Assembly: GCF_000240165.1 (NCBI RefSeq)
Contig: NC_017585.1
Location: forward strand, 682,001-746,000
Source: Streptantibioticus cattleyicolor NRRL 8057 = DSM 46488
Lineage (GTDB): Bacteria; Actinomycetota; Actinomycetes; Streptomycetales; Streptomycetaceae
Direction: 5' to 3'
DNA: 64,000 nucleotides
The notes beneath the pieces were generated by a model. It saw only the letters and a list, made by a program, of their open reading frames with translations. It did no database searches and was not told the origin of the DNA. Positions 1 to 64,000 of this stretch are shown piece after piece. The translations under genes and the position numbers were made by a program. Position 1 is the first letter of the stretch. Every line of letters begins with the position of its first letter.

Positions 1-19
1 CCGGCAGGAACTCAAAGAC

Positions 20-748
20 GTGTGCGCACCCCTCGAAAAGGACGACATCCGGCGGTTGTCGCAAGCCTTCCACCGGTTCGGCATCGTCACGGTGACGGAA
101 CTGATCGAACCCCATACCCGCAAACTCGTCCGGGCCGAGGCCGACCGCCTCCTCGACCAGTACGCGGAGCGCCGGGATCTGCGGCTGGCGACCACCGACT
201 ACACCCGCCGCTCGATGTCGGTGGTGCCCAGCGAGACCATCGCGGCCAACAGCGAGTTGGTGACCGGGCTCTACGCGCACCGGGAACTCCTCGCGCCGCT
301 GGAGGCCATCGCGGGCGAACGTCTGCACCCGTGCCCCAAGGCCGACGAAGAGTTTCTGATAACCCGCCAGGAACAGCGCGGGGACACCCACGGCTGGCAC
401 TGGGGCGACTTCAGCTTCGCGCTGATCTGGGTGCTCCAGGCCCCGCCGATCGACGTCGGCGGCCTGCTCCAGTGCGTCCCGCACACCACCTGGGACAAGG
501 CGTCCCCGCAGATCAACCGGTATCTGGTGGAGAACCCCATCGACACCTACCACTTCGAATCGGGTGACGTGTACTTTCTGCGCACCGACACCACCTTGCA
601 CCGCACGATTCCGCTGCGCGAGGACACCACCCGCATCATCCTGAACATGACGTGGGCCGGCGAACGCGATCTCAGCAGGAAACTCGCGGCCGACGACCGC
701 TGGTGGGACAACGCCGAAGTGTCGGCGGCACGGGCCATCAAGGACTGA
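20..748 (+). CDS. besD: BesD-type Fe(II)/2-oxoglutarate lysine halogenase (5' end may lie outside window)
   Basis: Predicted non-heme iron radical halogenase acting on free L-lysine to give 4-chloro-lysine. The metal site reads H127-W128-G129 with distal H194: the usual Asp/Glu of hydroxylases is replaced by Gly, which opens a site for chloride. R205 sits where 2-oxoglutarate is bound. From memory, the BesD substrate residues are R74, E120, H134, D140, N219, T221, W238 and W239; here R64, E110, H124, D130, N209, T211, W228 and W229 match at a constant offset of 10. The first visible start is GTG at 20, with a possible AGGA site at 6-9. The frame stays open to the window edge, and the offset of 10 suggests a slightly longer N-terminus starting upstream. 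It is first in a tandem set with the BesC- and BesB-like genes. The halogenase call is strong; the lysine preference is inferred from residue conservation. Confidence 0.88.
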
Positions 749-816
749 CGGCACGAGGGAACGGCGCCAATTCACCGCACAACGTCAGGCGAGCGCGACA
801 GGTGAGGGAAACCAGA

Positions 817-1590
817 ATGACCGACCTGAACACCCCGGAATCCACCTCGAAGCCGGTGTGGGAGCACTTCGACCACGTAGAGCCGGGAATTCGGCGGCGC
901 ATCGCCGTGGCCGACCCGGAAATCAAGGAATACCTGGACGGAATGCTGGCCCGGATCGCGTCCCACCGCGGCGTCGAGCACCCGTTCCTCAACGCCTACC
1001 GCACCACGGCACTCGACCCGGAGCAGGAACGCCACCTGTTCAGCGAGTGCTACTACTTCTTCCGGTACCTCCCCTTCTACATCACGGGGATGGCCGTCAA
1101 GACGCGGGACGAGATGATCCTGCGGGAGATCATCCTCAACGTGGCGGACGAGGTCGGCAGCGACCCGACGCACTCCACGCTCTTCGCCGACTTCCTCGCC
1201 CGGATCGGCATCGACAAGGAACACCTCGACGGCTACCAGCCGCTGGAGGTCACCCGGCAGCTCAACGACGGCATCCGGCACCTGTACACCGAGACGTCGA
1301 TCAACAAGGCGCTCGGCGCGCTCTACGCCGACGAGACCATGTCCTCCATCATGGTCTCGAAGATCAACGACGGCCTGCGCAACCAGGGGTACGACGACGA
1401 CCTGCGCCACTTCTGGCAGCTCCACATCGACGTCGAGGTCGGCCACAGCAACTCCGTCTTCAACGCGATCGCACCGTACGTCGGATCGAAGGCGGCCCGG
1501 GCCGAGTTCGAGGAGGGCGTCTTCGAATTCCTCGGACTGGTCGAACGCTACTGGGACGGCGTGCGGGAACTCGTGGGCATCGGCAAGTGA
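817..1590 (+). CDS. besC: BesC-type heme-oxygenase-like diiron oxidase
   Basis: Protein of 257 residues of the heme-oxygenase-like diiron oxidase (HDO, TenA/CADD-like) fold. In the known pathway BesC cleaves 4-chloro-lysine oxidatively to 4-chloro-allylglycine. The six-ligand HDO signature can be read: E112 and H119 on one helix, E173 on the next, then H203, E207 and H210 with the +4/+7 spacing of this family. The start at ATG 817 has a GAGGG site eight bases upstream; earlier starts would run into the halogenase. The gene lies 68 bases after besD and its stop overlaps the GTG start of the next gene (GTGA), indicating translational coupling. Other HDO enzymes such as UndA or CADD share the fold, but the neighbours on both sides fix the assignment. 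Confidence 0.85.
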   Translation: MTDLNTPESTSKPVWEHFDHVEPGIRRRIAVADPEIKEYLDGMLARIASHRGVEHPFLNAYRTTALDPEQERHLFSECYYFFRYLPFYITGMAVKTRDEMILREIILNVADEVGSDPTHSTLFADFLARIGIDKEHLDGYQPLEVTRQLNDGIRHLYTETSINKALGALYADETMSSIMVSKINDGLRNQGYDDDLRHFWQLHIDVEVGHSNSVFNAIAPYVGSKAARAEFEEGVFEFLGLVERYWDGVRELVGIGK

Positions 1591-3089
1591 GCGCCGGCTC
1601 CCCGGCGGAACCCCGGCCGGTCCCCGGCTCGGTGCATTCGGTCTCCGTGTCCATCCCGGACGTGCGGTCGGTCATCGGCTTCGAATCCGGCGACCCGGCG
1701 ACGCTGCGCCGCATCGCCTGGGGGTATCCGCGGTTCCGTACCCATCCGTACGTGGCCCGGGTGGCCGCCCTGGTGGCCGGGGCGGTCGGCGGGCGGGCGC
1801 AGGACCTGGTGCTCACCCGTTCCGTCCGCGCGGCCGAGGCGGCGGCGGCCTACGCCGGGCTCGCCCCGGGCGCGGTCTTCGAGGCGTCCGGGGTGCGCGG
1901 GGTGCGCGTCGCCGAGGACGATCCGGCCCTCGCCGCGGTGCGCGGCCACGTCCAGCACACCGGCGCCCACCTGACCTCCCGCGAGGCCGAGGACGTCCTG
2001 CTGGAGGCCGGGCTGATCGAGGCCCGGCAGGCCGAGGAGGCGGTCTCCGAGGAGCCCGCGGAGGCCGTCCGGTCGGCGCTCGCCACCGCGTACGGCGCCG
2101 GTGACCCGGCGGACGTGTCGCTCCACAACAGCGGCATGAACGCGGTCGCCGCGGCGGTCGCGGCGGTGACCGACCTCCAGCGCCCGGCCGGCCGCCGCCG
2201 GTGGATCCAGCTCGGCTGGATCTTCTTCGACACCATGAGCCTGCTGGACAAGCGGCTCTTCGGCACCGACCACGTCACCGTCCCCGACCCCTTCGACCTC
2301 GCGGCGCTGTCCCGGGTCGTCGCCGCGCACCCCGGTCAACTCGCCGGGATCATCGCGGAGTTGCCCAGCAACCCGAGTCTGCGCTGCCCGGACGTCCCGG
2401 CGTTGCGTGAGATCGCCGACCGGGCCGGCTGCGCGCTGGTGCTCGACGCCACCATCGCCACCCCACACAACGTCGACGTGCTCGGGTACGCCGACGTGGT
2501 CTGCGAGAGCCTGACGAAGTACGCCACCGGCTCGGCCGACGTGCTGATGGGTGCCGCTGTGGTGGGCTCCGCGTCACCGTGGGCGGCCCAGTTGCGGGAG
2601 GGGCTGCGGCGCTTCGGCGACGTGCCGTACCACCGGGACGCCGCGCGGGTGGCCGCCCGGATCCGTGACTACGGCGACCGGATGAAGCGGGTGAACGCGG
2701 GCGCCGTGGCGCTGGCCGGCTTCCTGGAGCGGCAGTCCGCGGTGCGCGCGGTGAGCTGGCCGTACGATGCCGCGTCGCAGGCCAACTACCGCAAGGTGGA
2801 ACGCCTTTCGGACGCGCCGGGCGGGCTGCTCATGGTGGATCTGCGGGTGCCCCTGGAGCGGGTCTACGACCGGCTCGCGGTGGCCAAGGGGCCCAGTTTC
2901 GGCGCGGAGTTCACCATGGCGTCGCCGCAGATCTTCATCGCCCACTTCGATCTGCTCTCCACCCCCGAGGGGCGGGCCGAGCTGCGGTCGCGCGGGCTCC
3001 ACCGGGACATGCTGCGGATCTCGGTGGGCGTGGAGGACCCGGAGCTGATCGCCGAGGTCTTCCGGGACGCCTTCGACGGCGCCGGCTGA
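1587..3089 (+). CDS. besB: BesB-type PLP-dependent enzyme (alkyne-forming gamma-elimination)
   Basis: Protein of about 500 residues related to the Cys/Met-metabolism PLP enzymes (cystathionine gamma-synthase fold). BesB converts 4-chloro-allylglycine to propargylglycine by eliminating chloride. Visible features are the LDAT segment with D288 for the pyridine nitrogen, the family-like segment ELPSNPSLRCPD (258-269), and SLTKY with K311 as the predicted Schiff-base lysine. The reading frame is open far upstream inside besC, but the sensible start is GTG 1587, whose GTGA overlaps the besC stop. That gives a 25-30 residue leader before the conserved part. A perfect hairpin follows the stop. The chain is longer than typical CGS enzymes (about 400 residues); roughly 90 extra residues lie around positions 90-180. 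Confidence 0.83.
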   Translation: MSAGSPAEPRPVPGSVHSVSVSIPDVRSVIGFESGDPATLRRIAWGYPRFRTHPYVARVAALVAGAVGGRAQDLVLTRSVRAAEAAAAYAGLAPGAVFEASGVRGVRVAEDDPALAAVRGHVQHTGAHLTSREAEDVLLEAGLIEARQAEEAVSEEPAEAVRSALATAYGAGDPADVSLHNSGMNAVAAAVAAVTDLQRPAGRRRWIQLGWIFFDTMSLLDKRLFGTDHVTVPDPFDLAALSRVVAAHPGQLAGIIAELPSNPSLRCPDVPALREIADRAGCALVLDATIATPHNVDVLGYADVVCESLTKYATGSADVLMGAAVVGSASPWAAQLREGLRRFGDVPYHRDAARVAARIRDYGDRMKRVNAGAVALAGFLERQSAVRAVSWPYDAASQANYRKVERLSDAPGGLLMVDLRVPLERVYDRLAVAKGPSFGAEFTMASPQIFIAHFDLLSTPEGRAELRSRGLHRDMLRISVGVEDPELIAEVFRDAFDGAG

Positions 3090-3101
3090 CCGGCGGCCTG
3101 A

Positions 3102-3147
3102 ACGTCTGCGCGGGCCGGGCGCACCAGCGCCCGGCCCGCGCAGACGT
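3102..3147. terminator. Perfect 21-bp hairpin between convergent genes
   Basis: Bases 3102-3122 pair without mismatch with 3127-3147 around a four-base ACCA loop. It lies between the besB stop (3089) and the stop of the leftward ATP-grasp gene (3169), so it can terminate both transcripts. Confidence 0.85.
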
Positions 3148-3168
3148 GCGTTCCCCGGCCCGCCGCGG

Positions 3169-4566
3169 TCAGGCGCTGGGGTACGGCCCGGTCAGCAACG
3201 CCTGCGCCGCCCGCGAGTAGCCGTCCGCGGCCTCGGGGGAACGGGCGAGCGCGGTCAGCTCGACGAAGCCGCAGGCGTTGAGGGCACCGAGGACGTGCAG
3301 GGCGACGCCCTCGCCGGTGTCGTGGCGGTACAACAGCCCCTCCGCGCGCAGCCGTTCGACCGCGGTACGCGGGTTGAGCTTGCCGAGGGTCTCCGGTTCC
3401 AGCAGCCGTCCGTGGGTGTAGTACACCGGGCGGCCGTCGGCGCCGCGCAGCATGCCGTCCGCCCCGACCCGCGCGCCCACCAGTGCCTCGGCGTAGCGGA
3501 CGACGTGGCTGGGGCCGACCTTGCGGAGGTTGATCTCGACGGCGAGCAGCCCGCGTTCCCCGGCGACCACGAAGTCGACGCCGAAGGCGCCGCGGTGGCC
3601 GAGTCCGGAGAGCACCTCGCCGGTCCGGCGCACCGCGTCGGTGATCTCCGGCCGCCACCGCTCGTCGGCGGGGAAGCGGCAGCCCCAGTACTGGCCGCCG
3701 CTGAGCACCTGGTCGTGGCAGGCGACCACGCGTACGGTGCCGTCCCGTTCGATGTGGCCGAGGCCGCTCGGGGAGTCGGTGATCTCCTCCAGGAACTCCT
3801 CGACGATGGCACCCTGTTCGGCCAGTTCGCGGCGGAACTCCTCGGCGGGGAGCCGGATCACCTCGGCCGATCCGACCAGGTCGCCGGTGTGCCGGAGTTT
3901 GTCGCGGTCGATCAGGACGTTGCCGATGGAGGCGGCCCAGGTGATGGCGTCGAGCTTGACCATGGCGCGCCGCGCGGCGGCCGTGCCGCAGGAGAGCCGG
4001 TGGATCGCCTCGACCACCTCCGCCTCGCTGCGCAGCACCTCGGAGGTGCCGCCGGGGACCGCGACCCCGGCGCGTAGGCAGATCTCCTTGCCGCCGCTCT
4101 TGCTCCCCCACCGGGCCACGAAGGCATGGTCGCCCTCCTCGGGGGTCGCGCCGGTCCGGCGGCCCAGTTCGTCCGTCGCGGGCGAGGCGGAGAAGTCCAC
4201 GATGGTCCCCGCGGGCCGCTCGGCGACCGCCCGGCGCAACGTCTCGACCAGTGCCTCGTCCTCCAGGACCAGCGAGTCCAGCGGGCGGGCGGCGCGGGAG
4301 GCCGGGGTGAGCAGGGTGAGCCGCCGCCGTACGTCCGCCAGGGCCGGCTCGTCGAACCGGAAGACGTCCCGCAGATGGTAGTCGAGGGTGGCGGGGTCGA
4401 CGGCCTCCGAGGTGATCACCACCAACCGGGTTCCCGGGTCACGCAGATCTCCGAGGAAACACAGACTGCGTTCGGCCGAGTACCGTAGGTAGGGAACCTC
4501 CTCCAGCATGCGGTCCGCGTAGTTGAACGCGTAGATCAGGATCTTCGTCGAACCGGGATCAGTCAT
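3169..4566 (-). CDS. ATP-grasp amino-acid/peptide ligase (pre-ATP-grasp family)
   Basis: Protein of 465 residues resembling stand-alone ATP-grasp ligases of the PGM1/peptide-ligase type, which activate a carboxylate as acyl-phosphate and join it to an amine. An N-terminal pre-ATP-grasp region begins KILIYAFNYADRM. Near residues 340-365 the segment FGVDFVV...VEINLRKVGPSH supplies the Mg-binding Asp and the E-x-N pair of the ATP-grasp core; MVKLD is the likely ATP-lysine strand. ATG 4566 is chosen because homologous-looking sequence begins there; ATG 4590 in frame is possible. It faces the bes genes and shares their terminator. By context it may cap the alkynyl or chlorinated amino acid with another amino acid, the role BesA plays with gamma-glutamate. 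Whether it is a true BesA ortholog cannot be decided here. Confidence 0.75.
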   Translation of the reverse strand: MTDPGSTKILIYAFNYADRMLEEVPYLRYSAERSLCFLGDLRDPGTRLVVITSEAVDPATLDYHLRDVFRFDEPALADVRRRLTLLTPASRAARPLDSLVLEDEALVETLRRAVAERPAGTIVDFSASPATDELGRRTGATPEEGDHAFVARWGSKSGGKEICLRAGVAVPGGTSEVLRSEAEVVEAIHRLSCGTAAARRAMVKLDAITWAASIGNVLIDRDKLRHTGDLVGSAEVIRLPAEEFRRELAEQGAIVEEFLEEITDSPSGLGHIERDGTVRVVACHDQVLSGGQYWGCRFPADERWRPEITDAVRRTGEVLSGLGHRGAFGVDFVVAGERGLLAVEINLRKVGPSHVVRYAEALVGARVGADGMLRGADGRPVYYTHGRLLEPETLGKLNPRTAVERLRAEGLLYRHDTGEGVALHVLGALNACGFVELTALARSPEAADGYSRAAQALLTGPYPSA

Positions 4567-4814
4567 ATGGAAGCGCTCTGCCTCGTTCATCCGGGTGACA
4601 ACGCCGGCACCGTACACATCGGATGCCGGACTCAAGGTTATGGGACCCGGTTTGCGAAGAACACCAGTGAACGTCGCCCGTTCGACTGGTTTTGGCCACC
4701 GCTTGCCGACCCGTTGTCCGGGGTCGTCGTACGGGGCGGCCGGTGAGGGGCGGCCTGCGGCCGAGCGGCCGTTCACCGCTCGATCCGGGCGCCGCGGATG
4801 CCGATGTCCGCCGT

Positions 4815-5708
4815 GTGAAGCTCTCCAAAGCCGTCTGGGCGCTGGTCCTCACCGTTGTCACCTGGGCTTCGGCCTTCCCCGCGATCCGGGTCGGGCTGGA
4901 CGGCTACGGGGTCGCCGGGCTCTCGCTGAGCCGGCTCACCGTGGCCTCGGTGGCGTTGGCGATCGCGGCGGGGCCGTTGGGCGTCCGCCGGCCCCGGGCC
5001 CGTGACCTGCCGATGATCGCGCTGTGCGGGGCCACCGGCATGTCCGCGTACCAGGTGCTGCTCAACTGGGGCGAGGTGCACGTCCCGGCGGGGACGGCGA
5101 GCCTGCTGATCGCCATCGCGCCGGTGTTCAGCGTGCTGTTGGCGGCGGTCTTCCTCGGCGAGCGGATGACGTGGGCGCAGATCGCCGGGAGCGCGGTGGC
5201 GATCAGCGGCGCGGCGGTGATCGCGGTGGCCGGCGGGCACGCCCGCTACACCACGTCGGCGTGGGTGGTGCTGGCCGCCGCCGTGGTGCAGGGGGTGTAC
5301 CACTTCGCCACCAAGCCGCTGCTCGCCCGCTACACCGGGCTGGAGGTCGCCTGCTACGCGATGTGGGCCGGGACGGTCTTCCTGCTGCCGCTCCTCCCCG
5401 CGATGGTGCACGGCTTCGCCACGGCGCCGGTGGCGGCCACGGCGTCCACGGTGTACCTGGGGCTGCTGCCGTCGGCGATCGGCTTCGTGTCGTGGGGGTA
5501 CGCGGTGGCCCGGCTGTCGGTGGCCTCCTCCACCGCCTCGTTGTACCTGGTGCCGCCGGTGGCGCTGGTGGTGGCCTTCGTGTGGCTCGGTGAGGTGCCG
5601 CCGCCGCTGGCGCTGGTCGGCGGCGCGCTGGGGATCGCGGGGGTGATGCTCATCAACCGCCGTACGCTCGGCCGCCGTCGGGAGGCGTCAACTCCGGGAC
5701 GTCGGTAG
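4815..5708 (+). CDS. EamA-family drug/metabolite exporter
   Basis: Integral membrane protein of 297 residues with ten predicted hydrophobic segments arranged as two EamA repeats, as in RhaT/YdcZ-like DMT exporters. It begins VKLSKAVWALVLTVVTWASA with the typical first helix and ends in a basic tail (RRREASTPGRR). GTG 4815 is chosen because the preceding in-frame sequence is arginine-rich and not membrane-like. It is divergent from the ATP-grasp ligase (249 bases between starts) and next to the bes genes, so export of, or self-protection from, the unusual amino acid or dipeptide is a reasonable inference. Its last 56 bases overlap the 3' end of the convergent methyltransferase gene. Substrate unknown from sequence. 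Confidence 0.82.
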   Translation: MKLSKAVWALVLTVVTWASAFPAIRVGLDGYGVAGLSLSRLTVASVALAIAAGPLGVRRPRARDLPMIALCGATGMSAYQVLLNWGEVHVPAGTASLLIAIAPVFSVLLAAVFLGERMTWAQIAGSAVAISGAAVIAVAGGHARYTTSAWVVLAAAVVQGVYHFATKPLLARYTGLEVACYAMWAGTVFLLPLLPAMVHGFATAPVAATASTVYLGLLPSAIGFVSWGYAVARLSVASSTASLYLVPPVALVVAFVWLGEVPPPLALVGGALGIAGVMLINRRTLGRRREASTPGRR

Positions 5709-6861
5709 GACGTCGCACCGTCAGCCGCCACAACGAGGTGACCTCCGCGGCCCGCGCGGCGTGCAGCGGGTCGTCCGGGTCGGCGGCGCGCGGATGGCGT
5801 GGCCGGGTGTCGGTCCGGCCGGCCACACGCAACCCGGCCGACGCGATGGCGTCCGTCAGTTCCTGACGGGCCCTCAGCCCGAGGCGTTCGGCCAGGTCGG
5901 ACAGGACGAGCCAGCCTTCTCCGCCGGGGAGCAGACGCGAGGCGAGGCCGTCGAGGAAGGCGTGGAGCATCGCGCCGCCGGGGTCGTAGACGCCCTGTTC
6001 GACGGTGGAGACCGGACGTCCGGGCAGCCAGGGCGGGTTGCACACCACGAGTGCGGCGCGGCCCGGCGGGTAGAGCGCCGGTCCGTGCACCTCGACGCGT
6101 CCGGCGAGGCCGAGGCGGGCGACGTTCTCCCGTGCGCAGGCCAGGGCGCGCGGCGCGGCGTCGGTGGCCACCACCCGTTCGACGCCCCGGCGGGCCAGCA
6201 CGGCGGCGAGCACCCCGGTGCCGGTGCCCAGGTCGAAGGCGGTGCGCGGGCCCGGGCCGCCGGGGGACGGCAGCGGTGCGCGGGCGACCAGGTCGACGTA
6301 CTCGCCCCGGACGGGTGCGAAGACACCGTAGTGGGGGTGGAGGCGGGCGCCGAGCGCGGGCACCTTCACACCCTTCTCGCGCCACCCCAACGCGCCGAGC
6401 ACGCCCAGCAGTTCGGTGAGCGACACCACGTACGGTCCCCGGGCCGGGCCGTACGCCTGCGCGCAGGCCCGGCGGACGTCGGGGGCCCGGCGCAGCGCCA
6501 GGGTGTGGTCGCCGGCGAGGCGGACCAACAGCATGCCCAGGACGCGGGCGCGGTGGCGGCGGGCCTGGCGGTGCCGGTGGAACGCCCGCGCCGGGTCCGC
6601 ATCCGGTTCCGGCGTGGGCGCGGCGCGGTCGATCCGCCGGGCCAGGGCGTGCAGCAGTTGACGGGCGTTGTGGTAGTCGCCGCGCCACAACAGCGCGGTG
6701 CCGTGGCGGGCGAGCCGGTGGGCGGTCGCCGCCTTCATGCGGTCGTCGGCGAGGACGACGCGTCGCGGTGCCGGGGTGCCGTTCTCCGAGTGCCAGGGCG
6801 CGTGGTGCGCGACGCCTTCCTCGGTCCAGGTGATGTGTTCGTTCCGGCGGTCGGTGGACAC
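5653..6861 (-). CDS. Class I SAM-dependent methyltransferase (HemK/RsmC-like)
   Basis: Protein of 402 residues. An N-terminal alpha-rich domain (about 1-190) precedes a Rossmann methyltransferase domain with motif I DLGTGTGVLA at 210-219 and motif IV NPPW at 275-278. The NPPW/NPPY motif is typical of enzymes that methylate amide or exocyclic nitrogens (HemK, RsmC, N6-adenine types). The start is GTG 6861 with GAGGAG six bases upstream. It converges with the EamA gene and overlaps it by 56 bases. The actual substrate (rRNA base, glutamine of a release factor, or small molecule) is not readable. I see no reason to place it in the bes cluster. Confidence 0.8.
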   Translation of the reverse strand: MSTDRRNEHITWTEEGVAHHAPWHSENGTPAPRRVVLADDRMKAATAHRLARHGTALLWRGDYHNARQLLHALARRIDRAAPTPEPDADPARAFHRHRQARRHRARVLGMLLVRLAGDHTLALRRAPDVRRACAQAYGPARGPYVVSLTELLGVLGALGWREKGVKVPALGARLHPHYGVFAPVRGEYVDLVARAPLPSPGGPGPRTAFDLGTGTGVLAAVLARRGVERVVATDAAPRALACARENVARLGLAGRVEVHGPALYPPGRAALVVCNPPWLPGRPVSTVEQGVYDPGGAMLHAFLDGLASRLLPGGEGWLVLSDLAERLGLRARQELTDAIASAGLRVAGRTDTRPRHPRAADPDDPLHAARAAEVTSLWRLTVRRPTDVPELTPPDGGRAYGG

Positions 6862-7106
6862 CGGGTACTCCTCGGGTGCGTGACGTGCGGGGGCACGGAA
6901 CGCGCTGCGACGAGGAGTGCGTGGGCGGCCCGGGTGGTTCGGCGGATGCGGCTACCGCTCCCGCGTCGCAGCGCGGGAGGAGGCGTCGCCGAGAACCATG
7001 CCGAGCGTCACGAGGAACCCTTTCCACGACGATTTTCACTGCGAGCGGTACGTCGTGCGCCAGGCTCGCACGGCGCGTACCCCGGGGGCAAACCACGCCG
7101 GGCGCG

Positions 7107-7457
7107 TCAGCGCGCGACGGCCAGGGCGAGGGAGGCGCAGGCCAGCGCGAGGTAGGCGCCGGGGAAGGCGATGTTGTACAGGACGCGGGCGCGCAGGTGG
7201 GCGACGACGGCGCCGGTGAAGAACAGGACGAGTCCGGTGGCGGCGGCGACGCCGAGCGGACGGAGGCCGAGGAGTCCGAGGACGAGCCCCGCGGCGCCGG
7301 CCGCCTTGAGCACGGCGAGCCGGGACAGCCAGGAGCGCGGGACGCCGACTTCGGCCGAGTTGGCGAGGACGAACCCGGCCTTGAGGAAACTCGCCACGGC
7401 GTCGGTCAGGTTGACGGCGGCGGTGACGAGCGTGACGACCAGGTAGGCGATGGGCAT
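7107..7457 (-). CDS. DoxX-like small membrane protein
   Basis: Protein of 116 residues with four hydrophobic segments. It begins MPIAYLVVTLVTAAVNLTDA and contains the DoxX-like run of small residues around the LKAAGAAGLVLGLLG helix. DoxX-like proteins are poorly characterised membrane proteins often linked to redox or stress genes. The start at 7457 is fixed by a GGGGGAAG site; the frame stays open further upstream, but that would run into the promoter region shared with the divergent LysR gene. The LysR regulator 122 bases away, reading in the opposite direction, is the probable controller. Confidence 0.78.
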   Translation of the reverse strand: MPIAYLVVTLVTAAVNLTDAVASFLKAGFVLANSAEVGVPRSWLSRLAVLKAAGAAGLVLGLLGLRPLGVAAATGLVLFFTGAVVAHLRARVLYNIAFPGAYLALACASLALAVAR

Positions 7458-7579
7458 GACGGATCTTCCCCCTTCGGGCCGGACGCACCGGATGCGTCGG
7501 CGGGCGGTGCCGTGGTGCACGGCAAGCCTCGTCAGGGGGGCGGGTCGGCGTCCAATACCGTCCTCCATAACCTGATCGC

Positions 7580-8482
7580 ATGGATGTCGACACCGGGTTG
7601 CTGCGCTGCTTCGTCGCCGTGGCGCGGGAGGGGAGCCTGACCGGCGCGGCGGAGCGGCTGTACGTCTCGCAGCCGGCGCTGACGAAGCGGATCAGGCAGT
7701 TGGAGGCGGGGCTGGGGACGCCGTTGTTCATCCGGTCCCGGGCCGGGATGGCGCTGACCGAGGCGGGGCGGGCGCTGGCGGAGCGCGCGCCGGGGCTGCT
7801 GGACGAGTGGGAGCGGACGCTGCGGGAGACCCGGCAGGTGGCGGCGCGTTCGGCGCGGGTGCTGCGGGTGGGTTTCCTGGCCAGCGCGGCCAACGAGGCC
7901 ACGTCTCGGATCGTGGCGGCGTTCGCCCGCCGCAGACCGGGGTGGCGGGCCGAGATGCGGCAGGCGGCCTGGTCGGACCCGTCCGCCGGGCTCGCCGCCG
8001 GTGACGTCGATGTCGCCCTGCTGCGGCTGCCGTTCCCCGGCGAGGACGCGCTGCGGGTGGAGACGCTCTTCACCGAGGCCCGGTGCGTCGCGCTGCCCGC
8101 GTCGCACCGCCTGGCCGGCCGTGCGGTGATCCCCTTCCGTGAGCTGTGGGACGAGCCGTTCGTGGCCGCCCCGGAGGAGACCGGCCGCTGGCGCGGCTAC
8201 TGGCTGGCCGCCGACGAACGCGACGGCCGCCCCGTCACCGTCGGCGCCGTCACCGACCAGCCCGACGAATGGCTCAGCGCCATCGCCAACGGATACGGCA
8301 TCGCCCTCGCCCCCGAGTCCGCCGCCCGCTTCTACGCCCGCCCCGGCATCGTCTACCGCCCGGTCACCGGCGTCACCCCCAGCCGGGTCGGCGTGGCCTG
8401 GTCCCCGGCGGACGACACCAACCCGGTGGTGCGCGATTTCGTCGGCTGCTGCCGCCGGTACGGGGGCGGTGGCGTAGCTTAG
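7580..8482 (+). CDS. LysR-family transcriptional regulator
   Basis: Protein of 300 residues with an N-terminal winged helix-turn-helix (about residues 5-62: LLRCFVAVAREGSLTGAAERLYVSQPALTKRIRQLE) and a C-terminal periplasmic-binding-like effector domain (about 90-295). Length and layout are standard for LysR. The start is ATG 7580. It is divergent from the DoxX-like gene, the classical LysR arrangement, so it likely binds the 122-base gap and controls that gene and itself. Effector unknown. Confidence 0.92.
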   Translation: MDVDTGLLRCFVAVAREGSLTGAAERLYVSQPALTKRIRQLEAGLGTPLFIRSRAGMALTEAGRALAERAPGLLDEWERTLRETRQVAARSARVLRVGFLASAANEATSRIVAAFARRRPGWRAEMRQAAWSDPSAGLAAGDVDVALLRLPFPGEDALRVETLFTEARCVALPASHRLAGRAVIPFRELWDEPFVAAPEETGRWRGYWLAADERDGRPVTVGAVTDQPDEWLSAIANGYGIALAPESAARFYARPGIVYRPVTGVTPSRVGVAWSPADDTNPVVRDFVGCCRRYGGGGVA

Positions 8483-8811
8483 GCCGGGCGGGGACCGGCG
8501 AACGGCTGCCGCGTTACCACGGACGGGTGGGGCTGCCGCGTCCGGAACGCGGTGCCAACGGATACCGTCGGTACGCGGCGGGCGCGGAGGACGACGTACG
8601 ACGCATCCGCGCGCTGCCGGCGGCCGGGCTCCCGACCCGGGTGATCCGCCAGGTGCTGCCGTGCACCACGGCCACCAGCGTGCTGCCCTGCCCCGGCGTG
8701 CTCGACGCGCTCCATGGTCAACTGCGGGCCCTGGACGAGCGTTCCGCGCGGATCGCGGAGGCCCGGGAGATCCTGCGCCGCACGATCAGAGCGGCGGAGT
8801 CCGGGGTGTGA
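8482..8811 (+). pseudogene. Decayed MerR-family regulator
   Basis: The reading frame directly after the LysR stop encodes GTGERLPRYHGRVGLPRPER, then GANGYRRY and DDVRRIRAL, which match the middle of a MerR DNA-binding domain (normally tGvserlLRYYervGLLrPeR). The first 10-12 residues with the start codon and first helix are absent, and three conserved leucines are proline (LLRYY to LPRYH, GLLRP to GLPRP, ALLAAG to ALPAAG). The dimerisation helix at the end (LDERSARIAEAREILRRTI) is intact. Missing start plus helix-breaking prolines argue for a relic whose 5' end was lost, perhaps when the LysR gene was joined. A short product from the internal GTG would lack a working DNA-binding domain. Confidence 0.75.
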
Positions 8812-8910
8812 CCGGGGGCCGGGCCGTGGGTGGCCGGTTCTCCGCGTGGGCGGGCGGAGCGGGGTGCGGGTCGGTCGAACGGCCTCCCAACTTCTGCTTA
8901 TGATCCGGGA

Positions 8911-9816
8911 ATGCTGGACTCACGGCACCTTGCGACCTTCCACGAAGTGGTCCGCGTCGGTTCGTACTCGGCGGCGGCGCGGTCCCTCGGGTACACCCAG
9001 CCGGCGATCACCCAGCAGATGAAGGCGCTCGAACGGGCCGTCGGCGTACCGCTGTTCACCCGGGTCGGCCGGGGGCTGCGGCTGACCGAGGCGGGGGAGG
9101 CGCTCTCCCGGCACGCGGAGGTGATCCTGGGCGATCTGGCGGCGGCGCAGAAGCAGCTCGGCGCGCTGGCGGGCCTGCGTTCCGGACGGGTCCGGGTGTG
9201 CGCGTTCCCCAGCGCCAACGCCACCTTGGTGCCGGAGGCGATCGCCCGGCTGCTGGTGGACCATCCGGGGATCCGGGTGGAGCTGCTGGAGGACGAGCCG
9301 CCGGAGTCGGTGCACCGGCTGCTGCGCGGCGACTGCGACATCGCCCTGGGGTTCGGCTACCCGGGGCTGCGCACCGAGGTGCCCGACGAGGTGGTCGAGG
9401 TGCCGTTGATGGAGGATCTGCTCACCGTGCTGCTGCCGGTGGGCCATCCGCTGGCCCGGCGCCACGCGGTGCCGTTGCGCGAACTGGCCGGTGAGCGCTG
9501 GATCGCCGGGTGCCCGCGCTGCCGGGCCAACTTCCTGCACGTGTGCGCCGAGGAGAACTTCACCCCCGACATCGTCTTCACCACCGACGACAACCTCGCG
9601 GTACAGTCCCTGGTGACCGTCGGCGCGGGTATTGCGCTGATGCCCGCGCTCGTGCTCTCCTTCCTCTCCCACGCCAAGGTCACCGGGCGCGCGGTGGAGC
9701 CGCACGTCCGGCGCCGGGTCTGCGCCCAGGTGCTCCGCGAGCACCTGCGGATCCCGGCGACCGCGCTGGTGCTCGACGCCCTCAAGGAGGTCGCGGCGGC
9801 CCGGGACGGCTGCTGA
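8911..9816 (+). CDS. LysR-family transcriptional regulator
   Basis: Protein of 301 residues with a typical LysR winged HTH (residues 3-60, HLATFHEVVRVGSYSAAARSLGYTQPAITQQMKALE) and an effector domain from about 90. The segment CPRCRANFLHVC carries three cysteines in the effector domain, unusual for the family and possibly a redox or ligand site. The start at ATG 8911 has only a weak GGGA next to it, so translation may start on a short or leaderless transcript. It is 91 bases upstream of the cysteine-dioxygenase-like gene in the same direction, so it probably controls this set. Confidence 0.9.
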   Translation: MLDSRHLATFHEVVRVGSYSAAARSLGYTQPAITQQMKALERAVGVPLFTRVGRGLRLTEAGEALSRHAEVILGDLAAAQKQLGALAGLRSGRVRVCAFPSANATLVPEAIARLLVDHPGIRVELLEDEPPESVHRLLRGDCDIALGFGYPGLRTEVPDEVVEVPLMEDLLTVLLPVGHPLARRHAVPLRELAGERWIAGCPRCRANFLHVCAEENFTPDIVFTTDDNLAVQSLVTVGAGIALMPALVLSFLSHAKVTGRAVEPHVRRRVCAQVLREHLRIPATALVLDALKEVAAARDGC

Positions 9817-9907
9817 CGGCGTGTCGCGCGACCCATAACGGGCGGTTGGCGGGGGCCCAAGAATCCGTCGTTGGACGTGGCGGGCGGGGCGGGCCGACGG
9901 TGGCGTC

Positions 9908-10477
9908 ATGACTACCTCCACCGCGTCCGGCGCGGTCGCCGCGAGGACCACCGAACGGATCGAGGCGCTGGTCGCCGGGGTCCGCGAGGTCGTCCGGCGC
10001 GGTCTGCCGCCGGAGTCCACCGCCCACCTGGTCGCGGAACTGCTCGCTCCGCTGCTCGGCCGGGCCGGGCTGCTCACCGCCGAACAGTGCGAGGGCGACC
10101 CGGAACGCTACCGGCAGCACGTGCTGCACAGCGAACCCGACGGCAGCTTCTCGCTGGTCGCGCTGGTGTGGCTGCCGGGGCAGAGCACCTCGGTGCACGA
10201 CCACGTCTCGTGGTGCGTCACCGGGGTCCACGAGGGCCAGGAGCACGAGCGGCGCTACCGGCTGCTGACCGACGGGCGCACCTCGTGGCTGGCCCGGGCC
10301 GGTGACGTGGTCAACGGGGTCGGCGAGGTGGCCGCGTTCGCCCCGCCCGGCGACATCCACCGGGTACGCAACGGCGGCCCCGGCAAGGCGATCTCGCTGC
10401 ACGTCTACGGCGCCGACGTGGCCCGGCTGGGCAGCAGCATCCGCCGGGTCTACCAGGTGCCGGAGGGTGAACGGTGA
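9908..10477 (+). CDS. Cysteine dioxygenase-type cupin
   Basis: Protein of 189 residues of the cysteine/3-mercaptopropionate dioxygenase family, which oxidises a thiol to a sulfinate with a mononuclear iron. The three-His iron site is readable: H97 and H99 in SVHDHVSWCV and H151 in GDIHRV. The segment WCVTGVHEG follows the first pair as in bacterial CDO homologs. The C-terminus overlaps the start of the FAD protein (GTGA), so the two are co-translated. The choice between cysteine and 3-mercaptopropionate as substrate cannot be made from what I can see. Linked to sulfur-compound catabolism by family and by the LysR gene upstream. Confidence 0.85.
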   Translation: MTTSTASGAVAARTTERIEALVAGVREVVRRGLPPESTAHLVAELLAPLLGRAGLLTAEQCEGDPERYRQHVLHSEPDGSFSLVALVWLPGQSTSVHDHVSWCVTGVHEGQEHERRYRLLTDGRTSWLARAGDVVNGVGEVAAFAPPGDIHRVRNGGPGKAISLHVYGADVARLGSSIRRVYQVPEGER

Positions 10478-11829
10478 CGCGGCCGCGGGAGATCGCCGTG
10501 GTGGGCGCGGGGGCGGCCGGGACGCTGACCGCGACCCGGTTGCTGCACCACGCGGCGCTGGAGGGGCACGACGACATCCGCGTCACCCTGATCGGCCCCG
10601 GCGCCGAGGGCCGCGGGCTGGCCTTCGGCACCCCGGCCGAGCACCATCTGCTCAACGTCCCGGCGCAGGGCATGAGCGCGCACCGGGACGACCCCGGCCA
10701 CTTCGTGCGCTGGCTCGACGGCCGGGCCGGCCCGACCGACTTCGTACCGCGCGGGCTGTACGGGCGGTATCTCGGCGAGACGCTGGAGGCGGCGCGCGGC
10801 CTGCCCGGCGCGCCCGGCCTGCTGCGGGTTCCCGACCGGGTGACCGGCCTGGCGTACCGGCCGGGCGGCGCGGGGGCCCCGGTGACGCTGCGGCTGGACT
10901 CGGGGCGACGGATCGGCGCGGACGCCGTGGTGCTCGCGCTCGGGAACTTCGCGCCGGACCGCTCGTGGGCGCCGCCGCGGCTGCGGGACTGGCCCGGGTT
11001 CGTGGCCGACCCGTGGGCGCCGGGCGCGCTGGGCCGGGTGCCGGACGACGGTGACGTGCTGCTGGTCGGCACCGGACTGACCATGGTGGACGTGGCGTTG
11101 ACGGTGCGCGGGCCCGGGCGGGTGGTGCACGCCGTCTCCCGCCACGGACTCGTTCCGCAGCCGCACGCCGACCACCCGGTGGCGCCGCACGCGGCACCGA
11201 GGCTGGACGCCGGGGCGGGGCTGACCGGGCTGCGCCGGGCGGTGCTGCGGCACGTGGCCGGGTGCCGTCGGGCGCACGGCGACTGGCGGTGCGGGGTGGA
11301 CAGCCTGCGGCCGGTCACCTCGGCGTTGTGGCAGCAGTTGTCCGAGGCCGACCGGGCCCGGTTCCTCCGGGAGGACCTGCGGTTGTGGGAGACCCACCGG
11401 CACCGTGTGCCGCCGGTGAGCGCCCGGGCGCTGGCCGCCGCGGTGGACGCCGGGCTGGTCTCGGTGGGCGAGGGCACGATCACCGGGGCCGAGGTCGCCG
11501 GTGACGCGATCGAGGTGGCGCTGGCGGACGGCCGGCGGCTGCGGGTGCGTTCGGTGGTCAACTGCACCGGTGCGCAGGGCGACTTGACCCGGGTCGACGA
11601 TCCGCTGGTGGTCGATCTGCTCGCCTCCGGGCTGGCCACCCCGGCGCCGCTCGGCGGCCTGGTGACCTCTCCCGGCGGCCGGGTGCACCCGGTGGCCCCG
11701 TTGTGGACCCTGGGCTCGCTGCGCCGTGGCGCCCTGCTGGAGACCACGGCGATCCCGGAGATCCGGTGCCAGGCCGACGACCTGGCGGGGTCGCTGCTGC
11801 GGGAGCGGGCGGCGGTGCCGGTGGCGTGA
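10474..11829 (+). CDS. FAD/NAD(P)-binding oxidoreductase
   Basis: Protein of 451 residues starting with a Rossmann dinucleotide motif (IAVVGAGAAGTLTATRLL, residues 8-25). It resembles the FAD-NAD(P)-binding family seen next to sulfur and amine catabolic genes; LAFGTPAEHHLLNVPAQGMSAH is a family hallmark. A second nucleotide-binding stretch DVLLVGTGLTMVDVAL lies near 190. It starts at GTG 10474, overlapping the dioxygenase stop by four bases. A clear hairpin terminator follows. Probable electron-transfer or monooxygenase partner of the thiol dioxygenase; the reaction is not known. Confidence 0.82.
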   Translation: MTRPREIAVVGAGAAGTLTATRLLHHAALEGHDDIRVTLIGPGAEGRGLAFGTPAEHHLLNVPAQGMSAHRDDPGHFVRWLDGRAGPTDFVPRGLYGRYLGETLEAARGLPGAPGLLRVPDRVTGLAYRPGGAGAPVTLRLDSGRRIGADAVVLALGNFAPDRSWAPPRLRDWPGFVADPWAPGALGRVPDDGDVLLVGTGLTMVDVALTVRGPGRVVHAVSRHGLVPQPHADHPVAPHAAPRLDAGAGLTGLRRAVLRHVAGCRRAHGDWRCGVDSLRPVTSALWQQLSEADRARFLREDLRLWETHRHRVPPVSARALAAAVDAGLVSVGEGTITGAEVAGDAIEVALADGRRLRVRSVVNCTGAQGDLTRVDDPLVVDLLASGLATPAPLGGLVTSPGGRVHPVAPLWTLGSLRRGALLETTAIPEIRCQADDLAGSLLRERAAVPVA

Positions 11830-11838
11830 GGCGGGTAC

Positions 11839-11872
11839 GGGTGGTGTTCCGGGGAGGTCCGGAACACCACCC
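11839..11872. terminator. 14-bp hairpin terminator
   Basis: GGGTGGTGTTCCGG (11839-11852) pairs perfectly with CCGGAACACCACCC (11859-11872) around a six-base loop. It sits between the stop of the flavoprotein (11829) and the stop of the convergent LAETG protein (11887). Confidence 0.85.
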
Positions 11873-11886
11873 GACCTGATGTTGTG

Positions 11887-12774
11887 TCAGTTCTGGTGGG
11901 CGCGCTTACGGCGGGTCAGGTAGACCGCACCGCCGCCGAGGACCACCAGGGCAGCGCCCGCCGAGGCGAGCACGGTGGTCTGCGTGGAGTCGCCACCGGT
12001 CTCGGCGAGGCTGCCCTTGGGGGTGGTGGAGACCGGGGAGACCACGGGCTTGCCCACCGGGGCGGCGGTGGAGCCGGTCACCGGGCTCACCGAGGGCGCC
12101 GGGACGCCGCCGGCCGGGACGGAGGCGCTCGGCTTGGCCGAGGGCGTGGTGGCCGGAGTCGACGGCTTGGCGCTCGGCGACGGCGAGGTGGAGGCGCTCG
12201 CCGAGGCGCTGGGCTTGCCGGACGGGGTGCCGGAGGGCGTCGGCGAGGCGCACGGGGCCGCGCCGTTCCAGGCGGTGATCAGGTCGTGCGGGAAGACACC
12301 GTCGGGGTAGTGCGGCAGCGGGTTCTGCACGCCGTCGAACTTCTTGCCGTTGTTGTACAGGTCGATCTGGCCGAAGCAGGAGACCGGGTAGGCGCTGACG
12401 TCCAGCGTCGCTTGCGTCTTCGCGCTGCTGAGGACGGTGGTGTCCCAGCCGAGGAACTTCTGCTCGCCGGAGGACTCCCAGGTGGCCCCCTGGGTGTTGT
12501 AGGCGGCCAGCGACACCGGGTACTGGCAGCCCTCGGTGACCTGGCCGGAAAGGCGTACCTGGAACGTCTTGGGGGCGGTGTCGCCGCCGACCCGGCCCTG
12601 GGTCGTCCAGGTCGCGCCGCCGTCGACCGAGTACTCGACGCCGACCTGACCGCACTCGCCGCCCGCGACCCGCTGCGCGGCCTGGGCCCCGGTCGTTCCC
12701 GCCACGGATATCGCGACCGCCAGGGCGCTCGCGCCGACGAGGCCGGACAGCTGTCTGCCGAAGGACAGTTGCAC
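11887..12774 (-). CDS. LAETG-anchored surface protein
   Basis: Secreted protein of 295 residues. It has a signal peptide (basic start, hydrophobic core to about 26, AQA cleavage site near 32) and a folded region of about 140 residues with three cysteines in the mature part before the stalk. A Pro/Ser/Thr/Ala stalk spans about 175-250. The sorting signal LAETG is at 256-260, followed by a hydrophobic helix and the tail RRKRAHQN. LAxTG is the substrate form recognised by class E sortases of Streptomyces, so the protein should be attached to peptidoglycan. The globular part does not match a family I can name. Start ATG 12774. The 217 bases upstream contain no gene. Confidence 0.88.
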   Translation of the reverse strand: MQLSFGRQLSGLVGASALAVAISVAGTTGAQAAQRVAGGECGQVGVEYSVDGGATWTTQGRVGGDTAPKTFQVRLSGQVTEGCQYPVSLAAYNTQGATWESSGEQKFLGWDTTVLSSAKTQATLDVSAYPVSCFGQIDLYNNGKKFDGVQNPLPHYPDGVFPHDLITAWNGAAPCASPTPSGTPSGKPSASASASTSPSPSAKPSTPATTPSAKPSASVPAGGVPAPSVSPVTGSTAAPVGKPVVSPVSTTPKGSLAETGGDSTQTTVLASAGAALVVLGGGAVYLTRRKRAHQN

Positions 12775-12991
12775 TGGGTTGTGCTCCCTGTTGCCTGGAC
12801 GGCGAAGTGCGCGCGCGGGTACGGCGGGTGAGGGGATCCGTGTGGACGACGGCTCGACCCGCCCCGGCCGGCCTGCGAAGACTTCGCCGCCGAAACGTGA
12901 TCCACGGCCCGTTGGCCGGGAAGGCGAGTATGAACCCGCCGGTCCGCATGTGTACAGGGCGAACGGTGCCGGGTTGGTGACGTGCGTTCAC

Positions 12992-13590
12992 CTATGAGGT
13001 GAACTGTTCCGGAGAATTTGTGTCAGCGGTGTGGGGATGTGCCGGGGACTCGGCGAAGGCACCGGCGGCTGCCGCGCTTCTGGCCGCGCGGCCGGGCAGT
13101 CGCGGGTCGGGTGCCGTGCGGAGGAGCACCAGTTGGTGGCAGAGCGGTGCGGTGGCCGCGACGAGCAGGTGCCGGGCGTCGGTGCGCGGGGGCGGTTCGC
13201 CACGGTGGACGGCCCGGCCGACGATGACTTCGCAGCAGGCGTACCGGTCCTCCCAGAGCCGTTGTTGGGCCTGGGCGGCCTTCTCGGAGCGGAACGAGGC
13301 GGCGATCAGGGCTGCCATGACCGGTGGTTGCGCGGTCAGGGCCGCGAGGATCTCCTCGTTCGGGGCGGCCAGGTCGCCTTCGAGCGAGCCGGTGTCCGGT
13401 GACTGCCAGCCGTCGTCGGACGCCGCGTCGAGAACGTCGGCGAGCAAGGCCGCCGACGTCCCCCCAGCGCCGGTGCACCGTGGCGCGGGCGGCGACGGCG
13501 TCGGTGGTGAGCCCGTCGTAGCCGTGTTCGCCGAGTTCGGCGACGACTACTTCGCCCTCGGCCTGGTGAGCACCGCCATCGACGCCACCG
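12992..13590 (-). pseudogene. TetR-family regulator broken by a +1 frameshift
   Basis: On the minus strand, one frame reads VVVAELGEHGYDGLTTDAVA then ARATVHRRWG, a TetR helix-turn-helix. The next frame continues GTSAALLADVLDAASDDGWQ and a TetR C-terminal ligand domain to the stop at 12992. They join cleanly (HRRWGTSAALLADVLDA) if one base is removed from the run of six C at 13460-13465; a normal gene would have five. The N-terminal arm upstream of the HTH is also not recognisable. The downstream part alone could start at a TTG (13447), but would lack DNA binding. Either a real pseudogene or a homopolymer sequencing error. Confidence 0.72.
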
Positions 13591-13822
13591 AGCTGGGGCC
13601 CGCCGAACCGGGAAGCGCGAAGCCGCCTTCGCCGACGCCGGACCCGGGCTCGGCGTCGCCCACTTCACCCCGGCCCGCCCGGAGGCGCCGGGAGACACCG
13701 CCGCCGTCCCGGGCCCCGACCGCATCCGGATCCGGAGCGCCTACCTCCACACCCCCGTCCTCGATGCGTTCGACGCCATCCTGCACACCCCGACCTCCAC
13801 CGTCGCCGACGACCTCATGTGA
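13566..13822 (+). pseudogene. Possible 3' remnant of an unidentified gene
   Basis: The stretch between the broken TetR gene and the histidine phosphatase has no complete gene. On the plus strand a frame ending at the TGA of 13820-13822 reads KREAAFADAGPGLGVAHFTP, PGPDRIRIRSAYLHTPVLDA and FDAILHTPTSTVADDLM. This looks like ordinary protein sequence with strong third-position G/C. A different frame just upstream reads FGDDYFALGLVSTAID. No start codon or family match is visible, so this is probably a truncated and shifted gene end. From 13823 to 13952 only a leader with a GGAGGAGGG site is seen. Confidence 0.35.
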
Positions 13823-13952
13823 GACGGCCCGACGCCCCTCCCCCACCGCGTCCGGGGCGGGAGATCGGCGGGTGGGGCCAACCGGAACGGGCCGGGTTCC
13901 GTCTTCCGGGGCGGAACGCGGTCGTCGCGCCGCCGAGTTGGAGGAGGGCCGC

Positions 13953-14630
13953 ATGACGCGGGGGTACACGGAGCAGGGCGGGCCGGGGCGGCGGAGCGTG
14001 CTGGCCGGGCTGGCAGCGGCGTCGTTGGCGCTCACCGGCTGCGGTGAGGTGCGGGCGGCCTCCGCGCGGACCGCGCCACGGCCGTCGCGTCCGGTGGCCG
14101 ACGGCACCGTGATCATGATCATCCGGCACGGGGAGAAGCCCGACAAGCACCACCCCGGCATCGGCGACGACGGCCGGCCCGACCCCAAGTCGCTCACCGC
14201 GCGCGGCTGGCAGCGCGCCCGCGCGCTGCCGTCGCTCTTCGACCCGCCGGCCGGCCACACCCCGCCGCCCGGCATCCACCGCCCCCGTACCGTCTACGCC
14301 GCCGCCGACACCGGACCGCACGCGGGTGCGCACCGGATGCGGCAGACCGTGACCCCGCTCGCCCGCCACCTCGGGCTGCCGGTACTCACCACGTACGCCG
14401 AGACGCGGGAACGCGCCCTCGCGGCGGCGGCGTCGACGGCCGCCGCTCCGGTGCTGATCTGCTGGGAGCACTCGCGGATCCCGGACATCGTGGCCGCGCT
14501 CGGCGCCTCGGACAGCGGCGCGCCGAAGACCTGGCCCGACCGGTTCGACCTGGTGTGGGTCCTCACCCGCCGGTCCGGGGCGTGGTCGTTCCGCGAGGTG
14601 GACCAGCATCTGCTGCCGGGTGACCGCTGA
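13953..14630 (+). CDS. Histidine phosphatase-fold lipoprotein
   Basis: Protein of 225 residues. The N-terminus has a twin arginine followed by a hydrophobic stretch and lipobox (RRSVLAGLAAASLALTGC), so it is probably a lipoprotein exported by Tat. The catalytic RHG motif of the histidine phosphatase (phosphoglycerate mutase-like) superfamily is IIRHGEKPD; a later His-containing motif (CWEHSRIPDI) is the second conserved His. It lacks the length of phytases and matches short phosphatases of unknown substrate. ATG 13953 has an excellent GGAGGAGGG site; longer in-frame reading upstream is a run-on through the TetR remnant. Its stop is four bases from the convergent CtaG gene stop. Confidence 0.83.
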   Translation: MTRGYTEQGGPGRRSVLAGLAAASLALTGCGEVRAASARTAPRPSRPVADGTVIMIIRHGEKPDKHHPGIGDDGRPDPKSLTARGWQRARALPSLFDPPAGHTPPPGIHRPRTVYAAADTGPHAGAHRMRQTVTPLARHLGLPVLTTYAETRERALAAAASTAAAPVLICWEHSRIPDIVAALGASDSGAPKTWPDRFDLVWVLTRRSGAWSFREVDQHLLPGDR

Positions 14631-14633
14631 CCG

Positions 14634-15428
14634 TCAGGCCGGGCGCGGCGCCGTCCGGGGCCGCCGCACCGGGCGCCAGGTGGCCACCAGGGCGGCGGCG
14701 AGCAGCAGTTCGGCGATGTCACCGCCGTAGTACATGACCTCCGCCGCCCCGCGCAGCTGTGCCGCCGGGACGTGGACGCCGGTCCCGTAACCGCCGTACA
14801 TCAGCTGGGAGATCGTGGCGTGCGCGGCGACCGCCACCCCCAGCACCCCCAGCCGCGCGGGCACCGGCGGGCGTGCCGGAGCCGGGTCGGGACCGGCGAT
14901 CGCCCAGGCGAACAGGGAGCCGGCGGCCACGAAGTGGGCGTGGAGCAGCGGATGGGCCCACGGCCGCCGCGCGACGGCGTCGTACAGCGGCGTGAAGTAC
15001 AGCGCGGCCAGCGGGCCGACGGTGAGCAGCAGCGCGGTGACCGGGGCGGCGAGCAGCCGCACCGGACGGCGGTGCAGCAGCCGGGTGAGCCGCCGGGCGT
15101 ACCGCACCGGCAGCGTCCGCAGCCCCAGGGTGACGGGGGCGCCGAGCACCAGGGCGAGCGGGGCGTACATGCCGAGCAGCATGTGCTGGAGCATGTGGCC
15201 GCGGAAGTCGCCGTGGGCGAGCGGGGCGAGGGGCGGGCCGAGGGCGGCGGCGAGCAGCGCGCACCCGGTGAGGAAGGCGCCGGTGCGCCAGGGCGACCAG
15301 CCGAGCGCGGGGTTGCGCCGCCGGGCGCGACGCACGGCAAGCAGGTAGCCGGCGGCGGCCGTGAGCGGCACCAGCAGGGCGGGCAGCGAGGCCCAGAGCG
15401 CCTCGGGCTGCGGGTGGTGGTGGATCAC
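14634..15428 (-). CDS. Cytochrome c oxidase assembly factor CtaG-like membrane protein
   Basis: Protein of 264 residues with about seven membrane spans, matching the caa3-type CtaG family that helps insert copper into cytochrome oxidase. Histidine-rich helix ends (HGDFRGHMLQHMLLGMYAP and LLHAHFVAAG) are typical of the family. It begins VIHHHPQPEALW at GTG 15428; the GTGA overlap with the upstream DUF2243 gene shows co-translation. Function in copper delivery is inferred from the family. Confidence 0.85.
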   Translation of the reverse strand: MIHHHPQPEALWASLPALLVPLTAAAGYLLAVRRARRRNPALGWSPWRTGAFLTGCALLAAALGPPLAPLAHGDFRGHMLQHMLLGMYAPLALVLGAPVTLGLRTLPVRYARRLTRLLHRRPVRLLAAPVTALLLTVGPLAALYFTPLYDAVARRPWAHPLLHAHFVAAGSLFAWAIAGPDPAPARPPVPARLGVLGVAVAAHATISQLMYGGYGTGVHVPAAQLRGAAEVMYYGGDIAELLLAAALVATWRPVRRPRTAPRPA

Positions 15429-15958
15429 GCGGCCGGCCTGCCGCCGCGCCGGAGCAGGTCGCCGACGGCCACCAGCACGGCGCCGGCGACCAGGAACGCG
15501 ATGTCCCACCACAGCTGGTACGGGCCGCCGTGCACATGGTGGATGCCGAGGATCTGATGGTCGAGCAGCCCCTCGACGAGGTTGAACAGCCCCCAGCCGA
15601 CGAGCACCCAGCCCCACAGCACCCGGGAGGTCCACACCCGCCGCCGGCCGTGGGTGACCCTGGAGTGGAGCACGGCGAGTCCGACGAGCACCGAGAGCCA
15701 GCACACGGCGTGGAAGACGCCGTCCCACACGGTGTTCATCCGCAGTCCGGAGACGGTGCGCGGGTCGTAGTAGCGCACGCCGATGTTGTCGGTGTCGGTG
15801 CTGCTGAGCATGTGGTGCCACTGGAGCACCTGGTGCAGCAGGATGCCGTCCACGAAGCCGCCGAGGCCCACCCCGAGGAGGATGCCCGGCAGTCGGATCG
15901 CGGTGGGTGGGGCGTCGGTCTCCGTCCAGGGGCCGGTGCGGCCCGTGGTGGTGGTCAT
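15425..15958 (-). CDS. DUF2243 membrane protein
   Basis: Protein of 177 residues with four hydrophobic segments and conserved histidines (GILLHQVLQWHHMLS and DHQILGIHHVHGGPY) that could bind metal. It matches the DUF2243 family, which is regularly found immediately upstream of CtaG-like genes, as here, with a four-base overlap. ATG 15958 starts the protein. The pair is transcribed away from a 111-base gap. A role in copper or haem-copper oxidase biogenesis is suggested only by this association. Confidence 0.83.
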   Translation of the reverse strand: MTTTTGRTGPWTETDAPPTAIRLPGILLGVGLGGFVDGILLHQVLQWHHMLSSTDTDNIGVRYYDPRTVSGLRMNTVWDGVFHAVCWLSVLVGLAVLHSRVTHGRRRVWTSRVLWGWVLVGWGLFNLVEGLLDHQILGIHHVHGGPYQLWWDIAFLVAGAVLVAVGDLLRRGGRPAA

Positions 15959-16069
15959 CGCCTGTCTCTCCGTCCGGTCGGCCGAACCTCCGTCGGAACG
16001 GGGTTCCCGCCGACGGCGGTACCCTCACCCGCGCGCCGTGGTTTTCCGCCGATCGGCCGGACCGCGCGG

Positions 16070-16498
16070 TCAGCGGACCAGCGCGCTCACGCCGAGCCCG
16101 ACGAGCGCGGCCACCTTGAGGCTCTCGCAGGCCACGTAGTACAGGTGCCCGCTGGACCGGGGCAGTTCCTCGCCGGCGAGCACGCGGTCCGAACGCCGGT
16201 TGAGCGGCGGGCGGATCACCGCGAGCTGGACGGCGAGGAGCACGGCCGCCGCCACCGCGCAGGCCACCACCGGCACCCCCGCCGAGCCGGCCACGACCGC
16301 CACCACCACGGCCACCGCCAGCACCGCCTCCACCGCGTTGAGCGCGCGGAACACCAGCCTGCCGATGCCCAGTCCGATCGGCACCGTCACCCCGGGGGCG
16401 CGGAACTTCAGCGGTGCTTCGAGGAAGGAGATGCCCAGGACCATCCCGAGCCAGACGAAGGCCACCGCGCCGGTGACGGCTGCCGCGGTCGTGTTCAT
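16070..16498 (-). CDS. Small integral membrane protein of unknown function
   Basis: Protein of 142 residues with four hydrophobic segments, beginning MNTTAAAVTGAVAFVWLGMV and containing FLEAPLKFRAPGVT after the first helix, a pattern seen in a conserved actinobacterial membrane family. ATG 16498 is chosen because the open frame upstream is arginine-rich. The gene lies 38 bases downstream of the HTH regulator gene in the same direction, so the two probably form an operon and the regulator may control this protein. No catalytic motif seen. Confidence 0.72.
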   Translation of the reverse strand: MNTTAAAVTGAVAFVWLGMVLGISFLEAPLKFRAPGVTVPIGLGIGRLVFRALNAVEAVLAVAVVVAVVAGSAGVPVVACAVAAAVLLAVQLAVIRPPLNRRSDRVLAGEELPRSSGHLYYVACESLKVAALVGLGVSALVR

Positions 16499-16536
16499 GA
16501 TGGTGCGTCGCCTTTCGGTGATTATGGGGGACCGCG

Positions 16537-17199
16537 TTACGCGGCTGCCGCCGGCTCCAGCCGGGCCAGGCAGGTGTCGGGGGTGGCGAACGGTTCCAGC
16601 CGGGCCACCCGCACGGGGGCGTCCAGTTCCGCCAACGCGCCGCGCATCAGGCCGAGATGGACCGAGCAGACCAGGGTGGCGCTCTCCTCGGCGAGTTCGA
16701 GGAACGGGCAGTGCCGCAGCCGGATCGCCTCCGGGGCCGGGGTGGCGTCGGACGGCTCGGGCTGGAAGCCGAGGCCGGCGAGGAGGGTGGAGAGGCGCGC
16801 GGTGGCCTCGGCGGCGGTGGGCCGGTGGTGGGGCGCGGTCCGGTCGACCAGGAAGCGGCCCCAGGTGTGGCCGGCCCGGCGGGCGTCGTCGTGGGCCTCG
16901 GGGCCGGCCGCGGCGAGGTGGCCGAGCAGGATGCGGGCGAGCAGTTGGTAGCCGCGCTCGCCGCCGCGGTCCATCCCCGGGCGCGGGGCGTAGACGGTAC
17001 GCGGACGTCCCCGGCCGGCCGGCGGCTCCACCGTGCTCTCGACGGCGCCGTCGGCCACGAGCGCGTCCAGGTGGAAGCGGACGGTGTTGGCGTGGACGCC
17101 GAGCCGGTCGGAGAGTTCGGCGACGCCCAGCGGACCGGGGGCGGCGCGCAGCGCGTCCAGCACCGCGTGGCGGCGCGAGCGGTCCGGTGTGCGGCCCAT
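16537..17199 (-). CDS. Winged-helix transcriptional regulator with Cys-containing C-terminus
   Basis: Protein of 220 residues. An ArsR/MarR-like winged helix spans about 5-75 (VLDALRAAPGPLGVAELSDRL, GVHANTVRFHLDALVADGAV). The C-terminal domain contains RHCPFLELAEESATLVCSVH and later PDTC. This three-cysteine pattern recalls SufR-like regulators, whose C-terminal cysteines hold an iron-sulfur cluster, although the fourth Cys is not obvious. ATG 17199 has a GGGAGAG site. A perfect 14-bp palindrome lies 82 bases upstream in the gap shared with the divergent cupin gene and is a good operator candidate. Confidence 0.8.
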   Translation of the reverse strand: MGRTPDRSRRHAVLDALRAAPGPLGVAELSDRLGVHANTVRFHLDALVADGAVESTVEPPAGRGRPRTVYAPRPGMDRGGERGYQLLARILLGHLAAAGPEAHDDARRAGHTWGRFLVDRTAPHHRPTAAEATARLSTLLAGLGFQPEPSDATPAPEAIRLRHCPFLELAEESATLVCSVHLGLMRGALAELDAPVRVARLEPFATPDTCLARLEPAAAA

Positions 17200-17280
17200 G
17201 GCGATCACTCTCCCGGCGTGCGACGGCCCCGTGCGGGCCGGGTCCGGTGCGTCCGGCCTCGTCACGACCTTTTTCACGAA

Positions 17281-17294
17281 TATTACATGTAATA
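17281..17294. promoter_or_regulatory. Perfect palindrome, likely operator
   Basis: TATTACATGTAATA is a perfect 14-bp inverted repeat and an A+T island in very G+C-rich DNA. It lies between the divergent winged-helix regulator (start 17199) and cupin gene (start 17337). Probably bound by that regulator and overlapping one of the promoters. Confidence 0.7.
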
Positions 17295-17336
17295 ATTGGG
17301 TGAATCCGCGAGGGGCGCGGGAAGAGGGAGAACGCC

Positions 17337-17753
17337 GTGACGTCGTCCGCCGAGGGCCGGGAGCCGGCCGGATCCGCCGCACCCGTGCCGCCGGTGCCGC
17401 CGGTGCCCCGTGTGCTGTGCGACACCCGGGCGCTGACCTCACCCGCCCCCGAGGCCGCCGGCGCGGTGTGGAAACTCGCCGAGTCCGGCCGCCAGCTCGA
17501 CGCCAACGTCGTCCATCTGCCGGCCGGGCAGCGCGTCGCCCCGCACACCGAGCCCGACCTGGACGTCCTCCTCCACGTGCTGGCCGGCGGCGGCGCCGTG
17601 GAGACCGCCGAGGGGCGACTCCCGCTCGCCCCGGGCACGTTGTTGTGGCTGCCGCACGGCGCCGCCCGCGGACTCGTGGCCGGCGAGGCGGGGTTGTCCT
17701 ACCTGACGGTGCACCGGCGCCGGCCGGGGATGGTCATCGGCCGTCGGCCGTAA
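17337..17753 (+). CDS. Cupin-domain protein
   Basis: Protein of 138 residues with a single cupin barrel (about 55-130). The segment HLPAGQRVAPHTEPDLDVLLHVLAGGGAVET matches cupin motif 1, and LPLAPGTLLWLPHGAARGL motif 2. The metal-ligand set is incomplete (one His in motif 1 and one in motif 2), so it may bind a ligand rather than catalyse. GTG 17337 follows a GAGGGAG site. It is divergent from the HTH regulator across a palindromic operator. Function unknown; a detoxification or sensor role is possible. Confidence 0.75.
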   Translation: MTSSAEGREPAGSAAPVPPVPPVPRVLCDTRALTSPAPEAAGAVWKLAESGRQLDANVVHLPAGQRVAPHTEPDLDVLLHVLAGGGAVETAEGRLPLAPGTLLWLPHGAARGLVAGEAGLSYLTVHRRRPGMVIGRRP

Positions 17754-17764
17754 GTCCCGCGCGG

Positions 17765-18370
17765 TCACCGTTGCGTGCGGGCGGCCCGGCGGCGGCGGTA
17801 GGCCGCGGCGCGGTCCCGGCCGCCGCAGGCGTCGCTGGAGCACCAGCGGCGCCGGCCGGGGCGGCTGGTGTCCACGAAGAGCAGGGCGCATTCGGGGCTC
17901 GCGCACGCCCGGATGCGCCCCGCCTCGGCACCGGCGAAGAGTTCTATCGCGTCCCGGGCGACCGTGCTGAGCGCGGCCCGCTGACCGCCCCGGGCGGGGG
18001 GCCGCAACGTGCGGGCGCCGGAACGCAGTACGGGGACGAGCGGCGGGGCCTCGGCGGCGGCGTTGAGCACGGCCTCGTCCGATGGCGCCGCCCGCCGTCC
18101 GTCGATCACGCTCCACGCGATGCGGTGGACGGCCTCGCGCACCGTTCGCGCCTCGGCGAGCCCGGCCGGGGTGACCGCGACCGGCTCGTCGAGCAGTCCG
18201 GCCTCGCGGTACCAGCGGGCCAGGTCGGCCGGGGTCCGCAGCCGTTCGTGGTTGCCGCGCCAGCGCTCCCCCACCGTGGCGACGAAGGCCAGACTCAGCC
18301 GCCCGGAACGGAAGTTGAACCGCGCTTCCTCGGGCGACACGGCGCCCGGCGGTGTTGCCTCGGTGTTCAC
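17765..18370 (-). CDS. CGNR zinc-finger (ABATE-domain) regulator
   Basis: Protein of 201 residues. The N-terminal ABATE-type domain (about 15-140, FNFRSGRLSLAFVATVGERW) is followed by a C-terminal CGNR-like zinc finger with CASPECALLF and RRRWCSSDACGGRDRAA; the name-giving CGNR is CGGR here. Members are putative stress regulators in actinobacteria. GTG 18370 is the start. The gene is divergent from the VOC gene, and the 60-base gap carries two copies of a 19-bp inverted repeat, so this protein probably represses both genes. Confidence 0.82.
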   Translation of the reverse strand: MNTEATPPGAVSPEEARFNFRSGRLSLAFVATVGERWRGNHERLRTPADLARWYREAGLLDEPVAVTPAGLAEARTVREAVHRIAWSVIDGRRAAPSDEAVLNAAAEAPPLVPVLRSGARTLRPPARGGQRAALSTVARDAIELFAGAEAGRIRACASPECALLFVDTSRPGRRRWCSSDACGGRDRAAAYRRRRAARTQR

Positions 18371-18371
18371 A

Positions 18372-18390
18372 TCACGAATATAAGTCGTGA
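18372..18390. promoter_or_regulatory. Operator copy 1 (TCACGA-N7-TCGTGA)
   Basis: TCACGAATATAAGTCGTGA is a 19-bp inverted repeat with six-base arms starting two bases upstream of the CGNR start codon. The spacer ATATAAG could contain a -10 element. Confidence 0.7.
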
Positions 18391-18395
18391 CGACA

Positions 18396-18414
18396 TCACG
18401 GGTATGGGTCGTGA
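18396..18414. promoter_or_regulatory. Operator copy 2 (TCACGG-N7-TCGTGA)
   Basis: TCACGGGTATGGGTCGTGA repeats the same 19-bp layout exactly 24 bases further on (centre to centre), with one arm mismatch. The tandem pair fills the gap between the CGNR and VOC genes. Confidence 0.7.
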
Positions 18415-18430
18415 CGCGAGGAGGCAGCAC

Positions 18431-18865
18431 GTGACGGACGAACAGACGGCGGAGGGCGACGGCCGCCCGCCCGGCATCCGGATCACCGGGGTGGACCACC
18501 TGGTGCTCACCGTGGCCGACGTGGAGCGCACCGTGGACTTCTACCGGCGCGCCCTGGGGATGCGCCCGGTGACCTTCGGCGACGGCCGGCGCGCGCTCGC
18601 CTTCGGCCCCAGCAAGATCAACCTCCATCGGGCCGGCCGTGAGATCCGGCCGCACGCCGCCCGCCCCGTCCCCGGCAGCGCCGACCTGTGCCTGGTCACC
18701 GACGTCTCCCAGGACCGGGTCCGGGCCCATCTGGACGCCTGCGGGGTGCCGGTGGAGCAGGGCCCGGTGCCGCGTACCGGCGCGCTCGCCCCGGTCACCA
18801 GCACGTATCTGCGCGATCCGGACGGCAACCTGATCGAGGTCAGCACCTACGACCAGGCGCGGTGA
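18431..18865 (+). CDS. VOC-family (glyoxalase/dioxygenase-fold) protein
   Basis: Protein of 144 residues made of two beta-alpha-beta-beta-beta modules. ITGVDHLVLTVADVERTVDFY starts the first module with the metal His, and YLRDPDGNLIEVSTY ends the second with the metal Glu. Such short VOC proteins include glyoxalases, fosfomycin-type thiol transferases and dioxygenases. GTG 18431 has a GAGGAGG site. Divergent from and probably controlled by the CGNR regulator. Substrate not known. Confidence 0.85.
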   Translation: MTDEQTAEGDGRPPGIRITGVDHLVLTVADVERTVDFYRRALGMRPVTFGDGRRALAFGPSKINLHRAGREIRPHAARPVPGSADLCLVTDVSQDRVRAHLDACGVPVEQGPVPRTGALAPVTSTYLRDPDGNLIEVSTYDQAR

Positions 18866-18884
18866 ACCGGCCCGGCGGCACGAC

Positions 18885-20300
18885 TCACGGCGCGCGGTCG
18901 GCACCTCGGTCGGCGTCGCGGTCGGCGCGGGCGGCCAGCCAGCGGTCGAGCGTGGCCCGCAGGAACGGCGGCATCGGGTGGTCGTCCAGGCAGGCAGGGT
19001 CGACCAGGCGCAGCCGGCGCCCCTCGCCGAGCACCAGGTCCTCGGCGGCGCCCCGGTGGGCGAGCGCGTAGACGGTGACCAGTTGGGGCGGCGGGCCCTC
19101 GCGGTCCCAGACCCGTTCCACCAGGGACGGGTCGTCGTCCACGGTGAGCCCGGCGGCGACGAAGAGTTCGCGGCGCAGCGCCTCCGGCGGGCTCTCGCCG
19201 GGTTCAACCGGGCCGCCCAGCAGCGACCAGCCGTCCGGCCAGAGCCGGGCGTGCTCGTCGCGTTCGTACAGCAGCAGTTCGCCGGTGTCCGGGTGGTGGA
19301 CCACGGCCACCACGCTCTCGGTCACCGGGCGCCCGTTGACCAGTTCGACCGCGCCGGCTCCGGCCGCCCGGGCGGCGAGGCAGGTGCGGACCCGGGGGAC
19401 GAGCCGTTCCGGGAGCACCACGGGGAGTTCGGCCGGGGTGATCAGGCGCAGCGCGGGCGGTGTCCCGTCCGGCCCGGTCAGTCCGGCGAACTCGTCCTCG
19501 GTCAGCACGCCGCCGTCGTAGACGTGGATGGACTTGGCGGGCTGCGGTGGCCGGGGGATCCAGTCGGTGGCGAGGAGCCGGCCGCAGGGCTTGCGGATGC
19601 CCAGTTCGCGAAGTGCGCGTTCGGCGGCCTGCCGTGGGGTCTCGCCGGTGTCGCGCAGCGCGCCGCCGGGCAGCAGCCAGCGCTGTTCGTCGTGGCTGGG
19701 GCGTTTGACGGTGAGCACCCGCCCGGTCTCGTCGGTGACCAGCAGGCTCATCCCGGCCAGCGCCGCCGCCACCCGCACCGGTGGGGAGGCGGACGCCGCC
19801 CGGTCGTCGGCCTCCGCGGCGCCGGAGCGGCGGGCGGGCGAGGCGGGGCGCGGGACGAGCGCGGGGCCCGGCGGATCCTGCCGTGAGCGCTCGGCGGCCA
19901 GGACCCGCAGCGCGGTCGCGGCGTACGGGGCCAGCCCGTCGGGCAGCGCGTCCCCGGGCCACCACCGCCAGCCGTCGTCCTCGTGCGGGCCGGCCATCGG
20001 CGGGGTGCCGGACCAGCGGCGGGCGCGGAAGAACAGGTGGAGCCCGGGCGGACCGTCGGCGTCGGCCGGCAGGTGGAGCACGTGCGCCAGCTCCAGGTCC
20101 TCCTCGCCCAGCGCGATGCCGAGCGCCGCGCCGCACTCCCGGGCGGCGCACGCGCGGGCGCGTCCGTCCAGCACGCGCCCGGCCGGCAACCGCCACCGCC
20201 CGGCGCCGAACTCCGCGTCCGGCGTCCCACGGCCCAGCAGCACCTCCCCGTCCCGCTCCAGCACCAGGTGGGCGCCGACGACGATCGCATCAGTGGCCAA
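18885..20300 (-). CDS. Triple tandem Nudix-fold protein with degenerate Nudix boxes
   Basis: Protein of 471 residues containing three consecutive Nudix folds (about 5-140, 180-310 and 328-460). The canonical box is GX5EX7REUXEEXGU. Box 1 (40-62) has RECGAALG, box 2 (212-234) has ERALRELG and box 3 (362-384) has RELFVAAG, so none keeps the full REXXEE metal triad; box 3 is closest. Nudix proteins normally have one fold of 130-180 residues. A TTG start at 20300 is preferred because GAGGAG lies five bases upstream; ATG 20345 in frame lacks a good site. It may be a sensor or scaffold rather than a hydrolase. It lies downstream of the LacI gene in the same direction. Confidence 0.8.
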   Translation of the reverse strand: MATDAIVVGAHLVLERDGEVLLGRGTPDAEFGAGRWRLPAGRVLDGRARACAARECGAALGIALGEEDLELAHVLHLPADADGPPGLHLFFRARRWSGTPPMAGPHEDDGWRWWPGDALPDGLAPYAATALRVLAAERSRQDPPGPALVPRPASPARRSGAAEADDRAASASPPVRVAAALAGMSLLVTDETGRVLTVKRPSHDEQRWLLPGGALRDTGETPRQAAERALRELGIRKPCGRLLATDWIPRPPQPAKSIHVYDGGVLTEDEFAGLTGPDGTPPALRLITPAELPVVLPERLVPRVRTCLAARAAGAGAVELVNGRPVTESVVAVVHHPDTGELLLYERDEHARLWPDGWSLLGGPVEPGESPPEALRRELFVAAGLTVDDDPSLVERVWDREGPPPQLVTVYALAHRGAAEDLVLGEGRRLRLVDPACLDDHPMPPFLRATLDRWLAARADRDADRGADRAP

Positions 20301-20481
20301 CGCAGCTCCTCGGGACGGCGGTTCCGGCGACGGTCGACCGGACATGCGCCCGGAGAACGTCCGCACCCCCCGCTTCGTCACGGCGCCCCGGTCGGTCCGG
20401 CGTTCGAGCCGGCCGAAGAACCGCAGCCAGATGGGCCGTACCGGCCAGCCCGCGCCGCCCGAATCCCCCGTACGGGTGCGC

Positions 20482-21579
20482 TCAGGGGCGGCCGGGCGGC
20501 GCGGTGCTCTCCCGTACCACCAGCTCCGGCAGCGGCAGCCGGACGGTGCGCGGCGGGCCGCCGTCGAGCAGCGCGGTCAGCTCCCGCGCCGCCGTCCGCC
20601 CGAACGCGATGGTGTCCCGGGCGAGCGCGGTCAGCCACGGGTGGACCACGCGGCAGAGCACCGAGTCCTCCCAGGCGACGACGGACAGATCGGCGGGGAC
20701 GCCGACGCCACGGGCCGCGGCGACGGCGACACCGGCGGCGGCCATCACGTCGTTGTCGTAGACGATGGCGGTCGGCGGGTCCGGTTCGTCGAGGACGCGG
20801 CGGGTGGCGGCGGCGCCCTGGGCGTCGGAGTAGTCGGTGGTCACCGAGCGGACCCCGGTGAGCCCGAGGCGTTCGGCCTGGGCGCGCAGCGAGGCGACCC
20901 GGCGGGCGGTGTGCGCCAGGTCGGGCAGCCCGGCGATGTGGGTGATCCGGCGATGGCCGAGGCCGTGCAGATGGTCCACCACGCGGGCCATCGCCCCGGC
21001 GTCGTCGGCGGACACCACGGAGAGCGCGGCGTCGTCGGGGCGTTCCGGCGCCCCGCCGACGAACACGGTGGGCAGCGCCAGGGAGTCCAGCAGTCCGGGC
21101 CGGGGGTCGGCGGAACGCGGGTCCACCACCAGGACGCCGTCCACCCGGCGCTCCGCCCACCAGCGGCGGTAGGTGGCGCATTCGGCGTCGAGGTCCTCCA
21201 CCACCTGGAAGAGCAGGCCGAGTTGGCGTTCGGCGAGAACCTGCTGGATGCCGGAGATCAGCTGGAGGAAGAAGGACTCCACGCCGAGCGTCCCGGCGGG
21301 CCGGGCGAGCACCAGGCCGACGGTGCCGGAGCCGACCCCGCTGAGCGCCTTCGCCGCCGAACTCGCCCGCCAGCCGAGCTGTTCGGCCACCCGCCGCACC
21401 CGTTCCCGGGTCGCCTCGGAGACCCCCGGCCGGTCGTTGAGGGCGAACGACACGGCGCTCTCGGAGACCCCGGCGCGGCGCGCGATGTCCTTCATGGTCG
21501 CCCGCCGGGCCCGTGCGCGCCGTCCGCCCGGCCCCGGGCCGGCGTTGGCGTTCTCCTCGGGTGAAGGGGTGGCCGGCAT
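20482..21579 (-). CDS. LacI-family transcriptional repressor
   Basis: Protein of 365 residues. A LacI helix-turn-helix spans about 29-50 (MKDIARRAGVSESAVSFALN, then RPGVSEATRERV), a hinge region with AKALSG follows, and a sugar-binding periplasmic-like domain runs from about 85 to the end. The N-terminus has 28 extra residues. It is strongly similar along its length to the second LacI protein at 36284-37312 (for example RPAGTLGVE/RPARTLGVE and LVVRESTAPP/LVARESTAPP). Divergent from the GH5-like gene, with the operator at 21655-21672 between them. Likely senses a mannoside or related oligosaccharide. Confidence 0.92.
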   Translation of the reverse strand: MPATPSPEENANAGPGPGGRRARARRATMKDIARRAGVSESAVSFALNDRPGVSEATRERVRRVAEQLGWRASSAAKALSGVGSGTVGLVLARPAGTLGVESFFLQLISGIQQVLAERQLGLLFQVVEDLDAECATYRRWWAERRVDGVLVVDPRSADPRPGLLDSLALPTVFVGGAPERPDDAALSVVSADDAGAMARVVDHLHGLGHRRITHIAGLPDLAHTARRVASLRAQAERLGLTGVRSVTTDYSDAQGAAATRRVLDEPDPPTAIVYDNDVMAAAGVAVAAARGVGVPADLSVVAWEDSVLCRVVHPWLTALARDTIAFGRTAARELTALLDGGPPRTVRLPLPELVVRESTAPPGRP

Positions 21580-21654
21580 CGTCGCGCTACTCCGTTCTTC
21601 CTTCGGCGACCGATTCGTCCACGGCCGGACTAATGCGCTTGAGCGGAAGCACTG

Positions 21655-21672
21655 TAAAGCGCTTTAGTCGCC
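21655..21672. promoter_or_regulatory. LacI operator (palindrome TAAAGCGCTTTA)
   Basis: TAAAGCGCTTTAGTCGCC; its first 12 bases are a perfect palindrome. 17 of 18 bases are identical to the site at 36180-36197 in front of the binding-protein gene. It lies between the LacI start (21579) and the GH5-like promoter. Confidence 0.8.
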
Positions 21673-21745
21673 TTCCGCAAGCGTTCGCTCACCCCGCCCC
21701 GCCTGCGAACTCGCGCCATCCCACGGGTAATCCGAACGGAATGTG

Positions 21746-21774
21746 TTGACAAGCCACACACCGTACTGGAGATT
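21746..21774 (+). promoter_or_regulatory. Promoter of the GH5-like/GH38 unit
   Basis: A perfect -35 box TTGACA (21746-21751), a 17-base spacer and a -10-like GAGATT (21769-21774) predict transcription from about 21781. This excludes the in-frame start at 21743 and supports ATG 21836. Confidence 0.6.
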
Positions 21775-21835
21775 GTCCAGCGCACCGCAGCGCCTGACGT
21801 CGTCCGCCTCCCCCATCGAAGGACTGAAGCCGAGT

Positions 21836-23113
21836 ATGGCCGCTCAGCACGGCGCGCCGCCCAGCGCGCGTTCACCCCGTTTCGGCGTCAACTACACCCC
21901 GTCGAACGGCTGGTTCCACCACTGGCTGGATTTCGATCTGGACGCGGTACGGGCGGATCTGGATTCCGTCGCCGCGCTCGGTTTCGACCATGTGCGGGTG
22001 TTCCCGTTGTGGCCGGTGTTCCAGCCGAACCGGACGCTGATCCGGCCGCGCGCGGTCGAGCAGTTGGCGGCGCTGACCGACGCGGCGGGCGAGCGCGGGC
22101 TCGACGTCAACGTGGACGGTCTCCAAGGCCACCTGTCCAGCTTCGACTTCCTGCCCGCGTGGACGACGACCTGGCACCGGCGCAACCTGTTCACCGACCC
22201 CGACGTCGTCTCCGGGCAGGCGGAATACCTGCGGACGCTGGCCGCCGCCCTCGCGGACCGCCCCAACTTCCTCGGGATGACGGTCGGCAACGAGATCAAC
22301 CAGTTCTCCGGCCATCCGCACCCCGACCCCGACCGCGTCACCCCCGAGCAGGCCGGCGACTGGCTGCGCCGGATGCTGGACGCCTGCGAGCGCGGCGCCC
22401 CCGGGCGGCTCCATCTGCACGCCGAGTACGACGCCGCCTGGTACCTCGACGACCACCCCTTCACCCCGGCGCACAGCGCCCGGATCGGCGCGGTCACCGC
22501 CGTCCACTCCTGGGTGTTCAACGGCACCGCGCAGCGCTACGGCACCCGGTCCACCGCCACCGCCCAGCACGCCGCCTACCTGGTGGAGCTGGCCAAGGCG
22601 TGGGCCCGCGAGCCACGGCGCCCGGTGTGGCTCCAGGAGGTGGGCGCCCCGGCACCGCACGTCCCGGCCGAGTACGCGGCCGAGTTCGCCACCGCCACCA
22701 TCGACGCCGTCCTGGACTGCCCCGAGGTGTGGGGGGTCACCTGGTGGTGCTCGCACGACGTGGACCGCCGGCTCGCCGACTTCCCGGAGCTGGAGTACAG
22801 CCTCGGGCTGCTCACCCAGGACCGCCGGGTCAAGCCGGCCGGGCGGGCGGTGGCCGAGGCGGTCCGCCGGTGGCGTACCGAAACACCGGCGCCGCGCCCG
22901 CGCACCACGGCGCTCGTGGTGGACGTCGGACCCGGCGACCAGGCGCCCGCGCGCTCCGTGTGCGCCCCCGGCGGCGCGGTCTTCGAGGCGTTCATGCGGC
23001 TGACCGCGCAGGGCGCGCGCCCCACCACGGTGCTGGCCGAACACGCCACCGATGCCGATCACCTCGCCGCACGCGGCATCACCGAGGTGGTCACACCGCA
23101 CGACGTCCACTGA
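21836..23113 (+). CDS. GH5-like (clan GH-A) glycoside hydrolase, cytoplasmic
   Basis: Protein of 425 residues with a TIM-barrel cellulase-like fold. It starts with FGVNYTPSNGWFHHWLDFDL and shows the clan-A signatures: GNEINQF with acid/base E153 at the end of strand 4, and WLQEVGAP with nucleophile E268 on strand 7; a TWWCSHD strand-8 tryptophan follows. No signal peptide is seen, so it acts on imported oligosaccharides. GH5 members include beta-mannanases, endoglucanases and endoglycosidases; the alpha-mannosidase 49 bases downstream suggests a mannose-containing substrate. First gene after the TTGACA promoter and the LacI operator. Confidence 0.8.
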   Translation: MAAQHGAPPSARSPRFGVNYTPSNGWFHHWLDFDLDAVRADLDSVAALGFDHVRVFPLWPVFQPNRTLIRPRAVEQLAALTDAAGERGLDVNVDGLQGHLSSFDFLPAWTTTWHRRNLFTDPDVVSGQAEYLRTLAAALADRPNFLGMTVGNEINQFSGHPHPDPDRVTPEQAGDWLRRMLDACERGAPGRLHLHAEYDAAWYLDDHPFTPAHSARIGAVTAVHSWVFNGTAQRYGTRSTATAQHAAYLVELAKAWAREPRRPVWLQEVGAPAPHVPAEYAAEFATATIDAVLDCPEVWGVTWWCSHDVDRRLADFPELEYSLGLLTQDRRVKPAGRAVAEAVRRWRTETPAPRPRTTALVVDVGPGDQAPARSVCAPGGAVFEAFMRLTAQGARPTTVLAEHATDADHLAARGITEVVTPHDVH

Positions 23114-23162
23114 GAGTCCACCGTCACCCTCCTCCCCACCAGCGAGCCATCGGAGCACTGTC

Positions 23163-26100
23163 ATGCATGACGACCGCACCCTGGTCGAAGCCCGCCTCAA
23201 GCGGGTGCTCGAGGAACGGATCCGCCCCGCCGTGTACCCGGAGTCGGTGCCGTTGGAGGTCGGGATCTGGACCGCGCCCGGCGAGCCGGTGCCGGTGGCC
23301 GAAGGGCTCGCCGCGCCGCGCACCCCGATCGCGGTCGGCGCCGCGTGGGGGGCGCCGTGGAGCACGAGTTGGCTCACGGTCTCCGGCACGGTGCCGCAGC
23401 GGTGGGCGGGGCGCACCGTGGAGGCCCTGATCGACCTGGGCTTCGACGCCAACATGCCGGGGTTCCAGTGCGAGGGGCTCGTCTACCGGCCGGACGGCAC
23501 CCCGGTCAAGGGGATCAACCCGCGCAACCAGTGGGTGCCGGTCGGCTCCCCGGCCTTGGGCGGCGAGGAGGTGCTGCTCCACGTCGAGGCCGCCGCCAAC
23601 CCGGTGATCCTCGACTACCACCCCTTCCTCCCCACCGATCTGGGCGACAAGGAGACCGCGGGCGACGAGCCGCAGTACAAGCTCGCGCGGATGGACCTGG
23701 CCGTCCTCGACACCACGGTGTGGGAGCTGGTGCAGGACCTGGAGGTGCTCGGTGAGCTGATGGCCGAGCTGCCGGTGGAGGGCGCCCGGCGCTGGGAGAT
23801 CCTGCGCGCGGTCGACCGGGCGCTGGACGCGCTCGACCTCCAGGACGTGGGCGCCACCGCCCCGGCCGCCCGGGAGCTGCTGGCCCGGGTCCTCGCCTCC
23901 CCCGCGGAGCCGTCGGCGCACCGCGTCACCGCGGTGGGCCACGCGCACATCGACTCGGCGTGGCTGTGGCCGCTGCGCGAGACCGTCCGCAAGGTGGCCC
24001 GGACCACCGCCAACATGACCGCGCTCCTGGCCGACCACCCCGAGTTCGTCTACACCATGTCGCAGGCGCAGCAGTACGCCTGGATCAAGGAGCACCGGCC
24101 GGAGGTGTACGCCAAGGTCAAGGCGGCGGTGGCCGAGGGGCGCTTCGTACCGGCCGGCGGGATGTGGGTGGAGTCCGACACCAACATGCCCGGCTCGGAG
24201 GCGATGGCCCGGCAGTTCGTGCACGGCAAGCGGTTCTTCCTGGAGGAGTTCGGCGTCGAGTGCGAGGAGGCGTGGCTGCCGGACACGTTCGGCTTCGCCG
24301 CCGGGCTGCCGCAGATCATCAAGGCGGCCGGGGCCAAGTGGCTGCTGACGCAGAAGATCTCCTGGAGCCAGGTGAACCGGTTCCCGCACCACACGTTCTG
24401 GTGGGAGGGGATCGACGGCACCCGGATCTTCACCCACTTCCCGCCGGTGGACACCTACAACTGCTCGGTGTCCGGCAAGGAGATCGCGCACGCCGCGCGG
24501 AACTTCAAGGACAAGGGGGTGGCCCGCAACTCGCTGGCGCCGACCGGCTGGGGCGACGGCGGCGGGGGCACCACCCGGGAGATGGTGGCCAAGGCGGCCC
24601 GGCTGCGGAACCTGGAGGGCTCGGCGACCGTCGAGTGGGGCCGGCCCGCGGAGTTCTTCGCCGCCGCGCAGGCCGAGTACCCGCAGCCGCCGGTGTGGGT
24701 CGGCGAGCTCTACCTGGAGTTGCACCGCGCCACGCTGACCAGCCAGGCCGGCACCAAGCAGGGCAACCGGCGCAGCGAGAACCTGCTGCGCGAGGCCGAG
24801 CTGTGGGCCGCCACGGCCGCGGTACGCACCGGCTTCCCGTACCCGTACGAGGAGTTGGACCGGATCTGGAAGACGGTGCTGCTCCACCAGTTCCACGACA
24901 TCCTGCCGGGCTCGTCGATCGCGTGGGTGCACCGGGAGGCGGAGAAGACGTACGCGGCGGTCGCCGCCGAGCTGGAGTCGGTGATCGGCGCGGCGCAGCG
25001 GGCGCTGGCCGGGGCGGCCGACGGCGGCGGTGAGGTGGTCTTCAACGCCGCGCCGCACGAGCGGGGCGGCATCCCGGCCGGCGGCGCCCGCCCGGCCGCG
25101 CCGGCGCCCGGCGGCTGCGCCGCGACGGCCCGTGCCGAGGGCGGTTTCCTGCTCGACAACGGCGTGCTGCGGGTCGTGGTGGACGGCCGCGGGCTGGTGG
25201 TCTCGGCGTACGACGTCGCGGCCGGTCGGGAGACGCTCGCCCCGGGGACCGCGGCCAACCTGCTCCAGATCCACCCCGACTTCCCCAACATGTGGGACGC
25301 GTGGGACGTCGACCAGTTCTACCGCAACAGCGTCACCGACCTGGTGGACGCCGACGAGGTGGCGCTCACCGCCGACGGCCCGGACGCGGTGGCGGTGCGG
25401 GTGGTGCGGTCCTTCGGTTCCTCGCGGGCGGTCCAGACGCTGACGCTCCAACCGGGCGCCGCGCGGCTGGAGTTCGACACCGAGGTGGACTGGCACGAGA
25501 CCGAGAAGTTCCTCAAGGTCGCCTTCCCGCTCGACGTGCACGCCGACCGCTACGCCGCGGAGACCCAGTTCGGCCATCTGTACCGGCCGACCCACACCAA
25601 CACCAGCTGGGAGGCCGCCAAGTTCGAGGCGTGCAACCACCGCTTCGTCCACGTCGAGGAGCCCGGCTGGGGGGTCGCCGTGGTCACCGCGTCCACCTAC
25701 GGTCACGACGTGACCCGTACCGTACGCGCCGCGGAGCCGGGCACCACCACCACGGTACGGCTCTCCCTGCTGCGCGCGCCCCGGTTCCCCGACCCCCACA
25801 CCGACCAGGGCGTCCACCGCTTCCGGTACGCGCTGGTGCCGGGGGCCTCGGTGGGCGACGCGGTGCGCGAGGGGTACCGCGTCGGGCTGCCGGAGCGCCG
25901 GGTGCCCGGGGACGCGGTGGTGGCGCCGCTGGTCTCGGTGGACCGGGACGCGGTGGTGCTCAGCGCCGTGAAGCTGGCCGACGACGGGAGCGGGGACGTG
26001 GTGGTGCGGGCGTACGAGGCCCATGGCGGCCGGGCCCGGGCCCGGCTCACCGCCGGGTTCACGCTGGCCGGCGCCGTCGAGTGCGACCTGCTGGAACGTC

Positions 26101-26204
26101 CGCTCGCCCAGGCGGCGGCGCCGGTGGTGGACGGGGACACCGTGGAGCTGACGCTGCGTCCGTTCCAGATCGTCACGTTGCGGCTGTCCCGGCGCGCGGC
26201 GTGA
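23163..26204 (+). CDS. Alpha-mannosidase, GH38
   Basis: Protein of 1013 residues of the Zn-dependent GH38 alpha-mannosidases (cytosolic bacterial/Man2C1-like type). An N-terminal beta domain (1-250) is followed by the catalytic barrel. The metal pair H262-x-D264 lies in GHAHIDSAWLWPLRET, and the predicted nucleophile D374 lies in LPDTFGFAAGLPQI. HQFHDILPGSSI (about 577-588), a family hallmark with another Zn His, follows; beta-sandwich domains make up the C-terminal part. No signal peptide, so it is intracellular. It should release mannose from alpha-mannosides brought in by the neighbouring ABC importer. Co-transcribed with the GH5-like gene; ATG 23163 follows a weak GGAGCACTGTC site. Confidence 0.93.
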   Translation: MHDDRTLVEARLKRVLEERIRPAVYPESVPLEVGIWTAPGEPVPVAEGLAAPRTPIAVGAAWGAPWSTSWLTVSGTVPQRWAGRTVEALIDLGFDANMPGFQCEGLVYRPDGTPVKGINPRNQWVPVGSPALGGEEVLLHVEAAANPVILDYHPFLPTDLGDKETAGDEPQYKLARMDLAVLDTTVWELVQDLEVLGELMAELPVEGARRWEILRAVDRALDALDLQDVGATAPAARELLARVLASPAEPSAHRVTAVGHAHIDSAWLWPLRETVRKVARTTANMTALLADHPEFVYTMSQAQQYAWIKEHRPEVYAKVKAAVAEGRFVPAGGMWVESDTNMPGSEAMARQFVHGKRFFLEEFGVECEEAWLPDTFGFAAGLPQIIKAAGAKWLLTQKISWSQVNRFPHHTFWWEGIDGTRIFTHFPPVDTYNCSVSGKEIAHAARNFKDKGVARNSLAPTGWGDGGGGTTREMVAKAARLRNLEGSATVEWGRPAEFFAAAQAEYPQPPVWVGELYLELHRATLTSQAGTKQGNRRSENLLREAELWAATAAVRTGFPYPYEELDRIWKTVLLHQFHDILPGSSIAWVHREAEKTYAAVAAELESVIGAAQRALAGAADGGGEVVFNAAPHERGGIPAGGARPAAPAPGGCAATARAEGGFLLDNGVLRVVVDGRGLVVSAYDVAAGRETLAPGTAANLLQIHPDFPNMWDAWDVDQFYRNSVTDLVDADEVALTADGPDAVAVRVVRSFGSSRAVQTLTLQPGAARLEFDTEVDWHETEKFLKVAFPLDVHADRYAAETQFGHLYRPTHTNTSWEAAKFEACNHRFVHVEEPGWGVAVVTASTYGHDVTRTVRAAEPGTTTTVRLSLLRAPRFPDPHTDQGVHRFRYALVPGASVGDAVREGYRVGLPERRVPGDAVVAPLVSVDRDAVVLSAVKLADDGSGDVVVRAYEAHGGRARARLTAGFTLAGAVECDLLERPLAQAAAPVVDGDTVELTLRPFQIVTLRLSRRAA

Positions 26205-26209
26205 CCACC

Positions 26210-26243
26210 GCTCCGCCCGGCCCTTCACGGTGCCGGGCGGAGC
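26210..26243. terminator. Hairpin between convergent units
   Basis: GCTCCGCCCGG (26210-26220) pairs with CCGGGCGGAGC (26233-26243) around a 12-base loop, between the GH38 stop (26204) and the 3' end of the GH13 gene. Confidence 0.7.
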
Positions 26244-27802
26244 CACACCGTGGTGTCCGGGGGCAGCCGGTCACCGTCCAACTCGCCGCTGGCCAGCAGC
26301 ACTTGGTGACCGGCGGGCAGCCGGTGGCGGCCGGCGGAGAGGTTGACCACGCACCGGGTGGTCCCGCCGCGGGTGAGATCGAGGACGTCGGCGGGGGCGT
26401 CGAGCCAGCGCAGCGGGCCGTGGTGCGCGGGGCGCAGGCGCAGGGCGGCGCGGTACAGCTCCAGGGTGGAGCCGGGGTCGCCGTCCTGGACGGAGGCGGC
26501 GAGGCGGCGCCAGGCGGGCGGCTGCGGCAGCCAGGGCGGGCCGCCGAAGCCGAGCCAGGGGCCGTCCGGGGTCCACGGCAGGGGGACGCGGCAGCCGTCC
26601 CGGCCCCGGTCGGTGCGGCCGGACAGCTCCCAGTTGGGGTCCTCCAGCAGCGCCTCGGGGAGGTCCTCCACCTCCTCCAGGCCCAGTTCCTCGCCCTGGT
26701 AGAGGCAGGCACCGCCGGGCAGCGCCAGCATCAGCAAGGCGGCGGCCCGGGCCCGGCGGCGGCCCAGCGCCAGGTCCTCCCAGGCGTCGTCCAGCTCCCC
26801 CGACTCCCGTACCGGATGCCACGGCTGGGGGCGGCCGTACCGGGAGACCTGGCGCACCGCGTCGTGGTTGCCGAGCACCCAGGTGGGCGCGGCGCCGACC
26901 CGGCCCAACGCCTCCAGCGTGCCGTCGACGGCACGCCGCAGGTGTCCGGCCCGCCACGGCGCGGTGAGGAGGTCGAAGGCGAACACCGAGTGCAGTTCGC
27001 CGGGGCGCACGTAGCGGGCGAGGCGTTCGGGGCCGTCCACCCACACCTCGCCGATCAGGAAGCGCGGCGGGGTACGGGTGTCGGCGGCGGCCCGCCAGCG
27101 CCGGTGGACGTCGTGCACCTCGTCGCGGTCCCAGTACGGGTGGCGGCCGTCGTCACGCAGTCCGGGGGCCTTGGCGATGGCGTGGGCGACGTCGACGCGC
27201 AGACCGTCCACGCCGCGGTCGAACCAGAAGCGCAGCACCTCGTCGAAGGCGGCGGACACGTCGGGGTGGGACCAGTCGAGGTCGGGCTGCTGGGGTCCGA
27301 ACAGGTGGAGGTACCACTGGCCCGGGGTGCCGTCGGGTTCGGTGACGCGGCTCCACACCGGACGGCCGTAGGCGCCGCGCCAGTCGGTGGGGGGCGCGTC
27401 GCCGTGTCCGTCGTGGAAGTGGTAGCGCCGCCGTTCCGGAGAGCCGGGTCCGGCGGCGAGGGCCGCGCGGAACCACGGGTGGTCGGTGGCGGTGTGGTTG
27501 GGCACCAGGTCGAGCAGGACGCGCAGGTCCTGCGCGTGGGCCGCCGCCACCAGTTCCTCGGCGTCGGCGAGGGTGCCCAGGAGCGGGTGGACCCCGCGGT
27601 GGTCGGTGACGTCGTATCCGCCGTCGGCCCACGGTGAGGGGTACCACGGGCAGATCCACAGCGCGTCCACGCCGAGCGCGGCGAGGTACGGCAGCCGGTC
27701 CCGCAGCCCCTTGAGGTCACCGGTGCCGTCACCGTCCCCGTCGGCGAAGCTGCGGGGGTAGACCTGGTAGAGCACGGCCTGGTGCCACCACGGTGCGGAC
27801 AC
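26225..27802 (-). CDS. GH13 alpha-glucosidase/oligo-glucosidase
   Basis: Protein of 525 residues of the GH13 oligo-1,6-glucosidase/trehalulose-hydrolase subgroup. All four conserved regions are present: DLVPNH (98-103), GLRVDVAH with nucleophile D204, GEVW with acid/base E252, and GNHD with D314. It begins WWHQAVLYQVYPRSFADGDG, the classic start of intracellular alpha-glucosidases. No signal peptide. GTG 27802 has a GGGGAG site five bases upstream. Last gene of the leftward operon. An alpha-glucosidase beside two mannosidases would suit glucosylated high-mannose glycans or a mixed oligosaccharide. Confidence 0.92.
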   Translation of the reverse strand: MSAPWWHQAVLYQVYPRSFADGDGDGTGDLKGLRDRLPYLAALGVDALWICPWYPSPWADGGYDVTDHRGVHPLLGTLADAEELVAAAHAQDLRVLLDLVPNHTATDHPWFRAALAAGPGSPERRRYHFHDGHGDAPPTDWRGAYGRPVWSRVTEPDGTPGQWYLHLFGPQQPDLDWSHPDVSAAFDEVLRFWFDRGVDGLRVDVAHAIAKAPGLRDDGRHPYWDRDEVHDVHRRWRAAADTRTPPRFLIGEVWVDGPERLARYVRPGELHSVFAFDLLTAPWRAGHLRRAVDGTLEALGRVGAAPTWVLGNHDAVRQVSRYGRPQPWHPVRESGELDDAWEDLALGRRRARAAALLMLALPGGACLYQGEELGLEEVEDLPEALLEDPNWELSGRTDRGRDGCRVPLPWTPDGPWLGFGGPPWLPQPPAWRRLAASVQDGDPGSTLELYRAALRLRPAHHGPLRWLDAPADVLDLTRGGTTRCVVNLSAGRHRLPAGHQVLLASGELDGDRLPPDTTVWLRPAP

Positions 27803-27812
27803 GTGAACTCCC

Positions 27813-28574
27813 CTAATGCCGATGGGTGTTGTCGGGCTGGGCCGGGTCGCCGGGGTGCTCGAAGCCGGGGGCCGGGCGGACGGAGCGGGCGCGTTCCAGA
27901 TCGAGCCGGCGGGCGAAGGCGACCAGGACGGTGGGGTCGGGGCGGTCCGGGCCGGGGGCGGTGAGCGGGGCGTCGGCCACCTCGACGGCGTGCACCACGT
28001 GCCAGGTCCCGGCGGCGTACACCGGCGCGCTGTGTTCTCCGGGGGCGAGCGGGCGGGCGGCGTCGGCGAGGGCGAGCGGCAGATCGGCCAGCGTGGTCCA
28101 GCCGATCGACGCCGGGCGGGCACCGGCGGCGGCCTGCGGGGTGGCCCCCTCGGCGACCGCCAGCCGCCACCGCCGTACCGCCGGCGCCACCGGGGCCGGC
28201 CGCCGCGCCACCGCACCGGCGAACGCGGTGAACAGGGCGCCCACCGCCGGATGCGAGCGCCACGCCGCGGCGTTGACGGAGCCGAGCTGCACCGCGCCGA
28301 GCGCGTCGAGCGGCGGCGGCGCGGCCCCGGTGTCCACCCCGGCGCGGCGGGCCAGCCCGGCGCACAACTCCTCGGTGAAGAGCACGTGAGCCGTCCACCG
28401 CACGAGCTGGCGGCCCTCCCCGCTGCCCGCCACCGGCAGCGCGGCGGCGCCCGGCCCGTTCCGCAGCGCGGCCAGCCGCCGGTCGAGCCGGTCCCGCCGT
28501 ACCGGCCTGCCGTGCACCGTGCCGATCACCTCGGCGGTGCGCTGTGCCTGGGCGGCGGCGTGCCCGGCGCTCAC
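27813..28574 (-). CDS. Uncharacterised protein embedded in the glycosidase operon
   Basis: Protein of 253 residues with no signal peptide and no motif I can assign firmly. The N-terminal segment VIGTVHGRPVRRDRLDRRLAAL resembles the start of SurA/parvulin-type chaperones (vNGepitraeLdrrla), but no rotamase domain follows convincingly. The middle is Ala/Pro-rich; the end reads VAFARRLDLERARSVRPAPG. The GTG start overlaps the stop of the large GH38 gene (GTGA) and its stop is 10 bases before the GH13 start, so it is translated as part of the operon. It may assist folding or activity of the very large mannosidase. Confidence 0.7.
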   Translation of the reverse strand: MSAGHAAAQAQRTAEVIGTVHGRPVRRDRLDRRLAALRNGPGAAALPVAGSGEGRQLVRWTAHVLFTEELCAGLARRAGVDTGAAPPPLDALGAVQLGSVNAAAWRSHPAVGALFTAFAGAVARRPAPVAPAVRRWRLAVAEGATPQAAAGARPASIGWTTLADLPLALADAARPLAPGEHSAPVYAAGTWHVVHAVEVADAPLTAPGPDRPDPTVLVAFARRLDLERARSVRPAPGFEHPGDPAQPDNTHRH

Positions 28575-31500
28575 CGGTGGCCGACCCGGACCGGCACGGC
28601 GGCGCTGTAGTGCACCCGGCCGAACCACATCAGCTTCACCATGGCCCACCAGTGGCCCGGTTCGGCGTCCACCGGCGGCGCGACCTCGAAGGTGATGTCG
28701 GTGGCGGCGCCGGGCGCCAGGTGGAACCCGGTGGTGTACGGCCGGATCGCCTCCCAGGTGCCCCAGGGGCTGACCACCATCGCCTCGCCGTCGACGGCGT
28801 CCGCGGCGTGGCTGGTGGCGCGGACGGTGAGCCGGGCACGTCCGCCGGGGGCCACGGTGACCTCCTCGGTGACCACGGCGAGGTCGAGGCCGAGGGGGCG
28901 GGCGGTGGCCGCGCGGGTGCCCTGGGTCTGCTCGCCGTGGTCGCGTTCGGGGCCGGGCGGCGGCGGGACCACCTCGTCGGCGGGTCCGCCGGGCACCAGC
29001 AGGGTGAGGACGTCCTCCACGGTGTCCTCGCCCACGGCCACCGAGACGCGGCCGAAGTGGAGTCCGGGGGCGGCGTCCGGCGGCGCGGTGACGGTCAGCG
29101 GGAACCGGGTGTGGCCGCCGGGCGCGAGGCGCAGCGGCCGGGCCCCGGGGTCGGCGCTCCAGCCCGCCGGTACGGTGACGCGGACCGTGGACTCCACGGC
29201 GGCGTCGGTGTGGTGGGAGGCGACGGTGACCGAGGCGGTGAGCGCGGTGCCCGCCCCGACGTGGTGCACGACGGGGTCGGCGGTGATGCTGACCGGGAGG
29301 AATCCGGCGGGGGCCGGGCCGCGGTTGTGCAGCCAGTAGCGCGCGTAGACCGGCTGGGCGGTCTCGTGTTCGCGGCCGAGCGGCCGGTCGGCCCCGGTTC
29401 CGGCCTCGGTTCCGGACCCGGTTCCGGCCTGGGCCGCACCGGCCGGGACGGCGACCACGGTGGCGATCTCGGCGCCGTCGAGCGGCAGCGTGATGTCGCG
29501 GCCGTCGAGCACGGACCCGGTGCGCCGCTGTTCCAGCAGGTCGGTGCGGTGGGCGTCGCGCCAGCCGAACGGGGTGGAGACGGTGGCCCGTACCGGGCGG
29601 CCGGTGGTCTCCACCAGGCGTACGGTGACCCCGTCGGCGGCGCGGCCGACCGTGGACGCCCCGGTGGCGTACGGGTTTCCGGCCGCCTTGACCGCCTGGA
29701 CGTGCACCTGGCGTTCCGGGGTGACCCGCAGCAGCGAGTGGGTGGCGGGCAGCGGACCGGGGTGCGCGGCGACCGTCCGGGCGAGCAGCGGCGTGGTGAA
29801 CTCGGCGCCGCGCGCCACCAGTTGGGCCGCCCGCCAGTCTCCGGCGCCGGAGACCAGCGCGTAGTCGAAGTCGTGCGTCCAGTGCTGGAGTTGGAAGGAG
29901 GAGCCGTCCGGGGCGCGGCGCAGCGGCGGGTCGAGCCAGACGCCGGAGGGCCAGCCGGTGCACGACCGCAGCAGGGAGAGCTGGAGGTCCCCGGCGGGGC
30001 CGACGGCGAAGCCGGGCAGGCCGCGGCTGAGCAGGCCCACGGTGTGGCCGTCCCACCGGGTCAGCGGCCCGGGGTCGGCGGTGACCGCGTCGGCGGCGCT
30101 GCCGGAGGTGAACTCGGCGGCGAGCGCGGCGATCTCGGCGGCCAGCCGTTCCGGGTCGCGGCCGGCGACCAGCAGCGTGGGCAGCGCGGTGACGTCCCGC
30201 AGGTCGGCGCCGGCCACCCAGGCGTCCTCCACCGAGGTGCGGCCGGGTACCAGCAGCCGTACCGAGCCGTGCGCGGCGAGCGCGCGGTCGAACTCCTCGG
30301 TGTGGCGGGCGCCGGCCGCGGCCAGCACCTCGCGGGCGAGCGGGTTGGTGTCGGGGCCGCCGAGCACGACGCGGATGTCGGGGAGGTTGGAGTCGGTGCG
30401 CAGGTGGCCATAGCGGGCGCCGCGGGCGGTGGAGGTGGTGGCGGTGACCCCGGCGCGGGCGAGGGCCACCACGAGGTCGCGGGCGTCGCGGGCGGCGTGT
30501 TCCGGCTCGGCGACCACGATCTCGGCGACGGCGAGGGCGGCGTCGCCGAGCGGGGCGCCCTGCGGTGAGCGCAGTCGCAGGTGGGCGGTGCTGCCGAGGG
30601 CGAAGAACGTGTTGGCGGGGTTGTCCAGGGTCCACGGTGCCTCGGCGGTGTCCTCCTCGGTGAGCGCGAAGCCGCGGGCCACCACGGCGCCGGCCACCTC
30701 GCTGACCGGCCGGGCGCCGGGTACGTCGCAGCCGAAGCGGACCCGCAGCAGCCGGTCGGCGCCGGTGAAGTCCAGTACCCGGGTGCGGAATTCGGCCCGG
30801 TCCAGGCCGTGCCACAAGGTGACGCGCTGCTCGTAGCGGACCTCGCCGACGGTGCCGGTGACCACCAGGCGCCGGCCGGCCGGGCTGTGCTCGACGTGGA
30901 CCGACTCGGCGGCGGTCGCGCCGGAGGTGACCACCCGGCCGGTGGGCAGCAGGTGCCAGGGGCCCTCGCCGAACTGCGGGTGGGCCGGGTACTCGTCGTA
31001 GACCCACAGTTCGTTGCCGAGGGCTCCGGGGCGCAGCAGGTCACGGCCGGTCACCAGGTCGCGGACGGCGCTCAGCGCACCGCCACGCGCGGGGTCGGCG
31101 GTGATCTCGAAGTGGTCGCCGGCGATCCGCGCCGCGCCGTCCGACTGCCGTTCCCAGTGCGCCGGGGCAGCGTCGTCCTCCCAGGTCAGCCGCCAGGTAC
31201 GCCAGCCGGTGGGGGGTACGTCGCGGGCCACGAACGCCAGCGTCAGGCAGGTGTCGTCGCCGGCCTCCACGACGCAGGGCACCTCGGCGCCGGTGTCGTC
31301 GCACAGGCGGACGCCGCCGGTGGCGGCCCGCCGGGGGACGGTGACGCGCACCAGGTCGGTGCGGTGGAAGGCGAGGGTGTTGGTGACCACGAGGGCGTGG
31401 CCGTCGCCGGTGGTGTCCACCCGGTCGAGGAGGGCGGTCAGCGCGGTGTCGCGGACCTCGGCGGCCAGGTCGTGGGCCTCCCGCCAGCCGGTCACCAGGT

Positions 31501-32944
31501 CGATGTAGACCTGGTCGGACTCCGAGCCGGTGATGGCGTCGTGGTGGGCGCCGTAGGCGAGTTGGCGCCACACCTTGTCCATGGTGGCGTGCGGGTAGCG
31601 GCCGGCGCCGAGCAGGTCGGCGAAGGCGGCGAGCTTCTCGGCGTCGGTGGCGGCGGTCTCGGCGGCGCGCTGGGCCTGCTTGGTGTCGATGTACGACACG
31701 TCCTTGCCGGTGTAGACGGGGTTCATGTCCCGGCTGATCGGGGTCGGCGCGACGCCCCGGGCGTCCAGCTCGGCGCGGACCGCGGCGAAGAAGTCACGCG
31801 GCAGGCCGCACACGAACCGCGGCCACAGGTAGCGGCTGTTCCAGTCGCGGTGGATCTCGGTGACCCACTTGTTGGGCGGGGTGTAGTCGGTGCCCACCGG
31901 CAGCAGCGTGTTGCGGGTGGCGGCGGCCGGTTTGACGGCGAGGAAGAGGTCGTACACCTTCTCCTCGGCCTCCGCCAGGGTGGCCGAGGAGTCCATCCAC
32001 CAGCCGGCCGAGTAGTGGTTGGGCATGTAGTGGGTGAGCACCCCGCGGCCGGACGGCGAGAGCCATTCGAACTCGGCGGGGAACTGCATCACCCCGGCGT
32101 CGCCGCCGACCCCGTTCCAGGTGGTGAGGATGGGTCCCCACTGGTGGAACGGCCCGCGGGCCCAGGAACTGCTGGTCAGTCCGGCCTCGGCGACCAGTCC
32201 GGGGAACTGCGGGTCGTGGCCGAAGACGTCGAGCTGCCAGGCGGTGCGCGGGTCGGCGCCCATGATGTCGCGCTGGTAGCCGACGCCGTGGACCAGGTTG
32301 CGGATGGTGGTCTCGGAGCCGGTGAGGTTGGTGTTGGGCTCGTTGTAGGTGCCGCCCACGATCTCCACCCGGCCGGCCGCGATCAACTGCCGCAGGGTGG
32401 CCCGGTGTTCGGGGTGGACGTCCCAGAACGGCTTGAGGTAGTCGACCTCGGCGAGCACGAAGGTGTAGTCGGGGTCGGCGGCGGCCATCTCCAGGTGGGC
32501 GCGGACCAGGTTGAACCCGTTGCGTTCCCACACCGGCCGGGTGGTGCCGTCGTTGCCCTGGAGTTCCCAGGTGACGGTGTAGGCGGCCTGGGTGTTCCAC
32601 CACACCGGGTCGTAGTGGAAGTGCGGGATCATGTACATGGTCCAGCCGGGTTCGGCGACCACGAGTTCGCCGGTGGCCCGTTCTCCGCCGGGCCGGACGC
32701 AGACCTCGACCGGGATCCGGGTGCCGACCGGGTGGTCCCCGGTGCCGACGGCGGCTTCGACGGTCACCTCGCCCTCGCCGGCGGGCAGCCGGGCCTCGCC
32801 GGTGACGCCGCGCCCGGTGACGGTGACCGTCCCGGGTTCGGCGAGCCGGCGGTCCACGGTGACCCGGACCACCTGGCGGGGGCGGTCCGCGGGGCCGGTG
32901 AAGCACTCGGTGGACGTCACGGAGCGGATGGCCGTCTCGGGCAT
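28571..32944 (-). CDS. Large GH38 alpha-mannosidase with C-terminal NEW3-like domains
   Basis: Protein of 1457 residues. After a beta-rich N-terminal domain, the GH38 core has the Zn pair H110-x-D112 in MIPHFHYDPVWWNTQ and the nucleophile D239 in QLDVFGHDPQFPGL; AYGAHHDAITGSESDQV supplies the later His of the Zn site. The last 350 residues contain at least two NEW3-type beta-sandwich repeats (around 1170-1280 and 1340-1450), which in other enzymes bind or orient polysaccharide. About 450 residues longer than the other GH38 in this window and not closely similar to it. No signal peptide. ATG 32944 follows AAAGG; its start region overlaps the permease stop. Confidence 0.9.
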   Translation of the reverse strand: MPETAIRSVTSTECFTGPADRPRQVVRVTVDRRLAEPGTVTVTGRGVTGEARLPAGEGEVTVEAAVGTGDHPVGTRIPVEVCVRPGGERATGELVVAEPGWTMYMIPHFHYDPVWWNTQAAYTVTWELQGNDGTTRPVWERNGFNLVRAHLEMAAADPDYTFVLAEVDYLKPFWDVHPEHRATLRQLIAAGRVEIVGGTYNEPNTNLTGSETTIRNLVHGVGYQRDIMGADPRTAWQLDVFGHDPQFPGLVAEAGLTSSSWARGPFHQWGPILTTWNGVGGDAGVMQFPAEFEWLSPSGRGVLTHYMPNHYSAGWWMDSSATLAEAEEKVYDLFLAVKPAAATRNTLLPVGTDYTPPNKWVTEIHRDWNSRYLWPRFVCGLPRDFFAAVRAELDARGVAPTPISRDMNPVYTGKDVSYIDTKQAQRAAETAATDAEKLAAFADLLGAGRYPHATMDKVWRQLAYGAHHDAITGSESDQVYIDLVTGWREAHDLAAEVRDTALTALLDRVDTTGDGHALVVTNTLAFHRTDLVRVTVPRRAATGGVRLCDDTGAEVPCVVEAGDDTCLTLAFVARDVPPTGWRTWRLTWEDDAAPAHWERQSDGAARIAGDHFEITADPARGGALSAVRDLVTGRDLLRPGALGNELWVYDEYPAHPQFGEGPWHLLPTGRVVTSGATAAESVHVEHSPAGRRLVVTGTVGEVRYEQRVTLWHGLDRAEFRTRVLDFTGADRLLRVRFGCDVPGARPVSEVAGAVVARGFALTEEDTAEAPWTLDNPANTFFALGSTAHLRLRSPQGAPLGDAALAVAEIVVAEPEHAARDARDLVVALARAGVTATTSTARGARYGHLRTDSNLPDIRVVLGGPDTNPLAREVLAAAGARHTEEFDRALAAHGSVRLLVPGRTSVEDAWVAGADLRDVTALPTLLVAGRDPERLAAEIAALAAEFTSGSAADAVTADPGPLTRWDGHTVGLLSRGLPGFAVGPAGDLQLSLLRSCTGWPSGVWLDPPLRRAPDGSSFQLQHWTHDFDYALVSGAGDWRAAQLVARGAEFTTPLLARTVAAHPGPLPATHSLLRVTPERQVHVQAVKAAGNPYATGASTVGRAADGVTVRLVETTGRPVRATVSTPFGWRDAHRTDLLEQRRTGSVLDGRDITLPLDGAEIATVVAVPAGAAQAGTGSGTEAGTGADRPLGREHETAQPVYARYWLHNRGPAPAGFLPVSITADPVVHHVGAGTALTASVTVASHHTDAAVESTVRVTVPAGWSADPGARPLRLAPGGHTRFPLTVTAPPDAAPGLHFGRVSVAVGEDTVEDVLTLLVPGGPADEVVPPPPGPERDHGEQTQGTRAATARPLGLDLAVVTEEVTVAPGGRARLTVRATSHAADAVDGEAMVVSPWGTWEAIRPYTTGFHLAPGAATDITFEVAPPVDAEPGHWWAMVKLMWFGRVHYSAAVPVRVGHR

Positions 32945-32946
32945 GG

Positions 32947-33855
32947 TCAACCTTTCACGGCGCCCTCACCGACGCCCTTGAAGAAGTAACGCTGGACGGC
33001 GACGAAGAGCACCAGGATCGGCAGCAGGGCGATCATGGCGCCCGCCGCGATGGTGCGCGGATCGACCGAGAAGGTGCTCTGCAGATAGGCCAGGCCCACG
33101 GTGAGCGTGAGCTTGTCGGGGCTGTTGAGGACGAGCAGCGGCCACAGGAAGTCGTCCCAGGCGCCGATGAACGACAGGATGGCGATGACGCTGAGGGTGC
33201 CGCGGACCGCGGGCAGCCCGATGTGCCACAGCCGCTGCCAGGCGTTGGCGCCGTCGATGGCCGCCGCCGCGTCGAGTTCGGCGGGGATGGCCAGGAACGC
33301 GTTGCGCATCAGCAGGACGTTGAGGGCGCCGATCATGCCGGGCAGCGCCACCCCGAGCAGGCTGTCGGCGAGCCCGAGCCGGGTCACCGTCTGGTACTGC
33401 GAGATGATGGTGACCTCACCGGGCAGCACCAGGGTGGACAGGAAGAGCCCGTACACCAGCCGGCGCCCGCGGAACTCCAGCCGGGCCAGGGCGAACCCGG
33501 CGACCGAGGCGCCCACCACGTTGCCGCCCACCCCGAGCACGGCGACGACCAGCGAGTTGGCGGCGAAGTGCCACACCGGGATGGTGTGCGCCACCTTCTG
33601 GTAGTTGTGGAAGGTGGGGTGGGCGGGCAGGAAGCTCGGGTTGGTGGTGAAGACGTCCTCGGCCACGCTCTTCAGCGAGGTCGACAGCTCCCACAGCAGC
33701 GGTCCCACGGTGATGGCGAGCACCACCAGCAGCCCGGCGTAACGCGCGGTGATCCCGGCCGGGCCGAGCCGTCCGAAGGTACGCGAACGGCGCCGGGTGA
33801 CGGGACGGGTGGCCGGCGCGGCCGGCGGGACGGCCTGGTCGCGGGTGATGGTCAT
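32947..33855 (-). CDS. ABC sugar importer permease (MalG type)
   Basis: Protein of 302 residues with six membrane spans and the binding-protein-dependent transport EAA loop (DAAAAIDGANAWQRLWHIGLP, about 195-215). It has the long N-terminal cytoplasmic tail and first helix typical of MalG-type carbohydrate permeases. It overlaps the upstream MalF-type permease by four bases (ATGA). Partner of the binding protein encoded at 34795-36111. No ATPase gene is present; in Streptomyces a shared MsiK-type ATPase usually powers such importers. Confidence 0.93.
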   Translation of the reverse strand: MTITRDQAVPPAAPATRPVTRRRSRTFGRLGPAGITARYAGLLVVLAITVGPLLWELSTSLKSVAEDVFTTNPSFLPAHPTFHNYQKVAHTIPVWHFAANSLVVAVLGVGGNVVGASVAGFALARLEFRGRRLVYGLFLSTLVLPGEVTIISQYQTVTRLGLADSLLGVALPGMIGALNVLLMRNAFLAIPAELDAAAAIDGANAWQRLWHIGLPAVRGTLSVIAILSFIGAWDDFLWPLLVLNSPDKLTLTVGLAYLQSTFSVDPRTIAAGAMIALLPILVLFVAVQRYFFKGVGEGAVKG

Positions 33856-34727
33856 GCGTCCGCCTTACGGTTGAGCCGGGCCAGCAGCAGCATCGGGGCG
33901 AGGGTGATGAGGAACAGGAGCACGCTGAGCGCGGAGGCGTGGCCGAGGCGGCCGTCGGCGCCGGCCGCGGAGTTCTGGATGAGCATCACCAAGGAGACGT
34001 CCTGTCCGCCGACCCCGCCGGTGCTGCCGCCGAGGATGTACAGCTCGGTGAAGACCCGCATCGCGGAGACCGCGACCAGCACCGAGACCAGCACCATGGT
34101 GCGGCGTACCCCGGGGACGGTCACCGACACCAGGCGGCGCAGCGGCCCGGCGCCGTCCACCGCCGCGGCCTCGTACAGGTCGCGGCTGACGTTGCCGAGC
34201 GCCGACAGGTAGACGATCATGTAGTAGCCGAGCCCCTTCCACACCGTGAGCGCGATGGCGCTGCCCAGCAGCAGCCACCGTCCGGTCAGGAACGGGATGG
34301 CGTGGTGCACCAGTCCGGCCTGCTGCGCCAGCCCGTTGACCAGCCCCCGGTCGTCCAGCAGCCACTGCCAGATCACCGCCACCACCACGGCGGAGGCGAC
34401 CACCGGGAAGTAGAAGACGGTGCGGAAGAAGCCGATGAACGGCAGGTTGCGTTCGACCAGCAGGGCCAGCAGGAGCGGTACCACGGTCAGCAGCGGCACG
34501 CACACCACCATGTACAGCACGGTGTTGAGCACCGCGTCGTAGACCTGCGGGTCGTGCCAGATGGCGAGGTAGTTGGCGAGGCCGGTGAAGCGGCCACCGG
34601 TGAGGGTCCGTACGTTGGTGAACGACAGCACCCCGGTGTTGAGGGCCGGCCACAGGCCGAAGACCGCCAGCCAGACGAGCGCGGGCACGACCAGCAGCCA
34701 GGGGGTGTACCACCGGTGGTATCGCAT
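33852..34727 (-). CDS. ABC sugar importer permease (MalF type)
   Basis: Protein of 291 residues with six membrane spans, beginning WYTPWLLVVPALVWLAVFGL and carrying the EAA-like loop YEAAAVDGAGPLRRLVSVTVP. It matches MalF-type permeases of carbohydrate importers. The start ATG 34727 lies 67 bases after the binding-protein stop, and a strong stem-loop sits in that gap, which usually lowers permease expression relative to the binding protein. Translationally coupled to the next permease. Confidence 0.93.
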   Translation of the reverse strand: MRYHRWYTPWLLVVPALVWLAVFGLWPALNTGVLSFTNVRTLTGGRFTGLANYLAIWHDPQVYDAVLNTVLYMVVCVPLLTVVPLLLALLVERNLPFIGFFRTVFYFPVVASAVVVAVIWQWLLDDRGLVNGLAQQAGLVHHAIPFLTGRWLLLGSAIALTVWKGLGYYMIVYLSALGNVSRDLYEAAAVDGAGPLRRLVSVTVPGVRRTMVLVSVLVAVSAMRVFTELYILGGSTGGVGGQDVSLVMLIQNSAAGADGRLGHASALSVLLFLITLAPMLLLARLNRKADA

Positions 34728-34747
34728 CGTGGTTTCTCCTTGTCGCG

Positions 34748-34787
34748 GGGCCGGGTCCGGTACGGGGAAGGGCGCCGGACCCGGCCC
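34748..34787 (-). terminator. Stem-loop between binding-protein and permease genes
   Basis: GGGCCGGGTCCGG (34748-34760) pairs perfectly with CCGGACCCGGCCC (34775-34787), loop 14 bases. This position is typical of partial terminators or 3' stabilisers in sugar ABC operons. Confidence 0.7.
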
Positions 34788-34794
34788 GGGTCCG

Positions 34795-36111
34795 TCAGTC
34801 GGCGAGCAGCTGGTTGGCCCGGGCGACGGCGTTGTCCAGCGCCTGGCGTGAGGTCTCCTTGCCGGTAACCGCCTGCGCGATCTGCTGGGCGAGGTAGGTG
34901 TCCATGGCCGTGGACCACACCGGCGGGGTGAAGTCCACCGCCTTGCGCATGTCCTGGTAGTCGATGGCCGCCGCCTTCGCCTCCGGACCGCCGTTCCCGC
35001 CGGAGTACTTGGGGTCCTTGGCCGCCTCGGCGGTGCCCGGCACGAAGCCCGGGGCGTACGTGATGAAGGCGGCCTGGTTGGCGTTGTCGGTGACGTACCT
35101 GGCGAAGGCCAGCGCCAGCGGGAGGTTCTTGCTCTTCGCCGACACCGACACGCCCTGCACGTTGAGCTTGGGGGTGCCGATCGACGGCGACGGGATCATC
35201 TGCTTGGCCAGTGAGGGGTTGGTCTGCGCCACCGTCTGGATGCCGTTGCCCTGCCCGGTGGTCCAGGCGACGACCTGCTTGAGGAAGAGCGCGTTGTTGC
35301 CCTCGTAGTTCTTGTTGAGCACGTCGGCGGGGAGGTATCCGGCCTGGTACGCCGCGCGGTACTTGTCGAGCATGGCGGCGGCGGCCGGGGTGTTGAAGAC
35401 GAACTTGGTGCCGTCGGCGTTCATCAGCGCGGTGCCGGTGTTGACGATGTCGCCGAGCCCGGGCGCGCTGCTCATCAGGTAGTCCTTGCCGCCGGAGCGG
35501 TCGTGCATCGTCTTCGCCTGGGCGATCAGCTCGTCCAGGGTGGTCGGCGGGTGCTCCGGGTCGAGGCCGTCCTTGAGGAACATCGCCTTGTTCCAGTAGT
35601 TCATGTCGGCCCCCAGGTACCAGGGGAAGCCGTAGGTGCCCTTCAACCTCGGGTAGGTGTACGCCTTCAGCGCGCTGGCCACGTACTCCGAGGTGATCCG
35701 CGGGTCGTTGCGGCCCAGGTCGAGCAGGCCGCCGGTCTTCGCCACCGAATACGCGATGTCGGGCGGCAGGTTGACCACGTCGGGCAGGCTGTGGCCGACG
35801 ACCTGGCTGACCACCTTGTCGGCGTAGCCGTCGCCGGGCTGGTCGACCCAGTTGACGTGGGTGCCCGGGTGTTCCCGCTCGAACGACGAGATCAGCGAGG
35901 TGAAGTACGGGGTGAACGTGGGGTTCTTGAGCGACCAGGTCTGGAACGTGATGGCCCCCTTGAGCGGGGCGTCGGAGGCCACCACGGGGCCGGAGCCGTC
36001 CTTGCCCGCGGTGCCGTCGCCGACCCCGCACCCGGTCGCGGTGACGCCGAGGGCGACGACGGTCGCAGCCGCCGCGAGCGCCCTGTGCCTGCCGATAGGT
36101 CTGCCGAACAT
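34795..36111 (-). CDS. Extracellular solute-binding lipoprotein of a sugar ABC importer
   Basis: Protein of 438 residues. A signal peptide with basic start (MFGRPIGRHRA), hydrophobic core and lipobox-like ATGC near 27 implies a lipid-anchored binding protein. The mature part has the family-1 oligosaccharide-binding layout, with EREHPGTHVNWVDQPGDGYADKV and LPDVVNLPPDIAYSVA near the first hinge, and many aromatic residues suited to sugar stacking (WYLGADMNYWNK). First gene of a leftward operon with two permeases, GH38, an unknown protein and GH13. The LacI operator at 36180-36197 lies about 70 bases upstream. Ligand is probably a mannose-containing oligosaccharide, inferred from the operon. Confidence 0.92.
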   Translation of the reverse strand: MFGRPIGRHRALAAAATVVALGVTATGCGVGDGTAGKDGSGPVVASDAPLKGAITFQTWSLKNPTFTPYFTSLISSFEREHPGTHVNWVDQPGDGYADKVVSQVVGHSLPDVVNLPPDIAYSVAKTGGLLDLGRNDPRITSEYVASALKAYTYPRLKGTYGFPWYLGADMNYWNKAMFLKDGLDPEHPPTTLDELIAQAKTMHDRSGGKDYLMSSAPGLGDIVNTGTALMNADGTKFVFNTPAAAAMLDKYRAAYQAGYLPADVLNKNYEGNNALFLKQVVAWTTGQGNGIQTVAQTNPSLAKQMIPSPSIGTPKLNVQGVSVSAKSKNLPLALAFARYVTDNANQAAFITYAPGFVPGTAEAAKDPKYSGGNGGPEAKAAAIDYQDMRKAVDFTPPVWSTAMDTYLAQQIAQAVTGKETSRQALDNAVARANQLLAD

Positions 36112-36176
36112 GGGGCACCCCTCCTGTCGGAGCCGGAAGGCTCACCGTAGCGCCGCGTCTTTTTTCGAAACCGTAT

Positions 36177-36197
36177 GACTAAAGCGGTTTAGTCGCC
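36177..36197. promoter_or_regulatory. LacI operator between binding-protein and LacI genes
   Basis: GACTAAA-GCGG-TTTAGTC (36177-36194) is an inverted repeat with seven-base arms. The segment TAAAGCGGTTTAGTCGCC (36180-36197) matches the 21655 site in 17 of 18 positions. It sits between divergent starts at 36111 and 36284. Confidence 0.8.
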
Positions 36198-36283
36198 GGG
36201 AACTATGCCCTTACCATGTGCGGGTGTCAAGAGGTCCAACGAGGCACTCTCCACGCTCGATTACTGGGTGGAAGGTTGATGCG

Positions 36284-37312
36284 ATGAGCAGGCCCACGAT
36301 CGGTGACATCGCCGCCCGGTCCGGCGTCTCCAAGGGCGCGGTGTCGTTCGCCCTCAACGGCCGGCCCGGGGTGAGCGACTCGACCCGGGCCCGGATTCTG
36401 CGGGTGGCCGAGCAGATGGGCTGGCGCCCGCACAGCGCGGCCCGGGCGCTCGGTGGCGCCAAGGCCGGCATGGTGGGCCTGGTCTCCGCCCGCCCGGCCC
36501 GCACGCTGGGCGTCGAGCCCTTCTACGCCCAGCTCATCTCCGGCCTCCAGGCGGGGCTCTCCGGCCACGGCGTGGGGCTGCAACTGCTGATCGTGGAGTC
36601 CATCGAGGCGGAGATCGAGACCTACCGCAGATGGCACTCGGAGCACCACGTGGACGGGGTGGTCCTGTTCGACCTGCGCGCCCGCGACCCCCGGGTGGCC
36701 GAACTGGAGCGCTCCGGACTGCCGTGCATCGTGCTGGGCGGGCCGGGCAAGCACGGCTCGCTGCCCAACGTGTGGGCCGACGACCGGGCCGCGATGCTGC
36801 GGATCGTGGAATACCTGGCCGCGCTGGGCCACCGCCGCATCGCGCACGTGGCCGGGCTCCCCGACTTCTGGCACACCCAGCGGCGCACCAGGGCGCTGCG
36901 GGACGCGGCGCGGCGGCTCGGCCTGACCGACGCCACCTCCTCCCCCACCGACTTCAGCGACGCGGAGGGGGCCACCGTCACCCGTACCCTGCTCTCCCGC
37001 CGACCCCGGCCGACCGCGATCGTCTACGACAGCGACATCATGGCGGTGGCCGGGCTCGGGGTGGCGATCGAGATGGGGCTCTCGGTCCCCGGCGACCTGT
37101 CGATCGTGGCCTTCGACGACTCGGTGCTCGCCCGGCTGATGCACCCCTCGCTGACCGCGCTGACCAGGGACACCTTCGCGCTGGGCGAGCTGCTGGCGGC
37201 GGCCGTGCTGGAGGCGGTGGCCGGCGGTCCGGCGCAACGCAGCGTGCAGGCGCCCACCCCGGAACTGGTGGCCCGGGAGAGCACGGCGCCACCGCGTGAG
37301 GTGGCGAGCTAA
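36284..37312 (+). CDS. LacI-family transcriptional repressor
   Basis: Protein of 342 residues. A LacI HTH occupies residues 5-26 (IGDIAARSGVSKGAVSFALN, then GRPGV), followed by a hinge (AARALGG) and a type-1 periplasmic-like effector domain. Closely related to the LacI protein at 20482-21579, including the SFALN-RPGVS recognition region, which explains the shared operator. ATG 36284 follows GGAAGG. Divergent from the binding-protein operon; with its paralog it brackets the glycan locus. The two may bind as homodimers to the same sites, or respond to different sugars. Confidence 0.92.
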   Translation: MSRPTIGDIAARSGVSKGAVSFALNGRPGVSDSTRARILRVAEQMGWRPHSAARALGGAKAGMVGLVSARPARTLGVEPFYAQLISGLQAGLSGHGVGLQLLIVESIEAEIETYRRWHSEHHVDGVVLFDLRARDPRVAELERSGLPCIVLGGPGKHGSLPNVWADDRAAMLRIVEYLAALGHRRIAHVAGLPDFWHTQRRTRALRDAARRLGLTDATSSPTDFSDAEGATVTRTLLSRRPRPTAIVYDSDIMAVAGLGVAIEMGLSVPGDLSIVAFDDSVLARLMHPSLTALTRDTFALGELLAAAVLEAVAGGPAQRSVQAPTPELVARESTAPPREVAS

Positions 37313-37357
37313 ATCGGTCAAGTAGCCGCCCGCGCCGCCGAGTCGTGTCGCGACGCC

Positions 37358-37386
37358 TTGACAGCGCCGGGCGGGCGGAGCATAGT
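37358..37386 (+). promoter_or_regulatory. Promoter of the GH18 gene
   Basis: TTGACA (37358-37363), a 17-base spacer and CATAGT (37381-37386) form a vegetative-type promoter. Transcription would begin near 37393 and leave an untranslated leader of about 240 bases. The rest of the 37313-37636 gap shows no gene. Confidence 0.55.
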
Positions 37387-37636
37387 CCGGCGATCAGAGC
37401 GCCGCGCGGTACGGGTGTTGTCGCGTCAGGGCGCCGCTCGCCGAACGAAGACACCGGGCGGGCGGCGGCCCGTTCCGTACCGCGGACCACATCGCACCGA
37501 CCGCACCACGCGACCGGTGCCGCCCCGTCGGCGCCCGGGTATCCGTCATCGGCACCGGCTCCGCAACCGCTCCGTCCGTCCCGCCCGGCCGCGGCACGTC
37601 CCGTCCCGGCCGGCTTCCGATCCCCGGAGGCATCCC

Positions 37637-38566
37637 ATGCCGATCGCTCCAGGCCGACCGCGGGCGCTGCTGCCCGCCGTGCTGGCCGCCGTGCTGGCGT
37701 GCGTCTTCGCCGTCACCGGCACCGCCCGCGCGTCCGCGGCCACCGCCCGCCACGTCGTCGCCTACTACCAGACCCAGTACGTCACCAACGCCGACGGCAG
37801 CCAGACCTACGTCTCCCCACGCCCGCTCGGCGGCACCGCCACCGACATCGAGCTGGCCGCCTTCCACCTCAACGGCGACGGCACCATCCACCTCAACGAC
37901 GACCCGCCGTCCGCCGCCAAGTTCACCACCATGTGGTCCGACCTGGCCGCCCTGCAACGCTCCGGCACCCGGGTGGAGGCCATGCTGGGCGGCGCCGCCC
38001 AGGGTTCCTACGCCAACCTGCACGCCAACTTCGGCAAGTACTACGGCCTGCTCCGCACCACCCTGCGCACCTACCACCTGAACGGCATCGACCTCGACAT
38101 CGAGGAGTCGTTCTCCCTCGCCGACACCAAGCACCTGATCTCGCAACTGCGCGCCGACTTCGGCAGCGGCTTCGTCATCACCCTGGCCCCGGTCGCCACC
38201 GACCTGGCCGGCTCCTCCGCCTTCTCCGGCGGCTTCAGCTACGCCTCCCTCGAACAGCAGGCGGGCTCCCAGATCAACTGGTACAATGCCCAGTTCTACT
38301 GCGGCTGGGGCGACCTGAGCGATACCTCCTCCTACGACGACGTCGTCGCGGCCGGCTTCTCCGCCAGCCGCGTCGTCGCCGGCACCGTCACCAACCCCGA
38401 CAACTGCTCCGGCTACGTCTCCCCCGACCAACTCACCTCCACCATCACCTCCCTCGTCTCCTCCTACCCCGACTTCGCCGGCGTCGCCGGCTGGGAATAC
38501 TTCAACTCCCTCGGCCCCTCCGGCCCGGCGAGCTGGTTCCAGTCGGTGAAGAACGCCATGTCGTAA
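37637..38566 (+). CDS. Secreted GH18 glycosidase (chitinase/endo-beta-N-acetylglucosaminidase type)
   Basis: Protein of 309 residues with a Sec signal peptide (hydrophobic core 10-28, cleavage after ASA near 34) and a single GH18 barrel. The catalytic strand reads NGIDLDIEE with D152, D154 and E156 as the D-x-D-x-E triad; E156 is the acid. The substrate-assisting layout implies an N-acetylglucosamine-containing substrate. There is no chitin-binding domain, and the size is close to single-domain endo-beta-N-acetylglucosaminidases that cut high-mannose N-glycans, which fits the mannosidase locus next door; a small chitinase is the alternative. ATG 37637 has GGAGG seven bases upstream. The longer in-frame reading upstream is rejected because the signal peptide would be internal. 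Confidence 0.87.
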   Translation: MPIAPGRPRALLPAVLAAVLACVFAVTGTARASAATARHVVAYYQTQYVTNADGSQTYVSPRPLGGTATDIELAAFHLNGDGTIHLNDDPPSAAKFTTMWSDLAALQRSGTRVEAMLGGAAQGSYANLHANFGKYYGLLRTTLRTYHLNGIDLDIEESFSLADTKHLISQLRADFGSGFVITLAPVATDLAGSSAFSGGFSYASLEQQAGSQINWYNAQFYCGWGDLSDTSSYDDVVAAGFSASRVVAGTVTNPDNCSGYVSPDQLTSTITSLVSSYPDFAGVAGWEYFNSLGPSGPASWFQSVKNAMS

Positions 38567-38582
38567 CGCCCGATCCCTGCCG

Positions 38583-38633
38583 CCCCGACGCCCCGGGACC
38601 GGCCGGTGAGGTCCGGTTCCCGGGGGGTCGGGG
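38583..38633 (+). terminator. Hairpin after the GH18 gene
   Basis: The arm at 38583-38602 (CCCCGACGCCCCGGGACCGG) pairs with 38613-38633 with one bulge and one mismatch. It begins 17 bases after the stop. Confidence 0.65.
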
Positions 38634-38822
38634 CGGTCGGCGCGCCCGGTCTACGCACGTTCCCGTCGCGCGGCGATCCCGGGAATCCGGTTCCGGGTAC
38701 GTCGTCCGTAGACTCCAGGGACTACGCGCCGACCTCGGCCCCACCAGCGGTGACGAACGGGTCGCCGAACTGACCGCCGGGATCGGGTCGTTGACCACCA
38801 CGGCGTGATGAGAGGTGCACGC

Positions 38823-39188
38823 ATGTCGCAGACCACCGGTGCGCGGTTGTTCCGGGAGGCGTGGATCGCGGGTGTCCGGGCGCATTTTCCGGGTGAGCCG
38901 AAACCCGGTTACGTCACGCCGTGGGAGGAGACGCCGGAGTGGGAACGTGAGGCCGCCGGGGCGGTGTACGAACAGGTCCGGCAGTTCCTCGACCTCAGTG
39001 GCGGGCACGCCGCGCGGCTCAGCCGTGAGCAGAAGGGCCGGTTCGTGGCGGTCTGCTGGACGGCCCAGATGTACAAGCACTTCGAGGACCCCAAGCCCGC
39101 GTACGTGGCCGACTGGCCCGACCTGCCGGGGTGGCAGCGGGAGACCGACACCGACATCTTCGAGGCGATCGAGAAGCACCACGTGTAG
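38823..39188 (+). CDS. Small conserved hypothetical protein
   Basis: Soluble protein of 121 residues, rich in Trp and acidic residues, with repeated short motifs KPGYVTPWEETPEWERE (27-43) and KPAYVADWPDLPGWQRE (94-110). These look like two copies of a K-P-x-Y-V-x-x-W-x-x-x-P-x-W-x-R/E-E element about 67 residues apart, separated by a helical stretch. The start ATG 38823 has a GAGAGGTG site. I do not recognise the family; the repeated element suggests an internal duplication. Neighbours give no clue. Confidence 0.7.
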   Translation: MSQTTGARLFREAWIAGVRAHFPGEPKPGYVTPWEETPEWEREAAGAVYEQVRQFLDLSGGHAARLSREQKGRFVAVCWTAQMYKHFEDPKPAYVADWPDLPGWQRETDTDIFEAIEKHHV

Positions 39189-39224
39189 GACCGGGCATTC
39201 CGGCCCCCCGGTAGGGTGACCGCC

Positions 39225-39552
39225 ATGGCAGCGGGGTGGCGGTACGTCGTCGTGCCGGTGGTGTTGCTGGTCGCGGGGGTGGGGCTGGAGTTCGCGGCGG
39301 GGCCGGGGAGCGGGGGCCGGGTCTTCACGTACGAGAGGAAGATCGACGGCAGGCTGTACGTGCGGGCGGGTGGGTGGGTCGGACGGCGGGACGCGGGTGG
39401 TGTACGACCCGGCCGGTCCGGACGACGCGGCGGGACTGTGGCATCTGCTGGCGCTGCGGTGGCTCGGGCTCACGATTGCGCTCGGGCTGCTGGGCGTCGG
39501 TGCGGCGGGGCTGGTGGCGCGGCTGCCGTTCCGCGCGGCGTCCCGGGCGTGA
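39225..39552 (+). pseudogene. Small two-span membrane protein interrupted by a frameshift
   Basis: The first frame (start ATG 39225) encodes a membrane helix (YVVVPVVLLVAGVGLEFAA) and KIDGRLYVRAGG. A frame one base later then reads GGTRVVYDPAGPDDAAGLWH and a second helix LGLTIALGLLGVGAAGLVA, ending at 39552. Joining them near 39365-39380, in the repeated GGGTGGGTGGG stretch, would give a coherent 109-residue protein. One extra base is the simplest cause. A perfect 30-base palindrome follows the stop. Family unknown. Confidence 0.6.
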
Positions 39553-39555
39553 GGG

Positions 39556-39585
39556 GCGGACGGAACCCGGCCGGGTTCCGTCCGC
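39556..39585. terminator. Perfect 30-base palindrome
   Basis: Bases 39556-39570 are the exact reverse complement of 39571-39585. It lies between the convergent stops at 39552 and 39594; a bidirectional terminator. Confidence 0.8.
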
Positions 39586-39593
39586 GGGGGCGG

Positions 39594-39965
39594 TCAGGCC
39601 CAGCGGTGGGAACGGATCTTGTAGCTGCCGGTCAGGTTGCCCCGGCCGTTGGGCCCGGTGCTGCCGACGCGGTCGCGGAAGTTGGTGGACAGGAAGTATT
39701 CCCGCTTCCGCGGACCGTTGTTGAAGACGGAGCGCACGTTGGCGCTGGGCGCCCACGGGCACTTGACGTAGGTGTCGTAGGTCCGCGCCTCCTTCCACTT
39801 GCAGATGGAGCCCTCGCCGTTGACCCAGGAGAACTCGCAGAAGTAGCCCTCCGGGCAGCGGTCGTAGCCGCTGGTCGCGGGGGTCGCCGAAGCGGCCGGC
39901 GCCACCCCGGTGGCCAGCAGCGCGGTGGCGCCGAACGCCACCATGGCCGCACGCAGGATACGCAT
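39594..39965 (-). CDS. Secreted peptidase inhibitor, family I36
   Basis: Protein of 123 residues with a signal peptide (MRILRAAMVAFGATALLATG, cleavage near ASA at 27). The mature domain carries cysteines in RCPEGYFCEFSW, ICKWKE and VKCPW, the pattern of the beta/gamma-crystallin-like I36 inhibitors such as SMI of Streptomyces. Members inhibit secreted metalloproteases or are general secreted small domains. Start ATG 39965 with a GAGGGACGACC region upstream. Inhibitory activity is assumed from the family only. Confidence 0.83.
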   Translation of the reverse strand: MRILRAAMVAFGATALLATGVAPAASATPATSGYDRCPEGYFCEFSWVNGEGSICKWKEARTYDTYVKCPWAPSANVRSVFNNGPRKREYFLSTNFRDRVGSTGPNGRGNLTGSYKIRSHRWA

Positions 39966-40207
39966 GGTCGTCCCTCCTCACATGTCCTGCTTGTCTGACT
40001 ACTGTGAGTGATGCGGCGAGGAGAGAGGGGCGAAACATCCCGATACGTCGGCACCGTCGATCCGGCCTCGCCGCCAACAGGGCATATGCCAGTGAAATGG
40101 GCGTACGTCGCCGCCGAGTTGGCCGGATGGTCGTCCTTCGTGTGGGTGAGCTGGGGGTTCGGGCGTACGGAGGGCGCGTCGTGCGGCGGACGGGGCAGGA
40201 TGGTGCG

Positions 40208-40969
40208 ATGACCGACCTCTCCCGCGCCCGTTCGTTCGACCGGGCCGCCGCGCGGTACGCGGCGAGCCGCCCCTCGTACCCCTCCGCCGTGTTGGACGCC
40301 GTCGAGGCGGACGCCGGGCGTCCGCTCGCGGGGGCCAGGGTCGCCGACGTGGGGGCCGGGACCGGGATCGCCACCGCCCTGTTGCGCGAGCGCGGCGCCG
40401 ACGTGGTGGCCGTGGAGCCCGGCGCCGGGATGGCGACGCAGTTCCGGGCGGCCCTCCCCGGGCTGCCGGTGGTACGCGGCGACGGCAACGCGCTGCCCAT
40501 GACCGGCGGTTCGCTCGACCTGATCACCTACGCGCAGTCGTGGCAGTGGACCGACACCACGCGTTCCGTACCGGAGGCGCTGCGCGTCCTGCGTCCGGAC
40601 GGCGCCCTCGCGGTGTGGTGGAACACGCAGGCGTCCGACGCCCCGTGGATCGCCGAGCAGCACCGGCGCGTCGCGGAGCACTGCGGGGTGGAACCGCCGG
40701 CCCGGGAACGCCCCGACGACGCCGAGGCCGTCCGGCTGGCCGGCCTCGACGGGCTGCGCGTGGTCCGCCACCGCATCCCCTGGAGCCGTACCGTCCCCCT
40801 CGACACCCACCTGGCCAACCTCGGCAGCCGCTCGGCGTTCCTGGTGCTGGACGAGGGACGCAACCGTGCCTTCTTCGCCGCCGAACGGGAGCGGCTGCGG
40901 GCGGTGTTCCCGGACGGGAGGGTGGAGGAGCGGTACGTGGTCGATCTGCTGGTGGCCCGCGGGGCGTGA
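40208..40969 (+). CDS. Class I SAM-dependent methyltransferase
   Basis: Protein of 253 residues of the UbiE/methyltransferase-11 type. It begins with FDRAAARYAASRPSYP, a family N-terminus, followed by motif I VADVGAGTGIATALL (about 45-59) and the motif II acidic residue in VVAVEPGAGM. LRPDGALAVWWN is the post-III strand. Substrate is probably a small molecule. The start ATG 40208 has a GGCAGGATGGTGCG leader; the frame is open upstream, but no better start with a ribosome site exists. It converges with the response regulator gene, five bases apart. Confidence 0.85.
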   Translation: MTDLSRARSFDRAAARYAASRPSYPSAVLDAVEADAGRPLAGARVADVGAGTGIATALLRERGADVVAVEPGAGMATQFRAALPGLPVVRGDGNALPMTGGSLDLITYAQSWQWTDTTRSVPEALRVLRPDGALAVWWNTQASDAPWIAEQHRRVAEHCGVEPPARERPDDAEAVRLAGLDGLRVVRHRIPWSRTVPLDTHLANLGSRSAFLVLDEGRNRAFFAAERERLRAVFPDGRVEERYVVDLLVARGA

Positions 40970-40973
40970 CGTT

Positions 40974-41645
40974 TCACCGCCGCTCGCCGGCAGGTCCGTC
41001 ATCGGCGATCCCCGCGTCGTGGGCGAGCAGCCCGGCCTGGGTGCGGTTGACGCACCCCAGCTTGTCGAGCGTGCGGGAGACGTAGCCCTTGACCGTGGCC
41101 TCGGAGAGGAACAGCCGGGCGGCGATCTGCGCGTTGGACAGCCCCGCCCCGAGTCCGGCCAGCACCTGGACCTCCCGTTCGGTCAGCGTGCCGACCAGTT
41201 CGCGGGCCCGGTCGCGGGCGGTGAGGCCGTCCGTCGACGCCGCGACGAGCCGACGGGCGGCCGACGGCGACAGGACGGTGTGGCCCTGGGCCGCCGTCCG
41301 CACCAGCCCGATCAGCTCTTCCGGCGGGGTGGACTTGACCAGGAACCCGGTGGCGCCTGCCCGCAGCGCGCGCAGCACGTACTGGTCGGCGTCGAACGTC
41401 GTCAGCACCACGATGCGCGGCGGGTCCGCGAGCGCCGTGATGCGTTCGATGGCGGCGAGCCCGTCCATGCCCGGCATCCGCAGGTCCATCAGGACGACGT
41501 CCGGGCGGCTGCGCAGGACCGCCTCGACGCCGGCCGCCCCGTCGTGCGCCTCGCCGACCACCTCGATGTCCTCGGCCGAACCGAGAATGGTCCGCAGGAA
41601 CACGCAGACCATGGGCTCGTCGTCCACCACCACGACCCGTGCCAT
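40974..41645 (-). CDS. NarL/LuxR-family response regulator
   Basis: Protein of 223 residues. The receiver domain (1-120) has acidic residues at VVDDE, phospho-acceptor D54 in VVLMDLRMPG and the conserved Lys in LVKS; a LuxR HTH lies at about 158-210 (LTEREVQVLAGLGAGLSNAQ). Typical length. ATG 41645 is used; GTG 41651, which overlaps the kinase stop, is equally possible. It follows the histidine kinase gene in a two-gene operon and probably controls the divergent ABC exporter. Confidence 0.93.
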   Translation of the reverse strand: MARVVVVDDEPMVCVFLRTILGSAEDIEVVGEAHDGAAGVEAVLRSRPDVVLMDLRMPGMDGLAAIERITALADPPRIVVLTTFDADQYVLRALRAGATGFLVKSTPPEELIGLVRTAAQGHTVLSPSAARRLVAASTDGLTARDRARELVGTLTEREVQVLAGLGAGLSNAQIAARLFLSEATVKGYVSRTLDKLGCVNRTQAGLLAHDAGIADDGPAGERR

Positions 41646-41647
41646 GC

Positions 41648-42841
41648 TCACCCCACCGGTTCCACGGTCGGTACGTACGCGGGCAGCGTCGCCTCGACGC
41701 GGAACCCGCCGTCCGGGCCGGGTCCGGCGCGCAGCGTGCCGTGCAACAGCTCGATGCGGTGGCGCAGATGGGCCAGGCCGAGGCCGGATCCGGTGCCGGC
41801 GAGGGCGCCGGGTCCGCCGGTCGGCGCGGTGTTGCGCACCGTGAGCCGTATCCGCGCCGGGTCGTACTCGACCCGTACGGTGACCCGCGCGCCGGGCGCG
41901 TGCTTGCGCACGTTGGTCAGCGCCTCGCGCAGCACGCGGTAGGCGGTGCGGCCGACCACCGGTGAGGCGAGCGCCGGGTCGCCCACCTCGGTCAGTTCGG
42001 TCGGGACGCCTACGGCGGCGGACTCGGCGACGAGGTCCGCGAAGCCCGCGACCGAGGGCGTGCGGTCGCCGTCCGGGGCGGCGCGCAGGATGCCGACGAG
42101 GTCCCGGAGTTCGTCGAGGGCCTGGCAGCCGGCGGCGCGCAGTTCCTCCGCGGCCTGCCGGGTCGCCTCGTCCCCGGCCGTCACCCGCAGGGCTCCGGCC
42201 TGGAGCACCATCAGGCTCACCCGGTGGGTGACCACGTCGTGCATCTCGCCGGCCAGCCGGGCGCGTTCCTCGGCGCGGGCCTGTTCGGCGAGGAGATGGC
42301 GTTCGCGTTCGGCCCGTTCGGCCCGTTCGACCAGCGCCTGGACGAGTCGGCGGCGGGCGTCGAAGTAGAGCGCCAGCAGCGGGCCGAGGGCGGTGCGCAG
42401 CAGCCCGACCGTCATGACGCTGACCGACGGGTCCCACGGCCGCATGACGACCAGGGTGCACACGGCCAGGGTGGCGAAGGCGGCCGCGCGGTGGCGCCGG
42501 TGGTACAGCGGGGCGTAGGCCGCAGGCACGGTCGAGGCGGGCGCCCACATGGTCCCCGGGTGCGCCGGGGTCAGCGCGCCCCCCGGTGTGATCAGCAGCG
42601 TCAGCACGAGGGTGAACGCGCCGAGCACGCCGACCACGGTGATCGGCACGACACGGCGCAGCGCCAGCGAGGCGCAGGCCACCGCCTGTCCGCCCAGCAG
42701 GGCCCAGGCGAGCGGGCCCGGGTGCCGCGGCCACCAGCTGCCGCCGACCAGCGTGACACCGGTGTCGAGCAGCACGAAGGTGACCGCGAACGCCACGTCC
42801 ACCGCGATCGGGTGCCGGCGGTGCCACGGTCCATCGGTCAT
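41648..42841 (-). CDS. Sensor histidine kinase (HisKA_3/NarL-partner type)
   Basis: Protein of 397 residues with about five N-terminal membrane spans (20-170), a dimerisation/phospho-acceptor helix with GEMHDVVTHRVSLMVLQAGA, and a C-terminal ATPase with TVRNTAP and GTGSGLGLAHLRHRIELLHG. It lacks a large extracellular domain, like kinases that sense membrane or drug stress. It starts at 42841 and ends where the regulator gene begins. Divergent from an ABC-2 exporter across a 179-base gap, a common arrangement in drug-response modules. Confidence 0.93.
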   Translation of the reverse strand: MTDGPWHRRHPIAVDVAFAVTFVLLDTGVTLVGGSWWPRHPGPLAWALLGGQAVACASLALRRVVPITVVGVLGAFTLVLTLLITPGGALTPAHPGTMWAPASTVPAAYAPLYHRRHRAAAFATLAVCTLVVMRPWDPSVSVMTVGLLRTALGPLLALYFDARRRLVQALVERAERAERERHLLAEQARAEERARLAGEMHDVVTHRVSLMVLQAGALRVTAGDEATRQAAEELRAAGCQALDELRDLVGILRAAPDGDRTPSVAGFADLVAESAAVGVPTELTEVGDPALASPVVGRTAYRVLREALTNVRKHAPGARVTVRVEYDPARIRLTVRNTAPTGGPGALAGTGSGLGLAHLRHRIELLHGTLRAGPGPDGGFRVEATLPAYVPTVEPVG

Positions 42842-43020
42842 GCGGCATACCGTAGGCCACCCGCGTCGCCGCTCCGCCCGCCCGGCCGGGATCGCCGACC
42901 TCCGTTCCGGGCGGACCCTACGAAAGTCGTATGCCGCCGGGGCGTCACCGGCCTTTCGTCGTCCCCGGAGCCGACCGCCCGCTCTGCCGCACGCCGGACC
43001 GGCTGCCGTGGAATGCGGGC

Positions 43021-44010
43021 ATGGAACCCATGAGGAGACGTGACGACGGCCCGCACGGGCGCCCCCACGGGACGCCGGCGGTCGTGGTGGAGGCGCTGCG
43101 CAAGAGCTACGGCCCCGTACGGGCGGTGGACGGGGTGGACTTCACCGTGGGGCGCGGGGAGGTCTTCGCACTGCTCGGCCGCAACGGCGCCGGCAAGACC
43201 ACCACCCTGGAGATCCTGGAGGGGTTCCGCGCCCGGGACGCCGGGCGGGTCGAGGTGCTCGGCCTCGACCCGGGCGACCGGGCCACCGCGCGCGTCCTGC
43301 GGGAGCGGACCGGGCTGGTGCTCCAGGATCTCGCGGTGGAGCCGTATCTGACCGTCCGCGAGACGGTCGCCCGCGACGCGGGGTACTACCCGGCGCCGCG
43401 CGACGTGGACGAGGTGATCGGCGCGGTCGGCCTCGCCGGGCTGGAGCGCCGGAGGGTCCGCGCGCTCTCCGGCGGGCAGAAGCGGCGCCTGGACCTGGCG
43501 CTGGGGCTGGTCGGCGACCCGGACCTGCTCTTCCTGGACGAGCCGACCACCGGGTTCGACCCCAACGCGCGCCGGTCCGCCTGGCGGCTCGTCCGGCGAC
43601 TGCGCGACGCGGGGACGACGATCCTGCTCACCACGCATTCCATGGCCGAGGCGCAGGCGCTGGCCGACCGGGTCGCGGTGGTCTCCGGCGGACGGATCGT
43701 GGCCGAGGGCACCCCGGCGACGCTGGGCGGACGCGACACCGCGCGGGCCCGGATCCGTTTCGAGCCGCCGCCGGGGTGCCCGCCGGCCGAACTGCCGGTG
43801 GCCGCCGTGCCGGACGCGGACGGCCTGGTGGCGGTGGACTGCGCGGAGCCGACCGAATCGCTGCACCTGCTGACCGGCTGGGCGCTGCGCCGTGGCACCG
43901 TACTGGCCCGGCTGACGGTCGACCGGCCCAGCCTGGAGGACGTCTATCTGCGCCTGACCGGCCCGGACCGCGGCGTTCCGGAACCCGCCCCGGAAGGGGG
44001 CGTGCGATGA
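43021..44010 (+). CDS. ABC-2 exporter ATP-binding protein (DrrA type)
   Basis: Protein of 329 residues with Walker A GRNGAGKTT (around 56-64), Q-loop LVLQDLA, signature LSGGQKRRLDLALGL, Walker B LLFLDEPTTGFD and switch His in TTHSMAEAQALADRV. The C-terminal extension (about 240-315) is typical of DrrA-like exporters. ATG 43021 is chosen; ATG 43030 is an alternative. It overlaps the permease start by four bases (ATGA). The adjacent two-component system likely induces it. Substrate unknown, possibly a lipophilic drug or antibiotic. Confidence 0.92.
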   Translation: MEPMRRRDDGPHGRPHGTPAVVVEALRKSYGPVRAVDGVDFTVGRGEVFALLGRNGAGKTTTLEILEGFRARDAGRVEVLGLDPGDRATARVLRERTGLVLQDLAVEPYLTVRETVARDAGYYPAPRDVDEVIGAVGLAGLERRRVRALSGGQKRRLDLALGLVGDPDLLFLDEPTTGFDPNARRSAWRLVRRLRDAGTTILLTTHSMAEAQALADRVAVVSGGRIVAEGTPATLGGRDTARARIRFEPPPGCPPAELPVAAVPDADGLVAVDCAEPTESLHLLTGWALRRGTVLARLTVDRPSLEDVYLRLTGPDRGVPEPAPEGGVR

Positions 44011-44786
44011 GCGCCGCACCGCGCCGGGGCGCCGCCCTGCTGTGGCACCAGATCCGCTACGAGCAGCTGACGTTCTGGCGCAACCCGCAGAGCGCGTTCT
44101 TCACCTTCGTCTTCCCGGTCGTGGTGATGGCGGTCTTCGGCGCGCTGTTCGGCGGCGTCGGGGCGACGGGGTTCTACTACGGGCGGTCCGCGCTCCAGTA
44201 CTACACGGCGACCATCGCCGCGGTCTCCGTACTGGGCTCCTGCTACAGCCAGTTGGCGATCGTGCTGTCGGCGCGGCGGCAGCACGGCGTCCTCAAGCGC
44301 GTCCGGGCGACTCCGCTGCCGGCCGCGGTGTACGTCGCGGGTCTGCTGGCGCACTGCGTGCTGGTGAGCGTGGTGGACGTGCTGCTGATCGCCGGGGTGG
44401 GCCGGCTGTACGGGGTGCCGCTGCCCGCCATTTCGCGGTGGCCGGCGCTCGTCGTGGTGCTGGTGCTCGGCGCGGGCGCCTTCTGCGCGCTGGGGGTGGC
44501 GGTGGCCTCGCTGATCCGCGACGCGGAAGCCGCGCCGCCGGTCGTGCAGTTGGTGAGCTTCCCGCTCACCTTCGTCTCCGGGACGTACCTGCCGATCCAC
44601 TCCGCCGCGCTGAACGCCGTCGCGGGCGCGCTGCCGGTGAAGCCCTTCAACGACGCGCTGCTGACCGCCCTGGCCTCCGGTGGCTCCGGGGTGCCGTGGC
44701 GGAGCTGCGGCGTCCTGCTGCTGTGGGCGACGGCCGCCTCGGCGGTGGCGGTCCGCCGCTTCCGCTGGGATCCCCGGCCGGAGTGA
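44007..44786 (+). CDS. ABC-2 type exporter permease
   Basis: Protein of 259 residues with six membrane helices. The amphipathic N-terminus YEQLTFWRNPQSAFFTFVFPVV is a clear ABC-2 family start, and SFPLTFVSGTYLPIHSAALNAVAGALPVKPF is the conserved C-terminal region. Partner of the ATPase directly upstream. Translationally coupled, so the two form a simple exporter. Confidence 0.92.
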   Translation: MSAAPRRGAALLWHQIRYEQLTFWRNPQSAFFTFVFPVVVMAVFGALFGGVGATGFYYGRSALQYYTATIAAVSVLGSCYSQLAIVLSARRQHGVLKRVRATPLPAAVYVAGLLAHCVLVSVVDVLLIAGVGRLYGVPLPAISRWPALVVVLVLGAGAFCALGVAVASLIRDAEAAPPVVQLVSFPLTFVSGTYLPIHSAALNAVAGALPVKPFNDALLTALASGGSGVPWRSCGVLLLWATAASAVAVRRFRWDPRPE

Positions 44787-44792
44787 CCGCGC

Positions 44793-45359
44793 TCAGGCCA
44801 GCTCCTCGATCACCGGTACCAGCCACCGTTCGTACGCCGCCGCGTCGTCCCGCAGGGCGTGGCTGACCAGGACGCGGGCGGCGGCGTACCGCAGGGCGAA
44901 GGCGCCGGCCAGCGGCAGCAGGATGACGTGGAGGTCGAACGGCCGCATGGCGCGGCCGAGTTGGACCGCGACCCCGCGGGCGAACCGTCCTTCGGCGCCG
45001 CGCCGTTCGCCGTGGGTCACCGCGTGGGCGTGCTCGCGTCCGCGGGCGGTGGTCCACTCCGTGGCGGCGGGGCCGCACTCGCTCAGCAGGGCGCCGAGTT
45101 CGGGCGCGTCGAAGCCGGGGTGGGCGCCGTCCGGGGCGTGCAGGGCGGCGTGCCACCAGCGGGCCCACAGCTCGGCCGTGCGGGGCGTCGCCAGGGCGGC
45201 GGGGCCGGGGAGCACGGGGACCTCGGGGGCGAGCGCGGGCACGTCGACCCCGGTGCGGGGCGGGCGCAGCCCCGCCGCGTCGCGCACGTACAACCCGGTC
45301 ACCAGGGTGGTCGGGCTCGCGATCCGTATCTGCCAGCTCGGTGCTCGGGCCCTTCGCAC
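44793..45359 (-). CDS. Hypothetical protein
   Basis: Soluble-looking protein of 188 residues, beginning about VRRARAPSWQIRIASPTTLVTGLYVRDAAGL. It is rich in Ala/Pro/Trp (AELWARWWHAALHAPDGAHPGFDAP) and ends in a hydrophobic-acidic helix (ERWLVPVIEELA). No signal peptide or motif found. The frame is open to 45518, but the upstream part is arginine-rich and unlike the rest, so the start is placed at GTG 45359 (GGAGG very close upstream). Convergent with the ABC permease, six bases apart. The 45360-45608 gap shows no gene. Confidence 0.6.
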   Translation of the reverse strand: MRRARAPSWQIRIASPTTLVTGLYVRDAAGLRPPRTGVDVPALAPEVPVLPGPAALATPRTAELWARWWHAALHAPDGAHPGFDAPELGALLSECGPAATEWTTARGREHAHAVTHGERRGAEGRFARGVAVQLGRAMRPFDLHVILLPLAGAFALRYAAARVLVSHALRDDAAAYERWLVPVIEELA

Positions 45360-45608
45360 ACCTCCATCATCGTCCCGTACGGGCCGCGGGGCCACCGGTT
45401 TCCGGGCACCGGGGCGCCTGGCGCGGTACGCCCGGACCGCGCGCCCGGGGAAGGCCGGCGCGGCGTGCTTCGCCTGTCGGATCGCGGGCAGAAGAGAGCC
45501 ACGCTGCCCGAGGGCCACGCCGCGGCGCCCGCGGTGCGTCCGGTGGAGGGCGGCGGTGGGGGTCCGATCCGCCGGCTACGGGGGACGGCATCGACCGACG
45601 GAGGCGAT

Positions 45609-46100
45609 GTGCGGGTGATGGTGAACGATGACGAGGAGTTGACGCGGCGATGGTGCCGGCGCCGGTGGCCGGTGGAGCCGGACGTCCCGGCCGGGGAACA
45701 TGACCAGGCGGAACGGGACCCCGTCCGGGTGCCGGGCGGACCGGCCGCCGTCGCCGGCCACGACGTGTGGAGCGCCGAGGTCGCGGTGGCCCGGATCTTC
45801 CGGATCGCGGCCGAACGGGTGCCCGGGGTACGGACCCGTGGCTGCCGGCTGTACGCGCTCGGCCCGCAGGGCCCGGACGACCACACGCATCCGTGGGACC
45901 GGCTGCCCCGCGGATCGCTGCGCGTGGTGCTGGAGTTGGACCTCGCGGCGAGACTGACCGCGAGAGAGGTGGTACCCGCCGTCCGGGAACAGGTGGCGCG
46001 CCTGTCCGGACGGCTGCTGCGCGGCATCGACCTGGCCGCCGTCGACCTGCTCGTCGTCGAGCGGACGGACGAGGGGAGCGGGCCGGTCCAGCCGGGCTGA
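45609..46100 (+). CDS. Asp23/Gls24-like protein
   Basis: Protein of 163 residues. Its second half has the alternating pattern of Asp23/Gls24 proteins: SAEVAVARIFRIAAERVPGV, then SLRVVLELDLAARLTAREVVPAVREQVARL and a final strand AAVDLLVVER. These proteins are membrane-associated stress factors in Gram-positives; actinobacteria often carry several short ones. Three start codons fit (GTG 45609, GTG 45615, ATG 45618) behind a GGAGG at 45600-45604; the choice is uncertain. Its neighbours do not suggest a specific role. Confidence 0.65.
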   Translation: MRVMVNDDEELTRRWCRRRWPVEPDVPAGEHDQAERDPVRVPGGPAAVAGHDVWSAEVAVARIFRIAAERVPGVRTRGCRLYALGPQGPDDHTHPWDRLPRGSLRVVLELDLAARLTAREVVPAVREQVARLSGRLLRGIDLAAVDLLVVERTDEGSGPVQPG

Positions 46101-46113
46101 GGTCCCGGCGCCC

Positions 46114-47673
46114 TCACCGGCGGCGCGCCCGGGGCTCCGGGCCCCGGGCGCGCGTCCGGTGCGGGAAGGCCGGGCGGCAGGCGCCGCGGCGGACGTACTC
46201 GGTGACCACCAGGCCGGGCACGCGGGAACGGTCGCAGGGCTCGAAGTCATGCCGCAGGGCACGCCACTTGGCGGCGTCCTGCGGGGTGTCGCCGGGGCCG
46301 GGACGGGCGGCGGGGTCGGTGACGGTGATGACCCGGGAGGTGGCGCGCATCCGTTCGCCGATGGCCCCGGCCGGCACCTCGGTGCCCACCAGCGTGCCGG
46401 AGGTCACCGCGTCACGGTCGAGCGCGAGGTCGGCCACGCCCCGGTAGTCGCGGGGGAAGGCGACCGCGGACTCCCGGCGTTCGGCGGGGATGAAGAGCAC
46501 CCCCGCGCCGGGAGCGGCGTACTGGCGCACCACCCGGGCCGCCGCCGCGACGTCGTCGGTCCGGCTCTGCGCGGTACGCAACCGCACCGAGTACGGCAGC
46601 AGCGCCAGCGCCGTCGCCGCCACCACCGCCACCGGCCAGCCCCGGGGCACCCCGCGCCGTACCGCGATCCGCCGGACCGCCTCCACCGCGGCGCCCAGCA
46701 GCAACGCCAGCCCCACCTCGGCGTAGAACACGTACCGGCCCACGTACACCCGGTCCAGCAGCGACACCAGCAGCAGCGCGGCGGGCGGCACCAGCAGCAG
46801 CGGCAGCGCCACCGCGCACAGCCGGCCGATCCCCTTGACGCCCCGGGCCACCAGGGCGCACCCGAGCCCGGTCAGCGCCAGCGTGGCGAACCCCAGCAGG
46901 CCGCGCGGGCCCACCGGCGGTATCCACGCCACCTGCGCCGACTGCCGGCAGCTGACGGCGGCCAGCGGGGCCAGCCCGGCCGCGGCCACCGCCACCGCCA
47001 CCCCCCACGCCCGCAGCGCCCGGAAGGGGGTACGGGTCACCGCCAACGTCACCCCGTGCGCCAGCAGCGCCAGCACCGCGAACTCGTGCAGCAGGCAGGC
47101 GACGAGCACGGTGACCGAGTAACCCGCCCAGCGCAGCGGCGAGTTGGCGGCCACCGCCCGCAGCAGCAGATGGGTGGCCGCCACCACGACCGCGCAGACC
47201 AGCGCGTAGGAGCGCCCCTCCTGCGCGTACCGCTGCACCTCGGGGATGACCGGGAAGACCAGTCCGGCGGCGAGCCCCACCCGGGGCCCGGCCAGCCGGC
47301 GGCCCAGCGCGGCGGTGCCGGTGGCGGCTGCCGCGATCGCCAGCACCGACGGCAGCCGCAGCGCCACCAGTCCGCCCGGGAACACGGTGAACAGGCAGTG
47401 CAGCAGCAGGTAGTACAGCCCGTGCACGGCGTCCACCGAGCCGAGCATGTGCCATATCTCGGCGAGGCTGCGCCGCGCGACCTCGTAGGAGGCGGCCTCG
47501 TCGCGCCACACGCTGCCGTGCCGGTCGATGCCCCACAGCCCGATCGCCAGCGCCAGCACGGCCGGCGCCGCCCGCGGCCACCACGCCGCGCGCCCCGCAC
47601 GGCGCGGCGCCGTCCACCGGGTGCCCGGCCCCGCCGTGACCGGCGCCCCCGTCTCCGCCCGCAGCGTCACCAT
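46114..47673 (-). CDS. Polytopic GT39/GT83-like glycosyltransferase
   Basis: Membrane protein of 519 residues with 10-12 helices. It resembles PMT/ArnT-type GT-C glycosyltransferases that use polyprenyl-phosphate sugars. The catalytic acidic pair is D58-E59 in the first external loop (SVWRDEAASYEVARR), and HGLYYLLLHCLF is the next family-typical helix. The C-terminal 120 residues are soluble (GVLFIPAERRESAVAFPRDY). Start ATG 47673 (GTG 47670 also possible). Donor and acceptor are not known; cell-envelope glycan or protein mannosylation is likely. Confidence 0.85.
   Translation of the reverse strand: MVTLRAETGAPVTAGPGTRWTAPRRAGRAAWWPRAAPAVLALAIGLWGIDRHGSVWRDEAASYEVARRSLAEIWHMLGSVDAVHGLYYLLLHCLFTVFPGGLVALRLPSVLAIAAAATGTAALGRRLAGPRVGLAAGLVFPVIPEVQRYAQEGRSYALVCAVVVAATHLLLRAVAANSPLRWAGYSVTVLVACLLHEFAVLALLAHGVTLAVTRTPFRALRAWGVAVAVAAAGLAPLAAVSCRQSAQVAWIPPVGPRGLLGFATLALTGLGCALVARGVKGIGRLCAVALPLLLVPPAALLLVSLLDRVYVGRYVFYAEVGLALLLGAAVEAVRRIAVRRGVPRGWPVAVVAATALALLPYSVRLRTAQSRTDDVAAAARVVRQYAAPGAGVLFIPAERRESAVAFPRDYRGVADLALDRDAVTSGTLVGTEVPAGAIGERMRATSRVITVTDPAARPGPGDTPQDAAKWRALRHDFEPCDRSRVPGLVVTEYVRRGACRPAFPHRTRARGPEPRARRR
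46123..46153. terminator. 13-bp hairpin between convergent genes
   Basis: GCGCGCCCGGGGC (46123-46135) pairs with GCCCCGGGCGCGC (46141-46153), loop five bases. It serves the Asp23-like gene and lies inside the 3' end of the convergent glycosyltransferase gene. Confidence 0.7.
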
Positions 47674-47843
47674 CGGGCACCGTGCGCCTTCTGCGGTCCT
47701 GCGTCGGCACGTGGCGGCGGGGGTATGACGGGGCAGGGCATGCGGCTCCGGCTTTCGGTGCGACGGGACGGGCGGGACGCGGGCGACGTGCGGAACGTTT
47801 CAGCGGCGCGGGACGGCCCGGCCGGGGCCGGCCGCCGGGGCCG

Positions 47844-48941
47844 TCAGCCGTTGGCCCCGCGGGCCGCCACCGGCCAGCGGTCCACGACCCCGGTGCCGTC
47901 GACGACCACCAGTTCGTCGACGAGGTTGACCGCGGCGCACACGTGGTTGGGCACCACGGCGACCAGCGAGCCGAGCCCTGGTGCCGCCGTCCCCGCCGGG
48001 AGGGTGACCGTGGCGTGGTGTTCCGACAGCGCCGTCACCGCGGCGCCGGGGAAGTCCGGGAGGTGGCCGTGGCCGGAGACCCACGGTGTGGTGTCGGCGC
48101 CGATGACCTTGCTCCCGGCGTCGAGCACGAAGCGGTCCGGGGCGGGCACGCTGACCACCGTGGCGAGGGCGTACAGCGCGATGTCGGCGGCGGCGCAGGA
48201 GCCCATGGCCAGTTGTGCCGCGTCGTTGAACACGTAGACGCCGGGCCGCAGTTCGTCCACCGGGCCGTCCGGCCGCCACCGTCCCGCGGTCGGGGTCGAG
48301 CCGCCGCTGACCACCCGGACGTCGAGGCCGGCGGAGCGCAGCGCCTCGGCGGCCTCGCCCAGCGCCCGTTCCTCGTCGCGCGCGGCCCGTTCCCTGGCCT
48401 GCGCGTCGTGTCCGTAGCCGTGTCCGGGGAAGGTGAAGACACCGGCGACGTCCAGCCCGGCGTCGGCCGCCGCGCGGGCCACCTCGACCGCGTCGGCGGG
48501 GCGCACCCCGGTACGGTGGTGGCCGCTGTCGATCTCCACCAGCAGTTGCACCGGCCGGTCGGCGCCGCGGACCGCCTCGCCCAGGCGTCGCGCGCCGGCC
48601 GCGGAGTCGGCGGCCAGCCGCAGCGCGGTGCGGTCCGCCAGCGCGCGCAGCCGGCGTGCCTTGCCCTCGTCGGCCCACAGCGGGTACCCGATGAACAGGT
48701 CGTCGGCCCCGGCCGCGGCGAAGACCTCGGCCTCCCCGATCGTGGCCACCGTCAGCCCGGTCGCGCCGGCCGCGAGCTGCCGCCGGGCGATCTGCGGGCA
48801 TTTGTGGGTCTTGGCGTGCGGGCGCAGCGCGAAACCGGCGGTGCGGCCGGTCTCCGCCATCCGCGCGATGTTGCGTTCCAGCACCTCGACGTCGACCACC
48901 AGCGCGGGTGTGGTCACCGTGCCGACCAGCTCGTTCCTCAT
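47844..48941 (-). CDS. PLP-dependent D-serine dehydratase/D-threonine aldolase-like enzyme
   Basis: Protein of 365 residues of the fold-type III (alanine racemase-like) DSD/DTA family. The PLP lysine is in RPHAKTHKCP (K44). GGSTPT and the C-terminal NHVCAAVNL carry the metal site: H333-x-C335. From family knowledge, H-x-C is typical of Zn-dependent D-serine dehydratases, while D-threonine aldolases have H-x-D, so D-serine-type deamination is the better guess. ATG 48941 has a GGAGG site seven bases upstream. It lies one gene away from the threonyl-tRNA synthetase paralog. Confidence 0.83.
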   Translation of the reverse strand: MRNELVGTVTTPALVVDVEVLERNIARMAETGRTAGFALRPHAKTHKCPQIARRQLAAGATGLTVATIGEAEVFAAAGADDLFIGYPLWADEGKARRLRALADRTALRLAADSAAGARRLGEAVRGADRPVQLLVEIDSGHHRTGVRPADAVEVARAAADAGLDVAGVFTFPGHGYGHDAQARERAARDEERALGEAAEALRSAGLDVRVVSGGSTPTAGRWRPDGPVDELRPGVYVFNDAAQLAMGSCAAADIALYALATVVSVPAPDRFVLDAGSKVIGADTTPWVSGHGHLPDFPGAAVTALSEHHATVTLPAGTAAPGLGSLVAVVPNHVCAAVNLVDELVVVDGTGVVDRWPVAARGANG

Positions 48942-49234
48942 CCGTGTACCTCCAGCCGCCGAACACGCCCGGCACCCGCGGCGTGGTTCCCGGCGGCCCG
49001 GGCCGGCCCGCCACTGTCGTCGTCCATGGGCAGACAGTCTGGCAGCAGGCAGCCGGTACCGCAGCGGCAATACCGCACGGACCGGGGCGGATCACACCCG
49101 GCGGCCCGGCGGGGGAAGGCACTCGACGTCCGGGCGGGCGGTGGTTAGCATCACGATCACGGCATCGCGTGTCGGTCACCGACCGGGTGAGGCATGGAGG
49201 TGCCCGTGAGTTTGCCTTACGGAGGCATTCCACA

Positions 49235-49639
49235 GTGTCGGTACAGTTCAACCACACCATCGTTCACGCCAAGGACAACCGTGAGTCCGCCCGGTTCCTG
49301 GCGCACATCCTCGGACTCGAGGTCGGGCCGGAATGGGGCCCGTTCGTCCCGGTGGCCACCGCCAACGGCGTCACCCTCGACTTCGCCACCGCCCCGGCCG
49401 AGTCGATCGTCCTCCAGCACTACGCGTTCCTCGTCTCGGAGGAGGAGTTCGACGCGGCCTACGACCGCATCCGGGCGGCCGGGATCGACCACTACGCCGA
49501 TCCGCACCTGAAGCAACCCGGCGAGATCAACCACAACCACGGCGGGCGCGGGGTCTACTTCATGGACCCGGCCGGGCACGGCATGGAGATCATCACCCGT
49601 GCCTACGGCAGCCACGAGCGGCCGGAGGCCGGATCTTAA
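49235..49639 (+). CDS. VOC-family protein
   Basis: Protein of 134 residues with the VOC fold: VQFNHTIVHAKDNRESARFL with first metal His, then GGRGVYFMDPAGHGMEIITR with the last metal Glu. Most similar in pattern to bleomycin/fosfomycin-resistance-like dioxygenase-fold proteins. GTG 49235 follows a GGAGG nine bases upstream. It stops five bases before the -35 box of the leader-peptide promoter, so it is a separate unit from thrS. Substrate unknown. Confidence 0.85.
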   Translation: MSVQFNHTIVHAKDNRESARFLAHILGLEVGPEWGPFVPVATANGVTLDFATAPAESIVLQHYAFLVSEEEFDAAYDRIRAAGIDHYADPHLKQPGEINHNHGGRGVYFMDPAGHGMEIITRAYGSHERPEAGS

Positions 49640-49643
49640 CCGG

Positions 49644-49672
49644 GTGACGGGGACGGGGTCTTCTGTTAGCGT
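49644..49672 (+). promoter_or_regulatory. Promoter of the threonine leader/thrS unit
   Basis: -35-like GTGACG (49644-49649), a 17-base spacer, and an extended -10 TGT-TAGCGT (box 49667-49672). The expected start point is at or next to the A of the leader ATG (49680), so the leader peptide mRNA would be leaderless. Confidence 0.6.
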
Positions 49673-49679
49673 CGCCGGT

Positions 49680-49733
49680 ATGAAGCGCGCTGCCAACGTC
49701 ACGACGACGCCGAGGAGAGTCCCGGCGCGCTGA
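49680..49733 (+). CDS. Threonine attenuator leader peptide
   Basis: Short frame encoding MKRAANVTTTPRRVPAR (17 residues) with three consecutive ACG threonine codons at 49701-49709. It is followed 15 bases after its stop by a strong terminator hairpin and then by a threonyl-tRNA synthetase gene. This is the layout of ribosome-mediated attenuation: when charged Thr-tRNA is low, ribosomes stall at the Thr codons and the terminator is bypassed. Start ATG 49680 coincides with the predicted transcription start, so no ribosome site is needed. I did not find the alternative antiterminator pairing by eye. Confidence 0.72.
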   Translation: MKRAANVTTTPRRVPAR

Positions 49734-49748
49734 CCGTTGTCTTGAGTC

Positions 49749-49778
49749 GAAGCCCCGGGGCGGGTGCCCCGGGGCTTC
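49749..49778 (+). terminator. Attenuator hairpin upstream of thrS
   Basis: GAAGCCCCGGGGC (49749-49761) pairs perfectly with GCCCCGGGGCTTC (49766-49778) around a GGGT loop. It lies between the leader peptide stop (49733) and the thrS start (49819). No T-run, as usual for Streptomyces terminators. Confidence 0.75.
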
Positions 49779-49818
49779 GCCGTGTGGTCATCCGCCCTCC
49801 GTCCGTGAGGAGACCACC

Positions 49819-51036
49819 GTGTACGACCACCGCAAGCTCGGCCGCGAACTCGGCCTGTTCGACACCGACCCGCTGATCGGCGCGGGCCTGCCCTACTGGC
49901 TGCCGGACGGCGCGGTGATCCGCCACACCCTGGAGGAGTACATCCGCGACGTCGAGCGCCGGGCCGGCTACCGCCACGTGTACTCACCGGTGCTGGGCAA
50001 ACGCGAGCTGTACGAGATCTCCGGGCACTGGTCGCACTACGCCGACGACATGTATCCGCCGATGGACCTCGGCGGCGAGCAGATGGTGCTGCGGCCCAGC
50101 CTGTGCCCGCACCACGCGTTGATCTACCGTTCCCGGGCCCGCAGCTACCGTGAACTGCCGTTGCGCGTCGCCGAGTTGGGCGGCATGTTCCGTTCCGAGC
50201 TGTCGGGCGTGCTGGGCGGGCTCACCCGGGTGCGGGCGATCCAGCTCAACGACGCGCATATCTTCTGCTCGCTGGAGCAGGTGGCCGACGAGGCCCGTTC
50301 GGCGCTGGAACTGATCGCCCGGGCCTACCGCGACCTGGGCATCCACGCCGCCCGCTACCGCCTGTCGCTGCCGGACGAGGGCGGGAAGTACGTCGCCGAC
50401 CCCGCGATGTGGCGGCGTGCCTCCGCCCTGCTCACCGAGGTGCTCGACGCCTCCGGCGTGCGGTACGAGGCGGTGCGGGGCGAAGCGGCGTTCTACGGCC
50501 CGAAGATCGACGTCCAGATCGCCGACGGGGCCGGGCGGGAGGCCACCTTGTCCACCGTCCAGGTCGATCTGCACCAGCCGGCCCGCTTCGACCTGCGCTA
50601 CGTGGGCGCGGACGGCGGCAGGCACCGGCCGGTCATGGTGCACCGCAGTGTCATCGGCAGCGTGGAGCGGGCCGTGGCCCACCTGGTGGAGGTGTACGGC
50701 GGCGCCTTCCCCGGCTGGCTGGCCCCGGTCCAGCTGGTGGCGCTGCCGGTCTCCGAGGCGGAGGTGCCGCGGGCCAGGGCGCTGGTGGAACGCTGCGTCC
50801 AACGGGGGCTGCGGGCGGAACTCGTCGGCCCCGAGGACGGCAGCCTGGGCGCCCGGGTGCGTGCCGCCCGGCTCGTTCCGTACCAGGCGGTGATCGGCGC
50901 GCGGGAGGCCGCCGGTGACGAGGTGGCGCTGCGGTTGCGGGACGGCCGCCGGCTGCCCGCGCTGCCGGCCGGGCGGGCGGTGGACCGGATCGCCGAGCTG
51001 GTGGCGGCGCGCGGCACCGAACTGTGGCCGGACTGA
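49819..51036 (+). CDS. thrS: Short threonyl-tRNA synthetase paralog without TGS and editing domains
   Basis: Class II synthetase of 405 residues covering only the ThrRS catalytic core and anticodon-binding domain; a full bacterial ThrRS has about 640 residues with N-terminal TGS and editing domains. It begins MYDHRKLGRELGLFDTDPLI, exactly where the core starts. The Zn site C96 (RPSLCPHH), H147 (NDAHIF) and H275 (VMVHRS) is intact, as are motif 2 (FRSELSGVLGG) and motif 3 (GSVERAVAHL), so it should be active. GTG 49819 has GAGGAG six bases upstream. Transcription is probably attenuated through the Thr-rich leader. A second ThrRS can serve under threonine stress or give resistance to threonine analogues; without an editing domain it may mischarge serine. 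Confidence 0.9.
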   Translation: MYDHRKLGRELGLFDTDPLIGAGLPYWLPDGAVIRHTLEEYIRDVERRAGYRHVYSPVLGKRELYEISGHWSHYADDMYPPMDLGGEQMVLRPSLCPHHALIYRSRARSYRELPLRVAELGGMFRSELSGVLGGLTRVRAIQLNDAHIFCSLEQVADEARSALELIARAYRDLGIHAARYRLSLPDEGGKYVADPAMWRRASALLTEVLDASGVRYEAVRGEAAFYGPKIDVQIADGAGREATLSTVQVDLHQPARFDLRYVGADGGRHRPVMVHRSVIGSVERAVAHLVEVYGGAFPGWLAPVQLVALPVSEAEVPRARALVERCVQRGLRAELVGPEDGSLGARVRAARLVPYQAVIGAREAAGDEVALRLRDGRRLPALPAGRAVDRIAELVAARGTELWPD

Positions 51037-51069
51037 CGGCGTTTCGGCCGCGTGTCTTCGCCGCGTGTC

Positions 51070-52050
51070 TCAACCGCCGGAAGGCAGCGGTTCGCCGCAC
51101 CGGGGGCAAACGGTGGCCCCCGGCGCGTCGGGGATCCCGCCGCACTCGGGACACACCAGGTGCAGCAGGCAGGCCGGGTCGCCGCCTTCCGGCTCGGGTA
51201 CGGGACCGGGCGGGCCGGCCGCCGGGCGCCGCGGGGTGAGGGAGGCGAACGCCCGGGTGCGTTCGGTGACGGCCAGCTCGGTCGGCAGGCGCTCGATGGA
51301 GGAGGCGCCGAAGAAGCCGACGACGCCCTCGGTGTGCTCCAGCACGTACCGGACGTCCTCCGGCTCGGCGATCGGGCCGCCGTGGCAGAGCACCAGGATC
51401 GCCGGGTCGACCCGTTTCGCGGCGTCGTGCATGCGCTGGACGGCCTCGGCGGCCTGGTCGAGGGTGAGGGCGGTGGCGGCGCCGACGGTGCCCTTGGTGG
51501 TCAGGCCGACGTGCGGTACGAGGACGTCGGCCCCGGCCCGGGCCATGTCGGCGGCCTGGTCGGGGTCGAAGACGTAGGGCGCGGTGAGCAGGTCACGCTC
51601 CCGGGCCAGCCGGATCATGTCGACCTCCAGCCCGTAACCCATGCCGGTCTCCTCCAGGTTGACCCGGAAGGTGCCGTCGTACAGGCCGACCGTCGGGAAG
51701 TTCTGCACCCCCGCGAAGCCCATGGCCCGCAACTCGTCCAGGAAACGCCCCATGTCGCGGAAGGGATCGGTCCCGCACACCCCGGCGAGCACCGGCACGT
51801 CGCCGATGAGCGGCAGCACCTCCCGCGCCATCTCCACCACGATCGCGTTGGCGTCCCCGTACGGCAGCAACCCCGCCAGCGACCCGCGCCCCGCCATCCG
51901 GAACCGCCCCGAGTTGTACACGATCAGCAGATCGGCCCCGCCGGCCACGGCGCACCTGGCGGTCAGCCCGGTGCCCGCCCCGGCGCCGATCACCGGGCGT
52001 CCGGCCTCGGCCTTCGCGTGGAGGCGGCGCAGGACGTCGGAACGTTTCAT
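51070..52050 (-). CDS. TIM-barrel phosphoenolpyruvate-hydrolase-family protein with C-terminal zinc ribbon
   Basis: Protein of 326 residues. The main part (1-275) matches the PEP hydrolase/TIM-barrel signal-transduction family (GAGAGTGLTARCAVAGGADL, LLIVYNSGRFRMAGRGSLAG, YGDANAIVVEMAREVLP). The last 50 residues add a treble-clef/zinc ribbon CPECGG-IPDAPGATV-CPRCGEP, an unusual addition for this family. ATG 52050 has a GGAGGAGATCCC leader. In many genomes this protein lies next to or is fused with a Tm-1-like ATP-binding protein; here that partner is 1.9 kb upstream on the same strand. Biochemical role unclear. Confidence 0.85.
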   Translation of the reverse strand: MKRSDVLRRLHAKAEAGRPVIGAGAGTGLTARCAVAGGADLLIVYNSGRFRMAGRGSLAGLLPYGDANAIVVEMAREVLPLIGDVPVLAGVCGTDPFRDMGRFLDELRAMGFAGVQNFPTVGLYDGTFRVNLEETGMGYGLEVDMIRLARERDLLTAPYVFDPDQAADMARAGADVLVPHVGLTTKGTVGAATALTLDQAAEAVQRMHDAAKRVDPAILVLCHGGPIAEPEDVRYVLEHTEGVVGFFGASSIERLPTELAVTERTRAFASLTPRRPAAGPPGPVPEPEGGDPACLLHLVCPECGGIPDAPGATVCPRCGEPLPSGG

Positions 52051-52382
52051 GGGATCTCCTCCGGCCTCGGGGAAACGTGGGTGCGGCGGTTGTCGGTGAG
52101 AACGATCACGGTCCGGCACGAGTGCCCGGAGCCGGTTCTCGTACACGCGGCGGGCCCGGCCGATGGTAGTGGTGCGCACGTCCTCGGTCCTGCCGGCCGC
52201 CACGGCGGGGCGGCGTCCGCCCTCGGCCCCGCAGATGCGCGCGGTGTCCCCGGGCCGCGCGTTGTCGAGGAGCGCGCGGAACTTCGGACGCGTCGCCTGC
52301 CTGTCGTCGAACGATCGTTGCCGACAGGCGAGACGCACGAGGCGTGGTCGCGTGCGGGGCGGGGTGGTTGACTGAACGCCTG

Positions 52383-52868
52383 ATGCCGGAAGACCGCCAG
52401 CCCTCGTCGACGCACCCCCGTCCGCACGCGAAGCCGCTGCAAGGTGGCGCGTGGCTGCCCCACGGCTACCGACTCGCCCCCCCCCACTCGCACGCGGTGG
52501 GGCAACTCGTCTATGCCGCCGCCGGCACGCTGGCCACCGCCACCGACCGCGGAACCTGGGTCGCCCCGGCCAACCGCGTCACCTGGACGCCCCCGCGCTT
52601 CGCGCACTCCCACCGCTTCTACGGCCGGACCGACGTACGCCTCCTCCAGGTCCCGCTCGACCTGTGCGCACAACTCGTGGACCACCCCAGTGTCTTCGCC
52701 GTCAGCCCGCTGCTGCGCGAAGCGCTCCTCGCGCTCACCGACAGCCCGGAGCGGCGCCCCGGCGCCCACCGGCGACTGCTCACCGTCGTCGTGGACGAGC
52801 TGGTGGACGCCGCCGAGCACTCCCTCCACCTGCCGGAAGGCGACGACGACCGGCTCCGCGCCGCCACT
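52383..52868 (+). pseudogene. Truncated AraC-family regulator (cupin sensor half only)
   Basis: From ATG 52383 the frame encodes the N-terminal cupin sensor of an AraC regulator (WLPHGYRLAPPHSHAVGQLV, WVAPANRVTWTPPRFAHSHR). It continues into the helical linker (LLREALLALTDSPER and DELVDAAEHSLHLPEGDDDR). At about 52865 the sequence changes frame and identity: the two AraC helix-turn-helix motifs are missing, and a PobA fragment begins. The frame runs on meaninglessly to 53495. A deletion that joined the regulator to a neighbouring pobA gene explains this; no functional regulator can be made. Confidence 0.75.
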
Positions 52869-52869
52869 G

Positions 52870-53845
52870 GCGGAGGTCTTGGCGGGCGACCCGGTCCCGC
52901 ACAGCGCAGGCGCCTTCTACATCGACGGCCACCCGGTGCCGGTCGATGTGGACGAGGACGACAACGAGAGCCTGTTCTGCCCGCAGCAGGTCCTCGTGCA
53001 CAACCTCACCGAGGTCTTCCTGCGCGAAGGCGGCGACCTGCGCTACGAAGCCGCCGACGTCACCCTGGCGAACCTCACCGAGGATCACCCCGTCGTGCGC
53101 TACCAGGACGCCGACGGAACGGCCCGGGCCGTCGACTGCGACCTCATCGCCGGCTGCGACGGCTTCCACGGCATCTCCCGCCGCAGCATCCCCACCACGG
53201 CCCTGACCGAGTACTCCCACGCGTACGGCTACTCCTGGCTCAGCGTCCTGGCCGCCACCCCGACCAGCCCGTCCGGCATGGCGATCCACGAACTGGGCCT
53301 GGCCGGCATGATCCCCCGCGGCCCCGGGGCCAGCCGCGTCTACCTCCAGTGCGCGGTCGACGACACCCCCCGAACAGTGGCCCGACGAGCGCGTCTGGAG
53401 CGAGCTGGAAGCCCGCTTCGGCACCCCGCCCTCACGCGGCGAGATCCTGTCCAAGCAGATCGTTCCGCTGCGCAGCGTGGTCTTCGACCCGATGAGCCAC
53501 GGCAAGCTGTACCTCCTCGGCGACGCCGCCCACATCGTCCCGCCGATGAGCGCCAAGGGCATCCACCTCGCCCTGCACGACGCCGAGGTCTTCGCCCGCG
53601 CCGTGATCCGCCACGCGACGGAAGGCGACTCCCGTCTCCTCGACACCTACTCGGAGACCTGCCTGCCGCACATCTGGAACTACCAGGCGTTCGCCACATG
53701 GATCACCGACACCATGCACAACGCCGGATCCGCCCTTCCCGAGGGCGATTTCAAGAAGCGGATCGCCCGTGCCGAACTCCAGCGCCAGTTCGCCTCGGAG
53801 TCGGCGAACAAGCTGTTCAGCGAGCTCACCGCGGGAACCAACTAG
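52870..53845 (+). pseudogene. pobA: 4-hydroxybenzoate 3-monooxygenase (PobA) remnant
   Basis: This stretch encodes the flavoprotein PobA from about its residue 75 onward. The first part reads VDCDLIAGCDGFHGISRRSI, with the DG motif of FAD hydroxylases, up to VYLQCAVDD. After one extra base in a run of six C (53366-53371) it continues PEQWPDERVWSELEARFGTP and LYLLGDAAHIVPPMSAKGIH (the GD motif) to the stop at 53845. The FAD-binding N-terminus (GxGxxG) is missing, replaced by AraC sequence in another frame. So the gene is dead by truncation regardless of whether the frameshift is real. Such genes are usually regulated by AraC or IclR proteins next to them. Confidence 0.82.
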
Positions 53846-53961
53846 TGCCCACCCGCGTTGGGGGTGCTTCCGCGGCGCGATCGGATCGTGGTCCACGTCG
53901 GCCGGGGAACGGAACCCCAGCGGCGATGTGGAGCGCTGTGCCAGCCGACCGCGATCCGTCT

Positions 53962-55608
53962 TCACCGACAACCGCTGTGGCGACGTTCCCCTGGGCCGTC
54001 CTCGGACGGGACGGGGGCCGCCGTGATCAGCTCGTGCAACCGGTCGGCGGCGGCCAGGGCGAACTCCGGGGCGTTGAGGTGGGCGTCGATCTCACGCAGC
54101 ACGACGTGGCTGCCTCGGAGTACGGTACGCAGCGCCGCCAGGCCCGCCGCGTCCGCCTCCGGGTCGTGGAACGGCGCCCCCTCGGCGTCCACGGCCGACA
54201 CCCCGCGCAACGGCCACCACACCTCCGCCGCCCCCCGCGCACCGGCCAGCCGCCGCCCGATCTCCGCGCCGACGCGGGCCATCTCCTCGGCGGTGGTACG
54301 CATCAGGGTCACGGTCGGATTGTGCGCGAGCAACCGCCGTCCGGCGAAGCGTTCCGGTACCGTCCCCGGCGGCCCGAAGTTGACCATGTCGAGCGCTCCC
54401 GGCGCGACCACCTGCGGGATCCCGGCCGCCCCGGCCGCGGTGAGCCGCCCCGGCCCGGCGCTCAACACCCCGCCCACCGCCTCGTCGGCCAACTCCGTCG
54501 TGGTCAGATCCAGCACCCCCGCGAAGACCCCCTCCCCCACCAGCCTCTCCAACGCCCTCCCCCCGGCCCCCGTCGCATGGAACACCACCACCTCGTACCC
54601 CAACCCCTCCAACCGCCCCCGAGCCGCCTCCACCGCCGACGTCGTCACGCCGAACATGGACGCGGCGACAACGCGGCTGCCGCCGGGGGCGGATGGCGCG
54701 CCGGACGCGAGCGGGACGGGCGCGGCGGAGTCGCCAGTTACCGGCGGGGCGCCGGAGGCAGGGGGCGCGCCCGGCACAGGCGTCGCGGCGGGCGCAGGAG
54801 AGGCAAGCGGACCACCAGAGGTGGAGTCGGGCCCGTCACCGGAAACGGACGCCGCGGCCAGAGCGCCGGAGGCAGGACTCAGCGGGACGGACCCGGCGGA
54901 GCCGCCAGTTACCGGCGGGACGCCGGAGGCAGGGGGCAGCGGGGCGCTGGGAGGGCCAACTGGGCCGGCGCCAACGGGGGACGTGGCATCCGGGGCGTCA
55001 GAAGCAGAGCGCGACGTGGCGTCGGGCGAGCCGACGCCGTCGGTGGCGGCAGGGGGCGAGGCAGGCGCGGCCGGGGTGGGGTGGGCCATGGCGGCGGTGG
55101 CGGATACGGCGTTGGCGAGGATGCGGCGGGAGATGGGGTCGAGGCCGGCGATGTCGGTCACGCTGTAGGTGAGGGTGAGGTCGCAGTCGCCCACGTAGGG
55201 GCTGACGTCGCCGGAGGCCATCGTGCTGACGAGGAGTTTGGGGACGCCGATCGGCAGGGCGCGCATGGCGTGGGCGGCGATGGCGGAGCCGCAGCTGCCG
55301 CCGGCCGCGAGGATCGCGTCGAGGCGGCCGGCGCGGTACAGGCCGAGGACGACGGAGGCGGCGCCGCGGGCCATGGCGGCGATGGCGGCGCCTCGGTCGC
55401 CGGCCGCGCGCAACGCGCGCAGTTCGCAGCCGGCGGCCCGCGCGACCTCCTCCGCGCCGACGTCCGGGACGGGAACGTCCCTGCCGGAAGCGAGGATTCC
55501 GGTGTCGACGAGGACGACGTCGCAGCCGTGGGCGCGCAACCGGTCCCGCATCCAGGCGTACACGGCGCCCTTGGTGTCCAACGTTCCGACCAGCACGACG
55601 GTCGCCAT
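53962..55608 (-). CDS. Tm-1-like ATP-binding (UPF0261) protein with long repeat linker
   Basis: Protein of 548 residues. The N-terminal half (1-175, VVLVGTLDTKGAVYAWMRDR, AAGGSCGSAIAAHAMRALPI) and C-terminal half (311-530, VVAASMFGVTTSAVEAARGR, FHATGAGGRALERLV) match the Tm-1/UPF0261 family, named after the tomato Tm-1 resistance protein. Family members are about 400 residues; the excess is a Pro/Ala/Ser/Gly/Thr linker of some 135 residues between the two halves, with internal repeats. ATG 55608 follows GTGAGGGC; the in-frame sequence upstream is not family-like. Its usual partner, the TIM-barrel protein, is at 51070-52050. ATP binding is assumed from the family. Confidence 0.85.
   Translation of the reverse strand: MATVVLVGTLDTKGAVYAWMRDRLRAHGCDVVLVDTGILASGRDVPVPDVGAEEVARAAGCELRALRAAGDRGAAIAAMARGAASVVLGLYRAGRLDAILAAGGSCGSAIAAHAMRALPIGVPKLLVSTMASGDVSPYVGDCDLTLTYSVTDIAGLDPISRRILANAVSATAAMAHPTPAAPASPPAATDGVGSPDATSRSASDAPDATSPVGAGPVGPPSAPLPPASGVPPVTGGSAGSVPLSPASGALAAASVSGDGPDSTSGGPLASPAPAATPVPGAPPASGAPPVTGDSAAPVPLASGAPSAPGGSRVVAASMFGVTTSAVEAARGRLEGLGYEVVVFHATGAGGRALERLVGEGVFAGVLDLTTTELADEAVGGVLSAGPGRLTAAGAAGIPQVVAPGALDMVNFGPPGTVPERFAGRRLLAHNPTVTLMRTTAEEMARVGAEIGRRLAGARGAAEVWWPLRGVSAVDAEGAPFHDPEADAAGLAALRTVLRGSHVVLREIDAHLNAPEFALAAADRLHELITAAPVPSEDGPGERRHSGCR
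54679..55080 (-). repeat. Low-complexity linker insertion with degenerate repeats in the Tm-1-like gene
   Basis: Encodes residues 177-310, almost only P, A, S, G, T, V and D. Two units are clearly related: PPASGVPPVTGGSAGSVPL (residues 225-243) and PPASGAPPVTGDSAAPVPL (282-300), 57 residues apart. Weaker copies (SPDATSRSASDAPDATSP) lie between and before. Points to expansion by slippage or unequal crossing-over. Confidence 0.8.
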
Positions 55609-55701
55609 GCCCTCACGCCCCTTCAGGCACTCCGGTCCCCCGATCGTCCCGCAGGCCGCAGGCGTGGGCAACGTGCCGTCCGCGTGTCCGGAGGGCGCCG
55701 G

Positions 55702-56343
55702 TCAGGCGGGAGGGGACTCGCGCACGAGCCCGGTCAACGGGGCGTCGGTGTGCCAGCCGAGCGTTTCGTAGAGGGCGCGGCCGGCCCGCGTCGCGCCGAG
55801 CACACCGGTGGTGGCCCCGGTCTCGGCGGCGGCGTTGGCCAAGGTGCGCATGACGACACCGCCCAGGCCCTTGCGGCGGTGCGCGGGGGCGGTCTCCACC
55901 TGGTCGACGACGGCCGCCGTGGCGCCCGGTGGCCGGGCGATCCGGCCGCGCGCCGCGAACGCCCCGTCTGCGGCGAAGACACAGGCCTGGACGACGCCAC
56001 CCCGGGCCCAGGTGCGCAACCGGTAACCGTCGGGCACGGTCACCGGCGCGGGGCTCAGCGCGGTCGACATCAGGAAGCACGGATCGTCGAAGCGCCACCC
56101 GGGGCCGACGGCGGGGGCCACCTCCTCGGCGGGGAGGAAGACCTTGAGCCAGGTGCCGGGGGCGGTGACGTTCTCGGTGAGCTTGCGTATCAGCGGCCGG
56201 TCGGTCTCGGTGAGCACATGGCGGGTCACCTGGTCGGGAAGTCCGACGTCGACCGTGTACCCCCACGGTTCCGGCCGAGGGGGCGCCGCGCCCCGCGAGA
56301 CGACCCAGTCCTCGATCCAGTCCCGCACGATCCCGGCGTCCAC
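55702..56343 (-). CDS. GNAT-family N-acetyltransferase
   Basis: Protein of 213 residues. A C-terminal GNAT fold (about 125-210) has the acetyl-CoA loop in VETAPAHRRKGLGGVVMRTLAN (Q/R-x-x-G-x-G/A type) and ALYETLGW near the end. The N-terminal half (WIEDWVVSRGAAPPRPEPWG) is a family-specific domain. GTG 56343 is preferred: GGAGGG lies just upstream. The longer reading to ATG 56385 would use CAT, AAT, CTA and TTA codons that are foreign to this genome and includes an A+T-rich palindrome more likely to be promoter. Substrate unknown. Confidence 0.82.
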   Translation of the reverse strand: MDAGIVRDWIEDWVVSRGAAPPRPEPWGYTVDVGLPDQVTRHVLTETDRPLIRKLTENVTAPGTWLKVFLPAEEVAPAVGPGWRFDDPCFLMSTALSPAPVTVPDGYRLRTWARGGVVQACVFAADGAFAARGRIARPPGATAAVVDQVETAPAHRRKGLGGVVMRTLANAAAETGATTGVLGATRAGRALYETLGWHTDAPLTGLVRESPPA

Positions 56344-56358
56344 GACACCCTCCGTTGG

Positions 56359-56371
56359 TAATAGGTTATTA
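56359..56371. promoter_or_regulatory. A+T-rich inverted repeat upstream of the GNAT gene
   Basis: TAATAGGTTATTA (arms TAATA/TATTA) in otherwise very G+C-rich DNA. It lies 16 bases upstream of the preferred GNAT start and may be an operator, or the -10 region of that gene. Confidence 0.45.
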
Positions 56372-56475
56372 TGGACTTCGATCATTACGTACCTCGTTCC
56401 GCGCGGACATCCGGGGTGCCGTCGACAACACCGTCAGCCGAGGGTCCTCCGGTGCGGCACGGTAGGGTCGGGACC

Positions 56476-57546
56476 ATGGCGGGCACGGGAGAGGACCCCG
56501 GGACGGGCACGGACGCGGCGTCCGGCGCGACCCGCGGCCCGGCCGGCGGCGCCGGGTCCGCGACCCCCTCGGCCCCCCGATCCGCCGCACCCTCCGGTGC
56601 CACCTCCCCCGCCTGGCGCGCGATCGGCCTGATCTGGCGCCAGGAGACGCCACTCCTGGAATGGGCCGCGCCCGCCGCACCGGCCGCATCCCCTACGCCG
56701 GCGGCACCCACCTCCCCTACCCTCGCGCACGCCACCGTACGGACGAGCCCGCTACCCCTCGGTGCCGAACCCGCCTTCACCGTCGGCGCCGACCGCCGGT
56801 GCGTCGGGGTGTGGCGGGCCGGACGCCGGGTGCCCTGTCCGGCCGGCGCTCCCGTCCCGGCGCGGACCCGGGGCGCCCAGTGCGCGACGTGCACCGCGCT
56901 CGACCGTTCGTCGTCCATCGCCGCCGACACCCGGCCCGACGATCCGCGGGCCTTCGCCGTCTACCTCGCCCATCACGGCAGCGTGGTCAAGGTGGGCATC
57001 ACGGCCGAAGAACGCGGCAGCACACGGCTGTTGGAGCAGGGCGCGCTCTCCTCCACCGTCGTCTCGACCGGGACCCTGATGGCCGCGCGCCGCAGCGAAC
57101 ACCTGCTGACCACCGCGCTCGGCCTCCCCGACCGGGTCGCCGCGCAACGCAAACGCACCGCCCGCGCGCGACCCGGCACCCCCGGCGAACGCGCCGCCGA
57201 ACTGCTCGCCACCGCCGAACGCGTCCACGCCCTCCCCGCTTGGCCGCCCATCGGCCAGACGCCCCGCGAACCGCACGTCACCGACCACACCACCGCCTAC
57301 GGGCTCCCTCCCTCCGGACTCGTTCCCACCGCCGCCGTCCAACCTCTGGAACCGGGGCAGACCGTCACCGGGCGCCTCGCCTGCCGCATCGGCTCGGACC
57401 TCTATCTGGACACCGCCGCAGGGCTGGTGCTGCTGGACACCCGGCTGCTGGCCGGCTGGGCGCTGCACCCCGCGCCGGGCGACGCCGCTTTCACCGCCGG
57501 GCTGGAACCGCTCGACGACCCCCGCGAACCGCAGGCGCTCTTCTGA
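56476..57546 (+). CDS. DUF2797 protein
   Basis: Protein of 356 residues. After a low-complexity Ala/Gly/Pro/Ser N-terminus (1-45), a beta-rich region carries cysteines in RRCVGVWRAGRRVPCPAGAP and GAQCATCTALDRS (a likely Zn-binding CxxC pair). It is followed by FAVYLAHHGSVVKVGITAEERGSTRLLEQGA, which resembles a GIY-YIG-type strand-turn-strand and is the hallmark of DUF2797. Nuclease activity is only a fold-level guess. ATG 56476 follows GGTAGGGTCGGGACC. Single gene, divergent from the GNAT gene. Confidence 0.8.
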   Translation: MAGTGEDPGTGTDAASGATRGPAGGAGSATPSAPRSAAPSGATSPAWRAIGLIWRQETPLLEWAAPAAPAASPTPAAPTSPTLAHATVRTSPLPLGAEPAFTVGADRRCVGVWRAGRRVPCPAGAPVPARTRGAQCATCTALDRSSSIAADTRPDDPRAFAVYLAHHGSVVKVGITAEERGSTRLLEQGALSSTVVSTGTLMAARRSEHLLTTALGLPDRVAAQRKRTARARPGTPGERAAELLATAERVHALPAWPPIGQTPREPHVTDHTTAYGLPPSGLVPTAAVQPLEPGQTVTGRLACRIGSDLYLDTAAGLVLLDTRLLAGWALHPAPGDAAFTAGLEPLDDPREPQALF

Positions 57547-57622
57547 ACCCGGCGCCTCGCGGCCCACCGGACGGCCGGGCCGCGACGGCACAGGGGTCGG
57601 TCCCCAACCGTGCGCTACGGGA

Positions 57623-58996
57623 TCAGCGCGCCGTGAGGCGGGCGACCGCGTCCGCCCGGTCCGGTCCGGAGGTGACCAGCCACTGCGGCAGGTTGACGAC
57701 GGTCGGCGCGACGAGCGACGGCTTGTTCGCCTGCTGCTTGCCCGTCTTCGCGGGGCCGCACAGTGCGCGTACCGCGAAGTCAACGAGGGCCTGGTCGATC
57801 GGGCTGGGCAGGACGTGACCGCTGGCGTCGAGCTTCTCGTACTTCATCAGGTTGTAGCCGACCGCCACCTGGCGGCTGCCGTCACCGCTGGACAGTGCGA
57901 GCGTCCCAGCACCGAAGACCGCGCCGTCGTGTCCCCAGAAGGTGCCGCACGGCAGCTCCCTGCTGTAGAGGCCCAGGCCGTACCGCATCAACTCGTTGCC
58001 CTCGGCGGCCACCGGCGTCATCATCTGCGTGAGCTGGGCGCGCGGTATCAGGCGTCCTTGGAGCAGGGCGCGGTAGAAGGTGTCCAGGTCCGAGGTGGTG
58101 GATATCACCGCGCCGGCCGTCCACCCCCAGGACATGTCGTAGGTGCTGTAGTCGCGCGGCGGGTCGATCAGCCCGTACAGCGACTCGTACATCTTGGGGT
58201 GCGGGCCGCTGATGTAGGGGGTGCGGGGGAAGTAGGTGTGGTGGAGGCCGGCCCGCTCGATGACGTTGTGGGTGATGTAGCGCACCGGGTCCTGTCCGGT
58301 GAGCCGGCCCAGGAGCAGGCCCGCGATGATGTAGTCGGTGTTGGAGTACACGAAGCGCTGGCCGGGGGCACCGGTGGCAGGCGCGTCGAGTCCGTAACGC
58401 ACCAGCTGCGCCGGGGAGATGTGGCGGAAGCGGTCCTCGTCGATGCTGGCCGGGGAGAGCTTGGTCAGCGAGGGGAAGGCGCCGGCCACGTAGTCGCCGA
58501 TGCCGCCGGTGTGGCTGAGGATCATGCGTACGGTGACCTGGTCGCCGCGCTTGCCGGGTATCAGCCCGGGCAGGTAGCGGGAGATCGGCGCGTCGAGGGT
58601 GAGCCGGCCCGCGGCCACCTGCTGGAGCAGCGCCACGGAGGTCATGGACTTGGTGATGCTGCCGATCCGTTGCCGCATGTCGGGGGTAACCGGCCGGCCC
58701 GTGTCGCGGTCGGCGACCCCGGCGGCCCCGCGCCAGGTGGTCTTGCCGTCGCGCACGGTGGCGTAGATGCCGTACATCCCGGCGTCGTGCACGGCCTCCA
58801 GGGACTTGGCGAGCCCCGCCGCGTCGATCCCCGGGTGCTGTGCGGCGGTGATGGCCGTGTCGGGGCGGGGTGCCGCCTGGGCCGTCTGCGGGGTGACGCC
58901 CGCCGCCGTGACCGCGGCCAGGCAGGCGACGGCCGCCGCCCACCTTCGCCCGCGTGCGGCGGACGTTCCCTTTTGCCGAAGACGCGTTGAACGCAT
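57623..58996 (-). CDS. Secreted serine beta-lactamase-like/D,D-peptidase hydrolase
   Basis: Protein of 457 residues with a signal peptide (RRWAAAVACLAAVTAAGVTP, cleavage near AQA at 41) and a class C beta-lactamase-like fold. Catalytic motifs are S113-I-T-K116 in RIGSITKSMTS, Y217-S-N in FVYSNTDYI, and HDG in WGHDGAVFG replacing KTG, as in D-alanyl-D-alanine carboxypeptidase/esterase members. It may act on cell-wall peptides, peptide amides or esters. The start ATG 58996 is the first in frame. Monocistronic. Confidence 0.87.
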   Translation of the reverse strand: MRSTRLRQKGTSAARGRRWAAAVACLAAVTAAGVTPQTAQAAPRPDTAITAAQHPGIDAAGLAKSLEAVHDAGMYGIYATVRDGKTTWRGAAGVADRDTGRPVTPDMRQRIGSITKSMTSVALLQQVAAGRLTLDAPISRYLPGLIPGKRGDQVTVRMILSHTGGIGDYVAGAFPSLTKLSPASIDEDRFRHISPAQLVRYGLDAPATGAPGQRFVYSNTDYIIAGLLLGRLTGQDPVRYITHNVIERAGLHHTYFPRTPYISGPHPKMYESLYGLIDPPRDYSTYDMSWGWTAGAVISTTSDLDTFYRALLQGRLIPRAQLTQMMTPVAAEGNELMRYGLGLYSRELPCGTFWGHDGAVFGAGTLALSSGDGSRQVAVGYNLMKYEKLDASGHVLPSPIDQALVDFAVRALCGPAKTGKQQANKPSLVAPTVVNLPQWLVTSGPDRADAVARLTAR

Positions 58997-59341
58997 GGTG
59001 TGGTGACCTGCTTCCGATCGATGAACGGTGGAACGATCAATGCCGCGATTCTTCTCGGCGCCGTGCTCCGCCGAATCGTGCGCGAGGACGAGCCGTACTC
59101 CCTCACCCGGCGGATCGCCTACGGCATCCGGTCAGGTGGCCGGAGCCGCCCCTCGCGGCCGGGACGGGTGCGCCGGGTGGCACGGAAGTCTCAGAGGGTC
59201 CTGAGAAGTTGCCCTGTCAGGCTGTGCTCCCCGCGCCGGGAGGCGGGCGGTGTCCGCCGTGGTGGATCTCCCTTCCGCGCGGGGTCCGCCGTCCCAGGAC
59301 GGACGGGCCAGTGTCGGCCGACCTCCGTGGAGAGGACTTTC
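58997..59341. other. Intergenic region without a gene
   Basis: Gap of 345 bases between divergent genes. The only structures I see are a short inverted repeat TCTCAG-AGGGTC-CTGAGA near 59190-59207 and a GGAGAGGA ribosome site before 59342. In-frame reading upstream of 59342 is arginine-rich and unlike protein. Confidence 0.5.
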
Positions 59342-59857
59342 ATGAGCCCCACCGTCGTGGGCGGGCTTCCCGCGCATGTGCTCTTCGTGCATCTCGTCGT
59401 CGTCCTGGTGCCGTTGACCGCGCTGGCGTTGGTGGTCTGCGCGGCGTAGCCGGTCTGGGGGCGGCGGCTCGGGGTGGTGCTGCCGTTGTTCGCCCTGGTG
59501 ACGTTGGTCTCGGTGCCGCTGACCACGCACGCGGGTGAGTGGCTGGAGCGTCACGTGGGCCGGGATCCCCTGGTGCGGCGTCACGCCGAACTCGGGGACG
59601 GTCTGCTGCCGTGGGCGCTGGGCCTGTTCGTGCTCGCCGTGGTCGTGTGGTGGGCGGGCCGGCGGCATACGCCGGACGGTGCCGGGGCGTCGGGGCCGGC
59701 CTGGATCTCCTCGTGGCCTGCCCGGGCGCTGGCGGTCGTCCTCTGCCTTCTGGTCGCCGCCGGATCCGTGGTGGACGTGTACCGCATCGGCGACTCCGGA
59801 GCCCGCGCCGCGTGGCACGACAGTTTCTCCAACTCCCCCTCGGGCAGCGGCGACTGA
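59342..59857 (+). pseudogene. DUF2231-like membrane protein interrupted by an amber codon
   Basis: A single frame from ATG 59342 (GGAGAGGA site upstream) to TGA 59857 encodes a four-helix membrane protein: GLPAHVLFVHLVVVLVPLTA, then LGVVLPLFALVTLVSVPLTT with HAGEWLERH, WALGLFVLAVVVWW and ALAVVLCLLVAAGSVVDVYR. It is interrupted once by TAG at 59447-59449, where homologous-looking proteins have Trp (TGG). HAGEWLE-type motifs suit the DUF2231 family. A one-base substitution explains the break; the second part has no good start of its own. Either recent inactivation or a base error. Confidence 0.7.
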
Positions 59858-59874
59858 GCGGCGTCCGCCAGGCG

Positions 59875-60361
59875 TCACCGTGCCGTGGCGTCGATCCCCA
59901 GGGCGCGGAAGGCTATGCGCTGGTCGAACCAGAGCAGCGCGACGGTGACCACGGCCATCGAGGCGGCCATCACCAGGTGTCCGGCGGACGAGGTGATCTG
60001 GAGACCTATCGCGCCGAGCAGCAGGTGGACCCCGACCCGCAGGGCGATCAGGCCGATGGCGATCTTGCGGGTACGGGAGTTCTTCAGCATGGCGCGGACG
60101 AGCTTGGCGCGGCGGCCCAGGACCGTGAAGCCCACCGCGATGTTGAGCGCGACCAGCGCCAGCACCACCGTCCAGGCGCCGTGCCAGGCGTGCCACAGGT
60201 CGTAGACCGCGCCCATCGTCCCCTCGAAGGCGAAGAACCACACCGGCAGCGGCCTGATGCCGTCCGTCCCCGGGGGCCGGCGCGGGTGCCGGCTGCTCCG
60301 GAGCGGCGTCCACCGCTTCGGCCGCCGGTACCGAAACCCGCTGCGCCACCGTGCCGTTCAT
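59875..60361 (-). pseudogene. Small membrane protein, probably frameshifted near its N-terminus
   Basis: The minus-strand frame from GTG 60243 to 59875 encodes 122 residues with three to four helices (VWFFAFEGTMGAVYDLWHAW, VALNIAVGFTVLGRRAKLVR, GHLVMAASMAVVTVALLWFD). Upstream in the same frame are the residues GTDGIRPLP directly before VWFF, with no start. A second frame begins at ATG 60361 (NGTVAQRVSVPAAEAVDAAP, then PAPAPAPG). The two join smoothly as APAPGTDGIRPLPVWFF if one base is removed from CCCCCGGGG at 60268-60276. The intact protein would have about 160 residues. If the sequence is right, GTG 60243 may still give a shorter product. Family unknown. Confidence 0.6.
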
Positions 60362-60596
60362 CTCCGTACGCCCCCTGAAATCCGGATGCCGTGGTCACCG
60401 CTGCGGTGACGTTCTTCATCCTTCCGCGGCTCGCGGATCCCCGGCAGAGCCTGCCGTCATCAACCTCGCAGGACAAATGTCATACCCGGCCCTGACAAAA
60501 ATCACCGTGCCGTGGTGACACCAGTTCCACCCCAGCACACCGGACCATGGCGAGCGACCACACCGCACCCCAGGGCGGAGACCCCATCATGGGGGC

Positions 60597-61148
60597 ATGA
60601 CAAGTCCCAGCAGAAGAGCAGAGTTCTTCATCGGACCCGAGGGGGACCCCCGGGTGACGACGCGGACCGTCGGTGACGAGCGGAGCATGCTCGTCGATTT
60701 CCTCGCGGCTCAGCGGGGGACACTGGAGATGAAGTGCGCGGGGCTGGGCGCCGAGTTGTCGCGGCGTTCGGTGGCGCCGTCGACGTTGTCGCTGCTGGGG
60801 CTGGTCCGTCACCTCGCCGATGTGGAACGCCGGTGGTTCCGGCAGGTCATGGCCGGTGAGCAGGCGCCGCCACGGTTCGCCTCGGCGTCCGACGCCGACC
60901 ACGACTTCCACGGTGCGGTGGCCGATCCGGCGGTGGTCGCCGCGGCGTGGGAGGCGTGGCGCGAGGAGGTGGCGTTCGCCGAACGGTTCGTCGCCGACGC
61001 GCCCGACCTGGAGGTCACGGGGGACGACTCGTGGCGCGGAACGGTGTCGTTGCGCTGGGTGGTGCTCCACATGATCGAGGAGTACGCGCGCCACAACGGC
61101 CACGCGGATCTGCTGCGGGAACGGATCGACGGCGCGGTGGGGTTGTAG
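60597..61148 (+). CDS. DinB-family (DUF664) protein
   Basis: Protein of 183 residues with the four-helix DinB/YfiT fold. Metal-binding histidines lie in LSLLGLVRHLADVERRWFRQ and HMIEEYARHNGHADLLRERI, the latter an exact family hallmark. Members include mycothiol-, bacillithiol- and glutathione-dependent S-transferases and many uncharacterised proteins; a mycothiol-dependent role would suit an actinobacterium. ATG 60597 is the start. It stands alone, followed by a C-rich gap. Confidence 0.87.
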   Translation: MTSPSRRAEFFIGPEGDPRVTTRTVGDERSMLVDFLAAQRGTLEMKCAGLGAELSRRSVAPSTLSLLGLVRHLADVERRWFRQVMAGEQAPPRFASASDADHDFHGAVADPAVVAAAWEAWREEVAFAERFVADAPDLEVTGDDSWRGTVSLRWVVLHMIEEYARHNGHADLLRERIDGAVGL

Positions 61149-61213
61149 GCGCCGACGGCGCGATCCCGCCTGCCCGGGGCGGACCCCGGCGCCGTCCGGC
61201 GTCCGCCCCGCCA

Positions 61214-61238
61214 CCCCGCCCCAACCCCACCCCCACCC
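61214..61238 (-). other. Potential G-quadruplex motif (minus strand)
   Basis: On the minus strand five G-tracts of 3-5 bases are separated by loops of 1-2 bases (plus strand: CCCC-G-CCCC-AA-CCCC-A-CCCCC-A-CCC). It lies in the 204-base gap between the DinB and MFS genes, which is strongly C-biased on the plus strand from about 61190 to 61320. Confidence 0.6.
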
Positions 61239-61323
61239 TGCCCGGCCAACGCCCCGGCCCAGCCCGGACGCCCCCACGACAACCCCGCACCCAACCCCCC
61301 ACTCCGCCAACCCCGTTCCTTCT

Positions 61324-61341
61324 GTACCTACTAGTATGTAC
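61324..61341. promoter_or_regulatory. 18-bp near-perfect palindrome, probable operator of the MFS gene
   Basis: GTACCTACTAGTATGTAC is self-complementary except for one base pair. It covers a possible -10 box TAGTAT (61332-61337), and ATG 61353 follows after 11 bases without a ribosome site. A TetR- or MarR-type repressor is expected; none is encoded adjacent. Confidence 0.7.
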
Positions 61342-61352
61342 ACTACTTCGCC

Positions 61353-62777
61353 ATGACAACCCTTCCGGACACCGGACACCGTCCGCACGCCCCAACCACC
61401 CCGCCCACCAGGGCCTCCGCCGCTCCCCCGGCGCGTACCCGGCCGGCGCTGGCCGCGGTCTGCCTGGGCCTGTTCATGATCCTGCTGGACGGCAGCGCGC
61501 TGAACGTGGCGTTGCCCGCGGTCGAGCGGGACGTGCACGGTTCGATCGCGGTGTTGCAATGGGTGGTGAACAGCTACACCATCCCGTTGGCGAGTGTGCT
61601 GCTCACCGCGGGCTCCATCGCGGACCGTTGGGGGGCGCGGCGGTTGTTCGCCGCGTCGCTCGCCGCGTTCACGGCGGCCTCGGTGGTGTGCGGGCTCAGC
61701 CCCGACCTGACCGTCCTGGTCGTCGCGCGGGCGGCGCAGGGTGTCGCGGCGGGCGGGTTGCTGCCCACCACGCTGACGATCATCGCCCGCACCTTCCCCG
61801 ACCCGGTGGAACGCGCCAGGGCGATCACGGCGTGGGGCGCCACCGGTGGACTCGCCCTGGTGGCCGGGCCGATCGGCGGCGGGGTGCTCACCGACGTGTG
61901 GGGCTGGCGGGCCATCTTCCTGCTGAACGTGCCCGTCGGCCTGGTCACGCTGTATCTGGCGCTGCGCTACACCGCGGAGACCGCGCGCCGGGCCGCCAGG
62001 GCCGATCTGCCCGGCCAGGTGACCGCGGTCGTGGCGCTGGCCGCCCTGGTGGCCTGGCTCATCGAGGGCGGTCCGCTCGGCTGGACGGCGCCGGTGCCGC
62101 TGGCACTGCTGGCCGTCGCCGTGGCGGCGGCGGTCGGGTTCGTCGTCGTCGAGCTGCGGTCGGCCCATCCGATGCTGCCGCCGGCCATCTTCCGCCGGGC
62201 CGCGTTCACCGCGTCGGTCGCGGCCGGTTTCGCGCTCCAATTCGGCGGCTACGGGCTCCAGTTCATGCTGGCGCTCCACCTCCAGCGGAGCTGGGGGCTG
62301 GGGGCGTCGGCGACGGGGGTGTACCTGCTGCCGTTCTCGGCCGCCTGGGTATTCGGGACGATCGTGGTCAACCGCCGTCTGGTGGGCCGTGGTCCGCGGT
62401 TCCTGCTGTGGACGGGGGCGGCGGTGTCGTTCGCGGGGGCGTTGCTGTTGCTCGCCATGACGGGGCCGGGCGCCTGGCCGTGGGAGGTGGTGGGCACCGC
62501 GCTCGCCGGGCTGGGCTGCGGTGTCTTCTCCCCCAGCCTCAACGCCTCGGCGTTGCAGGCCGTGGACCCGGCGTACGCCGGTCTGGGGTCGGCGGTGCTC
62601 AACACCGCGCGGCAGGTGGGCATGGCGCTGGGGGTCGCGCTGCTCGGTACGTTCGTGGCGCTGCCGGACGCGCTGCTCGGGCTGCGGATCGACGTGGCGC
62701 TGGTGGCGTCGTGCTTCCTCGCCGTCGTCGTGCTGAGCCTGCGCTACCTCCCGCGGGGGATCGCGGCACGCCGCTGA
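61353..62777 (+). CDS. MFS drug-efflux transporter (DHA2, EmrB/QacA type)
   Basis: Membrane protein of 474 residues with about 13-14 helices. It starts LAAVCLGLFMILLDGSALNV with the motif D1-like LDxxxxNVALP, then WVVNSYTIPLASVLLTAGSI and the motif A loop ADRWGARRLF; motif C is near ALVAGPIGGGVLTD. These are standard for the DHA2 proton-drug antiporters. No ribosome site precedes ATG 61353, so the mRNA may be nearly leaderless from the promoter overlapped by the palindrome. Probably induced by its substrate through an unlinked repressor. Confidence 0.92.
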   Translation: MTTLPDTGHRPHAPTTPPTRASAAPPARTRPALAAVCLGLFMILLDGSALNVALPAVERDVHGSIAVLQWVVNSYTIPLASVLLTAGSIADRWGARRLFAASLAAFTAASVVCGLSPDLTVLVVARAAQGVAAGGLLPTTLTIIARTFPDPVERARAITAWGATGGLALVAGPIGGGVLTDVWGWRAIFLLNVPVGLVTLYLALRYTAETARRAARADLPGQVTAVVALAALVAWLIEGGPLGWTAPVPLALLAVAVAAAVGFVVVELRSAHPMLPPAIFRRAAFTASVAAGFALQFGGYGLQFMLALHLQRSWGLGASATGVYLLPFSAAWVFGTIVVNRRLVGRGPRFLLWTGAAVSFAGALLLLAMTGPGAWPWEVVGTALAGLGCGVFSPSLNASALQAVDPAYAGLGSAVLNTARQVGMALGVALLGTFVALPDALLGLRIDVALVASCFLAVVVLSLRYLPRGIAARR

Positions 62778-62918
62778 CCGGGGCCGGATCGCGTACGGAA
62801 TACGACGCCGGGCGGCGGGTACCCGAGGCTCACGTGGGCGTTCAGGGGTCCGTACGCCACCGGCCGCGCGGCGCGTACGTGGCCGGGGCGGGCGGCCGGC
62901 CGTGCTGGGAGGTGGGCG

Positions 62919-63788
62919 GTGTCCGTGGCCAAGTGGCTGGGCGCGTTGGGGCTGGCCGCGGCCGGCGTGGGCGGGGTGTGGGCGGCGCGGCGGCTGCCGG
63001 TCGCGGCGGAGGTGTCGCGTACCGCGAGGGCCGTGGCGGCGGACGGGCTGCGGCGGATGCGTCTCCCGCGCGGTGCCGTCGGCCCCCACGCCTCGGGCCC
63101 CCGGGTCAGCCGTCCCCGTGGCCTGCCACGCCGTGCGCCCGCCGCCGTACCGCGCCCCGCTTCCGTGGCCGGGGTCTGCCTGGGCGCGCTGGCCCGCTGG
63201 GACGGGCACGCCGTACCGTCGTGCCACGGTACGGATCCGCGACGGGCGGCCCGGCTCGCCAAGGCGGCGCTGACCGCAGCGCTCGGCGGGTACGCGGCGC
63301 TGACGGCGTTCGGCAACGTCACCGATCCGGCGCCCAACCGGGAGTTCGTGCGCCACGTGCTCACCATGGACGACCGCGCGCCGGAACTGGCGGAACTGAG
63401 CCGGAACGGCTCCCGGGCGATCCACCGGCCGTGGGTGTGGCGGGCGGCCTACGGATGCGTCATCGGCGGTGAGGCGCTGGTCGGCGGGTTGTGCCTGGTG
63501 TCGTCGTGGCGGCAGGTCCGGGCGGCGGGCGCGGCGCACGACCACTTCGCACGGGCCGCCTCGACCGGGATCGCCGGGGCGGCGGGCGCCTTGCTGCTGT
63601 GGTTCCTCGGCTTCCAGACGGTGGGCGGCGAGTGGTTCGGCATGTGGATGAACCAGCACTGGAACGGCCTGGACAGCGCGGCCCGGGTGTGTGGTTACGC
63701 CGGTGTGGTGCTGCTGTTGTTGTGTCTGCCGGAGGAGGCGGACGTGCCGGGTCGTGCGGTACGGGAGGTCCGCCGGCCGTCCAGGTGA
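62919..63788 (+). CDS. DUF2165 small membrane protein with N-terminal extension
   Basis: Frame of 289 residues. The C-terminal 180 residues (from about RRAARLAKAALTAALGGYAA) match DUF2165: four helices, conserved FGNVTDPAPNREFVRHVLTM and GGEWFGMWMNQHWNG near the end. DUF2165 proteins are normally about 160 residues. The first 100 residues contain a separate hydrophobic helix (AKWLGALGLAAAGVGGVWAA) and an Arg/Pro-rich stretch unlike the family. Either the true start is internal (near 63170-63250), or an unrelated 5' segment has been fused. GTG 62919 has a GGGAGGTGGGCG leader. Confidence 0.65.
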   Translation: MSVAKWLGALGLAAAGVGGVWAARRLPVAAEVSRTARAVAADGLRRMRLPRGAVGPHASGPRVSRPRGLPRRAPAAVPRPASVAGVCLGALARWDGHAVPSCHGTDPRRAARLAKAALTAALGGYAALTAFGNVTDPAPNREFVRHVLTMDDRAPELAELSRNGSRAIHRPWVWRAAYGCVIGGEALVGGLCLVSSWRQVRAAGAAHDHFARAASTGIAGAAGALLLWFLGFQTVGGEWFGMWMNQHWNGLDSAARVCGYAGVVLLLLCLPEEADVPGRAVREVRRPSR

Positions 63789-63857
63789 GGTCACGCGGTG
63801 CGCGTGGTCCCACCGGCTGTGAACGCCGCGCTCCCGGGCGCCGGTCGTCCCACCCGG

Positions 63858-64000
63858 TCAGGGGCGCAGCACGATCCGGCCGCGTACGGAGGCGTCGGCG
63901 AGCAGGCGGTGGGCGTGGGCCGCTTCGGAGAGCGGGAGGCGGTCGGTGACGCGGGGGCGCCAGGTGGTGGTGCGCAGCAGGTGGGGGACGGCGGTCGCGG
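63858..64000 (-). CDS. Zinc-type alcohol dehydrogenase/quinone oxidoreductase, C-terminal end (partial)
   Basis: The last 46 codons of a gene entering from the right edge: VPHLLRTTTWRPRVTDRLPL, then SEAAHAHRLLADASVRGRIV and LRP before the stop at 63858-63860. The pattern PLSEAAxAHRLLxxxxxxGRIVLxP is the standard C-terminus of medium-chain quinone reductase-like proteins. The catalytic and NADP-binding parts are outside the window. Confidence 0.75.
   Translation of the reverse strand, partial: ATAVPHLLRTTTWRPRVTDRLPLSEAAHAHRLLADASVRGRIVLRP

Follow-up and report, generated by a model that had tools for sequence, protein, structure and literature searches.

A terminal-alkyne amino acid locus of Streptantibioticus cattleyicolor and its identification with the published bes cluster of Streptomyces cattleya

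The DNA analysed here, a stretch of 64,000 nucleotides referred to as the window (C1:682001-746000), begins with genes for a halogenase, a diiron enzyme and a PLP enzyme of the kind that convert lysine to a terminal-alkyne amino acid. The question raised by this locus is whether it represents a new or divergent bes-type cluster with a product of its own, as the original prediction proposed, or a bes cluster that has already been described. The features to which the text refers are as follows.

1..748, plus strand: besD, L-lysine 4-chlorinase (Fe(II)/2OG halogenase), truncated at its 5' end by the start of the window, read at 2-748 (6NIE, NF042920, Pfam HalD, HWG and LHR motifs)
817..1590, plus strand: besC, 4-chloro-allylglycine synthase (HDO diiron enzyme) (7TWA, NF042919)
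1587..3089, plus strand: besB, PLP-dependent L-propargylglycine synthase (CGS fold), GTG start (NF042918, 9AUA/9AUB)
3169..4566, minus strand: besA, L-propargylglycine--L-glutamate ligase (ATP-grasp) (8YI6, NF042917)
4815..5708, plus strand: EamA-family exporter (Pfam EamA; synteny in two related clusters)
L009:8772-9578, minus strand, in the left flank of the window: candidate besE, 2OG oxygenase of 268 aa, divergent from besD (weak Pfam WelO5 and 2OG-FeII_Oxy)
5653-6861: methyltransferase adjoining the exporter

Identity of the stretch and layout of the genes

The genome consists of two replicons with 8,095,515 bases in total, and the window lies on the replicon C1 of 1,812,548 bases. A megablast search with bases 1-6000 matched one plasmid record, NC_016113.1 (pSCAT), with 100% identity from end to end of the query, and a base-by-base walk found a single disagreement between window 1-49956 and this megaplasmid, a 33-bp difference at window 1621. 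The record pSCAT belongs to Streptantibioticus cattleyicolor (formerly Streptomyces cattleya) NRRL 8057 = DSM 46488. The near-complete identity to pSCAT, together with the match of BesD to the solved lysine halogenase 6NIE, identifies the locus as the original S. cattleya bes cluster and rules out a divergent or new bes-type cluster; the locus had been predicted merely to resemble that of S. cattleya, and it is S. cattleya's own. Organism, replicon and genes are the same as in the cluster of Marchand et al. 2019 (Nature 567:420), whereas besB in the pSCAT record carries 33 bp (11 codons) that are missing from besB in the window. We regard it as practically certain that window 1-5708 is this published megaplasmid cluster, making beta-ethynylserine via BesD, BesC, BesB, BesA and a candidate BesE, with the EamA protein as probable exporter. 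The bes system at window 1-5708 is thus already known, as a characterised pathway in its original host. One published account (PMC10187165) names the source of BesD as Streptomyces lavenduligriseus, a different strain from NRRL 8057 = DSM 46488.

The enzyme classes expected at 1-5708, an HDO diiron enzyme, a CGS-fold PLP enzyme, an ATP-grasp ligase and an exporter beside the halogenase, were all found (BesC, BesB, BesA and EamA). The genes besD, besC and besB had been described as tandem and translationally coupled, which holds for besC and besB, with an overlap of 4 nt (GTGA), but not for besD and besC, which are separated by 68 nt (748 versus 817); the layout of translational coupling is therefore confined to the besC-besB pair. 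The besA gene lies on the opposite strand and is convergent with besDCB. Inspection of the genome to the left of base 1 located the missing 5' end of besD and, beyond it, the divergent 2OG oxygenase gene at L009:8772-9578. The Streptomyces relatives have kept a GTG at the position of L009:9990, and in two of them an in-frame stop lies upstream, so this GTG, 11 nt before the part of the gene that lies in the window, is most likely the start of besD. Farther left of candidate besE are genes for an SDR and an FAD oxidoreductase, which the related clusters do not share, apart from a weak SDR match in L018.

To the right, 5708 is the most likely end of the cluster, since the adjoining methyltransferase gene (5653-6861), sought in nine related loci, was in none of them. 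Farther on in the window there are two LysR-family regulators close together (7580-8482 and 8830-9816); after them come genes for a protein of the cysteine-dioxygenase type (9908-10477) and for an FAD/NAD(P)-binding oxidoreductase (10474-11829), which overlap by 4 nt.

The enzymes and their products

The assignment to the Bes pathway proved correct enzyme by enzyme, both by matches to solved structures (6NIE, 7TWA, 9AUA/9AUB and 8YI6) and by the NCBIfam equivalog models that define the BesD, BesC, BesB and BesA calls, all four proteins scoring above the cut-off. BesD aligns with PDB 6NIE ("BesD, lysine halogenase") over 252 aa without a mismatch except at the start codon (V/M), with 576 bits; it scores 475 bits with NF042920 (cut-off 450) and matches Pfam HalD. 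The predicted HXG iron site of a halogenase is present as HWG, with the distal His in LHR. The related proteins of PDB 7U6I, 7U6H, 9OER and 7JSD, which belong to the BesD family of free-amino-acid halogenases and lysine hydroxylases, are homologous to BesD and likewise act on free amino acids, but they score 190-269 bits against the BesD query, and judging from their names and PMC8407142 they use other substrates or carry out hydroxylation and not chlorination. BesC aligns end to end with the 4-chloro-allylglycine synthase 7TWA (residues 1-257, 588 bits) and scores 554 bits with NF042919 (cut-off 500); among 294 sampled genomes of the order, four BesC matches exceeded the cut-off, the one in the window's own genome included. 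BesA aligns over its full length, residues 1-465, with the L-propargylglycine--L-glutamate ligase 8YI6 (1027 bits; 882 bits with NF042917, cut-off 750).

BesB has the Cys/Met PLP domain with the lysine motif SLTKY, and scores 971 bits with NF042918 (cut-off 800). Its closest solved chains are BesB 9AUA/9AUB (687 bits, 488 residues aligned), which probably come from an orthologue in another species. CndF and the methionine gamma-lyase-type PLP enzymes share with BesB the CGS-fold, PLP-dependent gamma-elimination and replacement, but are distant from it (at most 123 bits, versus 687 for 9AUA).

The pathway to beta-ethynylserine in S. cattleya is where BesD was discovered (PMC8407142). This enzyme chlorinates L-lysine at C4; BesC then breaks the chlorinated lysine down to chloro-allylglycine, whose chlorine serves BesB as the leaving group when the alkyne is made (PMC10187165); the co-products of BesC are ammonia and formaldehyde (PMC13108848). 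Beta-ethynylserine is named in PMC10250548 as a threonine antimetabolite from S. cattleya (Sanada 1986, cited therein). In the cluster at hand, free L-lysine is chlorinated at C4 by BesD, and 4-chloro-lysine is converted by BesC to 4-chloro-allylglycine, ammonia and formaldehyde. PLP-dependent loss of chlorine in BesB then gives L-propargylglycine, which BesA would join to L-glutamate. The 2OG oxygenase encoded just outside the window on the left, the presumed BesE, would hydroxylate this dipeptide en route to beta-ethynylserine, and the EamA protein probably exports the product, a role proposed in this analysis.

The pathway of Marchand et al. 2019 reportedly passes through a glutamyl dipeptide made by BesA and hydroxylated by BesE, and the BesA model's name, L-propargylglycine--L-glutamate ligase, speaks for such an intermediate. 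The candidate BesE at L009:8772-9578 gave weak Pfam matches (WelO5 and 2OG-FeII_Oxy), and among the NCBIfam models and solved structures there was no match to a named BesE. We take it to be the BesE beta-hydroxylase from its position, its family and the published cluster. The described products of the bes pathway are propargylglycine and beta-ethynylserine, and the idea of a distinct product, which gene content and order had been suggested to define, is unnecessary; an order shared with two other Streptomyces clusters does not define one. A new dipeptide had also been suggested; for the dipeptide step of BesA, an equivalog model at NCBI and a solved structure are already available.

A 33-bp hairpin missing from besB

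The 33 extra bases in pSCAT at window 1621 form a perfect inverted repeat, in which GGCCGGCCCGCGG and CCGCGGGCCGGCC are the arms of 13 bp on either side of a 7-nt loop. They encode eleven additional BesB residues, where the protein of the window goes from EPRP straight to VPGS. The four relatives examined have a stretch closely similar to that of pSCAT (AGPRHIPAGRPVPGS), e.g. GLRHIAAGRPVPGS in L015. Strong stems are easily lost during sequencing or assembly. Since the stem is strong and the encoded residues are largely conserved in relatives, the hairpin is probably absent from besB in the window by assembly dropout, although the sequenced culture may also have truly lost the segment. No second BesB above the cut-off was found genome-wide, the besB of the window being the sole copy at that level, and a search of the rest of the genome for the 13-bp arms as a possible mobile repeat gave no match to the pattern used. 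A dropout of this kind in the genome record could mislead cloning of besB from that record.

Related clusters and the role of the exporter

A BesB scan of a genome collection (84,980 species) gave nine related loci, six in Streptomyces and three in Frankia. The order besD-besC-besB is kept in all nine, while besA lies downstream of besDCB in the six Streptomyces loci and upstream in those of Frankia. Two of the nine, in S. triculaminicus (L012) and S. griseocarneus (L014), carry candidate besE together with the EamA exporter, arranged as here; within the DNA examined, both were undetected in the other seven (L011, L013 and L015-L019). In Frankia (L016, L017 and L018), besDCB is accompanied by a besA moved upstream, with besE and the exporter undetected, and L016 has two genes of the LOG-type "lysine decarboxylase" fold directly downstream of besB.

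The proteins in L012 and L014 are 53-55% identical to candidate BesE, and their EamA exporters are 82-83% identical to that of the window, in the same place and orientation. This co-occurrence with besE suggests that the exporter may carry the hydroxylated product. Because it was found only with besE among the clusters examined, the EamA protein (4815-5708) is predicted, with about even chances, to be a dedicated exporter or self-protection factor for a hydroxylated alkyne product, either beta-ethynylserine or the glutamyl dipeptide. EamA proteins are common, and the seven related clusters with no EamA gene in the DNA examined would fit an unrelated neighbour outside the bes cluster; however, the high identity and the conserved place and orientation in both besE-carrying relatives, where the next gene, for the methyltransferase, is not conserved, make such a neighbour unlikely. 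That the locus is a bes-type cluster of another strain, making a distinct alkynyl or chlorinated peptide, is scarcely credible: bes relatives flanked by other genes occur in other Streptomyces and in Frankia, but the window belongs to the megaplasmid of S. cattleya, and the order besE-besDCB-besA-exporter is common to S. triculaminicus and S. griseocarneus.

As a system the cluster of S. cattleya offers nothing new, and a genuine, characterised pathway was here recognised from sequence alone. What is new are small points, namely the 33-bp hairpin gap in besB, probably an assembly dropout, and the co-occurrence of besE with the EamA exporter. If the proposed role of the exporter is true, the clusters without besE in other Streptomyces and in Frankia would stop at propargylglycine or its dipeptide.
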